Positions 1 through 64,000 of a stretch of DNA of 64,000 nt are shown one piece after another (positions within the stretch are counted from its first letter, which is position 1; each line of letters begins with the position of its first letter). The notes under the pieces were generated by a model that searched no databases, was not told the DNA's origin, and saw only the letters and a list, made by a program, of their open reading frames with translations. The DNA is from Nocardioides aromaticivorans (GTDB lineage: Bacteria > Actinomycetota > Actinomycetes > Propionibacteriales > Nocardioidaceae). The stretch is from NCBI RefSeq assembly GCF_013408525.1, contig NZ_JACBZM010000001.1, positions 1 to 64,000 of the forward strand, read 5' to 3'. The position numbers and the translations under genes are program-made.

Positions 1-38
1 GCGCTTGCTCCCTTCCTCGGGAGCGGCGGCGAACGCCG

Positions 39-530
39 CTAGTCCCCCGGCGCCCGCCTCAGGTCAGCCAGCAGCTGGGCGACGGCGGCCGCGGTCGTCT
101 GGTCCAGCACCGACGGCGGATCGCCGTCGAACCGGTACAGCTCGACCCGGGTCCGGCCGTCCACGAGGCTCGCGATGAAGACCGTGCCGGCCGGCTCGCC
201 CTCCTCCTCGCCGGGACCGCCGACGCCGGTGACGGCGACAGTTGCATCGGCGGCGAGCAGCTTGGCGACGCCCTGCGCCATCTCCTCGGCACAGGACGCG
301 GTGATCACCGGTCCCTCCGTGACGCCCAGGACGTCGTACTTCACCCGGCTCATGTACGACGCCACGCCACCGGCGAACCACGACGCGGCGCCCTCACCCC
401 GCGCCAGCGCGCTCGCGATCGCGCCCGCCGTGAGCGACTCCGCGCAGGCGACGGCGAGGGACCGCTCGGCGGCGATGGAGGCGATCTCGGCAACGGTGTC
501 GCTGACCGCCTCGGCGACCTTGTCGACCAC
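39..530 (-). CDS. pncC: Nicotinamide-nucleotide amidase, CinA C-terminal family
   Basis: Predicted cytosolic amidase that converts NMN to nicotinate mononucleotide and ammonia in pyridine-nucleotide salvage. The 163 residues form a single stand-alone domain. AESLTAG at residues 30-36, GGVASY near 54-59 and TGVGGPG at 101-107 are family signatures. The MoCF-like N-terminal half of full-length CinA is absent, as usual for PncC. The GTG start at 530 lies three bases after the nadE stop, so the two NAD genes are probably one transcript with coupled translation. The reaction is inferred from the family; the fold assignment is secure. Confidence 0.88.
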   Translation of the reverse strand: MVDKVAEAVSDTVAEIASIAAERSLAVACAESLTAGAIASALARGEGAASWFAGGVASYMSRVKYDVLGVTEGPVITASCAEEMAQGVAKLLAADATVAVTGVGGPGEEEGEPAGTVFIASLVDGRTRVELYRFDGDPPSVLDQTTAAAVAQLLADLRRAPGD

Positions 531-533
531 GGC

Positions 534-1361
534 TCAGGGCCCCGGCGGCAGCTGCCGCTTGTGGGAGGTACGACGGTAGGCGTCCTCGATCACGCGCCGC
601 GCCCGTTCGCCGACGTCGTCACCGGTCAGGTAGGCGTCGATCTCGGCGTAGGTGACGCCGTAGGCGACCTCGTCCGGCAGGGCCGGCCGCAGCTCCTCGA
701 GGTCGGCCGTCGGCACTTTCTCGACGAGGTGGTCCGGCGCGCCGAGCTCGCGCCCGATGGCCACCACGCGCGACTTCGTCAGGCCGAGCAACGGGCCGAC
801 GTCGAAGGCGCCGTCGCCGTGCTTGGTGAAGAAGCCCATCACGGCCTCGGCCGCGTGGTCGGTGCCGACCACCAGTGCACCGAGGCGACCGGCGACGGCG
901 TACTGCGCCGTCATCCGCAGGCGTGCCTTGGTGTTGCCCTTCACGAAGTCCGCCTTCTCTGCGGCCAGGGTGTCATCGGTCGTCGCGGCGTGCAGCGCGT
1001 CGACGGCCGGCTTGATGTCGACCGTCACGGTCGACGTGGGCTCGATGAAGGCGACCGCCGCAGTCGCGTCGGCCTCGTCGCCCTGCACCCCGTAGGGAAG
1101 GCGCATGGCCGTGAACGACCGCCCCGCCCGTTGGCAGGCGAGGCTCGCGAGCCGACCGGCGACCGTGGAGTCGACTCCCCCGCTGATCCCCAGGACGTAG
1201 CCGGACGCGCCGGCCCGCTCCAGGTAGTCGGCCAGGAAGGCGACCCGGCGCTCGGTCTCCGCGGCCGCGTCGAACTCGTCGGCGACGCCCAGCTCAGCCC
1301 GGATGGTCGCCTGGTCGATGGGCTCCCGCACGGGGGCGTCCTTGTCCGCCACATCGGTCAC
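534..1361 (-). CDS. nadE: NAD(+) synthetase, ammonia-dependent type
   Basis: Catalyses the last step of NAD synthesis, amidating deamido-NAD with ATP and ammonia. The 275 residues match the length of the short NH3-dependent enzymes such as E. coli NadE, and no glutaminase domain is present. The ATP-pyrophosphatase loop SGGVDS is at 60-65. VGTDHAAEAVMG followed by FFTKHGDG is the conserved substrate and Mg site. KVPTADL and the DE(V) stretch near the C terminus also fit. The GTG start at 1361 is preceded by GAGGAGG about 6 bases upstream. It is the first gene of a two-gene nadE-pncC unit. Confidence 0.95.
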   Translation of the reverse strand: MTDVADKDAPVREPIDQATIRAELGVADEFDAAAETERRVAFLADYLERAGASGYVLGISGGVDSTVAGRLASLACQRAGRSFTAMRLPYGVQGDEADATAAVAFIEPTSTVTVDIKPAVDALHAATTDDTLAAEKADFVKGNTKARLRMTAQYAVAGRLGALVVGTDHAAEAVMGFFTKHGDGAFDVGPLLGLTKSRVVAIGRELGAPDHLVEKVPTADLEELRPALPDEVAYGVTYAEIDAYLTGDDVGERARRVIEDAYRRTSHKRQLPPGP

Positions 1362-1454
1362 GTCGGGCCTCCTCGCGATACGTCCTGGCGTCCCGGATCC
1401 GGGGCGCCGAACGTGGAGTACCCCGCCGGGGCGATGGCAACGCGAGGCGTCGGC

Positions 1455-1961
1455 TCAGTCGGCGGCGACCAGCTCGAAGACCTTGATCTGCCGGTCGGTC
1501 CGCTGCTCGTAGCGGGCGAAGTTCGGCCACGTCGCGAGCATGGTCTGCCAGGCCTCGGCGCGCTCGGCGCCCTCGAGGCGGCGGGCGACGAGCTCGAACG
1601 TCTCGGCGCGGAAGCGGGCGGTGACGGAGGGGTTGGCCTCGATGTTCTTGACCCACAACGGCTCCTTGGGACCGCCGAAGTAGGAGCCCGCGATGAGGAT
1701 CCGGTGCCCGTCCGGGACGCACAGGAGCGGGTTGCTGCGCGGCAGGCCGCTCTTGCGGCCGACCGTCGTCAGCATCAGGTTGGGCAGGCCGGCGACGTCG
1801 AGGATCGTGACGCGGCCGCGGGTGGCGCCCTGCAGGGCCTTGTCGGTGCGCACGATCGCCGGCAGCAGGCGCGGCATCCAGGAGATCGCGCCGATGCGGA
1901 CGGCGAGCGGCTGGAGCGGGCCGGGGCGGCGCGTCTCGAACTCGGTGGGTACGACGGACAT
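1455..1961 (-). CDS. Deazaflavin (F420)-dependent nitroreductase family protein
   Basis: A 168-residue protein of the Ddn/F420-dependent nitroreductase family, a split-barrel oxidoreductase group common in actinobacteria. Supporting features are the central TTVGRKSGLPRSNPLL stretch, the ILIAGSYFGG strand, and the WVKNIEANPSV turn that binds cofactor in this family. The reading frame extends 14 codons further up, but ATG 1961 is preferred because GAGGAGG lies 6 bases before it. That start leaves 10 bases after the stop of the upstream MerR gene, so the two are probably co-transcribed. The substrate is unknown. Confidence 0.85.
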   Translation of the reverse strand: MSVVPTEFETRRPGPLQPLAVRIGAISWMPRLLPAIVRTDKALQGATRGRVTILDVAGLPNLMLTTVGRKSGLPRSNPLLCVPDGHRILIAGSYFGGPKEPLWVKNIEANPSVTARFRAETFELVARRLEGAERAEAWQTMLATWPNFARYEQRTDRQIKVFELVAAD

Positions 1962-1971
1962 CGGGTCCTCC

Positions 1972-2829
1972 TCAGGTGAGCCGGTCGACGTACGCGACGA
2001 CACGGTTGAACAGGGCGGTCACGGGGGCGGTGGCCGCAGGACGGGCGGTCGGTGCGCCGGCGAGCTCGGCGACCAGGTCCGTCGCGCCGAGGACGCCGGC
2101 CTCGGCAGCGACCGCGGCCGCGACGCGGGCGGCATCGCGCACGGCGACCGGGTCGACGGTCCACACGGCCTCGAAGACCCGCTGGCGGTCGGGCACGTCG
2201 GCCTGCCCGGGGAGCTCCCACGCCGACAGGCAGGCGGTGGAGTCGGGGGCGTCGCAGACGACGGCCCACTCCCGGCGCAGGGGCGCGTCCTCGGACAGTG
2301 GCGAGCGGGCCGGGCCCGCGGCGTCGGAGGCCGTGCCGTTCCAGCGGTCCGCGAACACGATGGCGGCCCGGGCGGTGCGGGCGAGCTCGGTCCAGCGCGC
2401 CGCGGAGGAGTCGTAGAAGTCGCCCCGCTGGAAGGCGCCGAAGAGGACGGGGCGGTCGGCGACCGCGCAGCACTCGTCCTCCAGGGCCCACGACAGCGCG
2501 ATCAGGGTGGACTTCCTCAGCCGGTGGGTGACGAGGGTGGGGTGCTTGCGGCGCAGCTCGGCGAAGATCGATGGCGAGGTCGGTGCGGTGGCCGCCGACG
2601 CCTCGGCGATCGCGACCTCGAGCCGGACGCCGGCCTCCTTGCGGCGCAGGACCTGCTGCACGCGGGCGACGTCGTCCTCGGTGTAGCGGCGGTGGCCCGA
2701 GGACAACCGCTGCGGCACCGGGAAGTTGTGCCGGGTCTCCCACATGCGCAGCACGGCCGGGCTCAGCCCGGTGCGCTCCCCCAGGTCGCCGATCGTCAGC
2801 GGCGCGCCCTTGCCCTCGTCCATGTGCAC
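1972..2829 (-). CDS. MerR-family regulator with probable DICT sensory domain
   Basis: DNA-binding regulator of 285 residues. Residues 10-80 form a MerR winged helix: LTIGDLGERTGLSP, then VLRMWETRHNFP and SGHRRYTEDDV. The remaining 200 residues (WALEDECCA, FGAFQRGDFY, VFADRW and others) resemble the DICT sensory domain found on some actinobacterial MerR proteins; I am only moderately sure of that. GTG 2829 or ATG 2823 are both possible starts. The gene faces the sigma-like gene at 2883 across a 12-bp perfect inverted repeat, which suggests control of itself and of the divergent genes. The ligand is unknown. Confidence 0.8.
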   Translation of the reverse strand: MHMDEGKGAPLTIGDLGERTGLSPAVLRMWETRHNFPVPQRLSSGHRRYTEDDVARVQQVLRRKEAGVRLEVAIAEASAATAPTSPSIFAELRRKHPTLVTHRLRKSTLIALSWALEDECCAVADRPVLFGAFQRGDFYDSSAARWTELARTARAAIVFADRWNGTASDAAGPARSPLSEDAPLRREWAVVCDAPDSTACLSAWELPGQADVPDRQRVFEAVWTVDPVAVRDAARVAAAVAAEAGVLGATDLVAELAGAPTARPAATAPVTALFNRVVAYVDRLT

Positions 2830-2834
2830 ACTCT

Positions 2835-2870
2835 AACCTCAACAGAGCGTTTAGGAAATCTGTTGAGGTT
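2835..2870. promoter_or_regulatory. Inverted-repeat operator in MerR/sigma divergent promoter
   Basis: Arms AACCTCAACAGA (2835-2846) and TCTGTTGAGGTT (2859-2870) are perfect 12-bp complements with a 12-base spacer. The repeat fills nearly the whole gap between two divergent start codons (2829 and 2883). CCTCAA/TTGAGG half-sites are typical of MerR-family operators, so the neighbouring MerR protein is the obvious candidate binder. Binding is inferred; the repeat is seen directly. Confidence 0.7.
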
Positions 2871-2882
2871 TGGGAGGATCCG

Positions 2883-3194
2883 ATGGACACCGCTGACGAC
2901 CTCGCCGACCTGCTGCTCCGGTCGGCCCGCGGCGACCGGGAGGCGTTCCGCCGGTTCTACGACGCCACCAGCAGTCGCGCGTTCCACCTCGAGCTGGTGC
3001 GCGCCCGGACCCGCGGCCTGGCCCACCCCCACGCAGCCGCTGAGCGAGCGACCACCGACCGCTTCCTCCGGGCGTGGCACGCCGCGCCCGAGCACGCCGC
3101 CAGCGGACTCGCTCCCCTGGCCTGGCTGCTGAGCCTGCCGACCAGCCCCGCCGCCGAGTCCGCGCACGCCTGCGCGGTCGAGGCGATCGCATGA
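2883..3194 (+). CDS. Short sigma-70 region-2-like protein
   Basis: A 103-residue protein starting at ATG 2883, seven bases after GGGAGGA. The first 70 residues (LADLLLRSARGDREAFRRFYDATSSRAFHL, given here in overlapping parts, then TDRFLRAWHAA) resemble ECF sigma factor region 2. No region 4 follows. The protein ends with an Ala-rich tail and overlaps the next gene by four bases (ATGA). It may be a degenerate ECF sigma factor, or a regulator that has kept only the core-RNAP binding part. Its place directly opposite a MerR gene recalls light- or stress-responsive MerR/ECF pairs, but no carotenoid or photolyase gene is nearby. Confidence 0.6.
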   Translation: MDTADDLADLLLRSARGDREAFRRFYDATSSRAFHLELVRARTRGLAHPHAAAERATTDRFLRAWHAAPEHAASGLAPLAWLLSLPTSPAAESAHACAVEAIA

Positions 3195-4108
3195 CCGCAC
3201 CGGTGCTCGTCGCCGGCGGGACCGGCTTCGTCGGCAGCCGGCTGGTGGCGGCGCTGGCCGAACGCGGGACCGACGTCCGGGTGATGACCCGCCACCCCAC
3301 GTCGTACGACGGTCCCGGCACGGCAGTCCACGGCGACGTCGCCGACCCGGCAAGCCTGGCCGGCGTCATGGACGGCTGCTCGGCGGCCTACTACCTCGTC
3401 CACTCCCTCGCGAACGACGACTTCGAGTCCCGCGACGCCGCCGCGGCCGAGGCGTTCGGCGAGCAGGCAGCGGCCTCCGGCGTGGCGCAGATCGTCTACC
3501 TCGGCGGCCTCGGCGACGACGGCGACGACCTCTCCGCGCACCTGCGAAGCCGGCGCGAGGTCGAGCAGCTGCTCGGCACCGGCGGCGTGCCCGTCACGGT
3601 GCTGCGCGCCGGGATCGTCGTCGGCCACGGCGGCATCTCGTGGGAGATCACCCGCCAACTCGTCGAGCACCTGCCCGCGATGGTGACCCCGCGCTGGGTG
3701 AGCACGCTGACCCAGCCGATCGCCATCGCCGACGTCATCCGCTACCTCGTCGGCGTCCTCCACGAGCCGGCCGCCCTCGGCCGGGTGTTCGACATCGGCG
3801 GCCCCGACGTCCTCGCCTACGCCGACATGCTCCAGCGCGTCGCCGCCATCGAGGGCCGTCGACTGCCGATCCTCCCGGTGCCGCTCCTCACCCCCGGCCT
3901 CTCCTCGCGCTGGCTCGCGTTCGTCACCGACGTCGACACCCGGACCGGGCGCAACCTCGTCGACTCGATGGCCAACACCGTCGTCGTGCGCGACACGAGC
4001 ATCCGCGACGTCGTACCGTTCGAGCCGATGGGGTACGACGACGCGGTCCGCCTCGCCCTCGCCGAGCGAGGAGCCGAGCGAGGGCCCCACCGCGGAGCCC
4101 GCCGGTGA
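3191..4108 (+). CDS. NAD(P)H-binding epimerase/SDR-like protein
   Basis: A 305-residue atypical (extended-like) short-chain dehydrogenase. The Rossmann motif GGTGFVG is at 9-15, and [15 protein letters not shown] gives the usual second nucleotide-binding loop. [13 protein letters not shown] and [11 protein letters not shown] are characteristic of the NAD(P)H-binding epimerase-like proteins often annotated NmrA- or complex-I-NDUFA9-like. ATG 3191 overlaps the stop of the sigma-like gene, and its own stop overlaps the GTG of the next gene, so three genes form a tightly coupled operon. No substrate can be assigned. Confidence 0.8.
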
Positions 4109-4869
4109 GCCGGGCGGCGAGCCGGCTCGACCGGCTCCTGCCCCGGCCCCTCTCGCACGTGGTCGACCCGGGCCGGCACGTCCGCCCGGAGACGAGGTCG
4201 GTCCGGCGCCGGCGGCAGCGGGTCGTCGCGGGGACCGCCCTGTGCGGCGCGGCCCTGCTGGGACGCTCGCTCGCCACTCCCCCGGGCTCGCGCCGGTTCT
4301 ACGCCTCCACCGCGGCCGTCGCCGCGACCTGGACCCTGGGCGGCCTGGTGTCCGGACCGCTGCACCTCGGGTGGATCGAGAACCGCGACTCCACCCTGCG
4401 CCGGCCCGTGCTCACGCCGGTCGCGACGGGCGTCGGCGCCTTCGGGGTCTTCTACGCCGGGGCGCTCGTCGCCCGGCACATCCCGGTGCTCGACGACGCC
4501 CTCGCCCGGGTGCTGCGCTTCGCCGACGAGGGCGACGACCGCCTCGTCATGGCCACGACACTGGCCAACGGCGCGGCCGAGGAGATCTTCTTCCGCGGCG
4601 CGCTCTACTCGGCCCTGTCGGATCGCTCGCCGGTCGCCGGGTCGACCGCGGTCTACGCCCTCGCCACGACCACGACGCGCAACCCCGCCCTCGTGCTCGC
4701 CGCGGCCGTCATGGGCTGGCTGTTCGCCCTCCAGCGCCGCGCCTCGGGCGGGATCCAGGCGCCGCTGCTGACCCACGCGACCTGGTCGGCGCTGATGCTG
4801 CGCTTCCTGCCGCCGCTCTTCCGCGGCAGGCGTCACGAAACGCTCGACGCGCCTGCCACGCAGGGCTAG
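4105..4869 (+). CDS. CPBP intramembrane protease family protein
   Basis: A 254-residue membrane protein of the CPBP (Abi/CAAX-prenyl-protease-like) family. GTG 4105 overlaps the preceding stop (GTGA). Several hydrophobic helices are visible: residues 40-53, 66-90, 103-123, 170-185 and 195-210. The glutamate motif AAEEIFFRG has its Glu pair at 159-160, and THATWS in the last helix provides the second metal or active-site region. Some family members process peptides or serve in bacteriocin self-immunity. The role here is unknown. Its coupling to the epimerase-like gene suggests an envelope or lipid function. Confidence 0.85.
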
Positions 4870-4916
4870 CCTCGAATCCCGCCGATCCCGCTCCACCGCA
4901 CTCTCCGGGAGTCCTC

Positions 4917-5879
4917 GTGATCCGAAGCCGCCGTCTCGCCGCCCTCGCTGGATCCGTCACCCTGGTCGGGGCCGTGCTGAGCGGGGCCGCCGCCCCCGGC
5001 ACGAGCTCGGCCAGCGCCGCCGGCGACGCCCCCTGCTTCGAGCCCGCAGCCGCGCGCACGACCGCCGGCGCGGCGGCACGCGGACGTGGCGGCGAGGCCA
5101 ACGTGGATGCGGCGTACCAGCGGGAGGCGGCGCTGCTCGCGAAGGGCAACGCGCAGGCGAAGTCGGCGCTCGGCAAGCCGCCGGGTGGCGGCGGAGGCGG
5201 GCCGGCGGTGACCGGCGGCACGATCGACGTCCACTGGCATGTCATCAACAACGGCACCAGCCTGGCCGCGGGCAACATCCCGGACAGCCAGATCAACAGC
5301 CAGATCTCCGTCCTCAACGCCGCCTACGCCCCGTGGGGCTGGCAGTTCCGCCTGGTCAGCACGGACCGCACGACCAACGCCGGCTGGTACGTCGCCGAGC
5401 CGGGCACGACCGCCGAGACGCAGATGAAGAACGCGCTGCGGCGGGGCACGGCCGACGACCTCAACATCTACTCCAACAACCCCGGCTCCGACCTGCTCGG
5501 CTGGGCGACCTTCCCGGCGTCGTACACATCGAGCCCGAAGGCCGACGGCGTGGTCCTGCTGTTCTCGTCCGTGCCGGGCGGGTCCGCGGCGCCGTACAAC
5601 GAGGGCGACACGGGGACGCACGAGGTCGGGCACTGGATGGGGCTCTACCACACCTTCCAGGGCGGCTGTTCGAAGACGGGCGACTACGTCGCGGACACTG
5701 CGCCCGAGCGCTCGGCAGCCTTCGGCTGCCCGACCGGCCGCGACACCTGCCGCTCCGGCGGCGTCGACCCGATCAACAACTTCATGGACTACTCCGACGA
5801 CGCGTGCATGTTCGAGTTCACCGCCGGCCAGGACGCCCGCATGGACGCGCAGTTCAGCACCTACCGCTTCGGCAAGTAG
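4917..5879 (+). CDS. Secreted zinc metalloprotease, M43 (pappalysin-like) type
   Basis: A 320-residue exported protease. GTG 4917 begins a signal peptide with basic [10 protein letters not shown], a hydrophobic core and a small-residue cleavage area near SASAAG (about 30-36). A Gly-rich linker precedes the catalytic domain. The extended zinc site [11 protein letters not shown] is at 235-245, followed by conserved Cys residues and the Met-turn region [12 protein letters not shown]. These are hallmarks of cytophagalysin/pappalysin peptidases. It probably acts outside the cell on proteins for nutrition. The gap from the upstream gene is only 47 bases, but an independent promoter is possible. Confidence 0.9.
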
Positions 5880-5889
5880 CGGTGGGGTC

Positions 5890-6339
5890 GTGCGCTTCGA
5901 CCTGACCACCCGGGCCTCGCCCGACCAGGTCCTGCGCGCGCTGACGGACTTCTCCGACCAACGGCTCCGGACCTGGAGCCGGACGCTCGACCCCGCCACC
6001 TACGAGGTGCGCGAGCAGGGCGACACCTGGGCCGTGGCGCGCGAGAGCACGCCACGATCGCCCTTCTGGATCGTGGCGCGCTACGACTGGTCGGACCCCG
6101 CCGTCGTCCGCTGGACGGAGGTCGAGAACAGCTACGGCGGCCGGGGCTCCGGCTCGGTCACCATCGCGCCGGCCGAGGGTGGAGGCAGCCGGCTCGCGGT
6201 CGAGTGGTCGTCGTACGACGCCACCCGCGCCCGGGACCGGATCGGGCTCTTCGTCATCCACCGCACCCCGATGAACCGGCTGATCGCCCGCATGTGGCGC
6301 TCGGCGCTGGACCGCTACGCCGACGGGGAGGCGGCCTGA
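5890..6339 (+). CDS. SRPBCC-fold (START-like) protein
   Basis: A 149-residue protein with the SRPBCC/polyketide-cyclase-like pattern: an N-terminal strand with RASPDQVLRALTDF, a central WVEV-type strand (RWTEVENSYGGRGSG) and a C-terminal helix (RLIARMWRSALDRYA). Such small helix-grip proteins bind hydrophobic ligands. No catalytic residue can be named. GTG 5890 lies ten bases after the protease stop. The gene may be read through from the protease gene, though no functional link is evident. Confidence 0.7.
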   Translation: MRFDLTTRASPDQVLRALTDFSDQRLRTWSRTLDPATYEVREQGDTWAVARESTPRSPFWIVARYDWSDPAVVRWTEVENSYGGRGSGSVTIAPAEGGGSRLAVEWSSYDATRARDRIGLFVIHRTPMNRLIARMWRSALDRYADGEAA

Positions 6340-6382
6340 CCGACTGCTTGCCGCGACGTGGGCCGGCACGGCCGCAACGGGC

Positions 6383-6856
6383 TCAGGGTCGCGTGGTGAT
6401 CGGCGCCAGCACGCAGTCGAGGACCTCGCCCAGGTCCTGGCAGTCCGGACCGGTGGGGCTCGGCGTCGGCGAGGGCGTCTTGGTCGGCTTGCCCGAGGGG
6501 CTCGGCTTCGGCGAGCCCGACGGCTTCGGCGAGGGCTTCGGCGTGCGCGGGTCGTCGTCCGCGGGCTCGTCCGTCTCCGCGGCCGGCACCACGTCGGCCG
6601 GGTCGTCGGTCGGGTCGTCGGTCAGCTCGTCGGTCGCACTGTCGCTCGGCCGCGGGCGGTCCACGACCTCGCCCATGACGGACGGCTCCTCGCTCGGCGT
6701 CAGGGAGCTCTCCGGGGACGCGGGCCGGGTCTCACGGTCCTTCGCCGGCTGGTCCTTGCCGATCGCGAGACCGACCGCCCAGGCGCCGACCACGAATGCG
6801 ATGACGCCGACAGCGATGCCGCGCGCCAACCAGATCCTGCTCAAGCGCATGCCCAT
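6383..6856 (-). CDS. Membrane-anchored protein with Pro/Ser/Thr-rich tail
   Basis: A 157-residue protein of unknown function. ATG 6856 (or the in-frame ATG at 6850) is chosen because GGTGA lies upstream and the only hydrophobic helix, about residues 9-30, then sits at the N terminus. The rest is acidic, then a low-complexity PKPSPKPSGSPKPSPSGKPT-type tail that looks like an extended wall-spanning linker. It ends with a short segment holding two cysteines (DCQDLGEVLDCVLAP) that could form a disulfide. The topology suggests an extracytoplasmic C terminus. It is convergent with the SRPBCC gene. Confidence 0.6.
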   Translation of the reverse strand: MGMRLSRIWLARGIAVGVIAFVVGAWAVGLAIGKDQPAKDRETRPASPESSLTPSEEPSVMGEVVDRPRPSDSATDELTDDPTDDPADVVPAAETDEPADDDPRTPKPSPKPSGSPKPSPSGKPTKTPSPTPSPTGPDCQDLGEVLDCVLAPITTRP

Positions 6857-7034
6857 GTGATCACCAGCCCCAAGTCCGATGCAGCGATCGTAGGGGGTGG
6901 ACACGCTCGGCGCACAGGCCGGGAGTGCTCGAGGCGGCCGGACGGGGCCGGGAATCAGCGACGGCTCCCCGCGCTTGTACCCGGAGCCTCCGCCCGGCGA
7001 TCCCGTGGCGGACCCCCAGCCCGAGGAGACCTCG

Positions 7035-7298
7035 ATGTCGACCACCCCCACCGCTGCCGCCACGACGCAACCCGTCGCCGCCCCCAGCCGCCACCAGCTC
7101 GCCCTGATGATCTGGCTCGCCGTGTTCCCGACGCTCACCGTGCTGAACCTGACCGTCGGCTCCCTGCTGAAGGACGCCAACACGGTGCTGCGCACCCTGG
7201 TGATGGCGAGCATCGCCGTCCCGATCGTGGTCTACCTGCTGCTCCCCCGGCTGCACCGGGTCCGCGCGCGCCTGCTCAGCCGCGGCGCTGTCCGCTAG
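7035..7298 (+). CDS. Small two-helix membrane protein
   Basis: An 87-residue protein with two predicted membrane helices, about residues 26-45 and 56-76, joined by a short polar loop and followed by a basic tail. ATG 7035 follows CGAGGAG about 8 bases upstream. The WLAVFPTLTVLNL and PIVVYLLLPRL stretches resemble the membrane tail of some actinobacterial antibiotic-biosynthesis-monooxygenase-like proteins, but no ABM domain is present here. Function unknown. Its stop (7296-7298) abuts the stop of the convergent Lrp gene. Confidence 0.6.
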   Translation: MSTTPTAAATTQPVAAPSRHQLALMIWLAVFPTLTVLNLTVGSLLKDANTVLRTLVMASIAVPIVVYLLLPRLHRVRARLLSRGAVR

Positions 7299-7763
7299 TC
7301 AGCGCACGCCCCACGAGTAGGTCTGCTTGCGCAGCCGCAGGTAGACCAGCGCCTCGGTCGACAGCACCCCGGGGATGCGCCGGATCCCGCTGGAGATGAT
7401 CTGCAGCAGGTGCTCGTCGCTCTCGCACACCACCTCGGCCAGCAGGTCGAAGGTGCCGGCCGTGATCACGACGTAGTCCACCTCGTCGAGCTCGGCGAGG
7501 GCATCGGCGATCGGCTCGAGCTCACCGGTGGCCTTGATGCCGATCATGGCCTGGCGGGCGAAGCCCAGCTCGAGCGGGTCGGTGACGGCCACGACCTGCA
7601 TGACGCCGCTGTCGGTGAGCCGCTGCACGCGCTGCCGCACGGCGGCCTCCGACAGGCCGACCGCCTTCCCGATCGCCGCGTAGGACCGTCGTCCGTCCTC
7701 CTGGAGCTCGGCGATGATCGCCTTGGAGACGTCGTCCAGCGGGGCGGGCTTGGGCTTGGTCAC
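7299..7763 (-). CDS. Lrp/AsnC-family transcriptional regulator
   Basis: A 154-residue regulator with an AsnC-type helix-turn-helix at about residues 8-50 (ELQEDGRRSYAAIGKAVGLS, then AAVRQRVQRL) and a RAM effector-binding domain in the C-terminal half (GFARQAMIGIKA, VDYVVITAGTFDLLAEVVC). GTG 7763 gives the usual family length; the frame stays open to 7799. It is transcribed away from potD, and a 9-bp inverted repeat lies between them. It therefore probably controls the polyamine importer, and perhaps the genes at 13.6 kb that share that element. The effector is likely an amino acid or amine, unproven. Confidence 0.88.
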   Translation of the reverse strand: MTKPKPAPLDDVSKAIIAELQEDGRRSYAAIGKAVGLSEAAVRQRVQRLTDSGVMQVVAVTDPLELGFARQAMIGIKATGELEPIADALAELDEVDYVVITAGTFDLLAEVVCESDEHLLQIISSGIRRIPGVLSTEALVYLRLRKQTYSWGVR

Positions 7764-7810
7764 CCCCGAATCCTCACAGGTCCGGACGACTCCGCGCAAC
7801 GTGCATGTTC

Positions 7811-7848
7811 GGATTCCGTTGCAATCACATCAACTGACCACGGAATCC
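7811..7848. promoter_or_regulatory. Operator-like inverted repeat upstream of potD
   Basis: GGATTCCGT (7811-7819) and ACGGAATCC (7840-7848) are perfect 9-bp complements with a 20-base spacer. They lie between the divergent Lrp/AsnC gene and potD. The inner sequence CGTTGCAA and the block TGACCACGGA recur at the same spacing at 13594-13626. Binding by the adjacent Lrp/AsnC protein is inferred. Confidence 0.65.
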
Positions 7849-7909
7849 CTTGTCATGTGACCTGTGCCATGTCACGATGCGCAGACCAGTCCACAGGGGA
7901 GGTGGGAGC

Positions 7910-9079
7910 TTGGCCGGCTCGTCCGGAATCAGTCGCAGGGCAGCCCTGCGCGGTGGGGCCGGCGTCGCGCTCGGCGCCGCGAGCCTCGGCGTACTGCCGT
8001 TGTTCGGCACGCCCGACCGCAAGCAGGACCCCGCGACGTGTACGACGCGCGACCTGTCGGAGTCCGACCGGCGCCTCGTCGTGTCCAACTGGCCGGGCTA
8101 CATGGACGAGGACGACGAGGGCTACGTCTCGACGCTGACCGAGTTCCAGAAGCGCACCGGCATCGAGGTGGCCTACACCGCCGACGTCAACGACAACCTC
8201 GAGTTCTTCGCGAAGGTCGTCAACCAGCTCGGCTCGTGCCAGACCTCGAAGCGCGACCTGTTCATGCTGACCGACTGGATGGCGGCGCGGATGATCCAGG
8301 TCGGCTGGATCCAGCCGCTGGACGCGGCCAAGGTGCCCAACCTGCACGCCAACCTGATCGACTCCCTCGCCGACGTCGGTTGGGACCCGGAGCGGAAGTA
8401 CTCGGCACCCTGGCAGAGCGGTCTCACCGGGATCGCCTACAACAAGGCGAAGGTCAAGGAGGTGCGCTCCTTCGAGGAGCTGCTCTCCCGCAAGGACCTC
8501 AAGGGCCGGGTCACCCTGCTGACCGAGATGCGCGACACGATGGGCCTCGCGCTGCTCGCCCAGGGCGACGACCCGGCCGAGTTCACCGACGACCAGTGGG
8601 ACAACGCGGTCGACCGGATCAAGAAGGCCCGCAGCGACGGACAGATCCGCGCCTTCACCGGCAACGAGTACATCCAGGACCTCGCCGCCGGGAACGTCCT
8701 CGCCTGCGAGGCGTGGTCCGGTGACGTAGCCGCGGCCGAGGACGAGAACCTCGTCTTCGTCGCGCCCGAGGAGGGCCAGATGATCTGGTCCGACAACATG
8801 CTCGTGCCCAACCTCGCGACGCACCAGACCAGTGCCGAGGAGTGGATCAACTACTACTACGAGCCCGAGGTGGCCGCGAAGCTCGCCGCCTACGTCTGGT
8901 ACATCTGCCCGGTCAAGGGCGCCCAGGAGGCGATGGAGAAGGTCGACCCGAGCCTCGTCGACAACCCGCTGATCTTCCCGACTGCCGAGTCGCTGGCCAC
9001 GACGCACACGTTCATGGCCCTCGAGGAGTTCCAGGTCCGCGCCTACGAGAAGGATTTCGCTGATGTCACTGGCGGCTGA
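7910..9079 (+). CDS. potD: Polyamine ABC transporter substrate-binding protein
   Basis: An extracytoplasmic solute-binding protein of the PotD family (spermidine/putrescine), 389 residues. TTG 7910 is preferred because GGGGAGGTGGGAGC ends just before it. That places a twin-arginine-like motif SRRAALRGG at residues 8-16, ahead of a hydrophobic core, so Tat export is likely. The first strand (RLVVSNWPGYMDED), the tryptophan/aspartate-rich ligand cleft (LFMLTDWMAARM, WQSGLTGIAYN, EAWSGDV) and the C-terminal YEPEVAAKLAAYVWY region fit PotD. It overlaps potA by 17 bases and opens the potDABC operon. Confidence 0.9.
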   Translation: MAGSSGISRRAALRGGAGVALGAASLGVLPLFGTPDRKQDPATCTTRDLSESDRRLVVSNWPGYMDEDDEGYVSTLTEFQKRTGIEVAYTADVNDNLEFFAKVVNQLGSCQTSKRDLFMLTDWMAARMIQVGWIQPLDAAKVPNLHANLIDSLADVGWDPERKYSAPWQSGLTGIAYNKAKVKEVRSFEELLSRKDLKGRVTLLTEMRDTMGLALLAQGDDPAEFTDDQWDNAVDRIKKARSDGQIRAFTGNEYIQDLAAGNVLACEAWSGDVAAAEDENLVFVAPEEGQMIWSDNMLVPNLATHQTSAEEWINYYYEPEVAAKLAAYVWYICPVKGAQEAMEKVDPSLVDNPLIFPTAESLATTHTFMALEEFQVRAYEKDFADVTGG

Positions 9080-10229
9080 CCGCACCGACGCCCCTGCCCA
9101 CCGCTCGTCCGGCGAGCCCCGCAACCTCCGGCTGAGCGCGCTGACGAAGGAGTTCGCGACCTTCACCGCCGTACGCTCGCTCGACCTGGAGGTGCCGGCC
9201 GGCACCTTCTTCGCCCTGCTCGGCCCGTCCGGGTGCGGCAAGACGACGACCCTGCGCATGGTCGCCGGCCTGGAGTCGCCGACCTCGGGCACGATCCACC
9301 TCGGCACCGACGAGATCACCTGGGAGAAGCCGTACCGGCGCCCGGTCAACACCGTCTTCCAGAACTACGCGCTCTTCCCGCACCTCGACATCCACGAGAA
9401 CGTCGCCTTCGGCCTGCGCCGGCGCGGCGCCAAGGACGTGGACCGCCAGGTGCAGGAGATGCTCGAGCTCGTCGAGCTCGAGGCGCAGGCGCGCAAGAAG
9501 CCGCCGCAGATGTCGGGCGGCCAGCAGCAGCGCGTCGCCCTCGCCCGGGCGCTCATCAACCGGCCCGAGGTGCTGCTGCTCGACGAGCCGCTCGGCGCGC
9601 TCGACCTCAAGCTGCGCCGCGCGATGCAGATCGAGATCAAGCGGATCCAGACCGAGGTCGGCCTCACCTTCGTGCACGTCACGCACGACCAGGAGGAGGC
9701 GATGACCATGGCCGACACGATCGCGGTCATGAACGGCGGCGTGATCGAGCAGATGGGCTCGCCGACCGAGCTCTACGAGAACCCGCGGACCACCTTCGTC
9801 GCCAACTTCCTCGGCCAGTCCAACCTGGTGGCGGGCACGGTCAGCAGCGCGGACGGCGACGTCGTACGCGTCGACATGCACGGCACCCAGGTCTCCATCC
9901 CCGCCGAGCGCGCCCACGTGCGCAGCGGCAACGGGTGGATCGGGATCCGTCCGGAGAAGGTGCTCGTCGCCCCGGAGGGCGAGCCGATCGACGCCCCCGG
10001 CAACCACCTGCCCGGCGGCGTGATCACCGACGTCAGCTTCGTCGGCGTCAGCACGCAGTACCTCGTGATGATGCCGTGGGGCCAGGAGCTGATGGCCTTC
10101 GAGCAGAACACCGGCCGCCGCGGGATCCTCGACCAGGGCACCCGCGTGGACGTGTCGTGGCGTCCCGAGTTCGCCTTCCTGCTGCCCGCCGACCAGGACG
10201 TCAACGCCGGCGCCCTGGAGGAGGACTGA
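9063..10229 (+). CDS. potA: Polyamine ABC transporter ATP-binding protein
   Basis: A 388-residue ATPase that energises polyamine import. Walker A GPSGCGKT is at 54-61, the signature MSGGQQQR at 150-157, and Walker B LLLLDEP with Asp174-Glu175, followed by LGALD and the switch histidine in HVTHDQEEAM. The last 130 residues form the TOBE regulatory domain typical of PotA/MalK-like proteins (NFLGQSNLVAGTV, GIRPEKV). It overlaps potD upstream and potB downstream by one base (TGATG), indicating strong translational coupling. Confidence 0.95.
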   Translation: MSLAADRTDAPAHRSSGEPRNLRLSALTKEFATFTAVRSLDLEVPAGTFFALLGPSGCGKTTTLRMVAGLESPTSGTIHLGTDEITWEKPYRRPVNTVFQNYALFPHLDIHENVAFGLRRRGAKDVDRQVQEMLELVELEAQARKKPPQMSGGQQQRVALARALINRPEVLLLDEPLGALDLKLRRAMQIEIKRIQTEVGLTFVHVTHDQEEAMTMADTIAVMNGGVIEQMGSPTELYENPRTTFVANFLGQSNLVAGTVSSADGDVVRVDMHGTQVSIPAERAHVRSGNGWIGIRPEKVLVAPEGEPIDAPGNHLPGGVITDVSFVGVSTQYLVMMPWGQELMAFEQNTGRRGILDQGTRVDVSWRPEFAFLLPADQDVNAGALEED

Positions 10230-11077
10230 TGCGCAGGGGCCGCTTCACCGGCTACTGGTTGATGCTGCCAGCGGCCCTCTGGCTCGGTGTCTTCTTCGTC
10301 ATCCCGTTCTACTCGCTGCTCGCGACCAGCCTCTACGACCCCCAGGGCTCGGTCCTGACCGGGTACGACGTCACCTACCACGTCGCGAACTTCTGGGACG
10401 CGCTGCGTGAGCACTGGGACGAGCTGTGGCGCTCGCTCTGGTACGCCGGCGTCGCCACCGTGATCTGCGCGGTGATCGGCTACGTGCTGGCCTACGCGAT
10501 CGCGTTCAAGGCGGGCCGGTGGCGCAACTTCCTGCTGGTGCTGGTGATCGCGCCCTTCTTCACCAGCTTCCTCGTGCGCACCCTGTCGTGGAAGCTGATC
10601 CTCGCCGACGACGGCTTCATCGTCGACGCCCTGCAGACGGTGCACCTGATGGGCGACGACGACCGGCTGCTGGCGACGCCCATCGCCGTGATCGCCGGCC
10701 TGGTCTACAACTTCCTCCCGTTCATGGTGCTGCCGCTCTACGCCAGCCTCGAGAAGATCGACGTACGGCTCATCGAGGCCGCGAGCGACCTCTACGCCTC
10801 CCCGTCGCGGGGATTCCTCAAGGTCACGCTCCCCCTGTCGATGCCCGGCGTGGTGGCCGGCACGCTGCTGACCTTCATCCCGGCGGCCGGCGACTACATC
10901 AACGCCCAGCTGCTCGGCAGCACCAACCAGCGGATGGTCGGCAACGTCATCCAGGACCTGTTCACCGACACCGGCGACTACGCCGCCGCGGGCGCCCTCT
11001 CGGTCACCCTGATGGCGATCATCGTGGCGCTCGTCGTCATCTACATCCGCAAGGCGGGGACGGAGGAGCTCCTGTGA
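10229..11077 (+). CDS. potB: Polyamine ABC transporter permease 1
   Basis: A 282-residue inner-membrane permease with about six helices: the first at residues 9-30, then clusters near 70-95, 102-122, 148-170, 200-225 and 250-272. The cytoplasmic EAA loop, EAASDLYASPSRGFLKVTLP at about 183-202, is the site that docks on PotA. ATG 10229 shares a base with the potA stop, and its end overlaps the GTG of potC by four bases. Its length and gene order identify it as the PotB-type subunit. Confidence 0.92.
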   Translation: MRRGRFTGYWLMLPAALWLGVFFVIPFYSLLATSLYDPQGSVLTGYDVTYHVANFWDALREHWDELWRSLWYAGVATVICAVIGYVLAYAIAFKAGRWRNFLLVLVIAPFFTSFLVRTLSWKLILADDGFIVDALQTVHLMGDDDRLLATPIAVIAGLVYNFLPFMVLPLYASLEKIDVRLIEAASDLYASPSRGFLKVTLPLSMPGVVAGTLLTFIPAAGDYINAQLLGSTNQRMVGNVIQDLFTDTGDYAAAGALSVTLMAIIVALVVIYIRKAGTEELL

Positions 11078-11889
11078 CCGGACTGCAACGCGTCGGACGG
11101 TGGATCGGCGAGCACCTCGTCCTCGCGGCGGGCCTGCTCGTGCTCGTCTACATGTTCGTGCCGATCGCCGTCGTGATGCTGATGAGCTTCAACGACAACA
11201 GCGCGTCGCGCAACGTCTACGCCTTCAAGGGCTTCACGTTCGACAACTGGGCGAACGTCTGCCAGCCCGACGGCATGTGCGAGGCGGTGCTGCGCAGCGT
11301 CGGGATCGGCCTGGCGGCCACGCTGGTCGCCACCATCCTCGGCACCCTTGCCGCGTTCGCCCTCGTGCGCCACGACTTCCGCGGCCGCTCGGCGATGAAC
11401 ACGATCATCTTCCTGCCGATGGCCTCGCCCGAGATCGTGATGGGCTCCTCGCTCCTCGCGCTCTTCGTGTCGGCCGGCTTCGGGGGCAAGCTCGGCCTGG
11501 TCACGATCTTCATCGCGCACGTGATGTTCTGCCTGTCGTTCGTCATCGTGACGGTCAAGGCCCGGCTCGCCGGCCTCGACGGCAACCTCGAGGAGGCCGC
11601 GATGGACCTCTACGCCAGCGAGGCCACCACCTTCTGGCGGATCACCTTCCCGCTGGTCTTCCCCGGCATCGCCGCCGCGGCCCTGCTGAGCTTCTCGCTG
11701 TCCTTCGACGACTTCATCATCACCAACCTCAACGCCGGCCAGACCGTCACCTTCCCGATGTACGTCTGGGGCGTGAGCCAGCGCGGTGTGCCGATGCAGG
11801 TCAACGTCATCGGCACGATCATGTTCCTGATCTCGCTGACCATCGTCATCGGCAACATGCTGGCCGCCAGGAGGAAGCAGCCCGCCTGA
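11074..11889 (+). CDS. potC: Polyamine ABC transporter permease 2
   Basis: A 271-residue permease completing the PotDABC importer. It has an N-terminal helix (LVLAAGLLVLVYMFVPIAVV), a periplasmic stretch FNDNSASRNVYAFKGFTFDNW, given here by its first and last parts, that is conserved in PotC, and the EAA loop EEAAMDLYASEATTFWRITF. GTG 11074 overlaps the potB stop. A strong hairpin at 12089-12137 probably ends the transcript. Confidence 0.92.
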   Translation: MTGLQRVGRWIGEHLVLAAGLLVLVYMFVPIAVVMLMSFNDNSASRNVYAFKGFTFDNWANVCQPDGMCEAVLRSVGIGLAATLVATILGTLAAFALVRHDFRGRSAMNTIIFLPMASPEIVMGSSLLALFVSAGFGGKLGLVTIFIAHVMFCLSFVIVTVKARLAGLDGNLEEAAMDLYASEATTFWRITFPLVFPGIAAAALLSFSLSFDDFIITNLNAGQTVTFPMYVWGVSQRGVPMQVNVIGTIMFLISLTIVIGNMLAARRKQPA

Positions 11890-11897
11890 CCGCCTCC

Positions 11898-12080
11898 GGT
11901 GGTCGAGGAGGGCGCCCCGGCGCCCGTCTCGAGGCCGCTGGCCTCGGTGCAGCGGCTGTGCTCGTCACGGTTCCAGCACCGCGGCCAGAGGTCTCGAGAC
12001 GGTTGCTGCGCAACCTCCTCGACCAGCGGGGACGGCCAGAGGTCTCGAGACGGTTGCTGCGCAACCTCCTCGGCCAGCGG
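11898..12080. repeat. Cluster of three REP-like hairpin repeats
   Basis: After potC lies GGTGGTCGAGGAGG followed by a GC hairpin and CGTCTCGAGG (from 11898). Two 48-base direct copies of a related unit then follow in the opposite orientation (11982-12029 and 12033-12080, 47 of 48 bases identical, offset 51). Each copy contains the palindrome GTCTCGAGAC and the small hairpin GGTTGCTGCGCAACC, then CTCCTCGACCA. Related fragments recur near 15131 and 17768. I see no open reading frame here. The elements look like intergenic REP/MITE-type repeats. Confidence 0.7.
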
Positions 12081-12088
12081 CGAACGAA

Positions 12089-12137
12089 ACGGGCCCCTGT
12101 CGCGCTCACCCCACTCGGTGGCACGACAGGGGCCCGT
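12089..12137. terminator. Bidirectional hairpin terminator after potC
   Basis: ACGGGCCCCTGTCG (12089-12102) pairs perfectly with CGACAGGGGCCCGT (12124-12137) over 14 bp with a 21-base loop. It sits between the converging ends of potC and the aminotransferase gene. There is no U-tract, as is usual for high-GC actinobacteria. Confidence 0.75.
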
Positions 12138-12160
12138 CCGGTCCCCGGCTGTGGTGTCCC

Positions 12161-13564
12161 TCAGAGGAGGGAGGCGGCCTCCGTGAGCACGGAGCGCAGC
12201 TTCTGCTCCATCTCGTCGAAGTGCGACTGCTCGCAGATCAGCGGCGGCGAGAGCTGGATGACCGGGTCGCCGCGGTCGTCGGCGCGGCAGTAGAGGCCGG
12301 CGTCGTACAGGGCCTTGGAGAGGAAGCCGCGCAGCAGGCGCTCCGACTCGTCCTCGTCGAAGGTCTCCTTGGTGGCCTTGTCCTTGACCAGCTCGATGCC
12401 GTAGAAGAAGCCGTCGCCGCGGACGTCGCCGACGATCGGCAGGTCGAGCAGCTTCTCCAGGGTGCCGCGGAAGGCGCCCTCGCGTTCGCGCACGCCCTCG
12501 TTGATCTTCTCGTTCTCGAAGATCTCGAAGTTCTTCAGCGCGACCGCCGTGGAGACCGGGTGGCCGCCGAAGGTGTAGCCGTGCAGGAAGGTCTCGGTGC
12601 CGTGGGCGAAGGGCTCGTAGATCCGGTCGCTGGCGATCATCGCGCCGAGCGGGGCGTAGCCGGACGTGATGCCCTTGGCGGAGGTGATGATGTCGGGCTG
12701 GTAGCCGTAGCGCTCCGCGCCGAACATGTGGCCGAGCCGGCCGTAGGCGCAGATCACCTCGTCGGAGACCAGCAGGACGTCGTACTCGTCGCAGATCTCG
12801 CGGACCCGGTCGAAGTAGCCCGGCGGCGGCGGGAAGCAGCCGCCCGCGTTCTGCACCGGCTCGAGGAAGACGGCGGCGACGGTGTCGGGGCCCTCGTTCT
12901 CGATCGCGACGGCGATCTGGTCGGCGGCCCAGCGGCCGAAGGCCTTGGGGTCGGAGCCGTCGAGGAAGCCGCCCGTCATCTCCGACGCGCGGTAGGCGTT
13001 GGTGTTGGGCACCCGGAAGGTCGAGGGCACCAGCGGCTCGAAAGGGGCCTTGAGACCGGGCAGGCCGGTGATCGAGAGCGCGCCGTGGGTGGTGCCGTGG
13101 TAGGCGATGGCCCGGCTGATGACCTTGTGCTTCAGCGGCTTGCCGGTGAGCTTGAAGTAGTTCTTGGCGAGCTTCCAGGCGGACTCGACCGCCTCACCGC
13201 CGCCCGAGGTGAAGAAGACGCGGTTGAGGTCGCCCGGCGCGTAGCCGGCGATCTTCTCCGCGAGCTCGATGGCGGTCGGGTGCGCGTAGGACCACAGCGG
13301 GAAGAACGCGAGCTCGGAGGCCTGCTTGGCAGCGGCCTCGGCGAGGTCGGTCCGGCCGTGGCCGAGCTGGCTGACGAAGAGCCCGCCGAGCGCGTCGAGG
13401 TACTTGCGACCCTGTGCGTCCCAGACGTAGGCCCCCTCCCCCCGCACGATCACCGGGACATCGGCGGTGTCGTAGGACGACATGCGGGTGAAGTGCATCC
13501 ACAGGTGGTCCCGGGCGGACTGTTGCAGGGCGCTGTGCGCGGTCTCGTCGTACACGCTCGCCAT
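12161..13564 (-). CDS. Class III aminotransferase, putrescine/amine type
   Basis: A 467-residue PLP-dependent fold-type I transaminase. The PLP lysine is Lys297 in ITSAKGITSGYAPLG, preceded by LLVSDEVICAYGR (phosphate and ring-stacking region) and VFFTSGGGEAVESAWKLA near 120. Overall it resembles the amine-pyruvate transaminases (SpuC-like putrescine and omega-amino-acid enzymes). Next to a polyamine importer and facing an aminoaldehyde-type dehydrogenase, it probably deaminates putrescine or another polyamine product. ATG 13564 is the first Met of the conserved region. The divergent promoter carries the same 33-bp element as potD. Confidence 0.88.
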   Translation of the reverse strand: MASVYDETAHSALQQSARDHLWMHFTRMSSYDTADVPVIVRGEGAYVWDAQGRKYLDALGGLFVSQLGHGRTDLAEAAAKQASELAFFPLWSYAHPTAIELAEKIAGYAPGDLNRVFFTSGGGEAVESAWKLAKNYFKLTGKPLKHKVISRAIAYHGTTHGALSITGLPGLKAPFEPLVPSTFRVPNTNAYRASEMTGGFLDGSDPKAFGRWAADQIAVAIENEGPDTVAAVFLEPVQNAGGCFPPPPGYFDRVREICDEYDVLLVSDEVICAYGRLGHMFGAERYGYQPDIITSAKGITSGYAPLGAMIASDRIYEPFAHGTETFLHGYTFGGHPVSTAVALKNFEIFENEKINEGVREREGAFRGTLEKLLDLPIVGDVRGDGFFYGIELVKDKATKETFDEDESERLLRGFLSKALYDAGLYCRADDRGDPVIQLSPPLICEQSHFDEMEQKLRSVLTEAASLL

Positions 13565-13593
13565 CCTCCCCCTGACGGGCGAGTTCGGCAAGC

Positions 13594-13626
13594 GATTTCG
13601 TTGCAACAGCGCAAAATGACCACGGA
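13594..13626. promoter_or_regulatory. Second copy of potD-type 33-bp operator element
   Basis: GATTTCGTTGCAA (13594-13606) and TGACCACGGA (13617-13626) match the potD upstream element (7812-7844) at identical spacing, 25 of 33 positions identical by eye. It lies between the divergent aminotransferase and aldehyde dehydrogenase genes. This points to shared regulation, plausibly by the Lrp/AsnC protein at 7299-7763. Confidence 0.65.
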
Positions 13627-13665
13627 TTTCGTCGCCAATGCCTTTCGTGCCACGGGGATCCTGAC

Positions 13666-13671
13666 TAGGCT
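13666..13671 (+). promoter_or_regulatory. -10 box of a probable leaderless promoter
   Basis: TAGGCT ends 7 bases before ATG 13679, and no Shine-Dalgarno sequence is present. Transcription would begin at or next to the start codon, a common arrangement in actinobacteria. Confidence 0.45.
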
Positions 13672-13678
13672 CCGCCGC

Positions 13679-15130
13679 ATGACCACCCTCCGCAACGTGA
13701 TCGACGGCGCCTCCGTCGACGCCGCCTCGGGCGCCACGTACGACGTCGTCAACCCCGCCACCGGCCAGGCCTACGCCACCGCGCCCGCCAGCGGCGCCGA
13801 GGACGTCGACCGGGCGATGCGCGCCGCGGAGCGGGCCTTCGACGGCGGCTGGGCCGACACGACGCCGAAGGAGCGCCAGGAGGCGCTGCTGCGGATGGCG
13901 CAGGCGCTGGAGGACCGCGCCGAGGAGTTCGTGCAGGCGGAGTGCGAGAACACCGGCAAGCCGATCGGCATCACCCGCGACGAGGAGCTGCCGCCGAGCG
14001 TGGACGAGCTCCGCTTCTTCGCCGGCGCCGCGCGGGTGCTCGAGGGACGCAGCGCCGGGGAGTACCTCAAGGACCACACGTCGTGGATCCGCCGGGAGCC
14101 GATCGGCGTCGTCGCCCAGGTGACGCCGTGGAACTACCCGCTGATGATGGCGATCTGGAAGATCGCGCCGGCGCTGGCCGCAGGCAACACGATCGTGCTC
14201 AAGCCGAGCGACACCACCCCCGCGAGCACCGTGCTCCTGGGCGAGCTCGCCAACGAGTTCCTGCCGCCGGGCGTGCTCAACGTCGTCTGCGGCGACCGGA
14301 CGACCGGGCGCGCGCTCGTCGAGCACCCGACGCCGCAGATGGTGGCGATCACCGGGTCGGTCCGGGCCGGGATGGAGGTCGCCGGCTCCGCGGCCGCCGA
14401 CCTCAAGCGGGTCCACCTCGAGCTGGGCGGCAAGGCACCCGTCGTGGTCTTCGACGACGCCGACGTCGCCGCGGCGGCGGAGGCGATCGCCGTCGCCGGC
14501 TACTTCAACGCCGGCCAGGACTGCACCGCCGCCACCCGGGTCCTCGCCGCCGAGGGCGTGTACGACGACCTGGTGGCCGCCCTCGCCGAGCAGGCCCGCA
14601 GCACCCGCACCGGCATGCCCGACGACCCCGACGTCCTCTTCGGCGCGCTCAACAACCCCGACCAGCTGGCGCGCGTCGCCGGCATGGTCGACCGGCTGCC
14701 CGACCACGCGAGCATCGACGCCGGCGGCACCCGTCCCACGATCGCCGGCGGCGGGGGCGGCTACTTCTTCGACCCGACCGTCGTCTCCGGGCTGCGCCAG
14801 GACGACGAGGCGATCCAGCAGGAGATCTTCGGCCCGGTCATCACGGTGCAGAGGTTCGGCGACGAGGCCGAGGCGCTGCGCTTCGCCAACGGCGTGCAGT
14901 ACGGCCTCTCCTCCAGCGTCTGGACGAAGGACCACGGCCGGGCGATGCGGATGTCGCGCAAGCTCGACTTCGGCGTGGTCTGGATCAACACGCACATCCC
15001 GTTCGTGTCGGAGATGCCGCACGGCGGCTTCAAGCACTCCGGCTACGGCAAGGACCTGTCGATGTACGGACTCGAGGACTACACGCGCATCAAGCACGTC
15101 ATGTCCTTCACCGGGGAGGGCGTCTCGTGA
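13679..15130 (+). CDS. Aldehyde dehydrogenase, aminobutyraldehyde type
   Basis: A 483-residue NAD(P)-dependent aldehyde dehydrogenase. PWNYPLMMAIWKIAPALAAG (substrate and NAD groove), Glu248 in HLELGGKAP and catalytic Cys282 in NAGQDCTAATR are all present, as is the C-terminal FGGFK-like motif in the form HGGFKHSGYGKD. Family resemblance is to gamma-aminobutyraldehyde dehydrogenases. Paired with the divergent aminotransferase, it would oxidise 4-aminobutanal to GABA or 3-aminopropanal to beta-alanine. It precedes the saccharopine-dehydrogenase-like gene by 40 bases on the same strand. Confidence 0.9.
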   Translation: MTTLRNVIDGASVDAASGATYDVVNPATGQAYATAPASGAEDVDRAMRAAERAFDGGWADTTPKERQEALLRMAQALEDRAEEFVQAECENTGKPIGITRDEELPPSVDELRFFAGAARVLEGRSAGEYLKDHTSWIRREPIGVVAQVTPWNYPLMMAIWKIAPALAAGNTIVLKPSDTTPASTVLLGELANEFLPPGVLNVVCGDRTTGRALVEHPTPQMVAITGSVRAGMEVAGSAAADLKRVHLELGGKAPVVVFDDADVAAAAEAIAVAGYFNAGQDCTAATRVLAAEGVYDDLVAALAEQARSTRTGMPDDPDVLFGALNNPDQLARVAGMVDRLPDHASIDAGGTRPTIAGGGGGYFFDPTVVSGLRQDDEAIQQEIFGPVITVQRFGDEAEALRFANGVQYGLSSSVWTKDHGRAMRMSRKLDFGVVWINTHIPFVSEMPHGGFKHSGYGKDLSMYGLEDYTRIKHVMSFTGEGVS

Positions 15131-15165
15131 CGGTCGCAGCGCGACCTCCTCGACGACCGGAGGAA
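15131..15165. repeat. REP-like fragment between dehydrogenase genes
   Basis: GGTCGCAGCGCGACC followed by TCCTCGACGACC resembles the GGTTGCTGCGCAACC plus TCCTCGACCA core of the repeats at 11.98-12.08 kb. It could form a small hairpin in the operon transcript. It was recognised by eye only. Confidence 0.45.
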
Positions 15166-15170
15166 GGCCG

Positions 15171-16382
15171 ATGAGGATCCTGCTGGTCGGCGCGGGCGGT
15201 GTCGGCGGCGCCTTCGCCGCGATCGCGGCCCGCCGCGACTTCTTCGAGCAGGTCGTGGTCGCCGACCACGACCTCGCGAAGGCCGAGAGGGCCGCGGCCG
15301 GCGACGAGCGGTTCGTCGCCGCGCGGGTCGACGCCTCCTCGGCGGAGGCCGTGACCGCGCTCTGCCGCGAGCACGGGATCACCCACGTGATGAACGCGGT
15401 GGATCCCGTGTTCGACATGCCGGTCTTCGAGGGCGCGTTCGCCGCGGGCGCCGACTACCTGGACATGGCGATGTCGCTCTCGCGGCCGCACCCCGAGGCG
15501 CCGTACGAGAGAACGGGCGTGAAGCTCGGCGACGAGCAGTTCGCCGCGGCCGCCGAGTGGGAGGAGGCCGGGCGGCTCGCCCTCGTCGGGATCGGCGTCG
15601 AGCCCGGGCTCTCCGACGTCTTCGCCCGCTACGCGGCCGACCACCTGTTCAGCGAGATCGACGAGCTGGCCACCCGCGACGGCGCCAACCTGGTCGTGAC
15701 CGACGACGACGGCAACGAGGTCTTCGCGCCGTCGTTCTCGATGTGGACCACGATCGAGGAGTGCCTCAACCCGCCCGTGGTGTGGGAGAGGGACCGTGGC
15801 TGGTTCACCACTCCCCCGTTCAGCGAGCCGGAGGTCTTCGACTTCCCCGAGGGCATCGGCCCGGTCGAGTGCGTCAACGTCGAGCACGAGGAGGTGCTCC
15901 TCATGCCGCGCTGGGTCGACTGCCGGCGGGTCACCTTCAAGTACGGCCTCGGCGAGGAGTTCATCACCATCCTCAAGGTGCTCCACACCCTCGGGCTCGA
16001 CCGCACGGAGAAGGTCACGGTCAAGGGCGTCGAGGTGTCGCCGCGCGACGTCGTCGCGGCCGTGCTGCCCGACCCGGCGACGGTCGGCCCGCGGATGACC
16101 GGCAAGACCTGCGCCGGGCTGTGGGTGACGGGGACCGGCAAGGACGGCAACCCCCGGTCGACGTACCTCTACCACGTGGTCGACAACGAGTGGTCGATGC
16201 GCGAGTACGGCCACCAGTGCGTGGTCTGGCAGACCGCGGTCAACCCCGTCGTCGCGCTCGAGCTGCTCGCCACCGGGGTGTGGCAGGGTGCGGGCGTGCT
16301 CGGTCCGGAGGCGTTCGACGCGGTGCCCTTCCTCGACCTGCTGACGGCGTACGGCGCCCCGTGGGGTCAGCGCGAGCAGTGA
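15171..16382 (+). CDS. Saccharopine dehydrogenase-like oxidoreductase
   Basis: A 403-residue cytosolic NAD(P)-dependent oxidoreductase of the saccharopine dehydrogenase/Lys9 family. The dinucleotide site is MRILLVGAGGVGGAFAAIAA, followed by VVADHDLAKAE. The middle and C-terminal parts (GIGVEPGLSDVFARY, SMWTTIEECLNPP) are the substrate half. ATG 15171 follows GGAGGAAG. Genes of this type accompany polyamine importers in actinobacteria. The substrate may be an N-linked polyamine-keto-acid adduct (an opine-like reaction) rather than saccharopine, but that is inference. Its end overlaps the next GTG by four bases. Confidence 0.82.
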   Translation: MRILLVGAGGVGGAFAAIAARRDFFEQVVVADHDLAKAERAAAGDERFVAARVDASSAEAVTALCREHGITHVMNAVDPVFDMPVFEGAFAAGADYLDMAMSLSRPHPEAPYERTGVKLGDEQFAAAAEWEEAGRLALVGIGVEPGLSDVFARYAADHLFSEIDELATRDGANLVVTDDDGNEVFAPSFSMWTTIEECLNPPVVWERDRGWFTTPPFSEPEVFDFPEGIGPVECVNVEHEEVLLMPRWVDCRRVTFKYGLGEEFITILKVLHTLGLDRTEKVTVKGVEVSPRDVVAAVLPDPATVGPRMTGKTCAGLWVTGTGKDGNPRSTYLYHVVDNEWSMREYGHQCVVWQTAVNPVVALELLATGVWQGAGVLGPEAFDAVPFLDLLTAYGAPWGQREQ

Positions 16383-17761
16383 GCCCGTCCGACGCCCATG
16401 CCCGCGCCGACGCCGCCGCACCCCGCGTGCTGTGGCTCGACACCCCCGACCGTCCGGCACCACGTCCGGCCGTGACGACGGCGACCGACGTCGACCTGCT
16501 CGTCGTCGGCGGCGGCTTCACCGGCCTCTGGACCGCCCTCTGCGCGCTCGAGCGGGAGCCCGGGCGCTCCGTCCTGGTCGTCGAGCGGGACCGGATCGCC
16601 GAGCAGGCCACCGGTCGCAACGGCGGCTTCTGCGAGGCCAGCCTCACCCACGGCGAGGACAACGGGCGCGAGCGCTGGCCCGACGAGTACGACGAGCTGG
16701 AGCGCCTCGGGCTCGAGAACCTCGACGCCATCGAGGCGGCCGTGCAGCACTACGGCATCGACTGCGACCTCCGCCGCACGGGGCAGCTCTCCGTGGCCAC
16801 CCGGCCGCACGAGGTGGAGGGGCTCGCCCCCGACGAGGACGGCTTCCTCGACGCCGGCGCCGTCCGCGCGCTGGTCGACTCCCCCACCTATCTCGCCGGC
16901 CGGCTCGACGCCGAGGGCTGCGCGATGGTCGACCCGGCGCGCCTGGCGTGGGGACTGGCCGCCGCGGTCGAGTCGCTCGGCGGGGTGGTCGCCGAGGGGA
17001 CGTCGGTCTCCCGGCTCCGCGGCCGCGGACCCGGCGGTGCGGTCGAGGCGACGACCGCCTCCGGCGCGACGATCCGCGCCCGCCACGTCGCGATGGCGAC
17101 CAACGCCTTCCCGGGCCTGCTGCGCCGGGTCTCGACGCGCGTCGTACCGGTCTACGACCACGTGCTCGCCACCGAGCCGCTCAGCGCCGACCAGCTGGCT
17201 GCCGTCGGCTGGGACAGCCGCTGCGGGGTCGCCGACTCCGGCAACCTCTTCCACTACTACCGGCTGACCGCGGACGACCGCATCCTCTGGGGCGGGTACG
17301 ACGCCGTCTACCACTTCGGCAAGGGCATCGCGCCGGGACACGAGCAGCGCCCCGCGACCCACCGGGTCCTGGCGGAGCACTTCTACGAGACCTTCCCGCA
17401 GCTGGCCGGTGTCGGGTTCAGCCACCGCTGGGGAGGCGTCATCGACACCTGCACCCGCTTCTGTGCCTTCTTCGGCACCGCCAGGCGCGGCCGGGTCGCC
17501 TATGCCGCCGGCTTCACCGGCCTCGGCGTCGGCGCGTCCCGGTTCGCGGCCGAGGTGATGCTCGACCTGCTCGCGGGCGAGGAGACCCCGCGGACCCGGC
17601 TCGCGATGGTGCGCGAGAAGCCGTTGCCCTTCCCGCCCGAGCCGCTGGCGTGGACCGGCATCCAGCTGACCCGGTGGGCGTCCGCCCGAGCGGACGCCAC
17701 CGGGCGCCGGAACCTGTGGCTGCGCACCCTGGACCGGCTGGGCCTGGGCTTCGACTCCTGA
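16379..17761 (+). CDS. FAD-dependent amine oxidoreductase (DAO family)
   Basis: A 460-residue DAO-type flavoprotein. FAD-binding VDLLVVGGGFTGLWTALCA is near 36-54, followed by ERDRIAEQATGRNGGF, the GRNGG motif seen in PuuB-like gamma-glutamylputrescine oxidases and related amine oxidases. The C-terminal YAAGFTGLGVGASRFAAEV closes the FAD site. GTG 16379 overlaps the upstream stop (GTGA), so it is translationally coupled to the saccharopine-like gene. The likely reaction is oxidative deamination of a polyamine or a secondary amine. No gamma-glutamylputrescine synthetase lies nearby, so the substrate is open. Confidence 0.85.
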   Translation: MSPSDAHARADAAAPRVLWLDTPDRPAPRPAVTTATDVDLLVVGGGFTGLWTALCALEREPGRSVLVVERDRIAEQATGRNGGFCEASLTHGEDNGRERWPDEYDELERLGLENLDAIEAAVQHYGIDCDLRRTGQLSVATRPHEVEGLAPDEDGFLDAGAVRALVDSPTYLAGRLDAEGCAMVDPARLAWGLAAAVESLGGVVAEGTSVSRLRGRGPGGAVEATTASGATIRARHVAMATNAFPGLLRRVSTRVVPVYDHVLATEPLSADQLAAVGWDSRCGVADSGNLFHYYRLTADDRILWGGYDAVYHFGKGIAPGHEQRPATHRVLAEHFYETFPQLAGVGFSHRWGGVIDTCTRFCAFFGTARRGRVAYAAGFTGLGVGASRFAAEVMLDLLAGEETPRTRLAMVREKPLPFPPEPLAWTGIQLTRWASARADATGRRNLWLRTLDRLGLGFDS

Positions 17762-17767
17762 CATCCT

Positions 17768-17841
17768 CCGGTGGTTGAGGTGCGAGGCGCCCCCGGGGTT
17801 TCGAGGCTCCTCGCTGGCGCTCGTCGCACCTCAACCACCGG
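17768..17841. repeat. Perfect 18-bp stem repeat element/terminator
   Basis: CCGGTGGTTGAGGTGCGA (17768-17785) and TCGCACCTCAACCACCGG (17824-17841) are exact complements with a 38-base loop that itself contains TTTCGAGGC and short GC hairpins. It fills the space between converging genes, so it can stop transcription from both sides. Its GGTTGAGG...TTTCGAGG plan resembles the REP-like elements at 11.9 kb. Confidence 0.75.
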
Positions 17842-17847
17842 GACGGT

Positions 17848-19230
17848 TCAGGCGCCGGTGTAGTGCTTGTCGGCCTCGTCGAGCGCCTTGTCCAGCACCG
17901 CGATGCCGGCCAGCACGTCCTCGTCGCTGGTCGTGCACGGCGGGACGACGTGCGTGCGGTTGAAGTGCACGAACGGCCACACCCCGCCGGCCTTGCACGC
18001 CGCCGCGAACGCCGCCATCGGGGCCGCGTCGGCGCCGGAGGCGTTGAAGGGCACGAGCGGCTCGCGCGTCGTACGGTCGCGGACCAGCTCGAGGGCCCAG
18101 AAGACACCGAGGCCGCGGACCTCGCCGACGCTCGGGTGCTTGTCCGCGAGGGCGCGCAGGGCCGGGCCGATCACGTCGTCGCCGAGGCGACGGGCGTTCT
18201 CGACGACCTTCTCCTCGCGCATCACGTTGATCGACGCGACGGCCGAGGCGCAGGCCAGCGGGTGGCCGGAGTAGGTCAGCCCGCCGGGGAACGGACGGTC
18301 GGCGAAGGTCGCCGCGATCCGCTCCGAGATGACCACGCCGCCGAGCGGGACGTAGCCGGAGTTGACGCCCTTGGCGAACGTGATCAGGTCGGGTACGACG
18401 CCCCACCGGTCGACCGCGAACCACTCGCCGCAGCGGGCGAAGCCGGCCATCACCTCGTCGGCGATCATCACGATGCCGAACTCGTCGCACAGCGCCCGGA
18501 CCCCGGCGAGGTAGCCCTCCGGCGGCACCAGGATGCCGTTCGTGCCGACCACCGTCTCGAGGATGATCGCCGCGATCGTCTGCGGGCCCTCGACAGCGAC
18601 CAGGTCGCGCAGGTGCGCCAGGGCGCGCTCGCACTCCTCGGCCTCGGTGGTGGCGTGGAACGCCGAGCGGTAGGGGTAGGGACCCCAGTAGCGGACGATC
18701 CCGGAGATGCCGGGCTCGGAGGCCCAGCGCCGCGGGTCGCCGGTCAGCGCGATCGCGCCGGCCGTGGCGCCGTGGTAGCTCCGGTAGGCCGAGAGCACCT
18801 TGTGCCGGCCGGTGTGCACGCGCGCCATCCGGATGGCGTTCTCGTTGGCCTCGGCGCCGCCGTTGGTGAAGAACACCTTGTCCAGGTCGCCGGGAGCGAC
18901 CTCCGCGATCAGCCGGGCGGCCTCGGCCCGCACGTCGTTGCCGAAGCCGGGGGCGAGGGTGGCCAGCCGGCCGGCCTGCTCCTGGATCGCGGCCACCACG
19001 GCCGGGTGCTGGTGGCCGATGTTGACGTTGACCAGCTGCGAGGAGAAGTCGAGGAAGCGGTTGCCGTCGCCGTCCCAGAAGAAGCTGCCCTCCGCCCGCG
19101 TGACCGACAGGGGCGCGATCTGCGCCTGGGCCGACCAGGAGTGGAAGACGTGGGCCTTGTCGAGGCGCCGGATCGTCTCGGCGTCGTACGACGGCAGGAG
19201 ACTCGCGCTGCCGGAGGTGGAGTCACTCAT
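17848..19230 (-). CDS. Class III aminotransferase, beta-alanine/taurine type
   Basis: A 460-residue omega-amino-acid transaminase. The PLP lysine is Lys287 in ITFAKGVNSGYVPLGG. IVMIADEVMAGFARCGEW and VFFTNGGAEANENAIRMAR are typical. The family resemblance is to beta-alanine/taurine-pyruvate aminotransferases. It lies 10 bases downstream of a (methyl)malonate-semialdehyde dehydrogenase gene on the same strand. The pair could convert beta-alanine (for example from spermidine breakdown) to malonate semialdehyde and then acetyl-CoA. ATG 19230 is the first Met. Confidence 0.88.
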   Translation of the reverse strand: MSDSTSGSASLLPSYDAETIRRLDKAHVFHSWSAQAQIAPLSVTRAEGSFFWDGDGNRFLDFSSQLVNVNIGHQHPAVVAAIQEQAGRLATLAPGFGNDVRAEAARLIAEVAPGDLDKVFFTNGGAEANENAIRMARVHTGRHKVLSAYRSYHGATAGAIALTGDPRRWASEPGISGIVRYWGPYPYRSAFHATTEAEECERALAHLRDLVAVEGPQTIAAIILETVVGTNGILVPPEGYLAGVRALCDEFGIVMIADEVMAGFARCGEWFAVDRWGVVPDLITFAKGVNSGYVPLGGVVISERIAATFADRPFPGGLTYSGHPLACASAVASINVMREEKVVENARRLGDDVIGPALRALADKHPSVGEVRGLGVFWALELVRDRTTREPLVPFNASGADAAPMAAFAAACKAGGVWPFVHFNRTHVVPPCTTSDEDVLAGIAVLDKALDEADKHYTGA

Positions 19231-19240
19231 CGCGGGCTCC

Positions 19241-20731
19241 TCAGCGGGTGCGCGGGAAGCCGAGGTCGACGCTCGAGGTGGCCGGGTCGGGCCAGCGCGA
19301 GGTGACGACCTTGCCGCGGGTGTAGAAGTTGATGCCCTCGGGCCCGTACATGTGGGTGTCGCCGAAGAGGGAGTCCTTCCAGCCGCCGAAGGAGTAGTAG
19401 GCGACCGGCACCGGGATCGGCACGTTGATGCCGACCATGCCGACCTCGACGTCGAACTGGAACTGCCGGGCCGCGCCGCCGTCACGGGTGAAGATCGCGG
19501 TGCCGTTGGCGAACTGGTTGGAGTTGATCAGCTCGAGGCCCTCCTCGTAGGTCTCCACCCGGACCACGCCGAGCACCGGGCCGAAGATCTCGTCGCGGTA
19601 GCAGGTCATGTCGGGCGTGACGTGGTCGAGCAGGGTCGTGCCGAGGAAGAAGCCGTCGGTGGGGACGTCGGCCGCGCGACCGTCGACGACCACGCTCGCC
19701 CCCTGGGCCTCGCCGGAGTCGACGTACGACGCCACCTTGTCGCGGTGCTCGCGGGTGATGAGCGGGCCCATGTCGGTGCCCGGCTCCGCGCCGTCGCCGA
19801 CGACGAGCTTGGGCAGGCGCACGGCGATCGCCTCGACCAGCGGGTCGGCGATGTCGCCGACCGCGACCGCGACGGACAGCGCCATGCAGCGCTCGCCGGC
19901 GGCACCGTAGGCGGCCGAGACGATGGCGTCGGCGGCGACGTCGAGGTCGGCGTCGGGCAGCACGAGGGCGTGGTTCTTCGCGCCGCCGAGGGCCTGGACG
20001 CGCTTGCCGTGGGCCGTGCCGGTCTCGTAGATGTACTGCGCGATCGGGGTCGAGCCGACGAAGCTGACGGCCGCGATGTCGGGGTGGGTCAGCAGCGCGT
20101 CGACCGCCTCCTTGTCGCCGTGGACGACGGTGAAGACGCCGTCCGGCAGGCCGGCCTCCTTCCACAGCTGCGCCAGGAAGAGAGCGGCCGAGGGGTCCTT
20201 CTCGCTCGGCTTGAGGACGAACGCGTTGCCGCAGGCGATGGCGTTGGCGCACATCCAGAGCGGGACCATCGCCGGGAAGTTGAAGGGCGTGATGCCGGCG
20301 ACGACGCCGAGCGGCTGGCGGATGTTGTAGACGTCGACGCCGGTCGCGGCCTGCTCGGAGAAGCCGCCCTTGAGCAGCTGCGGGACACCGGCGGCGAACT
20401 CGACGTTCTCCAGGCCGCGGGCGATCTCGCCGAGGGCGTCGGCGTGCACCTTGCCGTGCTCGGCGGTGATGATCCGGGCCAGCTCGTCGGAGCGGTCGTG
20501 GAGCAGCTGGCGGAAGGCGAAGACGACGCCGGAGCGCTGCGAGAGCGACGAGCTGCGCCACTGCTTCGCGGCCTCGACCGCGGTCGCGACCGCTGCGGAG
20601 ACCTCGGCGGTCGAGGCGAGGTCGACCTGCCCCGAGACGGCGCCGGTGGCCGGGTTGAAGACGTCAGCGGTGCGACCCGAGGTGCCCGCGACGACGCGGC
20701 CCTCGATCCAGTGCGAGATGCGGGTGCTCAT
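19241..20731 (-). CDS. mmsA: CoA-acylating (methyl)malonate-semialdehyde dehydrogenase
   Basis: A 496-residue CoA-dependent member of the aldehyde dehydrogenase superfamily. PFNFPAMVPLWM, catalytic Cys282 in AAGERCMALSVAV, and the absence of the general-base Glu in QALGGAKNH (instead of ELGGK) are diagnostic of MmsA. The C-terminal SFGGWKDSLFGD, with GTHMYGPEG-like TDMYGPEG seen as DTHMYGPEGINFYTR, also fits. It converts malonate or methylmalonate semialdehyde to acetyl- or propionyl-CoA with CO2 release. ATG 20731 lies in a 60-base divergent promoter shared with the MocR regulator. Confidence 0.92.
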   Translation of the reverse strand: MSTRISHWIEGRVVAGTSGRTADVFNPATGAVSGQVDLASTAEVSAAVATAVEAAKQWRSSSLSQRSGVVFAFRQLLHDRSDELARIITAEHGKVHADALGEIARGLENVEFAAGVPQLLKGGFSEQAATGVDVYNIRQPLGVVAGITPFNFPAMVPLWMCANAIACGNAFVLKPSEKDPSAALFLAQLWKEAGLPDGVFTVVHGDKEAVDALLTHPDIAAVSFVGSTPIAQYIYETGTAHGKRVQALGGAKNHALVLPDADLDVAADAIVSAAYGAAGERCMALSVAVAVGDIADPLVEAIAVRLPKLVVGDGAEPGTDMGPLITREHRDKVASYVDSGEAQGASVVVDGRAADVPTDGFFLGTTLLDHVTPDMTCYRDEIFGPVLGVVRVETYEEGLELINSNQFANGTAIFTRDGGAARQFQFDVEVGMVGINVPIPVPVAYYSFGGWKDSLFGDTHMYGPEGINFYTRGKVVTSRWPDPATSSVDLGFPRTR

Positions 20732-20791
20732 GCACCACAGATTATGTTCCATCTCTAGCCACAGCAAAGAGCGTATTGCTATGTTGCAAAG

Positions 20792-22150
20792 GTGCCGACG
20801 CCGTCGAAGGAGCTCATCTCCGGGATCGAGACCCGGCTCGCCGAGCCCACCTCCAAGGGCCTCGCCGCCGCTGTCGGCCGGGCGATCCGCGACGGCGTGC
20901 TGGCCCCGGGCGACCGCCTGCCGCCGATCCGCGAGCTCGCGCACGAGCTGGCCCTCTCCCCCACGACCGTCAGCGCCGCCTGGGCCCTGCTGACCCGCGC
21001 CGGGACCCTGCGGACCGCCGGACGTCGCGGCACGGTCGTCGCCGACACCTCCGCCCCGCGCACCGGCCGCTACCAGCAGGCGCTGGAGAAGCCGGCCGCC
21101 TTCCCGCTCGACCTGTCCACCGGCGTGCCCGACGAGGAGCTGCTGCCCGCCCTCGGTGGCGCCCTGCAGGCACTCACCACCGCCGGCACACCGCACTCCT
21201 ACCTCGACGACCCCGTCCTGCCCGAGCTGCGCGAGGTCCTGCTCGCCTCCTGGCCCTACGAGCCGGAGGCGCTGACGGTCGTCGACGGAGCGATGGACGG
21301 GCTGGAGCTCGTGCTCCGCAGCCGGCTGCAGTACGGCGACCGCGTGGTCGTCGAGCACCCCGGCTTCCCTCCCCTGCTGGACCTGCTCGAGGCCCTGGGC
21401 GCCGTGGTCGTCGGGGTGCCGCTCGACAGCGAGGGCATCGAGCCGGGACCACTCGAGGACGCCCTGGCAGAGCCGATCGCCGCCGTGGTCCTGCAGCCGC
21501 GCGCGCAGAACCCCACGGGGGCCTCGACGAGCCCGGCCCGGGCCTCGGTGCTGGCGGACCTGCTCCGCGACCACGACGTGCTCGTCGTCGAGGACGACTC
21601 CGCGAGCGCCCTCGGCGGCCCCGCCCCGGTCACCCTCGCCACCCACCTCCCCGACCAGACCGTCCACCTGCGCAGCTACTCCAAGTCGCACGGCCCCGAC
21701 CTGCGCCTCGCCGCCCTCAGCGGCCCGGCACCGGTCGTCGACGGCGTGCGCCACCTGCGCCAGCTCGGCCAGGGCTGGAGCAGCCGCCTGCTCCAGCGGA
21801 TCCTGCTCCACCTGCTCACCGACCCCGGCTCGCGCGCGGAGGTCGAGGCCGCCCGCGTCGAGTACGCCGCCCGTCGTACCGCCTTCGTCGACGCGCTCGC
21901 CGCCGAGGGTGTCGAGGTGGGTGGCGTCGAGGGGCTCAACGTGTGGGTCCCCGTCCACGACCAGGAGGCCGCGCTCGTCCGGCTCGCCAGCCAGGGCATC
22001 GGCGTGGCCGCGGGCTCGCCCTTCCAGCTGCTCCCCGACGACCCGCACGTCCGGGTCACGTGCGGGTTGGTGCGGGAGGACCTGCCTGCCGTTGCGGCCG
22101 CTGTCGCTGCGGCGGCGCGGACGGGAGGGTGGGGCAACCGGGCGCGGTGA
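20792..22150 (+). CDS. MocR-type GntR/aminotransferase-fold regulator
   Basis: A 452-residue fusion of a GntR winged helix (residues 15-85: RAIRDGVLAPGDRLPPIREL, then SPTTVSAAWALL) and a fold-type I aminotransferase domain. The PLP lysine is preserved as Lys298 in SYSKSHGPDLRLA, and AQNPTGAS is the substrate and phosphate loop. Such regulators (GabR, PdxR, TauR types) sense amines or PLP. It is divergent from mmsA and the aminotransferase gene, so it most likely controls them in response to beta-alanine, taurine or GABA. GTG 20792 starts the conserved region. Confidence 0.88.
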   Translation: MPTPSKELISGIETRLAEPTSKGLAAAVGRAIRDGVLAPGDRLPPIRELAHELALSPTTVSAAWALLTRAGTLRTAGRRGTVVADTSAPRTGRYQQALEKPAAFPLDLSTGVPDEELLPALGGALQALTTAGTPHSYLDDPVLPELREVLLASWPYEPEALTVVDGAMDGLELVLRSRLQYGDRVVVEHPGFPPLLDLLEALGAVVVGVPLDSEGIEPGPLEDALAEPIAAVVLQPRAQNPTGASTSPARASVLADLLRDHDVLVVEDDSASALGGPAPVTLATHLPDQTVHLRSYSKSHGPDLRLAALSGPAPVVDGVRHLRQLGQGWSSRLLQRILLHLLTDPGSRAEVEAARVEYAARRTAFVDALAAEGVEVGGVEGLNVWVPVHDQEAALVRLASQGIGVAAGSPFQLLPDDPHVRVTCGLVREDLPAVAAAVAAAARTGGWGNRAR

Positions 22151-22186
22151 GCGTCAGGGACAGCCGGGACACGCCGACGGCCGAGG

Positions 22187-22942
22187 TCAGCCGCGCTCGA
22201 GCGCGAAGGCCAGGGCGAAGCCGACGGCGGCGATGAGGCCCACGTAGAGATGGGTGCGCTCGAAGGCCTCCGGGATCATGGTGTCCGCGATCATCGTCAG
22301 GATCGCTCCCGCCGCGAGTGCGGTGATCACGGCGACTCCTTCGGGCGAGGCGTCCCGGAGCAGCAGGCACCCGAGCATGCCGGCGATACCGCTGGCCAGG
22401 GCAATGCCTCCCCAGGTCGTGAAGACGAAGCGAGCGCTCCGGCCCGCTCGCTTCATGCCAGCCGCGCTGGAAAGGCCCTCCGGGAGGTTGGAGATGAAGA
22501 TCGCAGCCAGGACGGGCACTCCGACCCCGCCGCCGCCCAGCAGGGAGAGCCCCAGGACCACCGACTCCGGGACGCCGTCCAGCAGTGCTCCCACGGCGAT
22601 GGCGCTGCCGCTGCCCGGGTGGTCGTCCTCGGTGGCTTGCTGGTCCTCGGAGCGCTTGCGGTGCCGTGCCCCGCGTCTCGCGAGCACGAGGTTTGCCCCA
22701 ACGTAGGCCGTCGCACCGACCAGGAACCCCAGCAACGTGGGCCCCAGGCCCCCGGTGGCCTCGGCCTCGTCGACCAGGTCGAACGCCAACGCCGAGATGA
22801 GGACCCCCGCCCCGAAGGCCATGATCGAAGCGACCACGGACCGCGGCACGGGGACGAACCACGCGATCGCCGCCCCGACCACCAGTGCGCTTCCGGCGAG
22901 CAGCCCCCATAGACCTGCGTCCAGCCAGACCGGCGTGTTCAC
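22187..22942 (-). CDS. ZIP-family divalent metal transporter
   Basis: A 251-residue membrane protein with about eight helices. GVPESVVLGLSLL and ISNLPEGLSSAAG are the two paired metal-binding helices (with HxxxE-like His replaced) of ZIP transporters. A short charged loop rich in His, Lys and Glu (RHRKRSEDQQATEDDH) separates the two halves, as in the family. It would bring zinc or another divalent cation into the cytoplasm. It is convergent with the MocR gene, and no metal regulator is visible nearby. Confidence 0.82.
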   Translation of the reverse strand: MNTPVWLDAGLWGLLAGSALVVGAAIAWFVPVPRSVVASIMAFGAGVLISALAFDLVDEAEATGGLGPTLLGFLVGATAYVGANLVLARRGARHRKRSEDQQATEDDHPGSGSAIAVGALLDGVPESVVLGLSLLGGGGVGVPVLAAIFISNLPEGLSSAAGMKRAGRSARFVFTTWGGIALASGIAGMLGCLLLRDASPEGVAVITALAAGAILTMIADTMIPEAFERTHLYVGLIAAVGFALAFALERG

Positions 22943-23090
22943 GATTACTCCGTCCTCCGGGGCGTGGGCTCGCGATACCCCGGCCCTCCCCGGGCATCCT
23001 GTCGCGTCGAGGAGAGGCCCCGTCTCGGTGGTCCACGCAGTCGACCACGCTGCCTTGCGACAGGACGCAGCAACCGAGGAACGGCGCCGT

Positions 23091-24164
23091 TCAGGCGATG
23101 AGGTCGTCCCACCCGGCGGCGAGGTAGTCGATGAAGAGCGGGCCGACGTGCTCGGCGCGGAGGTCCGCCGCCGGCACCGGACGCTCGCGGGCCCGGAAGC
23201 CGGGGTCGGCCAACGACCGGGCGGCGAAGTCGTGGTGCAGGATCGCGCCGATCCCGACGGTGACGAAGTCGGCGCCCTGTTCCAGGCACCAGCGCGCCTC
23301 CTCCGCGGACGTCACTCCCCCGGCGACGCCGAGGAGGGCGCCGTGGCGAGGGAGGTCCGTGAAGTGCTCGACGAGCCGCCCGTCGACCGTCGTGTCGCGC
23401 GGGCACATCGTCACGTCCCACAGCGACATGTCGAGGAAGTCCAACAGCTCCGTCGCCAGCAGCGACCGGGCGGTCTCGCGCGCCTCGGCGACCGTGACGC
23501 CGTATCCCTCGGGCGTGAGGCGGAGGCCGACCTGGAAGTCGGGCCCGGTGGCGGCACGGATCCCGGTCAGCACCTCGTGCAGCACCCGCATCCGGTCCTC
23601 GAGGCTCCCGCCGTAGCCGTCGGTCCGGTGGTTCGAGCGGCCGTCGAGGAACTGCGCCAACAGGTAGCCGTGGGCGCCGTGCACCTGGACCCCGTCGAAG
23701 CCCGCGCGCTCGGCCCGGACCGCGGCGTCGACGAACGCGGCGATGACCCGGTCGACGCCCTCCGGCGTCAGTGCGACGGCATCCTTGCGGGGCTCGTCCC
23801 ACGGGGCGACATTCGGTACGCCGTTGAGGGCCGCGTCGGCGCGCATCCCGGCGTGGTGCAGCTGCACCGCCGAGCGGGTTCCGGTGGCGCGCAGGCTCTG
23901 GGCCAGCCGGGTCAGTCCCGGAAGGTGCTCGTCGCTCGCGATGCCGAGCTGTCCGCGCCACGCCCGGCCCTCGGGGGCGACGTACGCCGCGCACGTCACG
24001 GTCAGCCCGAAGCCGCCGCGACCGCGCGCCACCAGCCAGTCGTGCTCGTCGTCGGACAAGGTGCCGTCGTCGTTGCTCTGGGTGTTGGTCAGCGGGGCGA
24101 GCGCGAGCCGGTTGCGCCAGAGCGGTCCGTGCGCAGGTCGGAGCGTGTCGGTGAGGGCGGCCAC
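23091..24164 (-). CDS. NADH:flavin oxidoreductase, Old Yellow Enzyme family
   Basis: A 357-residue FMN TIM-barrel ene-reductase-like enzyme. The N-terminal LWRNRLALAPLTN, the catalytic HGAHGYLLAQFLDGRSNHRTD (seen as two parts, HGAHGYLLAQFL and SNHRTDGYGGSLEDR) and the C-terminal GGVTSAEEARWCLEQGADFV phosphate site are typical. The frame is open to 24323, but GTG 24164 is chosen because the barrel begins there. The substrate may be an enone or a xenobiotic. It is divergent from the acyltransferase gene, with the palindrome pair between them. Confidence 0.85.
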   Translation of the reverse strand: MAALTDTLRPAHGPLWRNRLALAPLTNTQSNDDGTLSDDEHDWLVARGRGGFGLTVTCAAYVAPEGRAWRGQLGIASDEHLPGLTRLAQSLRATGTRSAVQLHHAGMRADAALNGVPNVAPWDEPRKDAVALTPEGVDRVIAAFVDAAVRAERAGFDGVQVHGAHGYLLAQFLDGRSNHRTDGYGGSLEDRMRVLHEVLTGIRAATGPDFQVGLRLTPEGYGVTVAEARETARSLLATELLDFLDMSLWDVTMCPRDTTVDGRLVEHFTDLPRHGALLGVAGGVTSAEEARWCLEQGADFVTVGIGAILHHDFAARSLADPGFRARERPVPAADLRAEHVGPLFIDYLAAGWDDLIA

Positions 24165-24314
24165 CCTCGCATTCTGGCAGGGGCCTGCTCGCCTCCCGCC
24201 GGCGCGCCGTACGACGGTGTCGAGTCGCGACCTGCTGAAGGACCTGCCCATCGCCATGAATGACCACGAACCCAGCACCCGGCCGTTGCCACTTCTGGGC
24301 CACCGGACGGGCAC

Positions 24315-24384
24315 TTCATGCACATGTCAGGCGTTGCAACGCCTGACATGTGCATGAATCCCCGGTCGACCGGGGATTCATGCA
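24315..24384. repeat. Two overlapping perfect palindromes (44 and 34 bp)
   Basis: Bases 24315-24358 form an uninterrupted 44-bp palindrome: TTCATGCACATG, then TCAGGCGTTG, then its exact complement. Bases 24351-24384 form a second uninterrupted 34-bp palindrome centred on CCCCGGTCGACCGGGG. They share TGCATGAA (24351-24358), so three copies of the TTCATGCA word alternate with two different cores. Neither flanking gene ends here, so simple terminator function is unlikely. Confidence 0.85.
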
Positions 24385-24534
24385 GCGACCGACCACCGCA
24401 CCCACCCCACCCAGCCGCCGCCAGCCCCGCTGCGCCCACACCGACACCGGCCGCTACCAGCCCATCGCCTGATGCAGGGCACGCACGCAATCCCACGGTC
24501 GTCGTCCCGTCACGCCGCCGCCATCGTCACGCCC

Positions 24535-24540
24535 TAGGGT
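24535..24540 (+). promoter_or_regulatory. -10 box of a probable leaderless promoter
   Basis: TAGGGT ends 6 bases before GTG 24547, and no Shine-Dalgarno sequence separates them. The acyltransferase mRNA probably begins at or very near its start codon. Confidence 0.45.
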
Positions 24541-24546
24541 GGACCC

Positions 24547-25215
24547 GTGCTGTACGAGGTCCTCCACTCCGTGGTTCCTCCGCTCGCGCGCGCCATCTGG
24601 CGCCCCACCATCGAGGGCGTCGACAACGTGCCGCTGACGGGGCCGGTCCTGTTCGCGAGCAACCACCTGAGCTTCGCGGACAGCGTGGTGATCCCGATCG
24701 TGGCGCCGCGCAAGGTGGTGTTCCTGGCGAAGGCGGAGTACTTCACGGGCTCCGGGGTCAAGGGCCGGATCAGCAAGGCGTGGTTCGAGGGGCTCGGCAT
24801 GGTGCCGGTCGACCGCGACGACACCCGCGCGGCCCTGAACTCGCTGGACGTCGCGCTCGAGGTGCTCGGCCGGGGCGAGGCGTTCGGCATCTACCCCGAG
24901 GGCACCCGCTCGCGCGACGGACGGCTCTACCGCGGGCGGACCGGCGTGGCGCAGCTGGCGCTCACCGCCGGCGTACCCGTCGTACCCGTCGGCCTCGTCG
25001 GCACCGACCACCTCCAGCCGGTCGACTCGAGCTGGCCGCGGCGGGCCAAGGTGACGGTCCGCTTCGGCAAGCCGCTCGACTTCACCGGCCGCTTCGACGG
25101 CGTGGCGCCGGGCAAGGCGCGTCGCGAGGCGACCGACGAGATCATGGACGCGATCCACGCGCTGACCGGCCAGGAGCTCGCCGGCGCCTACAACGAGCGC
25201 CCGGTCGACGCCTGA
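24547..25215 (+). CDS. 1-acylglycerol-3-phosphate acyltransferase family protein
   Basis: A 222-residue PlsC-type acyltransferase that would acylate lysophosphatidate or a related lysolipid at the membrane. NHLSFADS (the NHx4D motif, variant) is at 38-45, the [14 protein letters not shown] strand follows, [13 protein letters not shown] carries the EGTRS acceptor-binding motif, and [14 protein letters not shown] is the fourth block. The start GTG 24547 fits the domain boundary. It is a single-gene unit as far as visible. Confidence 0.88.
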
Positions 25216-25219
25216 CCCG

Positions 25220-25585
25220 TCACGCGAGGCCGTCGAACGGCCGCACCTCGACCTTGCCGCGGCACGCCTTCGACGCGGCGGCGGCGAGCTTGATCGCGAC
25301 GTCGAGGTCGGGCGCGTCGATCACCCAGAAGCCGGCCATCGCCTCCTTGGTCTCCAGGTAGGGACCGTCGGTCACGACCGGCGTGGCCCCTTGGCCGTCG
25401 ACGACGGTCGCGTTCGCGGGCGACTGCAGCCCTCCCGCGAACACCCAGTAGCCGTCCGCCTTGAGCTGGTCGTTGAAGGCGCCCGTCTCGGCGAACGACT
25501 GCTCCATCTCCTCCTTCGAGCCGTAGCCGAAGAACTCGTCGTCGTACTCGACCGGACCGACCACGGACATCAGGTAGTGCGTCAT
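25220..25585 (-). CDS. YCII-related (DGPF-type) small protein
   Basis: A 121-residue ferredoxin-like-fold protein of the YCII/DGPF family. The N-terminal MTHYLMSVVGP, the AFNDQLKADGYWVFAGGL middle and DGPYLETKEAMAGFWVIDAP with its DGP motif are characteristic. Family members often sit beside ECF sigma factors, but none is adjacent here. The function is not established for the family. It converges on the acyltransferase gene with only a few bases between stops. Confidence 0.85.
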   Translation of the reverse strand: MTHYLMSVVGPVEYDDEFFGYGSKEEMEQSFAETGAFNDQLKADGYWVFAGGLQSPANATVVDGQGATPVVTDGPYLETKEAMAGFWVIDAPDLDVAIKLAAAASKACRGKVEVRPFDGLA

Positions 25586-25748
25586 CGCTGCTCTCCTCGG
25601 TTGCGGGCGGTGCCGATCACCGCCTTCACCCCCACCACGAACAGCATCACGTCAGTACGACGACCCGCCAGCGGAAATCTGTCGGCACGGATCCGCCGTG
25701 ACCCACGTCCCGCGGGTGGAGGCCGCGGGTCGGGGTACCGCCCATCGC

Positions 25749-26096
25749 ATGAACCCGATCTCCACCCTCAAGGGCATCGCCCACGACGTACTGAAGGCAC
25801 CGTTCACCCTCGCGGGCACGGCGACCCGGCTCGCCCGGAGTGTGATCGGCACGAACAAGGCCGAGTCCGTCCCGCCCGGTCCGGAGGTCGAGGTCTCCCC
25901 GGACCGTCCGGTCAACGTGACCGAGGAGCTCGGCCTCGATCCCTCCCCGGTCGCGAAGCCGAAGCGCCCGCGCAAGCAGCCGGCGAAGCCGGTGACGAGC
26001 ATCGACGCGGAGGCCGACCCGAGCGAGGTCGACGTGACCCCGGCCGACGTCGCCGACGCCGTCTCGCACCGCCCGCCCCGACCTACGGACGGGTAG
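25749..26096 (+). CDS. Hypothetical protein with charged, Pro/Lys-rich tail
   Basis: A 115-residue protein with no recognised family. The amphipathic N terminus (MNPISTLKGIAHDVLKAPFT, then LAGTATRLARSVIG) is followed by an acidic and basic low-complexity region (PVAKPKRPRKQPAKP, then ASIDAEADP-like acidic stretches). ATG 25749 is taken as the start; the frame is open to 25698. Codon usage matches its neighbours, so it is probably real. Confidence 0.5.
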   Translation: MNPISTLKGIAHDVLKAPFTLAGTATRLARSVIGTNKAESVPPGPEVEVSPDRPVNVTEELGLDPSPVAKPKRPRKQPAKPVTSIDAEADPSEVDVTPADVADAVSHRPPRPTDG

Positions 26097-26182
26097 GGAT
26101 GGCGCCCGCGGGCGCGGAGGAGTATGCAGGGAGGACCGGCGATGCCGGTCGGGCGTCGCCCTGTCCCTGAGAGGAGTGGGCC

Positions 26183-26785
26183 GTGTACGCACGCTCGAGC
26201 ACGTTCCACGGCAGGCCCGAGAACATCGACGCGGGCATCAAGTTCGTCGAGGCCGAGGCAGGCCCGATGCTCGCCCACACCGACGGCTGTCGCGGCCTGT
26301 CGCTGCTGGTCGACCGCGACACCGGCTACTGCATCGCCACCAGCTCCTGGGAGACCGAGGAGGCGATGACGGCCAGCGACGCGACATTGCGGTCGATGCG
26401 CGAGCGCGGTCGCGACATCCTCGGCGCGTCGATGCAGGTCGACTCGTGGGAGATCGTCGCGATGCACCGCAGCCACCACGGCGAGTGCTGCCGGGTGAGC
26501 TGGCTGGAGGGCGACGTCGACACGATGGCCGAGACCTTCCGGACGGTGCTGCTCTCCCAGCTCGAGGAGATGGACGGCTTCTGCAGCGCCAGCCTCCTCG
26601 TGGACCGCGCGTCCGGCCTGTGCTGCGCGACCACCACGTGGGAGACGCGGGAGACGATGGAGGCGAGCCGGTCGGCTGCCGACGAGATGCGGACCCGGAC
26701 CGCGACCGAGGCCTCCGGCCAGGTGGTCGAGGTGCACGAGTTCGAGCTCGCCTACGCCCACCTGCACGTGCCCGAGATGGCCTGA
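26183..26785 (+). CDS. Duplicated ABM/DABB-like small-domain protein
   Basis: A 200-residue protein made of two similar halves. GCRGLSLLVDRDTGYCIATS with WETEEAM in the first half matches GFCSASLLVDRASGLCCATT with WETRETM in the second. This layout recalls antibiotic-biosynthesis-monooxygenase-like dimeric alpha-beta barrels fused in tandem. It is unusually Cys-rich, with adjacent pairs in GECCRV and GLCCAT. GTG 26183 follows GAGAGGAGTGGGCC. Function unknown. A heme- or metal-related role is possible only by analogy. Confidence 0.7.
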   Translation: MYARSSTFHGRPENIDAGIKFVEAEAGPMLAHTDGCRGLSLLVDRDTGYCIATSSWETEEAMTASDATLRSMRERGRDILGASMQVDSWEIVAMHRSHHGECCRVSWLEGDVDTMAETFRTVLLSQLEEMDGFCSASLLVDRASGLCCATTTWETRETMEASRSAADEMRTRTATEASGQVVEVHEFELAYAHLHVPEMA

Positions 26786-26806
26786 GCCGGGCCGTCCGGC
26801 GGAGCG

Positions 26807-27229
26807 TCAGCCCTTCTTCACCGAACGGACCAGGAGCTGCAGCAGCGTCGTCACGACCGCCTTCAGCGCGACCTGCTCGACCACCGGCAGCCTCTGGTCC
26901 GCGGTGAGGGTCCACTCGATGCGGGTGCCCCCGCCGGTCGCGGAGAGCACGACCTCGCCGCTGTAGTTGCGGAACGGCACGCCGCCCAGCGCCTTGTAGC
27001 CGAGCACCCGGCCGGCCTCGAAGCGGGTGATCTCCTCGACGATCGCCGGCGCCGGGCCGGGCGCCTTGATCCGTCGTACGGCGCCGACGCCGTTGCGCTC
27101 CGGCGCGCCCTCCTCGTCCAGCGACACCTTCATCCCGGGCCCCCACGAGGCCATGCCCTCGTGGTGGGACAGTGAGGCCCACACCTGGTCGACGGGAGCC
27201 TGGACGGTGGCAGTTGCGGTGGCGCGCAC
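26807..27229 (-). CDS. SRPBCC family protein
   Basis: A 140-residue START-like protein. ATATVQAPVDQVWASLSHHE at the N terminus, GAVRRIKAPG and ITRFEAGRVLGYKALGGVPF in the middle, and the C-terminal helix are typical of polyketide-cyclase/SRPBCC proteins that bind hydrophobic molecules. The frame is open further upstream, but GTG 27229 starts the domain. It converges with the ABM-like gene and is divergent from the metallo-hydrolase. Confidence 0.78.
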   Translation of the reverse strand: MRATATATVQAPVDQVWASLSHHEGMASWGPGMKVSLDEEGAPERNGVGAVRRIKAPGPAPAIVEEITRFEAGRVLGYKALGGVPFRNYSGEVVLSATGGGTRIEWTLTADQRLPVVEQVALKAVVTTLLQLLVRSVKKG

Positions 27230-27289
27230 GGGGAGCCCTTTCGGCGGACGGCAGGAACGGAAAGCGATGCTACGGTCTCGCACCTTCCC

Positions 27290-27295
27290 TAGAGT
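27290..27295 (+). promoter_or_regulatory. -10 box of a probable leaderless promoter
   Basis: TAGAGT ends 6 bases before ATG 27302, with no ribosome-binding site between them. This fits leaderless transcription of the metallo-hydrolase gene. Confidence 0.45.
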
Positions 27296-27301
27296 CGGCT
27301 C

Positions 27302-28090
27302 ATGTCCGAGACGAGGATCACGCACATCGGCGGCCCGACGACGCTGATCGAGGTCGGCGGGTGGCGGATCCTGACCGATCCGACCTTCGACCCGCCGGGC
27401 CGGCGTTACTTCTTCGGCTGGGGTACGACGTCGCGCAAGCTCGTGGGCCCCTCGATCCAGCCCGGGGAGCTCGGCCCGGTCGATGCCGTGCTGGTCAGCC
27501 ACCACCACCACGGGGACAACCTCGACCCGTCGGCCCGCGACCTGCTGCCCACCTGGGGCACGACCGTCACCACCACGAAGGGCGCCGCGAAGCTCGGCAA
27601 CGGCGCGATCGGGCTCGCGCCCTGGGAGACCACGACGCTCGAGGCGCCGGGCAAGGAGACGATCACCGTCACCGCGACGCCCTGCCGGCACGGACCGGTC
27701 GGCAGCGACCCGATCACGGGTCCGGTGATCGGGTTCTCCCTCGCCTGGGCCGGCCAGGAGAACGGGGAGCTCTGGGTCACCGGCGACACCGTGCTGTACC
27801 CCGCGCTGCGGGAGGTCCCGTCGCGGCTGCGGATCGGCACCGTGCTGCTGCACCTCGGGTCGGTCCGGTTCCGCTACCTGTCGGGCTGGCTGCGCTACAC
27901 GATGGACGCCCGCGAGGGTGCCGAGCTGATCGAGCTGGTCGACCCGGCCCACGTGGTGCCGGTGCACTACGAGGGCTGGTCGCACTTCCAGCAGGGTCGC
28001 GCCCCCGCCGAGGCCGTGCTCGCGCGGTCGCCGCTCGCCGACCGGATCACGTGGCTCGACCCGGGCGAGGACGTCACCCTGCCGGTCTGA
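27302..28090 (+). CDS. MBL-fold metallo-hydrolase (UlaG-like)
   Basis: A 262-residue metallo-beta-lactamase-fold hydrolase. The metal motif SHHHHGDNLD is at 66-75, with Asn in the position of the usual last His. Further ligands are probably in CRHGP, TGDTVLYP (about 160-167) and the C-terminal VPVHYEGW. It resembles UlaG/YcbL-like phosphodiesterase or lactonase proteins. Substrate unknown. It converges with treZ. Confidence 0.82.
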   Translation: MSETRITHIGGPTTLIEVGGWRILTDPTFDPPGRRYFFGWGTTSRKLVGPSIQPGELGPVDAVLVSHHHHGDNLDPSARDLLPTWGTTVTTTKGAAKLGNGAIGLAPWETTTLEAPGKETITVTATPCRHGPVGSDPITGPVIGFSLAWAGQENGELWVTGDTVLYPALREVPSRLRIGTVLLHLGSVRFRYLSGWLRYTMDAREGAELIELVDPAHVVPVHYEGWSHFQQGRAPAEAVLARSPLADRITWLDPGEDVTLPV

Positions 28091-28117
28091 TGTCCGGCAG
28101 GGGGCGCCGGTCGCGGC

Positions 28118-29841
28118 TCAGCGTCGTACCAGCACGCCGTTGCCGGGCGGGACCACGACCTCCGCGGCCACGAAGGCGGGGTCGCCGGGCCGGGCGGTGC
28201 TGAACAGGACCTCGCCGCTCCCGACCTCCCAGGCGTCCCCACCGAGGTTGACGTGCACCGCGAGCGCCCCGCGCTCCAGGGTCAGCTGTCGGCTCGCCTC
28301 GTCGGCCCGGGCCGTCCCGAAGCGGGGGTCGGTGATCCCGGGGAGCTCCCTGCGCAGCGCCGCCAGGCGGCGGTAGCCGGCCAGCACCCGGGCGTGGCGG
28401 CCCTCGTCGGCCTCGTCCCAGTCGAGCCGGCTGCGCGCGAAGGTCGCCGGGTCCTGCGGGTCGGGCACCTCGTCGGGGTCCCACCCCATCCGCTCGAACT
28501 CGGCGAGGCGGCCCTCCGCGGTCGCCCGCGCCAGCTCCGGCTCGGGGTGGGAGGTGAAGAACGCGAAGGGCGTGCTGGCCGCCCACTCCTCCCCCTGGAA
28601 GAGCATCGGGGTGAAGGGCGAGCACAGCGTCAGCAGGGCGGCGCACAGGAGGCGCCCCTCGTCGAGGTGCTCGGCGGTGCGGTCACCGCGCGCACGGTTG
28701 CCGACCTGGTCGTGGTTCTGGGCGCACACGACGAGCCGCCACGCGGGCATGTGCTCGGTGTCGACGGGCCGGCCGTGGTCACGGTCGCGGAAGCTCGAGA
28801 AGGTGCCGTCGTGGAAGAAGCCGCGATCGAGCACCTTCGCCAGCGCGCCGAGCGGCGCGAAGTCGGCGTAGTAGCCGTCGGTCTCGCCCGTGAGGGCGAC
28901 GTGGACGGCGTGGTGGAAGTCGTCGCTCCACTGGGCGTCGAGGCCGTAGCCGCCGCCCTCGCGCGGGGTGACCAGGCGGGTGTCGTTGAGGTCGGACTCC
29001 GCGATGAGCGTCAGCGGCCGGTTCTGGTGCGCCGACAGCGCGGCGACCTCGACCGCCAGCTCCTCCAGCAGGTGCACGTCGGAGTCGTCGGACAGGGCGT
29101 GGACGGCGTCGAGGCGCAGGCCGTCGACGTGGTGGTCGCGCAGCCACATGAGGGCGCTGTCGATGATGTACCGGCGCACCTCGACCGAGCCCTCGCCGTC
29201 GAGGTTGACCAGGTCGCCCCACGTGTTGCGACCGTCCTTCAGGTAGGGACCGAAGCGGGGCAGGTAGTTGCCGGACGGTCCGAGGTGGTTGTGGACCACG
29301 TCCTGGATGACCCCGATGCCCGCCTGGTGGCAGGCGTCCACGAAGCGCTGGTACGCCGCCGGGCCGCCGTAGGGCTCGTGCACGGCCGACCACAGCACGC
29401 CGTCGTATCCCCAGTTGTGCACCCCGTTGAAGGCGTTGACCGGCATCAGCTCCACGAAACCGACGCCGAGGCCGACGAGGTGGTCGAGCCGGTCTGCCGC
29501 CGCGTCGAGCGTGCCCTCCGGGGTGAACGTGCCGACGTGCATCTCGTAGATCGTGGCCCCGGCGAGCTGGCGTCCGGTCCACCCACGGTCCCCCCAGGTG
29601 TGCGCCGCGGCGTCGAAGGTGGCCGAGAGCCCGTGCACGCCGTCGGGCTGCCGTCGCGAGCGGGGGTCCGGGAGGGCCTGCTCGTCGTCGTCCAGGAGGT
29701 AGCCGTAGCGGGTGCCGTCGGGCACGAGGCCCGGGTCGGCCGCGGGCGCCCACCAGCCACCCGCGACCGACGTCATCGGGTGGACGGCGCCGTCGAGCGC
29801 CAGTCGCACGCGCCGCGCACGCGGCGCCCAGACCTCGAACG

Positions 29842-29845
<4 letters not shown>
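28118..29845 (-). CDS. treZ: Malto-oligosyltrehalose trehalohydrolase
   Basis: A 575-residue GH13 enzyme that releases trehalose from maltooligosyl-trehalose, the last step of the TreX-TreY-TreZ route from glycogen. The N-terminal beta-sandwich ([18 protein letters not shown]) precedes the barrel. The nucleophile is in [13 protein letters not shown], the acid in LIAESDLND and the third carboxylate in [18 protein letters not shown] 29845 follows GGGAGGACC and overlaps the treY stop by four bases. The length fits the family (about 570-600). Confidence 0.95.
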
Positions 29846-32186
<2,341 letters not shown>

Positions 32187-32190
<4 letters not shown>

Positions 32191-34379
32191 TGGTCCTCCG
32201 CCAGGGAGGCCACGGACGCCGCCGGGCTGACGTCGGCGACCGGCTCCGGCTCGTGCCACTGGCGCAGCACGACGACGCAGCGGTGCGGCAGGGCGAGGAT
32301 CCCCCCGGCGTCGAGGCGCTGGTCCGTCGCGCAGGTCCCGCTCGTGTCGAGGACCACCTGCCAGGACGCGGCGTACTCCTCGTCGGGGAGGGTCACGTCC
32401 CGCGCGTCGTCGCCGTTGAGGAGGAGCAGGAGGTGGTCGTCGCGGATCGCCCGTCCCTGGCGGTCGCGGCCGGCGATGCCGTCGCCGTTGAGGTACATCC
32501 CCAGCGTGCGCAGGTCTCCCCAGTCCTCGTCCTCCATCGGACGGCCCTCCGGGTGGAGCCAGACGATGTCGTTGAGCCGCTCCCCCTCCCCTGCGCGCAC
32601 CGTCGTCCCGGTGAAGAAGCGCTGGCGGCGCAGCGACGGGTGCTTCCGGCGCAGGCGGGTCAGCTCGGCGACGAACTCGCACAGCGGACGGTCGACCCGC
32701 TCCCAGTCGACCCAGCTCAGCGCGGAGTCCTGGGCGTAGGTGTTGTTGTTGCCCTGCTGGGTGCGCCCCAGCTCGTCGCCGTGCAGCACCATCGGCACGC
32801 CCTGGCTGAGCAGCAACGTCGCGAGCAGGTTGCGCTGGTCGCGGGCGCGCGCCTCGTTGATGCCGGGGTCGTCGGTCGGCCCCTCGACACCGTGGTTCCA
32901 CGAGCGGTTGTCGTCGGCGCCGTCACGCCCGTCCTCGCCGTTGGCGTCGTTGTGCTTGCTCTCGTAGGACACCAGGTCGCGCAGCGTGAACCCGTCGTGC
33001 GCGGTCACGAAGTTGATGCTCGCGACCGGCCGCCGCCCGGTGTGCTCGTAGAGGTCGGCCGAACCCGCGAGGCGGCTGGCGAGCTCGCCGAGGTTGTGCT
33101 CGCCGCGCCAGAAGTCGCGGACCGTGTCGCGGTAGGCGCCGTTCCACTCCGTCCACTGCGGCGGGAACCCGCCGACCTGGTAGCCGCCGGGACCGACGTC
33201 CCACGGCTCGGCGATCAGCTTCACCTGGCTGACCACCGGGTCCTGCTGCACCAGCTCGAAGAAGGTGGCGAGCCGGTCGACGTCGTAGAACTCGCGGGCG
33301 AGGGCCGAGGCGAGGTCGAAGCGGAAGCCGTCGACGTGCATCTCGGTGACCCAGTAGCGCAGCGAGTCCATGATCAGCTGCAGGGAGTGTGGGTTGCCGG
33401 CGTTGAGCGAGTTCCCCGTGCCGGTGTAGTCCATGTAGTACTGCCGGTCGTCGTCCACGAGCCGGTAGTAGGCGGGGTTGTCGATGCCCTTGAAGCTCAG
33501 GGTCGGGCCGAGGTGGTTGCCCTCCGCGGTGTGGTTGTAGACCACGTCGAGGATGACCTCGATGCCGGCGTCGTGCAGCGCCTTGACCATCGCCTTGAAC
33601 TCCTGGACCTGGTGGCCCGGGTCCGGGCTGGCCGCGTAGCCCCCGTGCGGGGCGAAGAAGCCGAGCGTGTTGTAGCCCCAGTAGTTGCGCAGTCCCCGCT
33701 GGAGCAGGACGTCGTCGTGCACGAACTGGTGCACCGGCATCAGCTCCAGCGCGGTGACGCCGAGGCCCTGGAGGTGCTCGACGACGGCCGGGTGGGCCAG
33801 CCCGCCGTACGTCCCGCGCAGGTCCTCCGGCACCTCCGGGTGGGTCGCCGTGAGGCCCTTGACGTGGGCCTCGTAGATCACGGTCTCGGCGTACGGCGTG
33901 CGCGGGGGCCGGTCGCCCTCCCAGTCGAACCACGGGTTGGTGACGACCCCGAGCACCATCTGCTGGAGCGAGTCGTCGTCGTTGCGCGAGTCCGGGTCGC
34001 CGAAGTCGTAGCCGAAGAGGCTCTGGCCCCAGTCGACCTCGCCCACCGTCGCCTTCGCGTAGGGGTCGAGCAGCAGCTTCGCCGGGTTGCAGCGCAGCCC
34101 CTGCGCCGGGTCCCACGGGCCGTGCACCCGGTAGCCGTAGAGCTGGCCGGGCTGGACCTGCGGCAGGTAGGCGTGCCAGACGTAGCCGTCGACCTCGGTG
34201 AGCTCGACCCGCGTCTCCTGGCGGGACCCGTCGGCGTCGACGTCGACCAGGCAGAGCTCGACCCGGTCCGCGACCTCGCTGAAGAGCGCGAAGTTGGTCC
34301 CGCTTCCGTCGAAGGTCGCGCCGAGGGGGTACGCCGCCCCGGGCCAGGTCTCGACGGTACGGCGGGGCTGCGTCTGCAT
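32187..34379 (-). CDS. treX: Glycogen debranching enzyme
   Basis: A 730-residue GlgX/TreX-type GH13 isoamylase that removes branches from glycogen so that TreY can act on linear chains. It has an N-terminal CBM48-like domain ([20 protein letters not shown]), then the barrel with [11 protein letters not shown], nucleophile in [13 protein letters not shown], acid in [20 protein letters not shown] and [19 protein letters not shown] 34379 is the first codon of the conserved start. It heads the operon treX-treY-treZ, with overlaps at both joints. Trehalose would act as an osmo- or desiccation protectant. Confidence 0.95.
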
Positions 34380-34467
34380 CGCCGCGCAGTACCCGCACCG
34401 CCCCAGCCCACCCTCGGATTCGTGGTGGCGCGGGTCACGTCCGCGCCCGGCGACGGGTGCGTGGGGC

Positions 34468-34791
34468 TCACAGGAGCGAGTTCGGCACGAAGCGCGGCTC
34501 CTCGTCGGGGTCGTCGCGTCCGGGCCGGACGAACTCGAAGCCGCCCGTGCGCACCAGCACGTGGCCGGGTCCGGCGGCCCGGAGCAGGTCCTGGCCGCAC
34601 TCCTCGTGCAGCGGTGGCAGGTGGAAGGAGTTCCGGTCGTGCTCGTCGTGGTCGCCGACGAAGACGACGGGGCGACCGAGGCTTCGCCCGCACCTGCCGC
34701 ACACCCGGGCGAGCGCGCACCGGACGACGGTACGACGGTCGAGGACGCCGTCGCACCACGCGAACCCGACGAGGGTGGGCGGAGCGGGCAC
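34468..34791 (-). CDS. Small hypothetical protein with CxxC pairs
   Basis: A 107-residue protein of unknown function. [18 protein letters not shown] holds a CxxC motif (plus nearby Cys) that could bind zinc, followed by [11 protein letters not shown] and [16 protein letters not shown], where another His/Cys group lies. GTG 34791 lies close to the desaturase stop at 34800, so it is probably co-transcribed as the last gene of the desaturase unit. No enzyme activity can be proposed. Confidence 0.5.
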
Positions 34792-34799
34792 GGCCGTGC

Positions 34800-36020
34800 T
34801 CAGGCGGAGGCCTGGTCGGAGCGGGACCAGCCCCCGAGCTCGCGCCGGCGCTGCTGACGGGCCTCCTGCCGCCGGCGACCGTGCTCGATGGTCACGTCGG
34901 TGCCGGTCGGCGGCTTGTCGTCGCTGGTGAGCCGGTTGGGGAGCGACAGCTTCATGATCACGCGCAGGACCTGGCCGTACTGCCGGTGCAGCGGTCCGGT
35001 GGTGTACGGGATGTCGTACTTGTCGCACAGCTCGCGGACCCGAGGGGCGATCTGCGCGTACCGGTTGCTGGGCAGGTCCGGGAACAGGTGGTGCTCGATC
35101 TGGTAGCCGAGGTTGCCGCTCATCACGTGCAGCAGCCTGCTGCCCTCGAAGTTGGCGGTGCCGAGGATCTGGCGGAGGTACCACTCGGCGCGCGACTCGT
35201 CGTCGAGCTCGTCCTCGGTGAAGTGGAGCGCCCCGTCGGGGAAGTGGCCGCAGAAGATGATCAGGTAGGCCCAGAGGTTGCGCATCAGGTTGGCGCTGGC
35301 GTTGGCCTTGATGGTCGAGCGCCAGTGCCTGCCGGTGAGCGCCGGGTACAGCACGTAGTCCTTGAGGATCTGGTTGCGTCCCTTCCTCAGGATCTGCCGC
35401 AGCTGGCGCTTCATCTCCTTCGGGTCCTTCTTGCCCTTGCGGATCGCCTCGAGGTCGAGGTCGTGGAGCGCCACGCCCCACTGGAACAGACCGGCGAGCA
35501 GGGCGTTGTAGACCGGCTGGCCGAGGTTGACCGGGTGCCACTTCTGCTCGCGGGCCATGCGCAGGACGCCGTACCCGATGTCGTTGTCGTAGCCGAGCAC
35601 GTTGGTGAACTGGTGGTGGATGTAGTTGTGGCTGTGCTTCCACTGCTCGGCGGGCTGGCCGGTGTCCCACTCCCACGTCGAGGAGTGGATCTCGGGGTCG
35701 TTCATCCAATCCCACTGGCCGTGCATGACGTTGTGCCCGATCTCCATGTTCTCGAGGATCTTGGCGAGGCCCAGGCTGACCGCGCTGGCGGCCACCACGG
35801 GGCGGCGCACCTTGCCGGGCAGCGGCGCGCTCGCGATCATGCCGATGCGGGCCGCGGCCGCCATCCAGCGCTGGGTGCGGATCACCCGGTTGATGTAGGC
35901 GGCGTCGGCCGCGCCCCGGGACTCCTCGATCTCCGCCCGGATGGCGTCGAGCTCGCGGCCGATCTCGTCCACCTCCTCGGGGGTCAGGTGGGCATACTCC
36001 GCGACGTCGGCGATGGCCAT
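34800..36020 (-). CDS. Membrane fatty-acid desaturase
   Basis: A 406-residue di-iron desaturase. Three histidine boxes are visible: GHNVMH (about 96-101), HSHNYIHH (about 129-136) and IEHHLFP (about 319-325). Hydrophobic stretches lie between them. The family introduces double bonds into acyl chains of membrane lipids. ATG 36020 follows GGAGGAACC. It lies 46 bases downstream of a ferredoxin reductase gene on the same strand, which would supply electrons. The pair is probably a cold- or membrane-fluidity response unit. Confidence 0.9.
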   Translation of the reverse strand: MAIADVAEYAHLTPEEVDEIGRELDAIRAEIEESRGAADAAYINRVIRTQRWMAAAARIGMIASAPLPGKVRRPVVAASAVSLGLAKILENMEIGHNVMHGQWDWMNDPEIHSSTWEWDTGQPAEQWKHSHNYIHHQFTNVLGYDNDIGYGVLRMAREQKWHPVNLGQPVYNALLAGLFQWGVALHDLDLEAIRKGKKDPKEMKRQLRQILRKGRNQILKDYVLYPALTGRHWRSTIKANASANLMRNLWAYLIIFCGHFPDGALHFTEDELDDESRAEWYLRQILGTANFEGSRLLHVMSGNLGYQIEHHLFPDLPSNRYAQIAPRVRELCDKYDIPYTTGPLHRQYGQVLRVIMKLSLPNRLTSDDKPPTGTDVTIEHGRRRQEARQQRRRELGGWSRSDQASA

Positions 36021-36066
36021 GGTTCCTCCAGGGGTGGCGGGCTGTCGGGTTGTCGGTTGGTGGGGG

Positions 36067-37179
36067 TCAGATGTCGAGCACGCACGCGCCGACCGGCACG
36101 GTGACGCACGTCTGGACCTGCTCGTTGGGCTGGTCGAAGTCGTTGCCGTTGCGCAGGTCGCGGACCGTGCCGGAGATCTTGGTGACGGTGCAGGTGTGGC
36201 AGATCCCGACGCGGCAGCCGTAGGGCATGCCGACGCCGGCGGACTCGCCGGCTTCGAGGACGGTGGTCGCACCGTCGGCCTCCGCCTGCCGGCCGGAGTT
36301 CTGGAAGGTGATCGTGCCGCCCTCTCCCCCGTCGCCGGACAGCGCCAACGAGAAGCGCTCGAGGTGGAGCCGGTCCGTCAGCCCGGCCCGCTCCCAGTGC
36401 TCCTCGATGGCGTCGAGCATGGGCGCGGGGCCGCAGGCCCAGGTCTCGCGGTCGCGCCAGTCGGGGACCACGTCGTCCAGGGAGGCGAGCTCGAGCACGC
36501 CCTCGGCGTCGGTGTGCCGCTCGTGCAGCACGAACGACGGATGCTTGTCGTGCAGGGCCAGCAGCTCGTCGCGGAAGATCATCCGCTCGGGGGTCGTCGA
36601 CGAGTAGTGGAGGACGACGTCGGACATCGTGCCGCGCCGGTCCAGCGTCCGCAGCATCGACATCACCGGGGTGATCCCGCTGCCCCCGACGAGGAACAGC
36701 GACCGCGCGGGAGGCGGGTCCGGCAGCACGAAGTCGCCGCTCGGCGTCGCCAGCCGGACGATCGTGCCCGGCTCGAGCCCGTTGACCAGGTGGTCGGACA
36801 GGAAGCCCTCCGGCATCGCCCGCACCGTGATGGCCAGCGTGCGCCCGGCCCGGACCGGCGGGGAGCTCACCGAGTAGGAGCGCCAGTGGTACTTGCCCTG
36901 CACCTGGACGCCGATCCCGACGAACTGGCCCGGCCGGTGCAGGTAGCGCCATCCCCAGCCGGGCCGGATGACGAGCGTCGCGGCGTCGTCCGTCTCGCGG
37001 ATGACCTCCTCCACCCGGCCGCGGAGCTCACGCGAGCTCCACAGCGGGTTGAGGAGGGTCAGGTAGTCGTCGGGGAGGAGCGGCGTGGTCAGCTTGTCCG
37101 CCGCCTTGCGGACCCGCTCCCACGACAGCGTGGGTCGGTCCGCCGGCCGCTCGGCGTCCTCGACGGTCGTCACGTCCAC
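36067..37179 (-). CDS. Ferredoxin reductase with C-terminal 2Fe-2S domain
   Basis: A 370-residue electron-transfer protein. The FAD domain (RYLHRPGQFVGIGVQVQGKY, RSYSVSSPP) is followed by an NAD(P) domain (LVGGSGITPVMSML, YSSTTPERMIF) and a plant-type 2Fe-2S domain with C-x4-C-x2-C in GCRVGICHTC and a fourth Cys near the end (VQTCV). This is the usual redox partner of actinobacterial membrane desaturases. The start codon at 37179 is GTG. It lies in one operon with the desaturase. Confidence 0.9.
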   Translation of the reverse strand: MDVTTVEDAERPADRPTLSWERVRKAADKLTTPLLPDDYLTLLNPLWSSRELRGRVEEVIRETDDAATLVIRPGWGWRYLHRPGQFVGIGVQVQGKYHWRSYSVSSPPVRAGRTLAITVRAMPEGFLSDHLVNGLEPGTIVRLATPSGDFVLPDPPPARSLFLVGGSGITPVMSMLRTLDRRGTMSDVVLHYSSTTPERMIFRDELLALHDKHPSFVLHERHTDAEGVLELASLDDVVPDWRDRETWACGPAPMLDAIEEHWERAGLTDRLHLERFSLALSGDGGEGGTITFQNSGRQAEADGATTVLEAGESAGVGMPYGCRVGICHTCTVTKISGTVRDLRNGNDFDQPNEQVQTCVTVPVGACVLDI

Positions 37180-37192
37180 GTGCGCCTCCGGC

Positions 37193-37813
37193 TCACACGT
37201 CGGCGGACCGTGCCGAGTCGACGCCGTGCTCGACGGCCTCGACGAGCGCCGCGACGAAGGCGGGCAGGTCGTCCGGCTTGCGGCTCGTGATCAGGTTGCC
37301 GTCGGTGACGACCCGCTCGTCCACCCAGTCCGCCCCCGCATTGCGCAGGTCGGTCTGCAGGCTGGGCCAGGAGGTCAGCCGCCGGTCCCGGACGACGTCC
37401 GCCTCGATGAGCGTCCACGGGGCGTGGCAGATCGCGGCGACCGTCTTGCCGGACTCCATGAACGTCTTCACGAGCGCCACCGCGCCGGCGTCCGTGCGCA
37501 GGGCGTCCGGGTTGGCGACACCGCCGGGGAGCACGAGCGCGTCGAACTCGTCGGCGTCGGCATCGGCGACCGTCACGTCGACGTCGCGCGTCGCCGCCTT
37601 GTCGAGGTGGTCGAAGGTCTGCACCTGGCCGCCCTCGGGGCTGACCAGCACTGCGTCGTGGCCGGCATCGACGACTGCCTTCCAGGGATCGTCGAGCTCC
37701 ACCCGCTCGATCCCCTCGGCGGCCACCAGGAAGGCGATCCGCTTGTGCTCCTGCGGCGCTCCGGCCTCGGTGTCGGTGACGCCGTCCGCGCCGGTCGTCA
37801 GGGAGCTGCCCAT
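37193..37813 (-). CDS. DJ-1/PfpI family protein
   Basis: A 206-residue type 1 glutamine-amidotransferase-like protein. RIAFLVAAEGIERVELDDP at the N terminus and AAICHAPWTLIEADVVRDRR with the nucleophile Cys in ICHAPW (elbow) mark the DJ-1/PfpI fold. The acidic residue near position 40 in EGIERVE also fits. These proteins act as stress-response deglycases or proteases in some species. ATG 37813 follows GAGGAGGACC. The substrate is unknown. Confidence 0.88.
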   Translation of the reverse strand: MGSSLTTGADGVTDTEAGAPQEHKRIAFLVAAEGIERVELDDPWKAVVDAGHDAVLVSPEGGQVQTFDHLDKAATRDVDVTVADADADEFDALVLPGGVANPDALRTDAGAVALVKTFMESGKTVAAICHAPWTLIEADVVRDRRLTSWPSLQTDLRNAGADWVDERVVTDGNLITSRKPDDLPAFVAALVEAVEHGVDSARSADV

Positions 37814-37891
37814 CGTGGTCCTCCTCGGTGTCGTGGTCACTGACCCGCACCGGTACCCCGACCTCGCGTCCGGAGACGGCGGAGCAGCCCG

Positions 37892-39670
37892 TTACGTCGG
37901 AAGTCCCCCGCGCATCCTCGCGAGCCGGGACCGCAGGGCGCCGACCCGGTCGGCGTTGGCGCGGAGCTCGACGTACTCCTCGCCGTAGGTCCACAGCAGC
38001 GCGTCGTCGAGCCGTCGTACGGCGCCGGGCGGGTAGCGGTAGCCCATCCGCTCCCGCAGCAGGTCGGCGTCGACCTGGCGCAGCACCTCGCCGAGCGCCG
38101 ACAGCGAGGTGATGCCGAGCTCCAGGACGATGGTGGCCATCCAGACGTAGTGGTCGGTGCGCGACCAGCCGGCGTCGGCGTACTGGCCGGCCAGGAAGGC
38201 CGCGAGCTCGCGCGGCGGGATCCGCGGGTCGTCGTCCGGACCGCCCACCGGCTCGCCTTCGTCGGCGAAGCCGGGCTGGATCCGCTCGCGGATGATGGAG
38301 AACTCGCGGTCGGCGAGCTCGAGCAGCCCCGCGGCCAGGGTGAACCGACGGTCGAAGTCGGGGACGTGCTCGTCGGGGATGGTCCCCTTGTAGCGGATGT
38401 CGTGCTCGAACTCCGCCCACGCGTGCTGCAGCACGGTGCGGATCTGCACCTGCGCGACCCCGTTCGTGGCGGCCATGTCGTCCACCTTCACCAGGAGGTG
38501 GCGGCTGGCGTAGCCGAACCGGCCCTCGCTCGCCGTCTCCCGCCCCATGTCGCGGTCGTCGAGGAGGGTGACCTGGTCGGCGAGCAGGTCGGCGACGGCC
38601 TGCACGTCGCTGTGGACGTAGGTGATGACGCGGACGCCGACCTGGTCGGTGACCTCGCGCAGCGGATCGGCGTAGACGGGGTGTCCGCCGGCCGTCCGGG
38701 CCGCCTTCGCGGCGAACGACGTGACCGACTTGGCCCGTCCGGTGACGGTCAGGTAGTTGATGCCGGCCTCGTCGAGCACCGAGGTGACCAGGGCGACGAA
38801 GCGGTCCGTCGCGTCGCGGACGGCGGGCCAGCCCTCGGCGTACTCACGAACGGCGGCGCCGATGTCCGGCGCCGCGACGACCGCCGGGGTGGCCGCCGCG
38901 AGCGCCACCTGCTTCTGCCGCGGCGTCGGGACCAGGTCGTCGGGCAGTGCCGGGGTCACGATGTAGCCGGAGTCGAGGTCGCCGTAGACGACCGTGTCCT
39001 CCCGCCGCAGGTCGGCGAAGCGGGCGATGTAGGCGCACACCACGGCGTCGACCTGGTCCTCCACGACGCGCAGCTCGCTCTTGCGCGCCGCCGCGACCAC
39101 CGCAGCGTGCAACGCACGCCAGGCCGGGCCCTCCACCCGCAGCGACGGCTCGGCGCTGGCGAGGCCCTCCACCAGGCGCATCAGCACCAGCAGCTCGGCC
39201 CGCAGGTGCTCGAGGTCGCGCCCCGGCTTGTCCTTGTACTTCAGCGTGCGCCCGAGCCGGAACAGCGCGACCGTCGCCGGGTGCGGGTAGACCTCGATCC
39301 CCCTCCGCGGCCTCCGCGACCACGGGTTGATGTCGAGGCCGAGCCGGGCAGCCACGCGCGCGGCGCGCGGCTGCTCGCTGAACTCGGGCTTGCCGGTGTT
39401 GGAGGGGTGCGCGCCGGCGTCGAAGCGCGCGAAGTCCTTGTTGAGCTGCTTCTCCGCGGGCCGGTTGCCGGTGGCGTTGCGCACGATCAGCGGCGCGTCG
39501 ATCGCGACCAGGCACTCCCCCTCGACGTACGACGCCAGGGCGGCCTCGATCTCCTCGTCGGTCCGCACCGCGGACACCGCCAGCAGCACCCCGTCCGCGT
39601 CGAGGACCGCGAGGCCGGTGGGCCTGCGCTCTCCCCAGGCGAGGTCGATCCCGACGTAGTGCATGGACAT
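37892..39670 (-). CDS. DUF429-RelA/SpoT synthetase domain fusion
   Basis: A 592-residue two-domain protein. Residues 4-230 are DUF429 (YVGIDLAWGERRPTG, AIDAPLIVRN, RGIEVYPHPATVALF), an RNase-H-fold-like family of unknown function. Residues 280-460 are a RelA/SpoT (p)ppGpp-synthetase-like domain: TGRAKS with Lys314, TDQVGVRV with Asp342, GYASRH at 386-391, and QVQIRT at 407-412 then QHAWAEFEHDIRYK. The Glu usually found in the EVQIRT motif is Gln407 here. A 130-residue C-terminal region follows. ATG 39670 lies one base after the DUF1801 stop. Confidence 0.8.
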   Translation of the reverse strand: MSMHYVGIDLAWGERRPTGLAVLDADGVLLAVSAVRTDEEIEAALASYVEGECLVAIDAPLIVRNATGNRPAEKQLNKDFARFDAGAHPSNTGKPEFSEQPRAARVAARLGLDINPWSRRPRRGIEVYPHPATVALFRLGRTLKYKDKPGRDLEHLRAELLVLMRLVEGLASAEPSLRVEGPAWRALHAAVVAAARKSELRVVEDQVDAVVCAYIARFADLRREDTVVYGDLDSGYIVTPALPDDLVPTPRQKQVALAAATPAVVAAPDIGAAVREYAEGWPAVRDATDRFVALVTSVLDEAGINYLTVTGRAKSVTSFAAKAARTAGGHPVYADPLREVTDQVGVRVITYVHSDVQAVADLLADQVTLLDDRDMGRETASEGRFGYASRHLLVKVDDMAATNGVAQVQIRTVLQHAWAEFEHDIRYKGTIPDEHVPDFDRRFTLAAGLLELADREFSIIRERIQPGFADEGEPVGGPDDDPRIPPRELAAFLAGQYADAGWSRTDHYVWMATIVLELGITSLSALGEVLRQVDADLLRERMGYRYPPGAVRRLDDALLWTYGEEYVELRANADRVGALRSRLARMRGGLPT

Positions 39671-39671
39671 G

Positions 39672-40013
39672 TCAGGAGCGGTTGAGCGCGACGGCCTCGC
39701 GGACGAGTGCGACCAGCGCGTCGCCGTCGAGCTCCTCGCCCTCGAAGACGTCGATGGCGCGGCGGGTGCCCGCGTCGAGGCTGGCGTTGAACAGGCCGGC
39801 GGGGTCGGCGAGGGAGGCGCCCTTGGCGAAGGTCAGCTTCACCTTGTCCTTGTAGGTCTCGACCGTGCAGATCAGCCCGTCGGCCGAGAAGGTGGGGACG
39901 CCGTCGGGGTTGGAGGCCTTCCTCCACTTGGCCTCCTCGACGACGGCGGGCTCCGCCGTCTCGATGAGGGAGCGGACCCGCTCGACCAGGTCGCTGCGCC
40001 AGTCAGTGCTCAT
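39672..40013 (-). CDS. DUF1801 family protein
   Basis: A 113-residue protein with the DUF1801/YdhG-type pattern: WRSDLVERVRSLIETAEP, VVEEAKWRKASNPDGVPTFS, CTVETYKDKVKLTFAKGASL. The fold resembles an iron-chaperone-like (frataxin-like) domain, and no function is established. The ATG at 40013 is the first Met. It lies immediately upstream of the DUF429-RelA/SpoT gene and is probably co-transcribed with it, so a partner or regulatory role is possible but unproven. Confidence 0.8.
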   Translation of the reverse strand: MSTDWRSDLVERVRSLIETAEPAVVEEAKWRKASNPDGVPTFSADGLICTVETYKDKVKLTFAKGASLADPAGLFNASLDAGTRRAIDVFEGEELDGDALVALVREAVALNRS

Positions 40014-40102
40014 GGCGCGACCCTACTGGCAGGCGCGGATGCCGTGCTGTGGTCCGGGTAGCGCCCGGGAGGACGCACCCGACCCCCCACGAAGGGCTTC
40101 CC

Positions 40103-41047
40103 ATGAAGATCGGCTACTTCCTCTCGTGCGAGGAGCACACCCCCGACCAGCTCGTCGGACAGGCGGTCGCCGCCGAGGAGGCCGGCTTCGCCGGCCTGTG
40201 GATCAGCGACCACATCAACCCGTGGAACTCCGAGCAGGGGCAGAGCCCGATGGTGTGGCCGGTGATCGGTGCCGTCGCGCAGGCCACGAGCCTGCCGGTG
40301 ATGACCGCCGTGACCTGTCCCATCGGCCGCACCGGTCCGCTCGTCGTCGCCCACGCTGCGGCGACCTGTGCCGTCATGAACCCGGGCTTCCGCCTCGGCG
40401 TGGGCACGGGCGAGGCGCTCAACGAGCACCTCACCGGTGAGGTCTGGCCGTCCTTCGACGTCCGCATCGAGATGCTGCGCGAGGCCGTCGCCCTGATCCG
40501 GGAGCTGTGCACCGGGAAGACGGTCGACCACCGCGGGACCTACTTCACCGTCGACGACGCCCAGCTCTGGACCGTGCCCGAGGAGCCCCTCCCGATCTGG
40601 ATGTCGGCCTTCGGGGAGAAGGCGACGCGGGTCGCCGCCGACATCGCCGACGGCTTCGTGAGCACCAGCCCCGACCGCGAGCTGCGCAGCCTGTTCGGCG
40701 ACCTCTCCGGCGGGAAGCCGGCGGCCGCCGGCCTCAAGGTCGCGTGGGCGCCGACCGCGGAGGAGGGCGTCGAGCACGCGCACCGCCTGTGGGCCAACGC
40801 CGGCCTCCCGGGCGAGCTGGCGCAGGTGCTGCCCTCGCCCCGTCACTTCGAGCAGGCCTCGCAGCTGGTGACGAAGGAGAGCACCGCTCAGGGCGTCGTC
40901 GCCGGGCGCGACGTCGAGGAGCACGTGCAGGCCGTGCAGGAGTACGCCGACGCGGGCTTCGACGAGCTCTACGTGAGCAACATCGGACCGCACTGGCGGG
41001 AGATGATCGCCTTCTACGGCGAGCAGGTGCTGCCGCGCCTGGCGTAG
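40103..41047 (+). CDS. F420-dependent LLM-class oxidoreductase
   Basis: A 314-residue luciferase-like TIM-barrel oxidoreductase. FAGLWISDHINPWNSEQGQS, MNPGFRLGVGTGEALNEHLTG and WMSAFGEKATRVAADIADGF are hallmarks of the F420-dependent glucose-6-phosphate-dehydrogenase-like subgroup. ATG 40103 is used. The substrate is not known; a redox reaction with reduced F420 is expected. It is divergent from the DUF1801 gene, and an inverted repeat lies just after its stop. Confidence 0.88.
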   Translation: MKIGYFLSCEEHTPDQLVGQAVAAEEAGFAGLWISDHINPWNSEQGQSPMVWPVIGAVAQATSLPVMTAVTCPIGRTGPLVVAHAAATCAVMNPGFRLGVGTGEALNEHLTGEVWPSFDVRIEMLREAVALIRELCTGKTVDHRGTYFTVDDAQLWTVPEEPLPIWMSAFGEKATRVAADIADGFVSTSPDRELRSLFGDLSGGKPAAAGLKVAWAPTAEEGVEHAHRLWANAGLPGELAQVLPSPRHFEQASQLVTKESTAQGVVAGRDVEEHVQAVQEYADAGFDELYVSNIGPHWREMIAFYGEQVLPRLA

Positions 41048-41057
41048 CGCACCGGGC

Positions 41058-41080
41058 AGTCATCTGCACAACAGATGACT
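41058..41080. promoter_or_regulatory. Inverted-repeat operator upstream of first NCS1 permease
   Basis: AGTCATCTG (41058-41066) and CAGATGACT (41072-41080) are perfect 9-bp complements with a 5-base spacer. The core ATC-N9-GAT fits a LysR-type box. It contains CAACAGATG (41069-41077), which is found again in the promoter region at 50724-50833. It could also act as a weak terminator for the upstream gene. Confidence 0.65.
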
Positions 41081-41162
41081 AGCGCCAAAAGGATTCGTTT
41101 GCCAGAGGACTGGGACCGTCACGACCATGGTGGTGCGCCTCACAACCTTTGGAGAATGAACC

Positions 41163-42557
41163 ATGTCTGACCAGTCCGTCGTCGAGAAGCACACCATCGG
41201 CTACGTCCCACCGGAGGACCGCCACGGCAAGGTGCGCGACCTCTTCACCCTGTGGTTCGGGACGAATATCGCTCCCCTGCCCGTCGTCACCGGCGCCGCC
41301 GGTGTCACCGTCTTCGGGCTCGACCTCTTCTGGTGCCTCGTCGCCATCGTGGTCGGCCACCTCGTCGGCGGCGTCTTCATGGCCCTGCACTCGGCCCAGG
41401 GGCCGCAGATGGGCATCCCGCAGATGATCCAGAGCCGCGGCCAGTTCGGCTCGTACGGCGCCCTGATCGTCGTCGTGATCGCCGCGGTCATGTACCTCGC
41501 GTTCTTCGCGTCCAACATCGTGCTCGCCGGCCAGTCGCTGCACGGGATCGCCGACCCGATCCCGGTCGAGGCCGGCATCGTCCTCGGCGCGCTCGGCTCC
41601 GGCCTGATCGCCGTGATCGGCTACAAGGTCATCCACGCGCTCAACAAGGTCGCCACCTGGGTCCTCGGCATCGGCATCGTGCTCGGCACGGCCGCGATCT
41701 TCGTCGCCGGCGTGCCCGCGGGCTTCTGGACGCAGGGCGGCTACAGCACGGCCGGCTTCCTCGCGACCGTCTCGCTCGGTGCGCTCTGGCAGATCGCCTT
41801 CGCGCCGTACGTCTCCGACTACTCGCGCTACCTGCCCGCCGACGTCGGCGTGCGGGCGACCTTCAACGCCACCTACCTGGGCTGCACCCTCGGCTCCATC
41901 CTGCCCTTCGCGTTCGGCGCGATCGTCGCCCTGGCCATGAAGCCCGGCGTCGAGGTCATGACCGGCGTGCGCGACACCACCGGCGCCTTCGGCACCCCGC
42001 TGCTCGTGCTCTTCCTGCTGTCCGTGATCAGCCACAACGCGCTCAACCTCTACGGCACGGTGCTCTCGATCATCACCTGCGTGCAGACCTTCGTCGCCCG
42101 CTGGATCCCGACGGCGCGCACCCGCCTGGTGCTGTCGCTGGTCGTGATGGCCGCGTCGACCTACTTCGCCATCGGCGTCTCCGGCGACTTCATCGGGCAC
42201 TTCGTCGACATCGTGCTCGCCCTGCTCGTCGTGCTGGTGCCGTGGACCGCGATCAACCTGATCGACTTCTACCTGATCCACCGCGGCAACTACGACATGG
42301 ACTCGATCTTCGCGGCGGACGGCGGGATCTACGGCCGCTTCAACGGCCAGGCGATCCTCGCCTACGTCATCGGCATCCTGGTCCAGATCCCGTTCATGGC
42401 CACGCCGCTCTACACCGGCCCGATCGCCGACCGGCTGGACGGCGCCGACCTGAGCTGGATCATCGGCCTGGTCGCCACCGCGCCGGTCTACTACCTGCTG
42501 GCACGCGGGCGCAGGCTCGCCCCCAGCGAGCTGCACCCGGTGGCCACGCCGGCCTGA
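41163..42557 (+). CDS. NCS1-family permease (cytosine/purine/hydantoin type)
   Basis: A 464-residue membrane transporter with about 12 helices. The start region VPPEDRHGKVRDLFTLWFGT and PQMIQSRGQFGSYGALIVV are typical of NCS1 nucleobase-cation symporters, as is the IAFAPYVSDYSRYLPADV loop. The NCS1 family imports cytosine, purines, allantoin, hydantoins and related heterocycles. ATG 41163 lies about 8 bases after TTGGAGAA. The operator at 41058-41080 links it to the island at 46-51 kb. A heterocycle such as an imidazole compound is a plausible cargo, unproven. Confidence 0.85.
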   Translation: MSDQSVVEKHTIGYVPPEDRHGKVRDLFTLWFGTNIAPLPVVTGAAGVTVFGLDLFWCLVAIVVGHLVGGVFMALHSAQGPQMGIPQMIQSRGQFGSYGALIVVVIAAVMYLAFFASNIVLAGQSLHGIADPIPVEAGIVLGALGSGLIAVIGYKVIHALNKVATWVLGIGIVLGTAAIFVAGVPAGFWTQGGYSTAGFLATVSLGALWQIAFAPYVSDYSRYLPADVGVRATFNATYLGCTLGSILPFAFGAIVALAMKPGVEVMTGVRDTTGAFGTPLLVLFLLSVISHNALNLYGTVLSIITCVQTFVARWIPTARTRLVLSLVVMAASTYFAIGVSGDFIGHFVDIVLALLVVLVPWTAINLIDFYLIHRGNYDMDSIFAADGGIYGRFNGQAILAYVIGILVQIPFMATPLYTGPIADRLDGADLSWIIGLVATAPVYYLLARGRRLAPSELHPVATPA

Positions 42558-42573
42558 CCACCCACGGTCCCGA

Positions 42574-42613
42574 ACGACGGGCCGGTCGCTCCCCGGAGCG
42601 GCCGGCCCGTCGT
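42574..42613. terminator. Hairpin terminator between the two permease genes
   Basis: ACGACGGGCCGGTCGCTCC (42574-42592) pairs with GGAGCGGCCGGCCCGTCGT (42595-42613), 18 of 19 positions complementary, with a tiny loop. It follows the stop of the first permease at 42557. Confidence 0.7.
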
Positions 42614-42693
42614 CGTACCGGCCTTGTCCTGAACCGATGCAGGGCATCGGCAACCGCGATGCATGGATCCCTTGCGGAGGGTGACCTGCGCCA

Positions 42694-42723
42694 CCATTGT
42701 TTGCTTTGCGCAGCAAAGAATGG
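42694..42723. promoter_or_regulatory. Inverted-repeat operator upstream of second NCS1 permease
   Basis: CCATTGTTTGCT (42694-42705) and AGCAAAGAATGG (42712-42723) match at 11 of 12 paired positions with spacer TTGCGC. It lies 40 bases before ATG 42763. The centre resembles the TTTGCG half-site near the TetR gene at 57.5 kb, so cross-regulation is possible but uncertain. Confidence 0.5.
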
Positions 42724-42762
42724 CTCTTGGCTGCTTCCCTCAGCGAGGACAGGACACATCCG

Positions 42763-44178
42763 ATGGACTCAGTCGACGTGGTCAGCCCGAAGCTCTTCGA
42801 GATCGAGCAGCAGACCATCGCACCCATTCCCGCCTCGGAGCGCCACGGCCGCCCGCGCGAGCTCGCCGCCATCTGGTTCGGGATGAACATGACTCCCCTG
42901 ACCGTGGTGACGGGTGCGCTGGCCACCACCCTGTTCGGGCTGTCCCTGTGGTGGGCGCTGGTCGCCATCGTGGTCGGCAACGTGATCGGCGGCATCGGGA
43001 TGGCGCTGCACGCCGCGCAGGGCCCGACCATGGGCGTACCCCAGATGATCCAGGCCCGCGGCCAGTTCGGGGTGCGCGGATCGGCGCTGATCGTCGTCGT
43101 CGCGATGGTGATGTTCGTCGGCTTCTTCGCCTCCAACCTCGTCGTGGCGGGCGACGCGCTGGTCGCCGTCGACGACGGGACCGACCCGACCCTCGTCACC
43201 TGGGTGGCCACCTTCGCCAGCCTCGTGACGGCCCTGTGCGGCTACCGGCTGGTCCGCTTCGTCACCGGCATCAGCGCCTACATCGTCGGCGTCCCGCTGG
43301 TGCTGTGCCTCCTGGTGCTGGTCGCCCGGCACCCCGACACGATCACCTGGGGTGCGGGCGGGTTCAGCACCGCGGGCTTCTTCTCGATGACGGCCGTCGG
43401 GGCGGTCTGGCAGCTCGCCTACGCGCCGTACGTCTCCGACTACTCGCGCTACATGCCCGCGGAGTCCGGCGGCAAGGGCGCGTTCTGGGGCACCTACCTG
43501 GGCTGCGTGAGCAGCACCGCGCTGCTGTTCACCACCGGCGCGATCCTGGGCCTGTCCGCCGGCGGCGACAACGTGATGGTCGCCTTCGTCGACCTGTTCG
43601 GAGGGTTCGGGAAGGTCGTCCTGGTCGCCTTCGCCGTCGCCGCGATCACCGGCAACTCCGTCAACGCCTACTGCAGCATGCTGTGCGCGCTGACGCTGGC
43701 CGAGAACACCCGCCCCGGCTGGATCCCCGGCGTGCGCGCCCGGATGGTCACCACCGTCGTGCTGCACGTCGTCGGTGCCGCCATCGCGATCGGCGCCTCC
43801 GCCGACTTCCTGGCCAACTACTACAACTTCGTCTCGGTGCTGCTCTACGTGCTGATCCCCTGGTCGGCGATCAACCTCGTCGACTACTACCTCGTGCACC
43901 ACGGCAGCTACGAGGTCGACGACTTCTACCGGGCCGACGGTGGCCGGTACGGACGGTGGAACCTGCCCGCGCTGGGGGTCTATGTCATCGCGATCCTGGC
44001 GCAGCTGCCGTTCATGGTCACCACGATGTACACGGGTCCGTTCGCCGAGGGGCTCGGCTACACCGACATCGCCTGGGTGGTCGGGCTCGTCGTCGCCGGC
44101 GGCCTCTACTACCCGTTCGCCCGACGTGCGGCCGGGGCCGCCACCGCGAGCGCCGTACGGTCCGGAGCCGCCCGATGA
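42763..44178 (+). CDS. NCS1-family permease, second copy
   Basis: A 471-residue NCS1 symporter paralogous to the one at 41163, with the same PPAQ-like MTPLTVVTGALATTLFGLSL first helix, PQMIQARGQFGVRGSALIVV, and LAYAPYVSDYSRYMPAESG. ATG 42763 is chosen because the conserved N terminus (FEIEQQTIAPIPASERHGRP) follows it; the frame is open upstream to 42697. The two copies differ in sequence throughout, so they may carry different heterocyclic substrates. The stop overlaps the ATG of the amidohydrolase (ATGA). Confidence 0.85.
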   Translation: MDSVDVVSPKLFEIEQQTIAPIPASERHGRPRELAAIWFGMNMTPLTVVTGALATTLFGLSLWWALVAIVVGNVIGGIGMALHAAQGPTMGVPQMIQARGQFGVRGSALIVVVAMVMFVGFFASNLVVAGDALVAVDDGTDPTLVTWVATFASLVTALCGYRLVRFVTGISAYIVGVPLVLCLLVLVARHPDTITWGAGGFSTAGFFSMTAVGAVWQLAYAPYVSDYSRYMPAESGGKGAFWGTYLGCVSSTALLFTTGAILGLSAGGDNVMVAFVDLFGGFGKVVLVAFAVAAITGNSVNAYCSMLCALTLAENTRPGWIPGVRARMVTTVVLHVVGAAIAIGASADFLANYYNFVSVLLYVLIPWSAINLVDYYLVHHGSYEVDDFYRADGGRYGRWNLPALGVYVIAILAQLPFMVTTMYTGPFAEGLGYTDIAWVVGLVVAGGLYYPFARRAAGAATASAVRSGAAR

Positions 44179-45842
44179 GCGCCGCGTCGTCCGCGACCGT
44201 CTTCGTCGGTGGGCGCGTGCTCACCATGGACGCCACCCCCTGCGCCGAGGCGGTCGCGGTCCGCGACGGCAGGATCGTCGCCGTGGGGACGGCCGCTGAG
44301 GCGACCGCCGCGGCAGGCGCCGGCGCCACCGTGGTCGACCTCGCCGGCGGCACCCTGCTCCCCGGCTTCCAGGACGCCCACGTCCACCCGCTCGAGGGCG
44401 GCATGTCGCTGGAGCGCTGCGACCTGACCGCGGTGCACGCCCTGCCCGACTACCTCGCCGCCGTCCGGGCGTGGGCCGACGCCCACCCGACGGCAGCGTG
44501 GGTCGTCGGGGGCGGCTGGTACCGCGACGCCTTCCCGGGCAACCGCCCGCACCGACGCGACCTCGACCGCGTGGTCGCCGACCGGCCGGCGTACCTCAAC
44601 GGCCACGACGGGCACACCGCCTGGGTCAACTCCGCCGCGCTGCGTGCCGCGGGCATCGACCGGGACACGGTGGACCCGCCCAACGGCGTGATCGAGCGCG
44701 ATGCCGACGGCGAGCCCACCGGCGTGCTGGTCGAGGACGCCGCGGCGATGGTGTCGGCCCTGCTGCCCCGCACCTCGCCCGCCGAGCTTCGCCAGGCGAT
44801 GCTGACCGCCCAGGCCTACCTGCACTCGCTCGGCATCACCGCCTGGCAGGACGCCATCGTCGGGGACTACCTCGGCATGCCCGACCCCTTCGAGACCTAC
44901 CGGGCGCTGGAGGCCGAGGGCCTGCTGACCGCCCGCGTCCGTGGTGCCCTCTGGTGGGAGCTGGACCGGGGCACGGAGCAGGTGCCCGAGCTGGTCGAGC
45001 GACGCCGCCTGACCGCCGGCGGCCGCTTCCACGCGGGGACGGTCAAGATCATGCAGGACGGCATCTGCGAGAACTGCACCGGCGCGATGCTGGCCCCCTA
45101 TCTCGACCACGCCGGCGCACCGACGGGTGGGACCGGCCTGTCCTTCATCCCGCCCGACGAGCTCGCGGAGATCACGACCCGCCTCGACGCCCTCGGCTTC
45201 CAGGTGCACTTCCACGGGGTCGGCGACCGCGCCGTGCGTGAGTGCCTCGACGCGGTCGCCGCGGCCCGCGCCGCCAACGGTCCCAACGACCTCCGCCACC
45301 AGATCGCCCACCTCGACGTGGTGGACCCGCAGGACGTCCCGCGCTTCGCGGACCTGGGCGTGACGGCGAACCTCCAGCCCCTGTGGGCCCGGCGGGACCT
45401 GGAGATCGAGGAGACCAAGCTGCCGTTGCTCGGGCCGGAGCGAGAGCCGCACCACTTCCCGTTCGGCGCCCTGGCGGATGCGAAGGCCGACATCGCGATG
45501 GGCAGCGACTGGCCGGTCACCAGCCCCGATCCCCTCTGGGGGCTGCACACCGCGATCCATCGGACCGCGCCCGTCGGCGACCCCCACGGCAACGAGCGCG
45601 CCCGGACCGAGGCCCTCGTCGCCGAGCAACGGCTCGCCGCGGACGTCGCCCTGCGCGGCTACACGCGCGGCTCGGCGCGGGCCAACCACCTCGACGCCGA
45701 GACCGGGCGAATCGCGCCGGGAGCGCTCGCCGACCTGGTCGTCGTCGACGGCGACCTGACGGACCCGTCGGCGTTCGAGACGGCGCGGGTGCGGTCGACG
45801 TGGGTCGACGGGGTCGCGGTGTACGACGCCGACCGCGCCTAG
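44175..45842 (+). CDS. Amidohydrolase, YtcJ-like family
   Basis: A 555-residue metal-dependent amidohydrolase. GTLLPGFQDAHVHPLEGGMS carries the first HxH metal pair, and VHFHGVGDRAVRECLDA and AHLDVVDPQDVP hold further metal ligands. The C-terminal IAMGSDWPVTSPDPLWGL carries the catalytic Asp. These enzymes cleave amide or cyclic imidic bonds. ATG 44175 overlaps the permease stop, so import and hydrolysis are coupled. A hydantoin-, imidazolone- or formamide-like substrate is plausible given the NCS1 neighbour. Confidence 0.82.
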   Translation: MSAASSATVFVGGRVLTMDATPCAEAVAVRDGRIVAVGTAAEATAAAGAGATVVDLAGGTLLPGFQDAHVHPLEGGMSLERCDLTAVHALPDYLAAVRAWADAHPTAAWVVGGGWYRDAFPGNRPHRRDLDRVVADRPAYLNGHDGHTAWVNSAALRAAGIDRDTVDPPNGVIERDADGEPTGVLVEDAAAMVSALLPRTSPAELRQAMLTAQAYLHSLGITAWQDAIVGDYLGMPDPFETYRALEAEGLLTARVRGALWWELDRGTEQVPELVERRRLTAGGRFHAGTVKIMQDGICENCTGAMLAPYLDHAGAPTGGTGLSFIPPDELAEITTRLDALGFQVHFHGVGDRAVRECLDAVAAARAANGPNDLRHQIAHLDVVDPQDVPRFADLGVTANLQPLWARRDLEIEETKLPLLGPEREPHHFPFGALADAKADIAMGSDWPVTSPDPLWGLHTAIHRTAPVGDPHGNERARTEALVAEQRLAADVALRGYTRGSARANHLDAETGRIAPGALADLVVVDGDLTDPSAFETARVRSTWVDGVAVYDADRA

Positions 45843-45855
45843 GTGCGGGACCGGG

Positions 45856-46770
45856 TCAGCGGGCGCCGGCCCGGCGGGCCCGGCCCGCCGAGCGGACGAA
45901 GGCCTGGGCGCGCGCGGTGAGCCGCACGCCCTTCATCGACGACAGCACGATCTCCAGGGGCTCCACGGGATCGGTGATCTCCAGGATGACGACCTCCGCG
46001 CCGTCGTACGTCGTGCGGCTCGCCGGGCGCTGGTTGAGCACCGACCAGCCCTGGCCGTTGGCGACCATCGCGCGGACGGTCTCGAAGCCGGCGGTGCGGT
46101 GCCTGATCTCCGGCCGGAAGCCGGCGGATTCGACGATCCGCTCGAGGTACTGGCCGCTGTGCGGCAGGTCGAGCAGGACCATCGGCTCCCCCTCGAGCTC
46201 GGCGAGCGCGACCTTCTTGCGACGGGCCAGCGCGTGGTCCTTGCCGACGAGGACGTAGGGCGCCGCGACGCCGACCCGGACGTGGTCGATGTCGTCGTCG
46301 AGGTCGTAGCCGTACATCAGCGCGAGCTCGCAGCGGCCCGAGCGCAGGGCGTGCTTGAGCGCGGCGTGCTCGTCCTCGACCACGGACACGCGGATGCCGG
46401 GGTGGTCGGCCTCGCAGGCGGCGAGCAGCCGCGGCAGCTCGAACGGCCCGAGGGTGGTGAAGCAGCCGACCGTGAGCTCGCCGACGAGGGCCTGGCCCGC
46501 CGAGCGCGCGACCTCCACCAGCTCGCTCGTGTGCACGAGATAGCTGCGCAGCTCGCGGTGGAACTCCTCACCGGCGGCCGTCAGGGTCAGGCCGCGGGCG
46601 TGGTGGCGCAGCAGCAGCTGGACGCCGAGCTCCTTCTCCAGCTGTGCGACCGCCGTCGAGACGGCGGACTGCGACACCATGAGCTGCTTCGAGGCAGCGG
46701 TCATGCTCCCCAGCTCCGCGGCGGCGGCGAAGTACCGCAGCTGCGTGAGGGTGAAGGCGGGGTCAGCCAT
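45856..46770 (-). CDS. LysR-family transcriptional regulator
   Basis: A 304-residue LTTR. The N-terminal winged helix (TLTQLRYFAAAAELGSMTAA, then SQSAVSTAVAQLEKELG) is followed by the effector-binding domain (LVGELTVGCFTTLGPFELP, LLDLPHSGQYLERIVE). ATG 46770 lies 8 bases after AAGGAGGCGG. The same leader block occurs inverted at 46905-46922. It ends next to the convergent amidohydrolase and follows aspA on the same strand, so it probably controls this island. An ATC-N9-GAT box at 41061-41075 is a candidate target. Confidence 0.9.
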   Translation of the reverse strand: MADPAFTLTQLRYFAAAAELGSMTAASKQLMVSQSAVSTAVAQLEKELGVQLLLRHHARGLTLTAAGEEFHRELRSYLVHTSELVEVARSAGQALVGELTVGCFTTLGPFELPRLLAACEADHPGIRVSVVEDEHAALKHALRSGRCELALMYGYDLDDDIDHVRVGVAAPYVLVGKDHALARRKKVALAELEGEPMVLLDLPHSGQYLERIVESAGFRPEIRHRTAGFETVRAMVANGQGWSVLNQRPASRTTYDGAEVVILEITDPVEPLEIVLSSMKGVRLTARAQAFVRSAGRARRAGAR

Positions 46771-46922
46771 GCATCCGCCTCCTTCCGTCGTCGCGAGCGG
46801 CGTCAGACGGTCGTGGTCGCAAGGCGCGGGCGCGATGGCGGTCTGGTTGCACCATCGAGCGTCCGCAACGCCGCGAGCGCGGCCGTATGGCGCCGCGCAG
46901 CAGGCGGAAGGAGGCGGATGCA
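46770..46922. repeat. Inverted 18-bp copies around the LysR leader
   Basis: TGCATCCGCCTCCTTCCG (46770-46787) and CGGAAGGAGGCGGATGCA (46905-46922) are exact complements separated by 117 bases of non-coding sequence. The left copy is the LysR ribosome-binding site and start. The right copy repeats it on the other strand without a downstream gene. Over the intervening stretch I see no open reading frame worth calling. Confidence 0.55.
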
Positions 46923-46953
46923 GGCTGAGGCATGACTGCCATCCTGCCGGAAC

Positions 46954-48405
46954 TCAGCTCTCGCCGGCGCCGGACGCGTCGAGGTTCGCGAGCGCCTCGG
47001 GCCGCAGCAGTGCGTCGAGCACGGCCGGGTCGAGGCCGCCGGTGGCGAGCGCGAGGTCGCGGACGGCGCCGGCGCCGCTGAGCGCGGCCTTGGCGATCTC
47101 CGCGGAGCGGGCGTAGCCGAGCAGCGGGGTGAGTGCGGTGGCGAGGCCGGCGTTGGCGGCCGCCGACGCGGCCAGCTTGGCCGGGTCGACCGTGATGCCG
47201 TCGACGCACAGCTCGCGCAGCGAGTCGAAGGCGGCGGCGGTCCAGGTGAAGCCCTGGAGCAGGCCGTGGCCCATGACCGGCTCGAACGCGTTGAGCTGCA
47301 GCTGGCCGGCCTCGGCCGCCATCGTGACGGTGAGGTCGTTGCCGATCACCCAGAACGCGACCTGGTTGACCATCTCGGGGATGACCGGGTTGACCTTGCC
47401 GGGCATGATGCTCGACCCGGCCTGGCGGGCCGGGAGCTGCAGCTCGGCGAGACCGGCCTGCGGGCCGGAGCCCAGCAGCCGCAGGTCGTTGCAGATCTTC
47501 GACGCCTTGACGACGATCCGCTTCAGCACGCTGGAGACCTGGACGAAGGCACCGGTGTCGCTGGTGGCCTCGACGAGGTCGCCGGCGCCCACGACGGGCA
47601 GGCCGGTGATGTCGGCGAGGTGCTGCACGGCGCGCCGCCGGTAGTCGGGGTGGGCGGTGATGCCGGTGCCGATCGCCGTCGCGCCGAGGTTGATCTCGCA
47701 GAGCAGCGCGCGCGAGTCGGCCAGCCGCGCGAGCTCCTCGCGCAGCGTCGTCGCGAACGCGCCGAGCTCCTGGCCGACCGTCATCGGGACCGCGTCCTGC
47801 AGCTGCGTGCGCCCGATCTTCGGGATGGCGCGGAACTCGGTCGCCTTGCGCGCGAAGGAGTCGGCCAGCGCCTCGGTCGCCACCGCGAGCCCGTCGATCG
47901 CGGCCACGAGCGCGAGCCGTACGGCGGTCGGGTAGACGTCGTTCGTCGACTGGCAGCGGTTCACGTGGTCGAGCGGGTGGACCTCGTCGTAGCTGCCGAA
48001 CGGCAGGCCGAGGATCTCCAGGGCCCGGTTGGCGACGACCTCGTTGGCGTTCATGTTGGTCGACGTGCCGGCGCCGCCCTGGATGACGTCGACGACGAAC
48101 TGGTCGTCGAGCGCCCCATCGCGGACCTCCTGCGCGGCGGCCGCGATGGCGTCGTACCGACGGTCGTCGAGGAGGCCGAGCTCGTGGTTGGCGCGGGCGG
48201 CGGCGAGCTTCACCGCGCCGAGGGCGGCGACGAGCTGGCGGTGCGCTCCGACGGGCGTGCCGCTGATCGGGAAGTTCCGCACGGCGCGGGCGGTGTGCAC
48301 GCCCCAGTACGCGGTCGCGGGCACCTCGAAGGGGCCGAGCGAGTCCTGCTCGGTGCGAGTCAGCGGAGCGTCGGCGTTGGTCAGCGGAGCGTCGAGTGCG
48401 GTCAT
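46954..48405 (-). CDS. aspA: Aspartate ammonia-lyase (aspartase)
   Basis: A 483-residue aspartase/fumarase-superfamily lyase that converts L-aspartate to fumarate and ammonia. GAGTSTNMNANEV and LDHVNRCQSTNDVYPTA are substrate loops, and the flexible SS-loop GSSIMPGKVNPVIPE carries the catalytic Ser region. AspA versus FumC is called from the STNMNANEV and CQSTNDVYPT pattern and from context; a fumarase cannot be fully ruled out. Its start (ATG 48405) overlaps the M20 gene stop by four bases. It ends the four-gene operon RidA-DUF1028-M20-aspA. Confidence 0.85.
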   Translation of the reverse strand: MTALDAPLTNADAPLTRTEQDSLGPFEVPATAYWGVHTARAVRNFPISGTPVGAHRQLVAALGAVKLAAARANHELGLLDDRRYDAIAAAAQEVRDGALDDQFVVDVIQGGAGTSTNMNANEVVANRALEILGLPFGSYDEVHPLDHVNRCQSTNDVYPTAVRLALVAAIDGLAVATEALADSFARKATEFRAIPKIGRTQLQDAVPMTVGQELGAFATTLREELARLADSRALLCEINLGATAIGTGITAHPDYRRRAVQHLADITGLPVVGAGDLVEATSDTGAFVQVSSVLKRIVVKASKICNDLRLLGSGPQAGLAELQLPARQAGSSIMPGKVNPVIPEMVNQVAFWVIGNDLTVTMAAEAGQLQLNAFEPVMGHGLLQGFTWTAAAFDSLRELCVDGITVDPAKLAASAAANAGLATALTPLLGYARSAEIAKAALSGAGAVRDLALATGGLDPAVLDALLRPEALANLDASGAGES

Positions 48406-49586
48406 CGTGCGGTCGCCTCCCCGGCGACGTCGAGCGCGGTCCAGGCCAGCGCGGTGGCGGCGTCGAGGATCGCCTTCTCGGCGTCCCCGCCGACACAGTG
48501 CGCGGCGAACTCGGGCTGGTGGTTGAGGGCGGTCCCCGAGTTGATGCCGACGTAGGGGTGGATCGCGTTCACGACCTGGGACACGTTGCCCATGTCGGTC
48601 GACGCGCGGTTCATCCGGCGGGCGGGCGAGTGGTCGTCGAAGACGCGGCCCAGCTCCTCCGCGTTGCGCCGGTACGACGCCAGCGCGGGCGCGAACGTGC
48701 GGAACTCGGCGTACGGCTTGCTCTCGGGCTCGACCGTGAGCGTCGCGCCGGTCGCGAGGGCACCGGCCTCGAAGCAGCGCCAGACCTTCTCCTCGGTCTC
48801 GGCGAGCTGGGCGAGGCTCTCGGCACGGACGTACCAGCGGCCCTCGGTCAGGGCGGGGATCGCGTTGGGCGCCTCTCCCCCGTTGGTCATCACGCCGTGC
48901 ACCCGCACGGTCGGCGGCAGCTGCTGGCGGAGCAGGCCGATTGCGACCTGGGCGATGGTGAACGCGTCGGCGGCGTTGACGCCCTGCTCGGGGTAGGCCG
49001 CCGCGTGGGCCGCCTTGCCGCGGAACTCGACGTGCGAGTGCGACACGGCGAAGGGCTCGGCCTCCGCCACGTCGACGGGTGCGGGGTGCGCCATCATCGC
49101 GAGGTCGAGCCCGGCGAAGGCACCGCGCTCGAGGAGCTCGATCTTGCCGCCGCCACCCTCCTCGGCGGGGGTGCCGTAGACCTCGATCGTCAACCCCGCG
49201 GCATCGGCCAGCGGGGCCAGCGCGCGGGCGGCGCCGACCGTGATGGCGGAGATCAGGTTGTGGCCGCAGGCGTGGCCCAGGCCCGGCAGGGCGTCGTACT
49301 CGGCGCAGAGACCGAGGCGGAAGGGGCCGCTGCCGAAGGTCGCCAGGAAGGCGGTGTCCAGCCCGAGGTAGGCCGGGGTGACGGTGAACCCGGCCTCCTC
49401 GAGGGACTCCGCGACCCAGCGTGAGGAGTTGTGCTCCTGCCAGCCGGTCTCGGGGTTCGCGTGCAGCTGCTCGGAGAGGCGGATCAGCCGCTCCGCGTCG
49501 CCGGTGACGGTGGTCGCGGCGCGCTGCCTCATGGTGGTCGAGGCGGTGGTCGAGGCGGTGGTCGAGGTGGTGGTCACCTGGGTCAC
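48402..49586 (-). CDS. M20D-family amidohydrolase (AbgB-like)
   Basis: A 394-residue M20 metallopeptidase-like amidohydrolase. GLCAEYDALPGLGHACGHNL carries metal ligands and the CGHN block, EEGGGGK and GRWYVRAES follow, and MNRASTDMGNVSQVV lies near the end, as in p-aminobenzoyl-glutamate hydrolase B-like proteins. In the operon with aspA, a likely job is to remove a formyl, formimino or similar group from an N-acyl-aspartate. GTG 49586 starts a Thr-rich lead encoded by 12-bp repeats; ATG 49532 (MRQRAATT) is an equally good start. Confidence 0.8.
   Translation of the reverse strand: MTQVTTTSTTASTTASTTMRQRAATTVTGDAERLIRLSEQLHANPETGWQEHNSSRWVAESLEEAGFTVTPAYLGLDTAFLATFGSGPFRLGLCAEYDALPGLGHACGHNLISAITVGAARALAPLADAAGLTIEVYGTPAEEGGGGKIELLERGAFAGLDLAMMAHPAPVDVAEAEPFAVSHSHVEFRGKAAHAAAYPEQGVNAADAFTIAQVAIGLLRQQLPPTVRVHGVMTNGGEAPNAIPALTEGRWYVRAESLAQLAETEEKVWRCFEAGALATGATLTVEPESKPYAEFRTFAPALASYRRNAEELGRVFDDHSPARRMNRASTDMGNVSQVVNAIHPYVGINSGTALNHQPEFAAHCVGGDAEKAILDAATALAWTALDVAGEATAR
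49533..49567. repeat. Three 12-bp tandem repeats at M20 gene start
   Basis: GGTGGTCGAGG occurs at 49533, 49545 and 49557, exactly 12 bases apart. They encode the Thr/Ala-Ser lead before ATG 49532, so they bear on the choice of start. The word GGTGGTCGAGG is the same as the beginning of the REP-like element at 11898. Confidence 0.6.
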
Positions 49587-50251
49587 TCGTCCCCGGGCAC
49601 GCCGTACGACGGCGCGGAGGTGGGGTCGATGCCGCGGGTGACGTAGTCGTCACGCTGCGGCAGCCAGACCTTCACGAGGTCGCGCAGATCCTCGATGGGC
49701 CGGTCGCTCCAGTCGACCCGCAGGTCGGTGACGCGCCACGCGACGTCGCGGACGACGGACAGCCCGGCCGAGCGGACCGGCCCCGCCTCGCCGCCCGCGG
49801 CCAGTCCGGCCTCGAGCGCGGCCAGCAGCCGCTCCTCGAGCTCGCCGGTCGCGGTCGTGAACGCCGCGGCGACGGCGTCCACGACCGCCGTACCGGCCAG
49901 CAGGTTGCCGGCCGCCACCACGTCGGGCGCAACGACGTGGTGGTGGACCCCGAGCGAGCCGCTGCCGCTGAACGCGGCGCCCGCTCCGTCGAGGCCGAGC
50001 ACCGTCAGCTGACGGTGCTCGATGTGCTCGCGGTCCTGGGTGACCGCCGCGAGGGCGGCCCGGGCGTCGAGCCCGCTGGCGAGGGCGTCGAGGAGCTCGG
50101 TGCCCAGGCGCGGGTCGGTGATGTTCTGCGAGGAGGCGCCCCCGACCCCGGGACGCAGGTGGATGCACCGCGCGGCGACCGCCGGGCTGGACGAGGTCAC
50201 GGCGATGCCGACGGCGCCCTTGCCGTCGGTGCCGAGGACGGAGAAGGTCAC
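49583..50251 (-). CDS. DUF1028 family protein (Ntn-hydrolase-like)
   Basis: A 222-residue protein of DUF1028 (COG3342), a group related to Ntn hydrolases. The start MTFSVLGTDGKGAVGIAVTS leaves Thr2 at the N terminus after Met removal, as an N-terminal nucleophile would require. PGVGGASSQNITDPRLG and GLDGAGAAFSGSGSLG are family blocks. GTG 50251 overlaps the RidA stop by four bases. It may hydrolyse an amide or amidine, perhaps acting with the M20 enzyme on a formyl- or formimino-aspartate intermediate; that is speculation from context. Confidence 0.8.
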   Translation of the reverse strand: MTFSVLGTDGKGAVGIAVTSSSPAVAARCIHLRPGVGGASSQNITDPRLGTELLDALASGLDARAALAAVTQDREHIEHRQLTVLGLDGAGAAFSGSGSLGVHHHVVAPDVVAAGNLLAGTAVVDAVAAAFTTATGELEERLLAALEAGLAAGGEAGPVRSAGLSVVRDVAWRVTDLRVDWSDRPIEDLRDLVKVWLPQRDDYVTRGIDPTSAPSYGVPGDE

Positions 50252-50694
50252 TTGGTCCCCTCGGGGATGACGGCGATCGCGTCGACCTCGACGAGCCACT
50301 CCGGGCGGGCCAGGGCGGAGATCACCAGGCCGGTGGAGATCGGGTGGACGCCCTTCGTCCAGCGACCGATCGTCCGGTAGACGACCTCGCGGTAGCGCGG
50401 GTCGACGATGTAGATGGTGAGCTTGACCAGGTGCTCCATCTCGGCGCCGGCCTCCTCGAGCAGCATCTTGATGTTCGCCATCGCCTGCTCGGTCTGCGCC
50501 TCGACGTCGCCGATGCCGACGGACTCGCTGGTGTCGAGGTCCTGGCCGATCTGGCCGCGCACGTAGACGGTGTTGCCCGCGCGGACGGCCTGGCACAGGT
50601 CGTTGTCGAGGTTCTGCTCCGGGTAGGTCACGCTGGTGTTGAACGGGCGGATGCGGGTGTGTCCGCCGACGACGATGCTCTTGTTGGTCTCCAC
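50248..50694 (-). CDS. RidA/YjgF family protein
   Basis: A 148-residue imine/enamine deaminase-like protein. RIRPFNTSVTYPEQNLDNDL at the N terminus and DVEAQTEQAMANIKMLLEEA in the middle mark the family. YIVDPRYREVVYRTIGRW and the GARPEWLVEVDAIAV-like ARPEWLVEVDAIAVIPEG end region also fit. RidA proteins speed hydrolysis of reactive imines or iminoacids. GTG 50694 is taken; CTG 50703, next to GGAGGAG, is an alternative. It starts the operon toward aspA and faces the monooxygenase across the repeated operator. It could deaminate an imino intermediate of imidazole breakdown. Confidence 0.85.
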   Translation of the reverse strand: METNKSIVVGGHTRIRPFNTSVTYPEQNLDNDLCQAVRAGNTVYVRGQIGQDLDTSESVGIGDVEAQTEQAMANIKMLLEEAGAEMEHLVKLTIYIVDPRYREVVYRTIGRWTKGVHPISTGLVISALARPEWLVEVDAIAVIPEGTK

Positions 50695-50723
50695 GGGGTC
50701 CAGTCCACTCCTCCCGGAGCCAT

Positions 50724-50833
50724 GTGTCCAACAGATGTTTCCGACGACCTCCATCATCAGATTCGATGCAACTCCGGCGTCGGCGCTGCATCTGTTCAGC
50801 CGATGCTCAAGGCCAACAACATCTGTTGGACAC
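50724..50833. promoter_or_regulatory. Repeated CAACAGATG operator sites in divergent promoter
   Basis: GTGTCCAACAGATGTT (50724-50739) and its exact complement AACATCTGTTGGACAC (50818-50833) bracket the divergent RidA/monooxygenase promoter. A further CATCTGTT lies at 50789-50796. The right arm also holds the small dyad CCAACA-N5-TGTTGG. CAACAGATG recurs at 41069-41077. This looks like a multi-site operator, with a DNA loop between the arms possible. Confidence 0.7.
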
Positions 50834-50861
50834 AGGGAAGGCGGCGGCTCAGGATTTCGGC

Positions 50862-52109
50862 ATGACCAACGAACAGATCGAGGTCCTCGTCGTCGGCGCC
50901 GGCCAGGCCGGTGTGGCGATGAGCGAGCACCTGAGTGACAACGGCGTACCGCACCTCGTGCTCGAGCGCGACCGGATCGCCGAGCGCTGGCGCACCATGC
51001 GCTGGGACTCCCTCGTCGCCAACGGTCCCGCCTGGCACGACCGCTTCCCCGGCATGGAGTTCCAGGACGTCGCCGGCGACGAGTTCGCGACCAAGGACCA
51101 GGTCGCCGGCTACTTCGAGGCCTACGCCGAGAAGATCAACGCCCCGATCCGGACCGGCGTCGAGGTCACCTCCGTCACCCGGCACGAGGGCCGCCCCGGC
51201 TTCCGCGTGGAGACCTCCGACGGCGTCATCGACGCCCGGTACGTCGTCGCCGCCACCGGGCCGTTCCAGCGCCCCGTGATCCCGCCGATCGTCCCGGAGT
51301 CCGCCGACGTCGTCCAGATCCACTCCAGCGACTACCGCAACCCGGCGCAGCTGCCCGAGGGCAACGTCCTCGTCGTCGGCGCCGGCTCCTCCGGCGTGCA
51401 GATCGCCGACGAGCTGCAGCGCTCGGGCCGGCAGGTCCACCTCTCCGTGGGCCCGCACGACCGTCCGCCGCGCAGCTACCGCGGCCGCGACTTCTGCTGG
51501 TGGCTCGGCGTCCTCAACCTCTGGGACCTCGAGACCCCGCCGGCCGGCGCCGAGCACGTGACCATCGCGGTCAGCGGCGCCCGCGGCGGCCACACCGTCG
51601 ACTTCCGCGCCCTCGCCGGGATCGGCATCCAGCTCGTCGGCCTGACCGATGCGTACGACGACGGCGTGCTCACCTTCCGCGACGACCTCGCCGCCAACAT
51701 CACCGCCGGCGACGCCAACTACCTCGCGCTGCTCCAGGCCGCCGACGCCTACGTCGAGCGCAACGGCCTCGACCTCCCCGAGGAGCCGCAGGCCCACATC
51801 CTCGGCCCGGACCCCGAGGCCGCGCTGGACCCGCTGCTCGCCGTGGACCTCGCCGAGGCCGGCATCACCTCGATCGTGTGGGCCACCGGCTTCGCGCTCG
51901 ACTACGGCTGGCTGCAGGTCGACGCCTTCGACGAGACCGGCAGGCCCGCCCACCGGCGCGGCGTCTCCTCGGAGCCCGGCGTGTACTTCCTCGGCCTGCC
52001 CTGGCTCTCCCGCCGCGGCTCGAGCTTCATCTGGGGCGTGTGGCACGACGCGAAGCACATCGCCGGCCACATCGCCACGCAGCGCAGCTATCTCACCTAC
52101 GACAGCTGA
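50862..52109 (+). CDS. Flavin-containing monooxygenase-like protein
   Basis: A 415-residue FAD/NAD(P) monooxygenase of the CzcO/FMO-like group. Two dinucleotide sites are present: VLVVGAGQAGVAMSEHL (about 8-24) and VLVVGAGSSGVQIADEL (about 168-184). ATGF seen as VWATGF near the C terminus completes the pattern. ATG 50862 follows the operator region at 50724-50833. In this island an attractive candidate reaction is hydroxylation of imidazole-4-acetate, the known next step after histamine oxidation. That assignment is inference. Confidence 0.82.
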   Translation: MTNEQIEVLVVGAGQAGVAMSEHLSDNGVPHLVLERDRIAERWRTMRWDSLVANGPAWHDRFPGMEFQDVAGDEFATKDQVAGYFEAYAEKINAPIRTGVEVTSVTRHEGRPGFRVETSDGVIDARYVVAATGPFQRPVIPPIVPESADVVQIHSSDYRNPAQLPEGNVLVVGAGSSGVQIADELQRSGRQVHLSVGPHDRPPRSYRGRDFCWWLGVLNLWDLETPPAGAEHVTIAVSGARGGHTVDFRALAGIGIQLVGLTDAYDDGVLTFRDDLAANITAGDANYLALLQAADAYVERNGLDLPEEPQAHILGPDPEAALDPLLAVDLAEAGITSIVWATGFALDYGWLQVDAFDETGRPAHRRGVSSEPGVYFLGLPWLSRRGSSFIWGVWHDAKHIAGHIATQRSYLTYDS

Positions 52110-52147
52110 CACCGCGGCGGCCGGCAGGCCGTCGTACACACAGGCCG

Positions 52148-52178
52148 AAGGCCCGGGCTCCGGAGGAGTCCGGGCCTT
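52148..52178 (+). terminator. Hairpin terminator after the monooxygenase gene
   Basis: AAGGCCCGGGCTCC (52148-52161) and GGAGTCCGGGCCTT (52165-52178) form a stem with one mismatch and a 3-base loop, followed by TTG. It lies 38 bases after the stop codon. Confidence 0.75.
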
Positions 52179-52182
52179 TGCG

Positions 52183-52335
52183 TTGACTCGCCACCTCGGT
52201 GGGTCGAGTTGCCGGTTTGCTGGGTTGACTTGCCACTTCAGCGGCTTGAGTTGCCACTTGTCTCGGCAACGGGCGCAAGACCTGGCAAGTCAACGCGCCA
52301 AACCGGCAAGTCAACGCGCCAAACCGGCAAGTCGC
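52183..52335. repeat. 21-bp periodic two-sided repeat array
   Basis: Four forward copies of a TTGACTTGCC-like word begin at 52183, 52204, 52225 and 52246, exactly 21 bases apart. Three reverse-complement copies (GGCAAGTCAA, the last GGCAAGTCGC) begin at 52284, 52305 and 52326, again exactly 21 bases apart. Between words lie 11-base spacers, of which CGCGCCAAACC is repeated exactly in the right half. The whole could fold into one long imperfect hairpin. It occupies the region between converging genes, so the stretch 52110-52409 holds this array, two terminators and no gene. Confidence 0.8.
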
Positions 52336-52344
52336 CGAAACGCA

Positions 52345-52380
52345 CCGCACCCCGGCCTCCGTGAGGAGACCGGGGTGCGG
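52345..52380 (-). terminator. Hairpin terminator after histamine dehydrogenase gene
   Basis: CCGCACCCCGG (52345-52355) and CCGGGGTGCGG (52370-52380) are perfect 11-bp complements with a 14-base loop. It lies 30 bases downstream of the stop at 52410. A second dyad, CCCAGCTGGC/GCCAGCTGGG, overlaps the stop (52389-52423). Confidence 0.75.
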
Positions 52381-52409
52381 CTCTGTGCCCCAGCTGGCAC
52401 GGTTGCGCC

Positions 52410-54464
52410 TCACGCCAGCTGGGTGACCTCTCGCCGGAAGGGTACGACGTCGTTGGACGGCAGCTGCGCGTCGAACTCCTCCGCGGCGCGACGACCGGAC
52501 CAGACGGCGGCGGCGATGGTGCCGGGGGCCCAGGCGTCGCCGATGCCGCGGACCGAGAGCAGCTCACCGGCGTCGCGACGCCCGACGAGCTCGAGGTAGA
52601 GCTCCTCCTTGGGCAGGCGGGCGGTGACCATGACGACGGCGTCGCAGTCGAGCTCGCGCTCGGCGCCGGCGTACACGTCGCGGACCGTCACCCCGCCGAC
52701 TCCCACCGAGACGACCGCGTGGTCGGTCACCCGGGTGACGCCGTTCTCGATGAGGCGGCGCTGGATGCGGTTGACCTCGAAGGTGTTGTTGGTCCACGCC
52801 GAGACCTGCGAGCCCGGGGTGACGATCGAGACCTCGTGGCCCTGCTGGGCGAGCAGCTCGGCGATGACGCCGCCCAGGTAGTAGTGGTCGTCGTCGTACA
52901 CGACGACCTTCCGCCCGGACGGCAGCCGCCCGGCGAAGATGTCGTCGGGGCCGAGCACCTGTGCGCCCTCGGCGATCGGGAGCGGCGTGGTGTGGAAGCG
53001 GGCGACGCCGTCGGTGCGCCACGTGGAGCCGGTGGCGACCAGCACGTGCTGGAAGCCGAACTCCGCGATGTCGTCGGCGCTCATCGGGCTCTCGCGGTAG
53101 ATCTCCACGTTGGGGAGCTCGGCGAGGGCGGCCTCGCGGTACTCCTTGACCCGGCCCCAGGCGGACAGGCCCGGCAGGGCCGACTCCTGGCCGACGCGGC
53201 CGCCGAGCTCGCGGCGGGCCTCGACCAGCGCGACGTCGTACCCGCGGACGCCGAGGGCACGCGCGGCCTCGAGACCGGCGGGGCCGGCGCCGACGACGAG
53301 CACCTGGCTGTCGCTCTCCTTCGCGCGGATCCGCTCGGGGTGCCAGCCGCGGCGCCACTCCTCCCCCATGCTCGGGTTCTGGGTGCAGCGGATCGGCGAC
53401 ATCGTCAGGTCGCCGGAGACGCAGATGTTGCAGCCGATGCACTCGCGGATCAGGTTGAGCCGGCCGTCGCGGATCTTGTTCGGCAGGAACGGGTCGGCGA
53501 TCGACGGGCGCGCGGCACCGATCAGGTCGAGGATGCCGGCCTTGACCTGGCGCACCATCGCGTCCGGCGAGGTGAAGCGCCCGACGCCGACGACCGGCTT
53601 GGTCGTCAGCTTCTTCAGGCCTGCGACGAACTCCTCCTGGCGCCCCTCGGGAGCGAACCGCGAGGTGACCGAGTCGCCCTCCCAGCTGCCCATCGCGAAG
53701 TCCCACAGGTCGGGGAGCTCGCCGAGCTCACGCAGCACGCCCTCGATGTCCTCGCGGGTGATGCCGCCGTCGATCTCCTCCTCGACCGTGATCCGGCAGG
53801 CCACGGCGGCGCGGCCGGCGCACTCCTCGAGGGTGTCCTCGATGAGCTCCTTGAGCAGCCGCATGCGGTTCTCGAGGGAGCCGCCGTACTCGTCGGTGCG
53901 GTTGTTGTAGCGCCGCGAGAGGAAGTGGTGCGGGGCGCCGTAGCCGTGGGCGCCGTACACGTAGACGATGTCGTAGCCCGCCTCCAGCGACCGGCGTACG
54001 GCGTTGCGGTGCCAGCGCCGCAGGTCGGCGATGTCCTGCGTGGTCATCGCACGGGCCTGGACGGGCGCGATCGTGTCGGGGGCGACGGGCAGGTGCTGCG
54101 GCCCGAGCGGGGTCTCGCGGCTGAGCTGGTTCGGCGCGTTCATGCCGTTGTGCGCCAGCTCGATGCCGGCCAGTCCCCCGCCCTCGTGGATCGCGTCGGC
54201 GATCCGCTTCAGGGCAGGCAGGTCCTGGTCGTCCCAGATCCGCAGCTCGATGAAGGGCGCGATGTCAGAGGTCGCGTGGATCTCGACCTGCTCGGTGCAG
54301 ACGACCGACCAGCCGCCCTCGGCCTTGATCCTGCGCATCGAGGCCTGCGCGCTGGGGTCGCGGTAGCCCATGCCGTTGCAGTGGGGCACCTGGTAGAAGC
54401 GGTTCTTCGCGGTGACCGGCCCGATCTGGACCGGCTCGAAGAGGATGTCGTAGGGCGAGGTCAT
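52410..54464 (-). CDS. Predicted histamine dehydrogenase (TMADH family)
   Basis: A 684-residue iron-sulfur flavoprotein of the trimethylamine dehydrogenase family, with an FMN barrel, a 4Fe-4S cluster and a C-terminal ADP/FAD-like half. Cys29 in QVPHCNG fits the 6-S-cysteinyl-FMN site. Tyr170, His173 and Asp264 match the active-site set. Cys342, 345, 348 and 360 bind the cluster. In TMADH the amine sits in an aromatic bowl of Tyr, Trp and Trp. Here those positions are Gln59, Trp261 and Asp352, the set reported for Nocardioides simplex histamine dehydrogenase (Gln65, Trp267, Asp358, a constant +6 offset). Other amines remain possible. Confidence 0.85.
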   Translation of the reverse strand: MTSPYDILFEPVQIGPVTAKNRFYQVPHCNGMGYRDPSAQASMRRIKAEGGWSVVCTEQVEIHATSDIAPFIELRIWDDQDLPALKRIADAIHEGGGLAGIELAHNGMNAPNQLSRETPLGPQHLPVAPDTIAPVQARAMTTQDIADLRRWHRNAVRRSLEAGYDIVYVYGAHGYGAPHHFLSRRYNNRTDEYGGSLENRMRLLKELIEDTLEECAGRAAVACRITVEEEIDGGITREDIEGVLRELGELPDLWDFAMGSWEGDSVTSRFAPEGRQEEFVAGLKKLTTKPVVGVGRFTSPDAMVRQVKAGILDLIGAARPSIADPFLPNKIRDGRLNLIRECIGCNICVSGDLTMSPIRCTQNPSMGEEWRRGWHPERIRAKESDSQVLVVGAGPAGLEAARALGVRGYDVALVEARRELGGRVGQESALPGLSAWGRVKEYREAALAELPNVEIYRESPMSADDIAEFGFQHVLVATGSTWRTDGVARFHTTPLPIAEGAQVLGPDDIFAGRLPSGRKVVVYDDDHYYLGGVIAELLAQQGHEVSIVTPGSQVSAWTNNTFEVNRIQRRLIENGVTRVTDHAVVSVGVGGVTVRDVYAGAERELDCDAVVMVTARLPKEELYLELVGRRDAGELLSVRGIGDAWAPGTIAAAVWSGRRAAEEFDAQLPSNDVVPFRREVTQLA

Positions 54465-56035
54465 CGGACGGGTTCCTTGATGCGGTCGTCGGGGCTGTCG
54501 GGGTTGCTGTCGGGGTTGCTGTCGGGGTTGCTGTCGGGGTTGCTGTCGGGGTTGCTGCTGGGGGTGCCGCCGGCGCGGACCGGGCGGCCGCACACGTAGC
54601 CGATGGCGCCGAGGGCGCCGATCACGGCGAGGGTGCCGAGGGTGAAGGCCTCGAAGGTCCCCTGGGACACGCCCCAGTAGTCCTCGAACGAGTAGTCGAG
54701 GCCGAAGACCCACTCGAGGGTGCCGGGGAAGACGGCGACCCAGGAGCCGAGGACGATCCAGGCGAACGCGATCCAGCCGAGCAGCGCGAACCCGCGGTCG
54801 GACAGCGGCACCCGGAAGGGCCGCTCCACGTCGGGGTACATCGTGCGCAACCGGATCGCCGCCGGGATGACGAAGAGGTAGGCGAGCAGGAACGTGGAGA
54901 TCGAGATCGTCAGCACCACGCCGAAGATCGCGCCGCCCGTGCCGGAGACCTGCATCGCCACGAGCATGAACACCGTCGCCGTGACGCCGGACAGCATGTT
55001 GACGCGCACCGGGGTGCCGAGGCCGGGGTGGAAGCGGCCGAAGAAGCCGCCGAAGAACGACCCGTCGGCGGCGGTCATCGCCTGCATGCGGTCGGAGATG
55101 ATCATCCACGCCGAGCCCTGGCTCATCAGCACGTAGACGACCACGATCGCGGTGACCTTGAGCAGCGGGTCCGCCGCGTCGCCGTACACGGAGAACACGG
55201 TCTTCACCGCGTCGAGGAAGCCGCCGATGCCGGTGATCTCGTCCTGGGGCACCACGATCAGGATCGCGAGGATCGGCACCAGGTAGCAGAAGGCCGCCGT
55301 GGCGCAGGACCGCAGGATCGAGACGGGTACGTCGCGGGCGGGGTTCTCCATCTCGCCGGCCGCGCTGTTGCCGGACTCGAAGCCGAGGTAGGCGAACAGG
55401 AGCAGCGGGACCGAGCCGAAGAGCCCGAGCAGGGTCGGGCTGAAGTCGCCCAGGCCCAGTCCGCCGACGCCGTGCTGGGCGGCATAGATCACCGTGGTCA
55501 GCACGAAGAAGACGAGCACCGCGATCTTGAGGACCGCGCCGCTGGTCGGCAGCCACTTGCCCTTCTGGAGGCTGACGACGGCGGCGAGCACGGTGATCCA
55601 GATGAACACGAGCTTGAAGGCGTAGTCGGCGAACGAGCCGGGCGTCATCGGCGTGATGTAGGTGCTGACGGTCTCGGCCGCGAGGAAGGACATCGAGCCG
55701 CCGACCCACACGGGCTGGGTGACCCAGTTGAGCAGGGACGCGACCGCGGCGGCCGGGCGCCCGAAGGCGTCACGGACCCAGGTGTAGGCGCCGCCCTCCT
55801 CGCTGAAGGCAGCACCGGTCTCGGCGAAGATCAGCCCGTAGGGCACCAGGAAGAACACGGCGAGGACGAGGGCCCAGGTGAACGCCTCGGCGCCGTACGT
55901 GGAGACCTGGCCGAGCGTCTCGAGGCCGACGACGGCCGCGATGAGCAGGAAGATGATGTCGAAGCGGCCGAGGGTGCGATGCAGGAGGGCCTGCTGCTCG
56001 GCGGCGAGCTCCGTGGGACGGACGGTGTCGGACAT
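54461..56035 (-). CDS. APC-family amino acid/amine permease
   Basis: A 524-residue APC-superfamily transporter with about 12 helices. It shows GRFDIIFLLIAAVVGLETLG, AFSEEGGAYTWVRDAFGRP and the YLGFESGNSAAGEMENPARD motif of polyamine/amino-acid exchangers. ATG 56035 is used. It overlaps the dehydrogenase ATG by four bases and follows the aldehyde dehydrogenase, so it probably imports that pathway's amine substrate. The C-terminal cytoplasmic tail ends with five tandem NPDS tetrapeptides. Confidence 0.88.
   Translation of the reverse strand: MSDTVRPTELAAEQQALLHRTLGRFDIIFLLIAAVVGLETLGQVSTYGAEAFTWALVLAVFFLVPYGLIFAETGAAFSEEGGAYTWVRDAFGRPAAAVASLLNWVTQPVWVGGSMSFLAAETVSTYITPMTPGSFADYAFKLVFIWITVLAAVVSLQKGKWLPTSGAVLKIAVLVFFVLTTVIYAAQHGVGGLGLGDFSPTLLGLFGSVPLLLFAYLGFESGNSAAGEMENPARDVPVSILRSCATAAFCYLVPILAILIVVPQDEITGIGGFLDAVKTVFSVYGDAADPLLKVTAIVVVYVLMSQGSAWMIISDRMQAMTAADGSFFGGFFGRFHPGLGTPVRVNMLSGVTATVFMLVAMQVSGTGGAIFGVVLTISISTFLLAYLFVIPAAIRLRTMYPDVERPFRVPLSDRGFALLGWIAFAWIVLGSWVAVFPGTLEWVFGLDYSFEDYWGVSQGTFEAFTLGTLAVIGALGAIGYVCGRPVRAGGTPSSNPDSNPDSNPDSNPDSNPDSPDDRIKEPVR
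54497..54556. repeat. Five 12-bp tandem repeats in permease tail
   Basis: The 12-base unit GTCGGGGTTGCT is repeated five times without interruption and in frame, encoding NPDS repeats at the permease C terminus. Such repeats change copy number by slippage, so the tail length may vary between strains. Confidence 0.8.
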
Positions 56036-56049
56036 GGGTGCTCCCGGAT

Positions 56050-57534
56050 TCAGTGGTTGATCCAGACGGTCTTGAGACCGACGTACTTGTCGAGGGCGTG
56101 GAGGGACAGGTCGCGACCGAAGCCGGAGCCCTTGAACCCTCCGAAGGGCGTCCACGCGCTGAAGGCGTCGACGCCGTTGACGGTGACCGTGCCGGCGTGG
56201 ATCCGGTCGGCGAGGCGGTGCGCGCGACGCAGGCTGCCGGTGGCGACCGAGGCGGCGAGGCCGTAGGCGGTGCCGTTGGCGAGCGCGACCGCCTCGTCCT
56301 CGCTGTCGAACGGGGTGATCGCGAGGACCGGGCCGAAGACCTCCTCGCGCGCGAGCTCGGAGGCCGGGTCGACGCCGTCGAAGACGGTGGGCTGGACGTA
56401 GCAGTCGCTGCCGTCGCGGGTGATCCGCTCCCCGCCCGTCACCAGGCGCGAGCCCGCGGCACGGGCGCCGTCGATGAAGCGCATGATGCCGTCGGTCTGC
56501 TCCGGCGAGACGACCGCGCCCATGCCGGCGGCCGGGTCCAGCGGGTCCCCCGGCGTGTACGCCGCAGCCTCGGCGGCGACCAACGCGACGAACTCCTCGT
56601 GCACCTCGCGCTGGACGAGGACGCGCGAGTGGGCGGAGCACACGGCGCCCTGGTTGAACCAGATGCCGAAGGCGGTCGCCTTCGCGGCGGCTGCCAGGTC
56701 GTCGGCGTCGGCGAAGACGAGGTGCGGGCTCTTGCCGCCGCACTCGAGCCAGACCTGCTTGAGGTTCGACTGGCCGGCGTACTGCAGGAAGTAGCGGCCG
56801 ACCTCGGTGGAGCCGGTGAAGGCGAGCACGTCGACGTCGGGGTGCAGGCCCAGTGCCCGGCCCGTGGTCTCGCCGAGCCCGGGGACCACGTTGAGGACAC
56901 CGTCGGGGATGCCGGCCTCGGCGGCGAGCTCGGCGATCCGCAGCGCCGACGACGGCGACTGCTCGGCGGGCTTGAGCACGACGCTGTTGCCGGCGGCCAT
57001 CGCCGGGGCGACCTTCCAGGCGAGCATGTCGACGGGGTAGTTCCACGGCACGACCGCGCCGACGACGCCGAGCGGGACGCGGCGGATCAGCGCGGTGGTG
57101 CCCGGCGGGGTGGGCGCGACCTCGTCGTTGACCTTGTCGATCGCCTCGGCGTAGTAGCGGAACAGGTTGACCGAGAACGGAAGGTCGAGGTCGTGCGCGT
57201 CGACGACCCGCTTGCCCATGTCGAGCGAGTCGAGCACCGCGAGCTCGGCGGCGTGCTCGGCCAGCAGGTCGGCGAAGCGCAGCATCTTCGCGCGGCGCTC
57301 AGCGACCCCGGCGCGGCTCCAGGTCCCGGCCTCGAAGGTGGCGCGGGCGGCGCGGACGGCCCGGTCGACACCGGCCTCCCCGGCGTCGGCGACCTGGGCC
57401 AGCAGCGCGCCGTTGGCCGGGTTGCGGTTCTCGAAGGTCTCCTCCCCTGCCTCGACGAAGCCGCCGCCGATGAACGGGCGGGTGTGGAGCGTGGCCTTGG
57501 CGGCCTCCGCGATCCAGTCCTGGTGAGTGCGCAC
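56050..57534 (-). CDS. Aldehyde dehydrogenase
   Basis: A 494-residue NAD(P)-dependent aldehyde dehydrogenase. PWNYPVDMLAWKVAPAMAAG, Glu in VWLECGGKSPHLVF and catalytic Cys299 in NQGAVCSAHSRV are present, and the C-terminal FGGFKGSGFGRD completes the fold. GTG 57534 follows AAAGGATC. It heads the operon ALDH-APC permease-histamine dehydrogenase, so imidazole acetaldehyde is the likely substrate, giving imidazole acetate. The TetR operator overlaps its promoter. Confidence 0.9.
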   Translation of the reverse strand: MRTHQDWIAEAAKATLHTRPFIGGGFVEAGEETFENRNPANGALLAQVADAGEAGVDRAVRAARATFEAGTWSRAGVAERRAKMLRFADLLAEHAAELAVLDSLDMGKRVVDAHDLDLPFSVNLFRYYAEAIDKVNDEVAPTPPGTTALIRRVPLGVVGAVVPWNYPVDMLAWKVAPAMAAGNSVVLKPAEQSPSSALRIAELAAEAGIPDGVLNVVPGLGETTGRALGLHPDVDVLAFTGSTEVGRYFLQYAGQSNLKQVWLECGGKSPHLVFADADDLAAAAKATAFGIWFNQGAVCSAHSRVLVQREVHEEFVALVAAEAAAYTPGDPLDPAAGMGAVVSPEQTDGIMRFIDGARAAGSRLVTGGERITRDGSDCYVQPTVFDGVDPASELAREEVFGPVLAITPFDSEDEAVALANGTAYGLAASVATGSLRRAHRLADRIHAGTVTVNGVDAFSAWTPFGGFKGSGFGRDLSLHALDKYVGLKTVWINH

Positions 57535-57547
57535 GAGTGATCCTTTC

Positions 57548-57565
57548 TTTGCGCTGCACCGCAAA
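57548..57565. promoter_or_regulatory. TetR operator in the divergent promoter
   Basis: TTTGCG (57548-57553), CTGCAC, CGCAAA (57560-57565) form an inverted repeat, with core TTGCG-N6-CGCAA, just upstream of the aldehyde dehydrogenase start and between it and the TetR gene. The same TTGCG-N6-CGCAA occurs at 58285-58300. Confidence 0.7.
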
Positions 57566-57633
57566 TATGACCCAGCGCACATCGCGTGTCAATGACCGGG
57601 CGCCGGAATTCACACAGGCGTTACGGTGGGCGC

Positions 57634-58278
57634 ATGGCACGACGCAAGGACCAGGCCGCCCGGCGCGAGCACCTCATCTCGGCGACCCTCGAGACGATCG
57701 CGACGCACGGCCTGGCCGGGGCGACGATGAAGAACATCGCCGAGACCGCGGGCATCTCCCCCCGCCTGGTCGCCTACTACTACCCCGAGTTCGAGGGGCT
57801 CATCGAGGCCGCACACCAGGCCGCGACCGACCGCTACTACTGGTCCCGGCAGCGCGACATCGAGGGCGACCTCGCCCCCGCCGAGAAGCTCGCCCGCCTC
57901 ATGCACTCCGGCCTCCCCCGCGGGAAGGACCTGCTGCTCAGCCAGGTCCTCGACGAGATCTCGGTCAGCGCGAGCCGCAGCCCGATGCACGCCACGCTGA
58001 TGACCCTGCTCTTCGACCGCGAGGTCTCGCTCTACACCTCCGTCCTCGAGGTGGGCGCGGCGCTCGGCGAGTTCACCCTCACCGACTCCGCCGACGTGAT
58101 CGCCCGCAACTTCGTCACCCTCGAGGACGCGCTCGGCCTGCACCTGCTCGCGCACAACTCGTCGATCACCCTCGAGCGCGCCGAGCAGCAGCTGGCCAGC
58201 TACGCCTTCTCCGCGACCGGCGCCCGCATCACCCCGAAGGCACCCGCCGACGCGCCGACATCCCCTCCGAAGAGCTGA
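57634..58278 (+). CDS. TetR-family transcriptional regulator
   Basis: A 214-residue regulator. The N-terminal HTH is at about 12-55 (HLISATLETIATHGLAGATM, KNIAETAGISPRLVAYYY). The C-terminal ligand domain is variable, as expected. ATG 57634 lies 6 bases after a TACGGT -10-like box (57622-57627) without a clear ribosome-binding site, so it is probably leaderless. It is divergent from the histamine operon and flanked by two matching operators, making it the likely repressor responding to the amine or aldehyde. Confidence 0.9.
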   Translation: MARRKDQAARREHLISATLETIATHGLAGATMKNIAETAGISPRLVAYYYPEFEGLIEAAHQAATDRYYWSRQRDIEGDLAPAEKLARLMHSGLPRGKDLLLSQVLDEISVSASRSPMHATLMTLLFDREVSLYTSVLEVGAALGEFTLTDSADVIARNFVTLEDALGLHLLAHNSSITLERAEQQLASYAFSATGARITPKAPADAPTSPPKS

Positions 58279-58284
58279 CCTTTG

Positions 58285-58300
58285 TTGCGCCTGAGCGCAA
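58285..58300. promoter_or_regulatory. Second TTGCG-N6-CGCAA site after tetR
   Basis: TTGCGCCTGAGCGCAA (58285-58300) matches the upstream operator plan (TTGCG-N6-CGCAA). It lies 7 bases after the tetR stop and before the convergent P450 end. Its location beyond the regulator is unusual for an operator and may instead mark a loop partner or a degenerate copy. Confidence 0.5.
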
Positions 58301-58315
58301 ATCCACCGGCTCGGG

Positions 58316-59530
58316 TCAGACGGCGACCGGCAGGCTCAGGTAGCCCCGCAGCGTGAGTCCCTCGCGACGCTGCGGCGTACCGTCGAGGCGGAGGTGGGGG
58401 TGGCGCGCCAGCAGCCGCGGCAGGGCCAGCTGCACCTCGAGGCGCGCGAGCGGGGCGCCGAGGCAGTAGTGGATGCCACCGCCGAAGGACAGCGGTCCAC
58501 CCTCGTTGCGGGTGACGTCGAGGCGGTCCGGGTCGGTGAACTTGTCGGGGTCGCGGTTGGCCGCGCCGAGGTAGCAGACGAGACGGTCCCCGGCCGCGAC
58601 GGGGACGCCGGCGACCTCGGTGTCCGCGAGGGCGACCCGGTTGGTGATCTGGACGGAGCTGTCGAAGCGGACCAGCTCCTCCGCGGCCGTGGCGACGACG
58701 GCGGGGTCCTCGCGCACCAGCGCGGCCTGGTCCGGGTGCTCGAGCAGCGCGACCAGCCCGTTGCCGAGCAGGTGGGTCGTGGTCTCGAAGCCCGCGGAGA
58801 AGAGGAGCGCTGCCATGGTCACGGCCTCCTCCCGGTCGAGCACCTCGCCGTCACCACCGGGCTCCGTGACGAGCGCGCTGAGCAGGTCGTCCTGCGGGGC
58901 ACGGCGGCGCTCGTCGACGAGATCGCCGAGATAGGCCCGCAGCGACGTGGCGGCCTCGTTGGCCAGGGCGAGCGCGTCCAGGTCGAAGACGTCGAGGATC
59001 CGCGTCCAGTCGCGCACGAGCGGCTGGAAGCCGGGCCGGTCCGCCTCGGGCACACCCAGGAGCTCGCCGATGACCGCGACGGGCAGCGGGAACGCGAGCT
59101 TCTCGACGAAGTCACCACCGTCCGCGAGCCCCTCGACGAGGTCGTCGACGAGCGCGGCGACCGACTCCTTGAGCGCCTGCACCCGTCGCGCCGTGAACGA
59201 CCGGCTGACCAGCCGCCGCAGGCGGGTGTGCCGCGGCGGGTTCGCCAGCAGCATGCTGCTGTTGAGCGTCCACAGCGCCGGCAGGTCCTTCCAATTGCCG
59301 AGGCCGAGGGCGGTGAAGAACTCCTCGTTGTCCGGCCGTCCGAGGCTGTGGTCGTGCAGCACGGCGTGGCACTCGGCGTACCGGGTGAGCACGAGGGCGC
59401 CGTCCTCGGCCAGCACCACCGGGGCGGTGCGCCGCAGCGCGTCGAAGCGCGGGTAGGGGTTCTCGCGGCCCTCGGGCTGGGTGAGCTCGTGCAGGAGCTG
59501 GTCGACCTCGGGCGTGCGGACGGCTCTCAC
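58316..59530 (-). CDS. Cytochrome P450
   Basis: A 404-residue bacterial P450. The I-helix AGFETTTH is near 245-252, EELVRFDSSVQITNRVAL (K-helix ExxR) follows, and the heme loop FGGGIHYCLGAPLAR has its proximal Cys at 356. GTG 59530 is used. No ferredoxin gene is adjacent, so redox partners come from elsewhere (the ferredoxin reductase at 36 kb is a candidate). The substrate is unknown. It converges on tetR. Confidence 0.92.
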   Translation of the reverse strand: MRAVRTPEVDQLLHELTQPEGRENPYPRFDALRRTAPVVLAEDGALVLTRYAECHAVLHDHSLGRPDNEEFFTALGLGNWKDLPALWTLNSSMLLANPPRHTRLRRLVSRSFTARRVQALKESVAALVDDLVEGLADGGDFVEKLAFPLPVAVIGELLGVPEADRPGFQPLVRDWTRILDVFDLDALALANEAATSLRAYLGDLVDERRRAPQDDLLSALVTEPGGDGEVLDREEAVTMAALLFSAGFETTTHLLGNGLVALLEHPDQAALVREDPAVVATAAEELVRFDSSVQITNRVALADTEVAGVPVAAGDRLVCYLGAANRDPDKFTDPDRLDVTRNEGGPLSFGGGIHYCLGAPLARLEVQLALPRLLARHPHLRLDGTPQRREGLTLRGYLSLPVAV

Positions 59531-59539
59531 AGGACATCC

Positions 59540-60793
59540 CTACCGCGTCGGAGCCGCTCCTGTCAGGTCGGCCAGGACCGCCCGCGCGGCACGCCCACCC
59601 GAGACGAGGGCACCCTGGATCGAGCTGGTGTCGCGGTGGTCGCCGCAGACGTAGAGCCCGTCGACGCGGACCGGCTTGCGGAAGCGGTGCGGCGCCGGCA
59701 TCGCGGGCAGGGACCGCGGGACGTCGTACGTCGCGAGGTGCTCCCATCCGGTCGTGGAGGTGTCGTAGAGGACGCCGAGGTGGGCACGCACGGACGCCTC
59801 GTCGAACGAGTCGCGGCCGCTGTGCACCAGCGAGGTGGCCACCAGCGCCCGCCCCTCGGGTGCGTACGACGGCGCGGCGGCCGAGACCACGACGGTGTTG
59901 TTGACCGGGCTGTCGCCCGGGTCGAGCAGGAGCGTCGGCTTGTCCAGCGGTGCCTCCGGCACCGCGTGGTAGATCGTGGTGACGCCCTTCCAGGCCGTCG
60001 GCCCCAGCGTGCCGCCGAGGAGGCGGTCGGCCGCGTCGGCGTCCGTCGCGACCACCACTGCGCGCGCCGCCACCGGGCCGGCGGTCGTCGTCACGCCGTC
60101 GGCGCGGACCTCCGTGACCTCGACGCCGAGGTGGACGCTGCCCGTCGTCAACCGGCCGGCGAGCTGCTCGGGGACCTGCTGCATCCCCCCGGCCGGCACC
60201 GTCGAGTCGCCCCGGGCGAACATCCGCAGCATGAGGTCGACGAAGCGGGACGAGGTCGTCATCTCCTGCTCGAGGAGGACACCGCTGAAGAAGGGCCGCA
60301 GCACCCGCTCCACCGCGGTGTCGTCGAGGCCCATCGCCGCCCAGTGCTCGGCCGCCGTGCGGTCCTCCCGGCCCTTGAGCCTGGCGGCGGGGGCAAGGGT
60401 GACGACGCCCGCGTAGCCCGCCAGCGCCGCCTTGGCCCGGATCCCGCCGACCGGCGCGGTCAGCGCCTTGGGCAGGGCCATCAGCTCGCGGCGCGGGTCG
60501 CCGATCCGGTGGTTCGCCCCGTCCACGTGGACAAGCGCGGCACGGTCGAAGCACCGGAGGTCGAGCGCGTCGAGGTCGAGCAGGCGTCGTACCGCCGGAT
60601 AGGCGGTGTTGAGCACCTGGAAGCCGCGGTCGAGGAGGAACCCGTCGACGCGGTCGGTGCGCATCCGGCCGCCGACGCCGTCGCTCGCCTCGAGCACCAC
60701 GACGTCGAGCCCCGCGTCGCTGAGCCGCGTCGCCGCGGCGAGGCCGGCGAGGCCCGCGCCGACGACGACCACGTCGGACCCGGTGGGGACCAC
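59540..60793 (-). CDS. FAD-dependent amine-oxidase/CrtI-like oxidoreductase
   Basis: A 417-residue flavoprotein. VVVVGAGLAGLAAATRLSDAG and VVLEASDGVGGRMRTDRVDG at the N terminus are the GxGxxG and GG-R motifs of the flavin amine oxidase/phytoene-desaturase group. The C-terminal VCGDHRDTSSIQGALVSGGR closes the FAD site. Its stop is 10 bases from the P450 GTG start, so the two are probably one operon. It may desaturate or oxidise an isoprenoid or amine. No precise substrate can be given. Confidence 0.82.
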   Translation of the reverse strand: MVPTGSDVVVVGAGLAGLAAATRLSDAGLDVVVLEASDGVGGRMRTDRVDGFLLDRGFQVLNTAYPAVRRLLDLDALDLRCFDRAALVHVDGANHRIGDPRRELMALPKALTAPVGGIRAKAALAGYAGVVTLAPAARLKGREDRTAAEHWAAMGLDDTAVERVLRPFFSGVLLEQEMTTSSRFVDLMLRMFARGDSTVPAGGMQQVPEQLAGRLTTGSVHLGVEVTEVRADGVTTTAGPVAARAVVVATDADAADRLLGGTLGPTAWKGVTTIYHAVPEAPLDKPTLLLDPGDSPVNNTVVVSAAAPSYAPEGRALVATSLVHSGRDSFDEASVRAHLGVLYDTSTTGWEHLATYDVPRSLPAMPAPHRFRKPVRVDGLYVCGDHRDTSSIQGALVSGGRAARAVLADLTGAAPTR

Positions 60794-60796
60794 GCC

Positions 60797-61009
60797 TCAG
60801 CCCTTCCGCTTCAAGGCCGACGGCTTGTGCACGGCCTCGCCACCGCTCTCGGTGCTGCGCACCAGGTACTGCGGCGCGTCCCTGCTCGCCCGCACCGTTC
60901 GGCCCGCCAGCTCGGTGTCCTCGGTGATCTTGCGCAGGACCTTGCCCTCCGCCGTGCCGCCGTGGCTCTGCCAGGTCACCCGGTCGCCCTTGTGGAACTC
61001 CGTGGTCAT
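60797..61009 (-). CDS. DUF2945 (hypervirulence-associated TUDOR-like) protein
   Basis: A 70-residue single-domain protein. FHKGDRVTWQSHGGTAEGKV, the ASRDAPQYLVRSTESGGEAV middle and HKPSALKRK end are typical of DUF2945/HVA1 proteins, small SH3- or TUDOR-like folds of unknown role. ATG 61009 is used. It lies just downstream of the JetC-like gene and just upstream of the oxidoreductase, and could belong to either transcript. Confidence 0.8.
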   Translation of the reverse strand: MTTEFHKGDRVTWQSHGGTAEGKVLRKITEDTELAGRTVRASRDAPQYLVRSTESGGEAVHKPSALKRKG

Positions 61010-61118
61010 CACCGCTCCGTCCCGATTCGGTCCCGTGCCGTCGAGGGGGCGGTACCCCGGACATGCCGGAGCCACCCGCCGTCACCTGTGGTTCGGCGCG
61101 GGCGGTGGTCCGGATGGG

Positions 61119-64000
61119 TCAGGAGGCGGTGCTCTCCTGCGCCGGCTCGGCGTCGGTGATCGGCGTGATCCACGCCTGGTGGGTCTGGGCGTTCTTGGTG
61201 ATCGCGAGCAGCTCGTCCATGTGCGGCTCGAGGCCGGTCACCTTGTCGAGCGGGACGCCGATGATCAGCTGGAACCCGAGGCCCCGCCACGCCTGCACGG
61301 CCCGGCCGGCGAACTCCGAGTCGGCCTTGACGAAGCCCTCGTCGAGGAAGACCGGCGCGAACCGGGGCCGCGAGCGCATCTCGTCGCCGAGCCGGAAGCG
61401 CAGCGCGGAGCCGACGATGAACGCCACCAGCTCCTGGCTCTCGCCACCGGACTTCTCCCCCAGCGTCCGGTACGTCGCGCGCACCTCGCCGCTGAGGTAG
61501 TCGTAGCGCTCGGCGCTGATCTCGACGTGGCGGCGTACGTCGAGCAGGCGGTCGCGTTCGGTCGGCCCGTCGCCCGCGTGGTCGGCGCGGCGCAGCTGCC
61601 TCATGAACCGGCTGAGCTCGGTGAACCGCTTCTCGAGGTCCTCCTCCTTCAGCTCGGTCGTCGTGCCGGAGGACAGCGCGCGCAGGTCCTTCAGGAACAC
61701 CTGGACGTGGGCGGGCGCGAGCCGGCGCAGCCGGATCCGCAGCCGGTCGCCGGACGCACCGAACTCCAGGCGCCGCAGGATCGCGTTGATCGGCTCGAGG
61801 CGGTCCTCGATCTCCTCCACCGACGCGGACATCGCCTGCAGCAGCGGCACCAGGTCCTGGCCGCTCCACTCGGTCAGCCGGCGGCGCCACTCGGAGTGGC
61901 GGTCGGCGAGGCCCTTGCCGCGGATGTCGTCGAGGATCCGGGCGTAGTCGGGGTAGGAGTCCGCGGTCGCGCCGAGGTTGGGCGAGTCCCAGGCGAACTT
62001 GTAGCTGCGGAAGATGTGCGCGAGGTCCTCGTCGCAGCGCTTGATCTCCGCGTCGGCGTCGGCGAGGGCGGTGCGCAGCCGCTCGCCGAGGCGCTGGGAG
62101 TTCTCCAGGAAGCGGTCGAGGTCCTCGGGGTCCGCCGGCGCGGCCGCGGCGGCGAAGTCCGCGCCCAGCGCGGCGTCCTGCTCCTCGCTGAGGACCACGA
62201 CACCGGCGTCCTCGACGGCCCAGACGCGGTCCTTGACGATGTCCTCGGCGTCGGTCAGCTCGCCGTGGTCGGCGTTGAGCTGGTCGCGGCGCTGCTCGAG
62301 CGAGAACCGCTCCTTGCGGGCCTGGCCGAGCTGCTCCTGCAGGTCGTCGATCTGCGCCTGCAGCACCTGCAGGCGGTCGTCGGACGCGAGGATCGCCGAC
62401 CGGCGCTCCTCCAGGCCGGCGATCCGCCGGTCGCTGCCGGCCACGTCGACGTCGTCGAAGCGCACCATCACGATCGCCTCGTAGGCCTTGCGCTGCAGCT
62501 CGATCAGGCTGCTGCGGCGCTTGAGTTCCTCGAGCCTGCCGTCGATCTCGCCGAGCCGGCGCTCCAGCCCGGCCAGCTGGGCGTCGATCTCCGCGATCGC
62601 GTCCTCGCTGGAGAAGCCGATGATGTTGCGCTGGTCGCTGCGTCCGTGCGCGCCCCGACGGCCATTGCGGGTCTGGCCGGCGACGCTCACCCGGAAGCCG
62701 GGTCCGTCGAGGTCGGCGGCGCTGTCCACGCAGAGCGCGTTGCGCGACGGCTCCTCGACGTGCTGCTGCACCCAGCCGGCGAAGGGCGAGTCCTTGAAGA
62801 GCAGCTTGCCGGCGATCCGCTCGGGGTCCGACGGACCGGTCTCCGGCAGGTCCAGCTCGACGCCCTGGAAGGTCAGCCGCGCGGGCAGCCGCAGCTCGTC
62901 GATCGCCGTGGAGAAGTCGTGGAGCCGCTCCAGCGGCACCAGCATCATCCGCGCGCTGCCGCCGAGGACGGTCTCGATGGCCGTGCGCCAGCGCGCCTCC
63001 TCGGGCGCGACGTCGATCAGCTCGGCGACGAAGGGCAGCTCCTCGACGGACATGCCACTGGCCCGGGCGACGGCCGTGCGCAGGTCGTGGAGGTACGACG
63101 GCACGCGGCCCGCGCGGCTCTCGAGCGAGGCCCGCTCCTGCCGGAGCACCCCCTGCTCCTGCGTCAGCGGGAACTGCTGCTCGCGCAGCACCTTCTCCCG
63201 CTCGGCGGCGATCCGGTCGCGCTCCTTCTCGCCCGACCGGAGCCGCTCGCGGGCCTGCTCCTGCAGCACCGTGAACGCACCGGCGTCCTCGAGCGCCGAC
63301 TCCAGGTCGGGGGCGTCGGCGTCGGTCAGCCCGACGAGCGGGTAGACCCGCTCCTCGAGCTCGGCCAGCCGGCTCGCCCGCTCCTCGCGGAGGTTGCGCT
63401 CGGCCTCGGCCAGCGAGGCCAGCGCCTGCAGGTCGCCACCACCGGCGGCGCGGTGGGCGTCCTTCGCGGCGTCCAGGTCGCCGGCGAGCTGCAGCTCCGC
63501 GGCCTGGGCGGAGGCCAGCGCCTGCACGGTCGCCGCGCGCGCGTCGCGGTTGGCCGCCACCGCGGACTCGATCAGGCGCAGGTGCGTGCGCAACAGCCAG
63601 TAGCGCAGCGGGGTCTCGTCGCCGGACTGCGTGATGCCGTAGGAGTCCAGCTCCTCGAGACGCCGCGCGGCCGTCGTACGGCGCTCGTGCATGTCGGTGA
63701 TCGGCTCGAGCAGCTCCAGCTTCTGCTGCTCGGTGCGCATCGCCGCGTGCGCGGCGTCGAGGTCGTCGAAGTGCTCGATCGCGCGGTCGGCGGCGGCATA
63801 GGTCGCCGGACGCTCCAGGACCATGTCCTTGTAGAGCTCGTCGACGCTGCGGACCTGGTTGCCCGCCTGGATCCGCGCCAGCAGGCGCAGCGCCTTGCCG
63901 CCGTCGCCGTTGGCGCCGATGCCGAGCCGGGCGTGGAGGACGGCCGAGAACTCGGCGTAGGTGCGGTGCACGCGCACGCCCGGGAAGAGCTTCTTGAGGG
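61119..64000 (-). CDS. jetC: JetC/COG4913 SMC-like ATPase, 5' end missing
   Basis: The 960 visible residues are the C-terminal part of a large SMC/Rad50-like protein; the frame runs past base 64000, so the N-terminal Walker A lobe lies outside. LKKLFPGVRVHRTYAEF near the cut end, two long coiled coils (about 95-310 and 470-650 of the visible part), a hinge-like middle, and the ABC signature EKSGGESQE with VFLDEGFVKADSEF (Walker B, D-loop) fit the COG4913/JetC/MksF family. JetC is the motor of Wadjet plasmid-cleaving complexes. The expected JetD is not next to it downstream; JetA and JetB would be off the window. Confidence 0.78.
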   Translation of the reverse strand, partial: LKKLFPGVRVHRTYAEFSAVLHARLGIGANGDGGKALRLLARIQAGNQVRSVDELYKDMVLERPATYAAADRAIEHFDDLDAAHAAMRTEQQKLELLEPITDMHERRTTAARRLEELDSYGITQSGDETPLRYWLLRTHLRLIESAVAANRDARAATVQALASAQAAELQLAGDLDAAKDAHRAAGGGDLQALASLAEAERNLREERASRLAELEERVYPLVGLTDADAPDLESALEDAGAFTVLQEQARERLRSGEKERDRIAAEREKVLREQQFPLTQEQGVLRQERASLESRAGRVPSYLHDLRTAVARASGMSVEELPFVAELIDVAPEEARWRTAIETVLGGSARMMLVPLERLHDFSTAIDELRLPARLTFQGVELDLPETGPSDPERIAGKLLFKDSPFAGWVQQHVEEPSRNALCVDSAADLDGPGFRVSVAGQTRNGRRGAHGRSDQRNIIGFSSEDAIAEIDAQLAGLERRLGEIDGRLEELKRRSSLIELQRKAYEAIVMVRFDDVDVAGSDRRIAGLEERRSAILASDDRLQVLQAQIDDLQEQLGQARKERFSLEQRRDQLNADHGELTDAEDIVKDRVWAVEDAGVVVLSEEQDAALGADFAAAAAPADPEDLDRFLENSQRLGERLRTALADADAEIKRCDEDLAHIFRSYKFAWDSPNLGATADSYPDYARILDDIRGKGLADRHSEWRRRLTEWSGQDLVPLLQAMSASVEEIEDRLEPINAILRRLEFGASGDRLRIRLRRLAPAHVQVFLKDLRALSSGTTTELKEEDLEKRFTELSRFMRQLRRADHAGDGPTERDRLLDVRRHVEISAERYDYLSGEVRATYRTLGEKSGGESQELVAFIVGSALRFRLGDEMRSRPRFAPVFLDEGFVKADSEFAGRAVQAWRGLGFQLIIGVPLDKVTGLEPHMDELLAITKNAQTHQAWITPITDAEPAQESTAS

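Follow-up and report, generated by a model that had tools for sequence, protein, structure and literature searches.

A putative histamine-to-fumarate catabolic island built around an imidazole acetate core in Nocardioides aromaticivorans

What joins a gene of the TMADH family to a flavin monooxygenase, a Rid protein, a DUF1028 protein, an M20 amidohydrolase and an aspartase? The question arises from the window analyzed here, a 64,000-nucleotide stretch of the Nocardioides aromaticivorans genome, in which a first, sequence-only reading had named eight such genes within 11 kb and proposed that they carry histamine to fumarate. All eight are present, from the aspartase through the aldehyde dehydrogenase (46954–57534; Table 1). 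The proposed route is well supported, because of the histamine dehydrogenase match, the conserved gene order and the HinK-like regulator, and the island very probably encodes complete histamine catabolism to fumarate, with the steps and regulators assigned below; what does not stand is the novelty of the lower pathway, which is already known from Pseudomonas. Beyond the eight genes lie a LysR-type regulator, an NCS1-family permease and a TetR-type regulator. Four-base overlaps at four minus-strand junctions (HADH/APC, where the permease stop overlaps the dehydrogenase start, Rid/DUF1028, DUF1028/M20 and M20/aspartase) fit two operons, ALDH-APC-HADH and Rid-DUF1028-M20-AspA, with the monooxygenase gene pointing away from Rid and towards HADH.

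Table 1. Features of the island, in window positions; the Rid start codon is uncertain and its coordinates are approximate.
Feature	Position	Strand	Basis
NCS1-family permease (NCS1a), edge of island, likely imidazole-compound uptake (predicted substrate)	41163-42557	+	Pfam PF02133
LysR-type regulator, HinK-like	45856-46770	-	best PDB match HinK, tied with 3fzv
Aspartate ammonia-lyase (HinI function; aspartate to fumarate and NH3)	46954-48405	-	PDB and TIGR00839 matches
M20 amidohydrolase (HinG position), predicted N-formylaspartate deformylase	48402-49586	-	PF01546/PF07687; TIGR01891
DUF1028 protein (HinH position), Ntn-type hydrolase with Thr-2, predicted imidazolone-acetate ring-opening amidase	49583-50251	-	
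Rid-family protein (HinL position), predicted formimino-aspartate deiminase	about 50248-50694	-	PF01042, 81.5 bits
15-bp element AACATCTGTTGGACA, candidate operator/promoter, faces Rid	50725-50739	-	30 bp before likely Rid start
Second copy of AACATCTGTTGGACA, faces monooxygenase	50818-50832	+	29 bp before monooxygenase start
Flavin monooxygenase (HinF position), predicted imidazole acetate monooxygenase	50862-52109	+	PF13738
Histamine dehydrogenase orthologue (HADH)	52410-54464	-	3k30 match, 1448 bits
APC-superfamily permease, likely histamine uptake (predicted substrate)	54461-56035	-	sub-threshold antiporter matches
Aldehyde dehydrogenase (ALDH), putatively imidazole acetaldehyde to imidazole acetate	56050-57534	-	PF00171, 531 bits
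TetR-type regulator, divergent from ALDH-APC-HADH unit	57634-58278	+	named from its sequence

The entry to the pathway is best anchored by the TMADH-family gene, whose product matches histamine dehydrogenase (3k30) nearly as well as itself (self-match 1559 bits) and, judged by this alignment, is orthologous to the Nocardioides simplex enzyme of known structure, far beyond chance. Gln65, Trp267 and Asp358 (3K30 numbering), three residues of the histamine dehydrogenase pocket, are all present, bearing out the histamine-type pocket of the earlier reading. At the entry step, amine oxidation and aldehyde oxidation are thus represented by HADH and ALDH, not by a HinC transaminase. The best NCBIfam match of the aldehyde dehydrogenase is PuuC (553 bits, under the cut-off of 850), and the APC permease, queried as a piece lacking its N-terminus, gave nothing beyond sub-threshold amino-acid/amine antiporter matches, the best being TIGR03813 (102 bits vs. 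a cut-off of 650).

Comparative analysis drew on 80 loci, the best among 166 relatives retrieved with DUF1028, a sample that consequently leans towards close relatives and in which some loci are cut by contig ends (e.g., L018 and L069), and on 293 sampled genomes of the order; the two sets overlap, some genomes appearing identical (e.g., L116/L030). An aldehyde dehydrogenase match was found in 42 of the 80 loci. The TetR gene, named from sequence without a family scan, recurs beside it at 80–89% identity in L003, L004, L006, L008, L012 and L013, and the NCS1 permease adjoins the LysR gene at 88–96% identity in L003, L004, L006, L008 and L013, as well as the core on a Burkholderia plasmid (69%).

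For the pathway as a whole we propose the following scheme, in which every reaction, and the order of the DUF1028 and Rid steps, is what we infer. Histamine would enter through the APC permease and be oxidized by the dehydrogenase to imidazole acetaldehyde, which the aldehyde dehydrogenase would convert to imidazole acetate. A HinF-type flavin monooxygenase would then oxidize the ring to imidazolone acetate, the DUF1028 protein would act as an N-terminal-threonine hydrolase to open the cyclic amide to N-formimino-aspartate, Rid would remove the imino nitrogen to leave N-formyl-aspartate, the M20 enzyme would release formate, and aspartase would finally yield fumarate and ammonia.

The core proteins differ in how closely they resemble described families. 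The monooxygenase matches TIGR04046 (the MSMEG_0569 family, linked to Nit1C nitrilase clusters) over nearly its full length, yet at 358 bits it stays under the curated cut-off of 498; at some core loci an HpaB-type enzyme stands in for it. The DUF1028 protein has an Ntn fold, its Thr-2 aligning with chain residue 1, the nucleophile, in numerous HslV chains and proteasome beta chains, which places it in the Ntn-hydrolase superfamily; a DUF1028 protein of P. putida CSV86 (P0141, not proven to be HinH) is 52% identical. A second DUF1028 gene lies at 4.17 Mb in the same genome (33% identical), and in the 18 kb around it only DUF1028 itself was matched by any of 25 query proteins, so that DUF1028 alone was rejected as a pathway marker. 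The aspartase matches solved aspartase/aspartate ammonia-lyase chains at 496–418 bits and fumarases at 340 at most, with two chains named only "fumarate lyase" at 503 bits; although under the TIGR00839 cut-off (588 vs. 681 bits), it is still nearer to solved aspartases than to fumarases. The M20 slot is occupied by two subfamilies that divide the Actinomycetota and Pseudomonadota loci: the window type, which passes TIGR01891 (190 bits, cut-off 154), is found at 77 of 80 actinobacterial loci and none of eight proteobacterial ones, whereas an ArgE-type enzyme passing TIGR01892 is found at all eight of the latter (directly after DUF1028 in five) and at none of the 80. The window enzyme itself matches ArgE at 29% over 98 residues (E 0.012).

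The same pathway might nevertheless divide its middle steps otherwise, for instance with Rid aiding ring opening, DUF1028 removing the formyl or formimino group and M20 cleaving another amide, an arrangement that we rate as a serious contender though well short of an even chance. One argument for it comes from Rid: at the column of E. coli RidA Arg105 the window protein carries Ser, as do 102 of 103 aligned Rid sequences (a set containing repeat genomes), and with its 67 bits against TIGR00004 (cut-off 106) the protein falls outside the RidA imine hydrolase subfamily. According to PMC4433059, about 10% of RidA proteins carry Ser at this position. Because the arginine is needed for imine hydrolysis in RidA, deimination by the plain RidA mechanism is doubtful. 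Furthermore, M20, Rid and DUF1028 all belong to the operon with roles predicted from their sequences, and a Rid-DUF1028 fusion protein (P0122) would suit two steps in succession, whichever comes first. On the other side, the filling of one slot by two amidohydrolase subfamilies fits a simple deformylation. EC 3.5.1.8 is the number of formylaspartate deformylase. HinG is tabulated under this number, and HinL as an enamine deaminase, in PMC6467879, which favors the division that we propose. The DUF1028/M20 pair had also been put forward as a new enzyme set for deformylation or deformimination; the same slots are those of the published hinH and hinG, and the novelty is narrower, namely the other M20 subfamily and the particular chemistry to which DUF1028 and an arginine-less Rid can be tied.

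The earlier reading had called for a gene-order search across actinobacteria. Monooxygenase, Rid, DUF1028 and M20 are all found in 74 of the 80 DUF1028 loci, and the order of the core genes is conserved across Actinomycetota and Pseudomonadota. Among the 293 genomes, monooxygenase orthologues (65–94% identical) are found in exactly the 15 that bear DUF1028, the window genome included, and these 15 hold all nine HADH orthologues of at least 89% identity (hypergeometric 1.3e-13), which are not independent, since all belong to the window's genus. A tenth match (G183, 43%), in a genome without the core, was left out as a different TMADH-type enzyme; if it is counted, the 15 genomes hold nine of the ten HADH matches.

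Does the core, then, serve histamine, or did the dehydrogenase come to lie beside it by chance while monooxygenase, Rid, DUF1028, M20 and AspA degrade another heterocyclic acid imported by NCS1 permeases? Such permeases adjoin many of the cores, a separate promoter site precedes the monooxygenase gene, which runs towards HADH, and 40 of the 80 loci show no amine-oxidizing gene in view: nine have a GMC oxidase only and 31, some cut by contig ends, have none of the four front-end genes, so that the core does not belong exclusively to histamine. We nonetheless hold chance proximity to be very improbable, given the confinement of the close HADH orthologues to core-bearing genomes, the HinK-like regulator, the family order equal to hinFLHG, and the recurrence near core and aldehyde dehydrogenase of three other amine- or alcohol-oxidizing types that would in principle give the same aldehyde. 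The gene that accompanies the core varies between loci, among HADH, copper amine oxidase, aminotransferase and GMC oxidase. The aminotransferase (11 loci, at 69–100% identity in eight and only 38–39% in L056, L077 and L078) and GMC (51–100%) counts are weak, both families being large and a base rate having been measured only for copper amine oxidase (24 of 293 genomes).

Regulation fits the preferred histamine-to-fumarate pathway as well. HinK, a LysR-type protein, senses imidazole acetate in P. aeruginosa, and 6m5f (HinK) ties with 3fzv as the best PDB sequence match of the window's LysR protein (202 bits); the alignment with HinK, 36% identity over 289 residues, suggests a HinK-type regulator. 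Exact copies of AACATCTGTTGGACA number only two in the 5.26-Mb genome, both between Rid and the monooxygenase and none before the aldehyde dehydrogenase. In 66 of the 80 loci the site stands close to the start of a core gene; it is missing from the other 14, from two plasmid loci of actinobacteria and, in the eight proteobacterial loci, from the promoters of the core. The A of the LysR-type T-N11-A motif is found in only 20 of 65 aligned copies, so the sequence does not settle which regulator owns the site; we infer that the LysR protein senses imidazole acetate and would act on both copies, while the TetR protein would control the ALDH-APC-HADH front end. Two separate regulators and exact sites confined to the core would also accord with HADH and ALDH only detoxifying histamine or feeding electrons to the respiratory chain, with imidazole acetate exported and the core expressed separately, but this is the least probable reading of all, as in one genome (G163, locus L121) the core itself includes an aldehyde dehydrogenase gene, placed between those for the monooxygenase and Rid, and HADH is a few kb distant.

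Together, these patterns lead us to a broader proposal, held tentatively and at slightly less than even likelihood: Rid-DUF1028-M20 may form a plug-in imidazole acetate core with slots that are swapped between unrelated enzymes. The oxygenase slot would take either the flavin monooxygenase or an HpaB-type enzyme paired with a flavin reductase, and the deformylase slot either of two M20 subfamilies; entry would be by way of a dehydrogenase, a copper oxidase, a transaminase or, for imidazole ethanol, a GMC oxidase. The DUF1028 family would thereby gain its first role, as a hydrolase that opens a lactam with a threonine nucleophile, and the Rid protein without the arginine would serve catabolism as a dedicated deiminase, not damage control. 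Imidazole ethanol is the fusel alcohol that yeast makes from histidine, and the GMC-type clusters predict its use by vinegar bacteria and some enterobacterial plasmids. Our searches of the CC-licensed PMC literature found no paper on DUF1028, and no report of the swapped slots, the DUF1028 role or the 15-bp site. The proposal gives DUF1028, and Rid proteins lacking the catalytic arginine, a reaction that can be tested, and presents a clean case of non-orthologous replacement by whole-enzyme exchange in three slots of one pathway; the 15-bp site provides a means to recognize such islands in Actinomycetota.

The closest known system comes from the histamine catabolism literature (PMC6467879, PMC8231116), which describes hinABCD, hinFLHG, hinIJ and hinK in P. 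putida U and P. aeruginosa PAO1; there, hinFLHG leads from imidazole acetate to aspartate and hinI encodes an aspartase. In both systems an FAD monooxygenase, a Rid-type enamine deaminase and two amidases follow in equal order, the window's FMO/Rid-DUF1028-M20 order being that of hinFLHG, and both have an aspartase and a HinK-like LysR regulator; the link to HinF, HinL, HinH and HinG is drawn from gene order, annotation and identity ranges that are roughly alike, HinK being the one Hin protein compared directly. Unlike the Hin system, the window has a histamine dehydrogenase in place of the HinC transaminase, all its genes in one island with the aspartase inside the operon, an M20 enzyme distinct from the ArgE type of the proteobacterial plasmid loci, and a promoter site not found in the eight proteobacterial loci. 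Brevibacterium, likewise an actinobacterium, grows on histamine and has a putative hin pathway with homologues of HinADFGHIL, but in the available portion of PMC6467879 its first step is assigned to a copper histamine oxidase, alongside a weak homologue of HinC, with histamine dehydrogenase unmentioned, and its HinG homologue lies away from the others by locus tag. A cheese metatranscriptome paper (PMC8921697) also mentions hinF. The DUF1028 protein SPO2555 (PDB 2IMH) is listed without a function, whereas its window relative lies in a pathway. Finally, the well-studied histamine dehydrogenase of Nocardioides simplex (PDB 3K30), of which the window enzyme is an orthologue, is here set in its gene cluster, which recurs with a 91% identical enzyme in Pimelobacter simplex ATCC 6946 (L013), and so finds its place in a complete route down to a central metabolite.

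Gene calls place the eight island genes where the sequence-only reading had put them. ALDH (aldehyde dehydrogenase), the APC permease and HADH (histamine dehydrogenase of the TMADH family) form one minus-strand unit, and Rid-DUF1028-M20-aspartase, followed by LysR, forms a second in the same direction, with the flavin monooxygenase gene divergent to Rid and convergent to HADH and with 4-base overlaps at HADH/APC and at every junction within Rid-DUF1028-M20-aspartase. The host genome comprises 5.26 Mb in two contigs, and as regards the island its closest named relatives are Nocardioides.

Features within and outside the window (G000:C1, contig of the window genome)
Feature	Position	Strand	Observation
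NCS1a permease	41163-42557	+	
Permease segment	41163-45842		pair of NCS1 permeases plus amidohydrolase-like gene (identified by eye), flanked by LLM-type oxidoreductase and LysR
Repeats	52110-52410		~20-base units, repeated, between convergent monooxygenase and HADH
Copper amine oxidase	G000:C1:1485357-1487267		far from the island
Second DUF1028 gene	G000:C1:4173413-4174003		33% identical, Thr-2 present; nearby DNA without matches to other pathway genes

In a PDB sequence search the TMADH-family protein matches the histamine dehydrogenase 3k30, from the organism once named Nocardioides simplex, over its full length (1448 bits), ahead of 6de6, another histamine dehydrogenase (827 bits), the uncharacterised FMN-oxidoreductase chain 6l6j (697) and trimethylamine dehydrogenase (523). 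The island recurs in Pimelobacter simplex ATCC 6946, where HADH is 91% identical. The top PDB matches of the LysR protein are 3fzv and 6m5f, the latter titled as HinK of P. aeruginosa.

Across 293 genomes taken evenly from the order Propionibacteriales, close DUF1028 (E <=1e-40) and monooxygenase (E <=1e-120) matches fall in an identical set of 15, window genome counted. HADH (E <=1e-150) occurs in 10, nine of them (>=89% identity) within the core-bearing 15 and the tenth (43%) outside, a 9/9 coincidence with a hypergeometric probability of 1.3e-13 among genomes that are related, all nine coming from one genus. Among the best 80 of 166 relatives found by DUF1028, drawn from named genomes, all four core genes (monooxygenase, Rid, DUF1028, M20) are present in 74 loci, beside a LysR match in 75, ALDH in 42 and aspartase in 39; the amidohydrolase-like gene of the permease segment is matched in 9/80, and several Nocardioides keep NCS1a in synteny with the core.

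The front end beside the core varies. The 80 loci hold HADH (17), GMC oxidoreductase (13), copper amine oxidase (12) or class III aminotransferase (11), two types together in four; the 31 loci with none of these carry an MHS-type symporter gene instead in 22 cases. ALDH lies <=2.5 kb away in 11/17, 8/13, 8/12 and 9/11 of these front ends, respectively, and an Arthrobacter plasmid contiguously encodes ALDH, copper oxidase, TetR, LysR, monooxygenase, Rid, DUF1028, M20 and aspartase. Only 24 of the 293 genomes have a copper amine oxidase (E <=1e-100), yet of the six core-bearing genomes that lack close HADH, three have one within a 19-kb stretch around the core, at least one of the three apparently also among the 80 loci. 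Such alternation near ALDH and the core fits enzymes that supply one aldehyde and acid to it. GMC, ALDH and an NCS1 permease adjoin the core on plasmids of Acetobacter and Klebsiella (one each) and in several actinobacteria, which suggests that an alcohol can enter here, putatively imidazole ethanol. Plasmid records with DUF1028 matches also number 105 for Klebsiella and 7 for Escherichia; one Klebsiella plasmid examined encodes GMC, ALDH, permease, monooxygenase, Rid, DUF1028 and ArgE, and one E. coli plasmid Rid-DUF1028-ArgE, monooxygenase absent.

The core itself is exchangeable in part. The monooxygenase is missing in four of the 80 loci: L032, L041 and L082 carry an HpaB-type oxygenase immediately ahead of Rid, and L070 has neither. 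An HpaB-type oxygenase likewise takes that place before Rid-DUF1028 in locus L087. An Aminobacter plasmid encodes flavin reductase, HpaB, Rid, DUF1028, ArgE and aspartase. An ArgE-type M20, scarcely alignable with the window type, occurs in 8/8 proteobacterial plasmid loci and 0/80 actinobacterial ones; the window type occurs in 0/8 of the former. A Rieske oxygenase gene adjoins Rid-DUF1028 in Pseudosulfitobacter and Caballeronia plasmids (L127, L083), perhaps for a related ring compound, and a 374-residue metagenomic protein (P0122) fuses Rid (PF01042) and DUF1028 (PF06267) domains.

The 15-bp site AACATCTGTTGGACA occurs twice in the gap separating Rid from the divergent monooxygenase gene, one copy toward each and 29-30 bp ahead of each start, with no further exact copy in the genome; at two mismatches there is one additional genome match, against two for a reversed control. 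It lies close to a core start in 66/80 loci, and of the 92 matches at <=2 mismatches across the 80, 90 are so placed; 60 shuffled versions give a mean of 0.6 matches in all (maximum 7). The HpaB-type unit is preceded by an exact site in L032 and one with two mismatches in L041. The site is absent from 14/80 loci, two actinobacterial plasmid loci and the core promoters of the eight proteobacterial loci.

The histamine catabolic island proposed from sequence is real, nearly complete and well read in its logic, but its lower pathway is already published as Hin. Remaining interest lies in the interchangeable parts, the promoter site and the chemistry of DUF1028 and of an arginine-less Rid. In the excerpted text of PMC8231116, P. 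putida U and P. aeruginosa convert imidazole acetate to aspartate by hinFLHG, and the LysR regulator HinK responds to imidazole acetate; that of PMC6467879 describes HinF as an FAD monooxygenase (EC 1.14.13.5), HinL as an enamine deaminase, HinH as an amidase, HinG as an amidase (EC 3.5.1.8) and HinI as aspartate ammonia-lyase, and reports Hin homologues and growth on histamine in Brevibacterium. Set against hinFLHG as these excerpts present it, the window core comprises the same families in the same order, with DUF1028 in the place of HinH.
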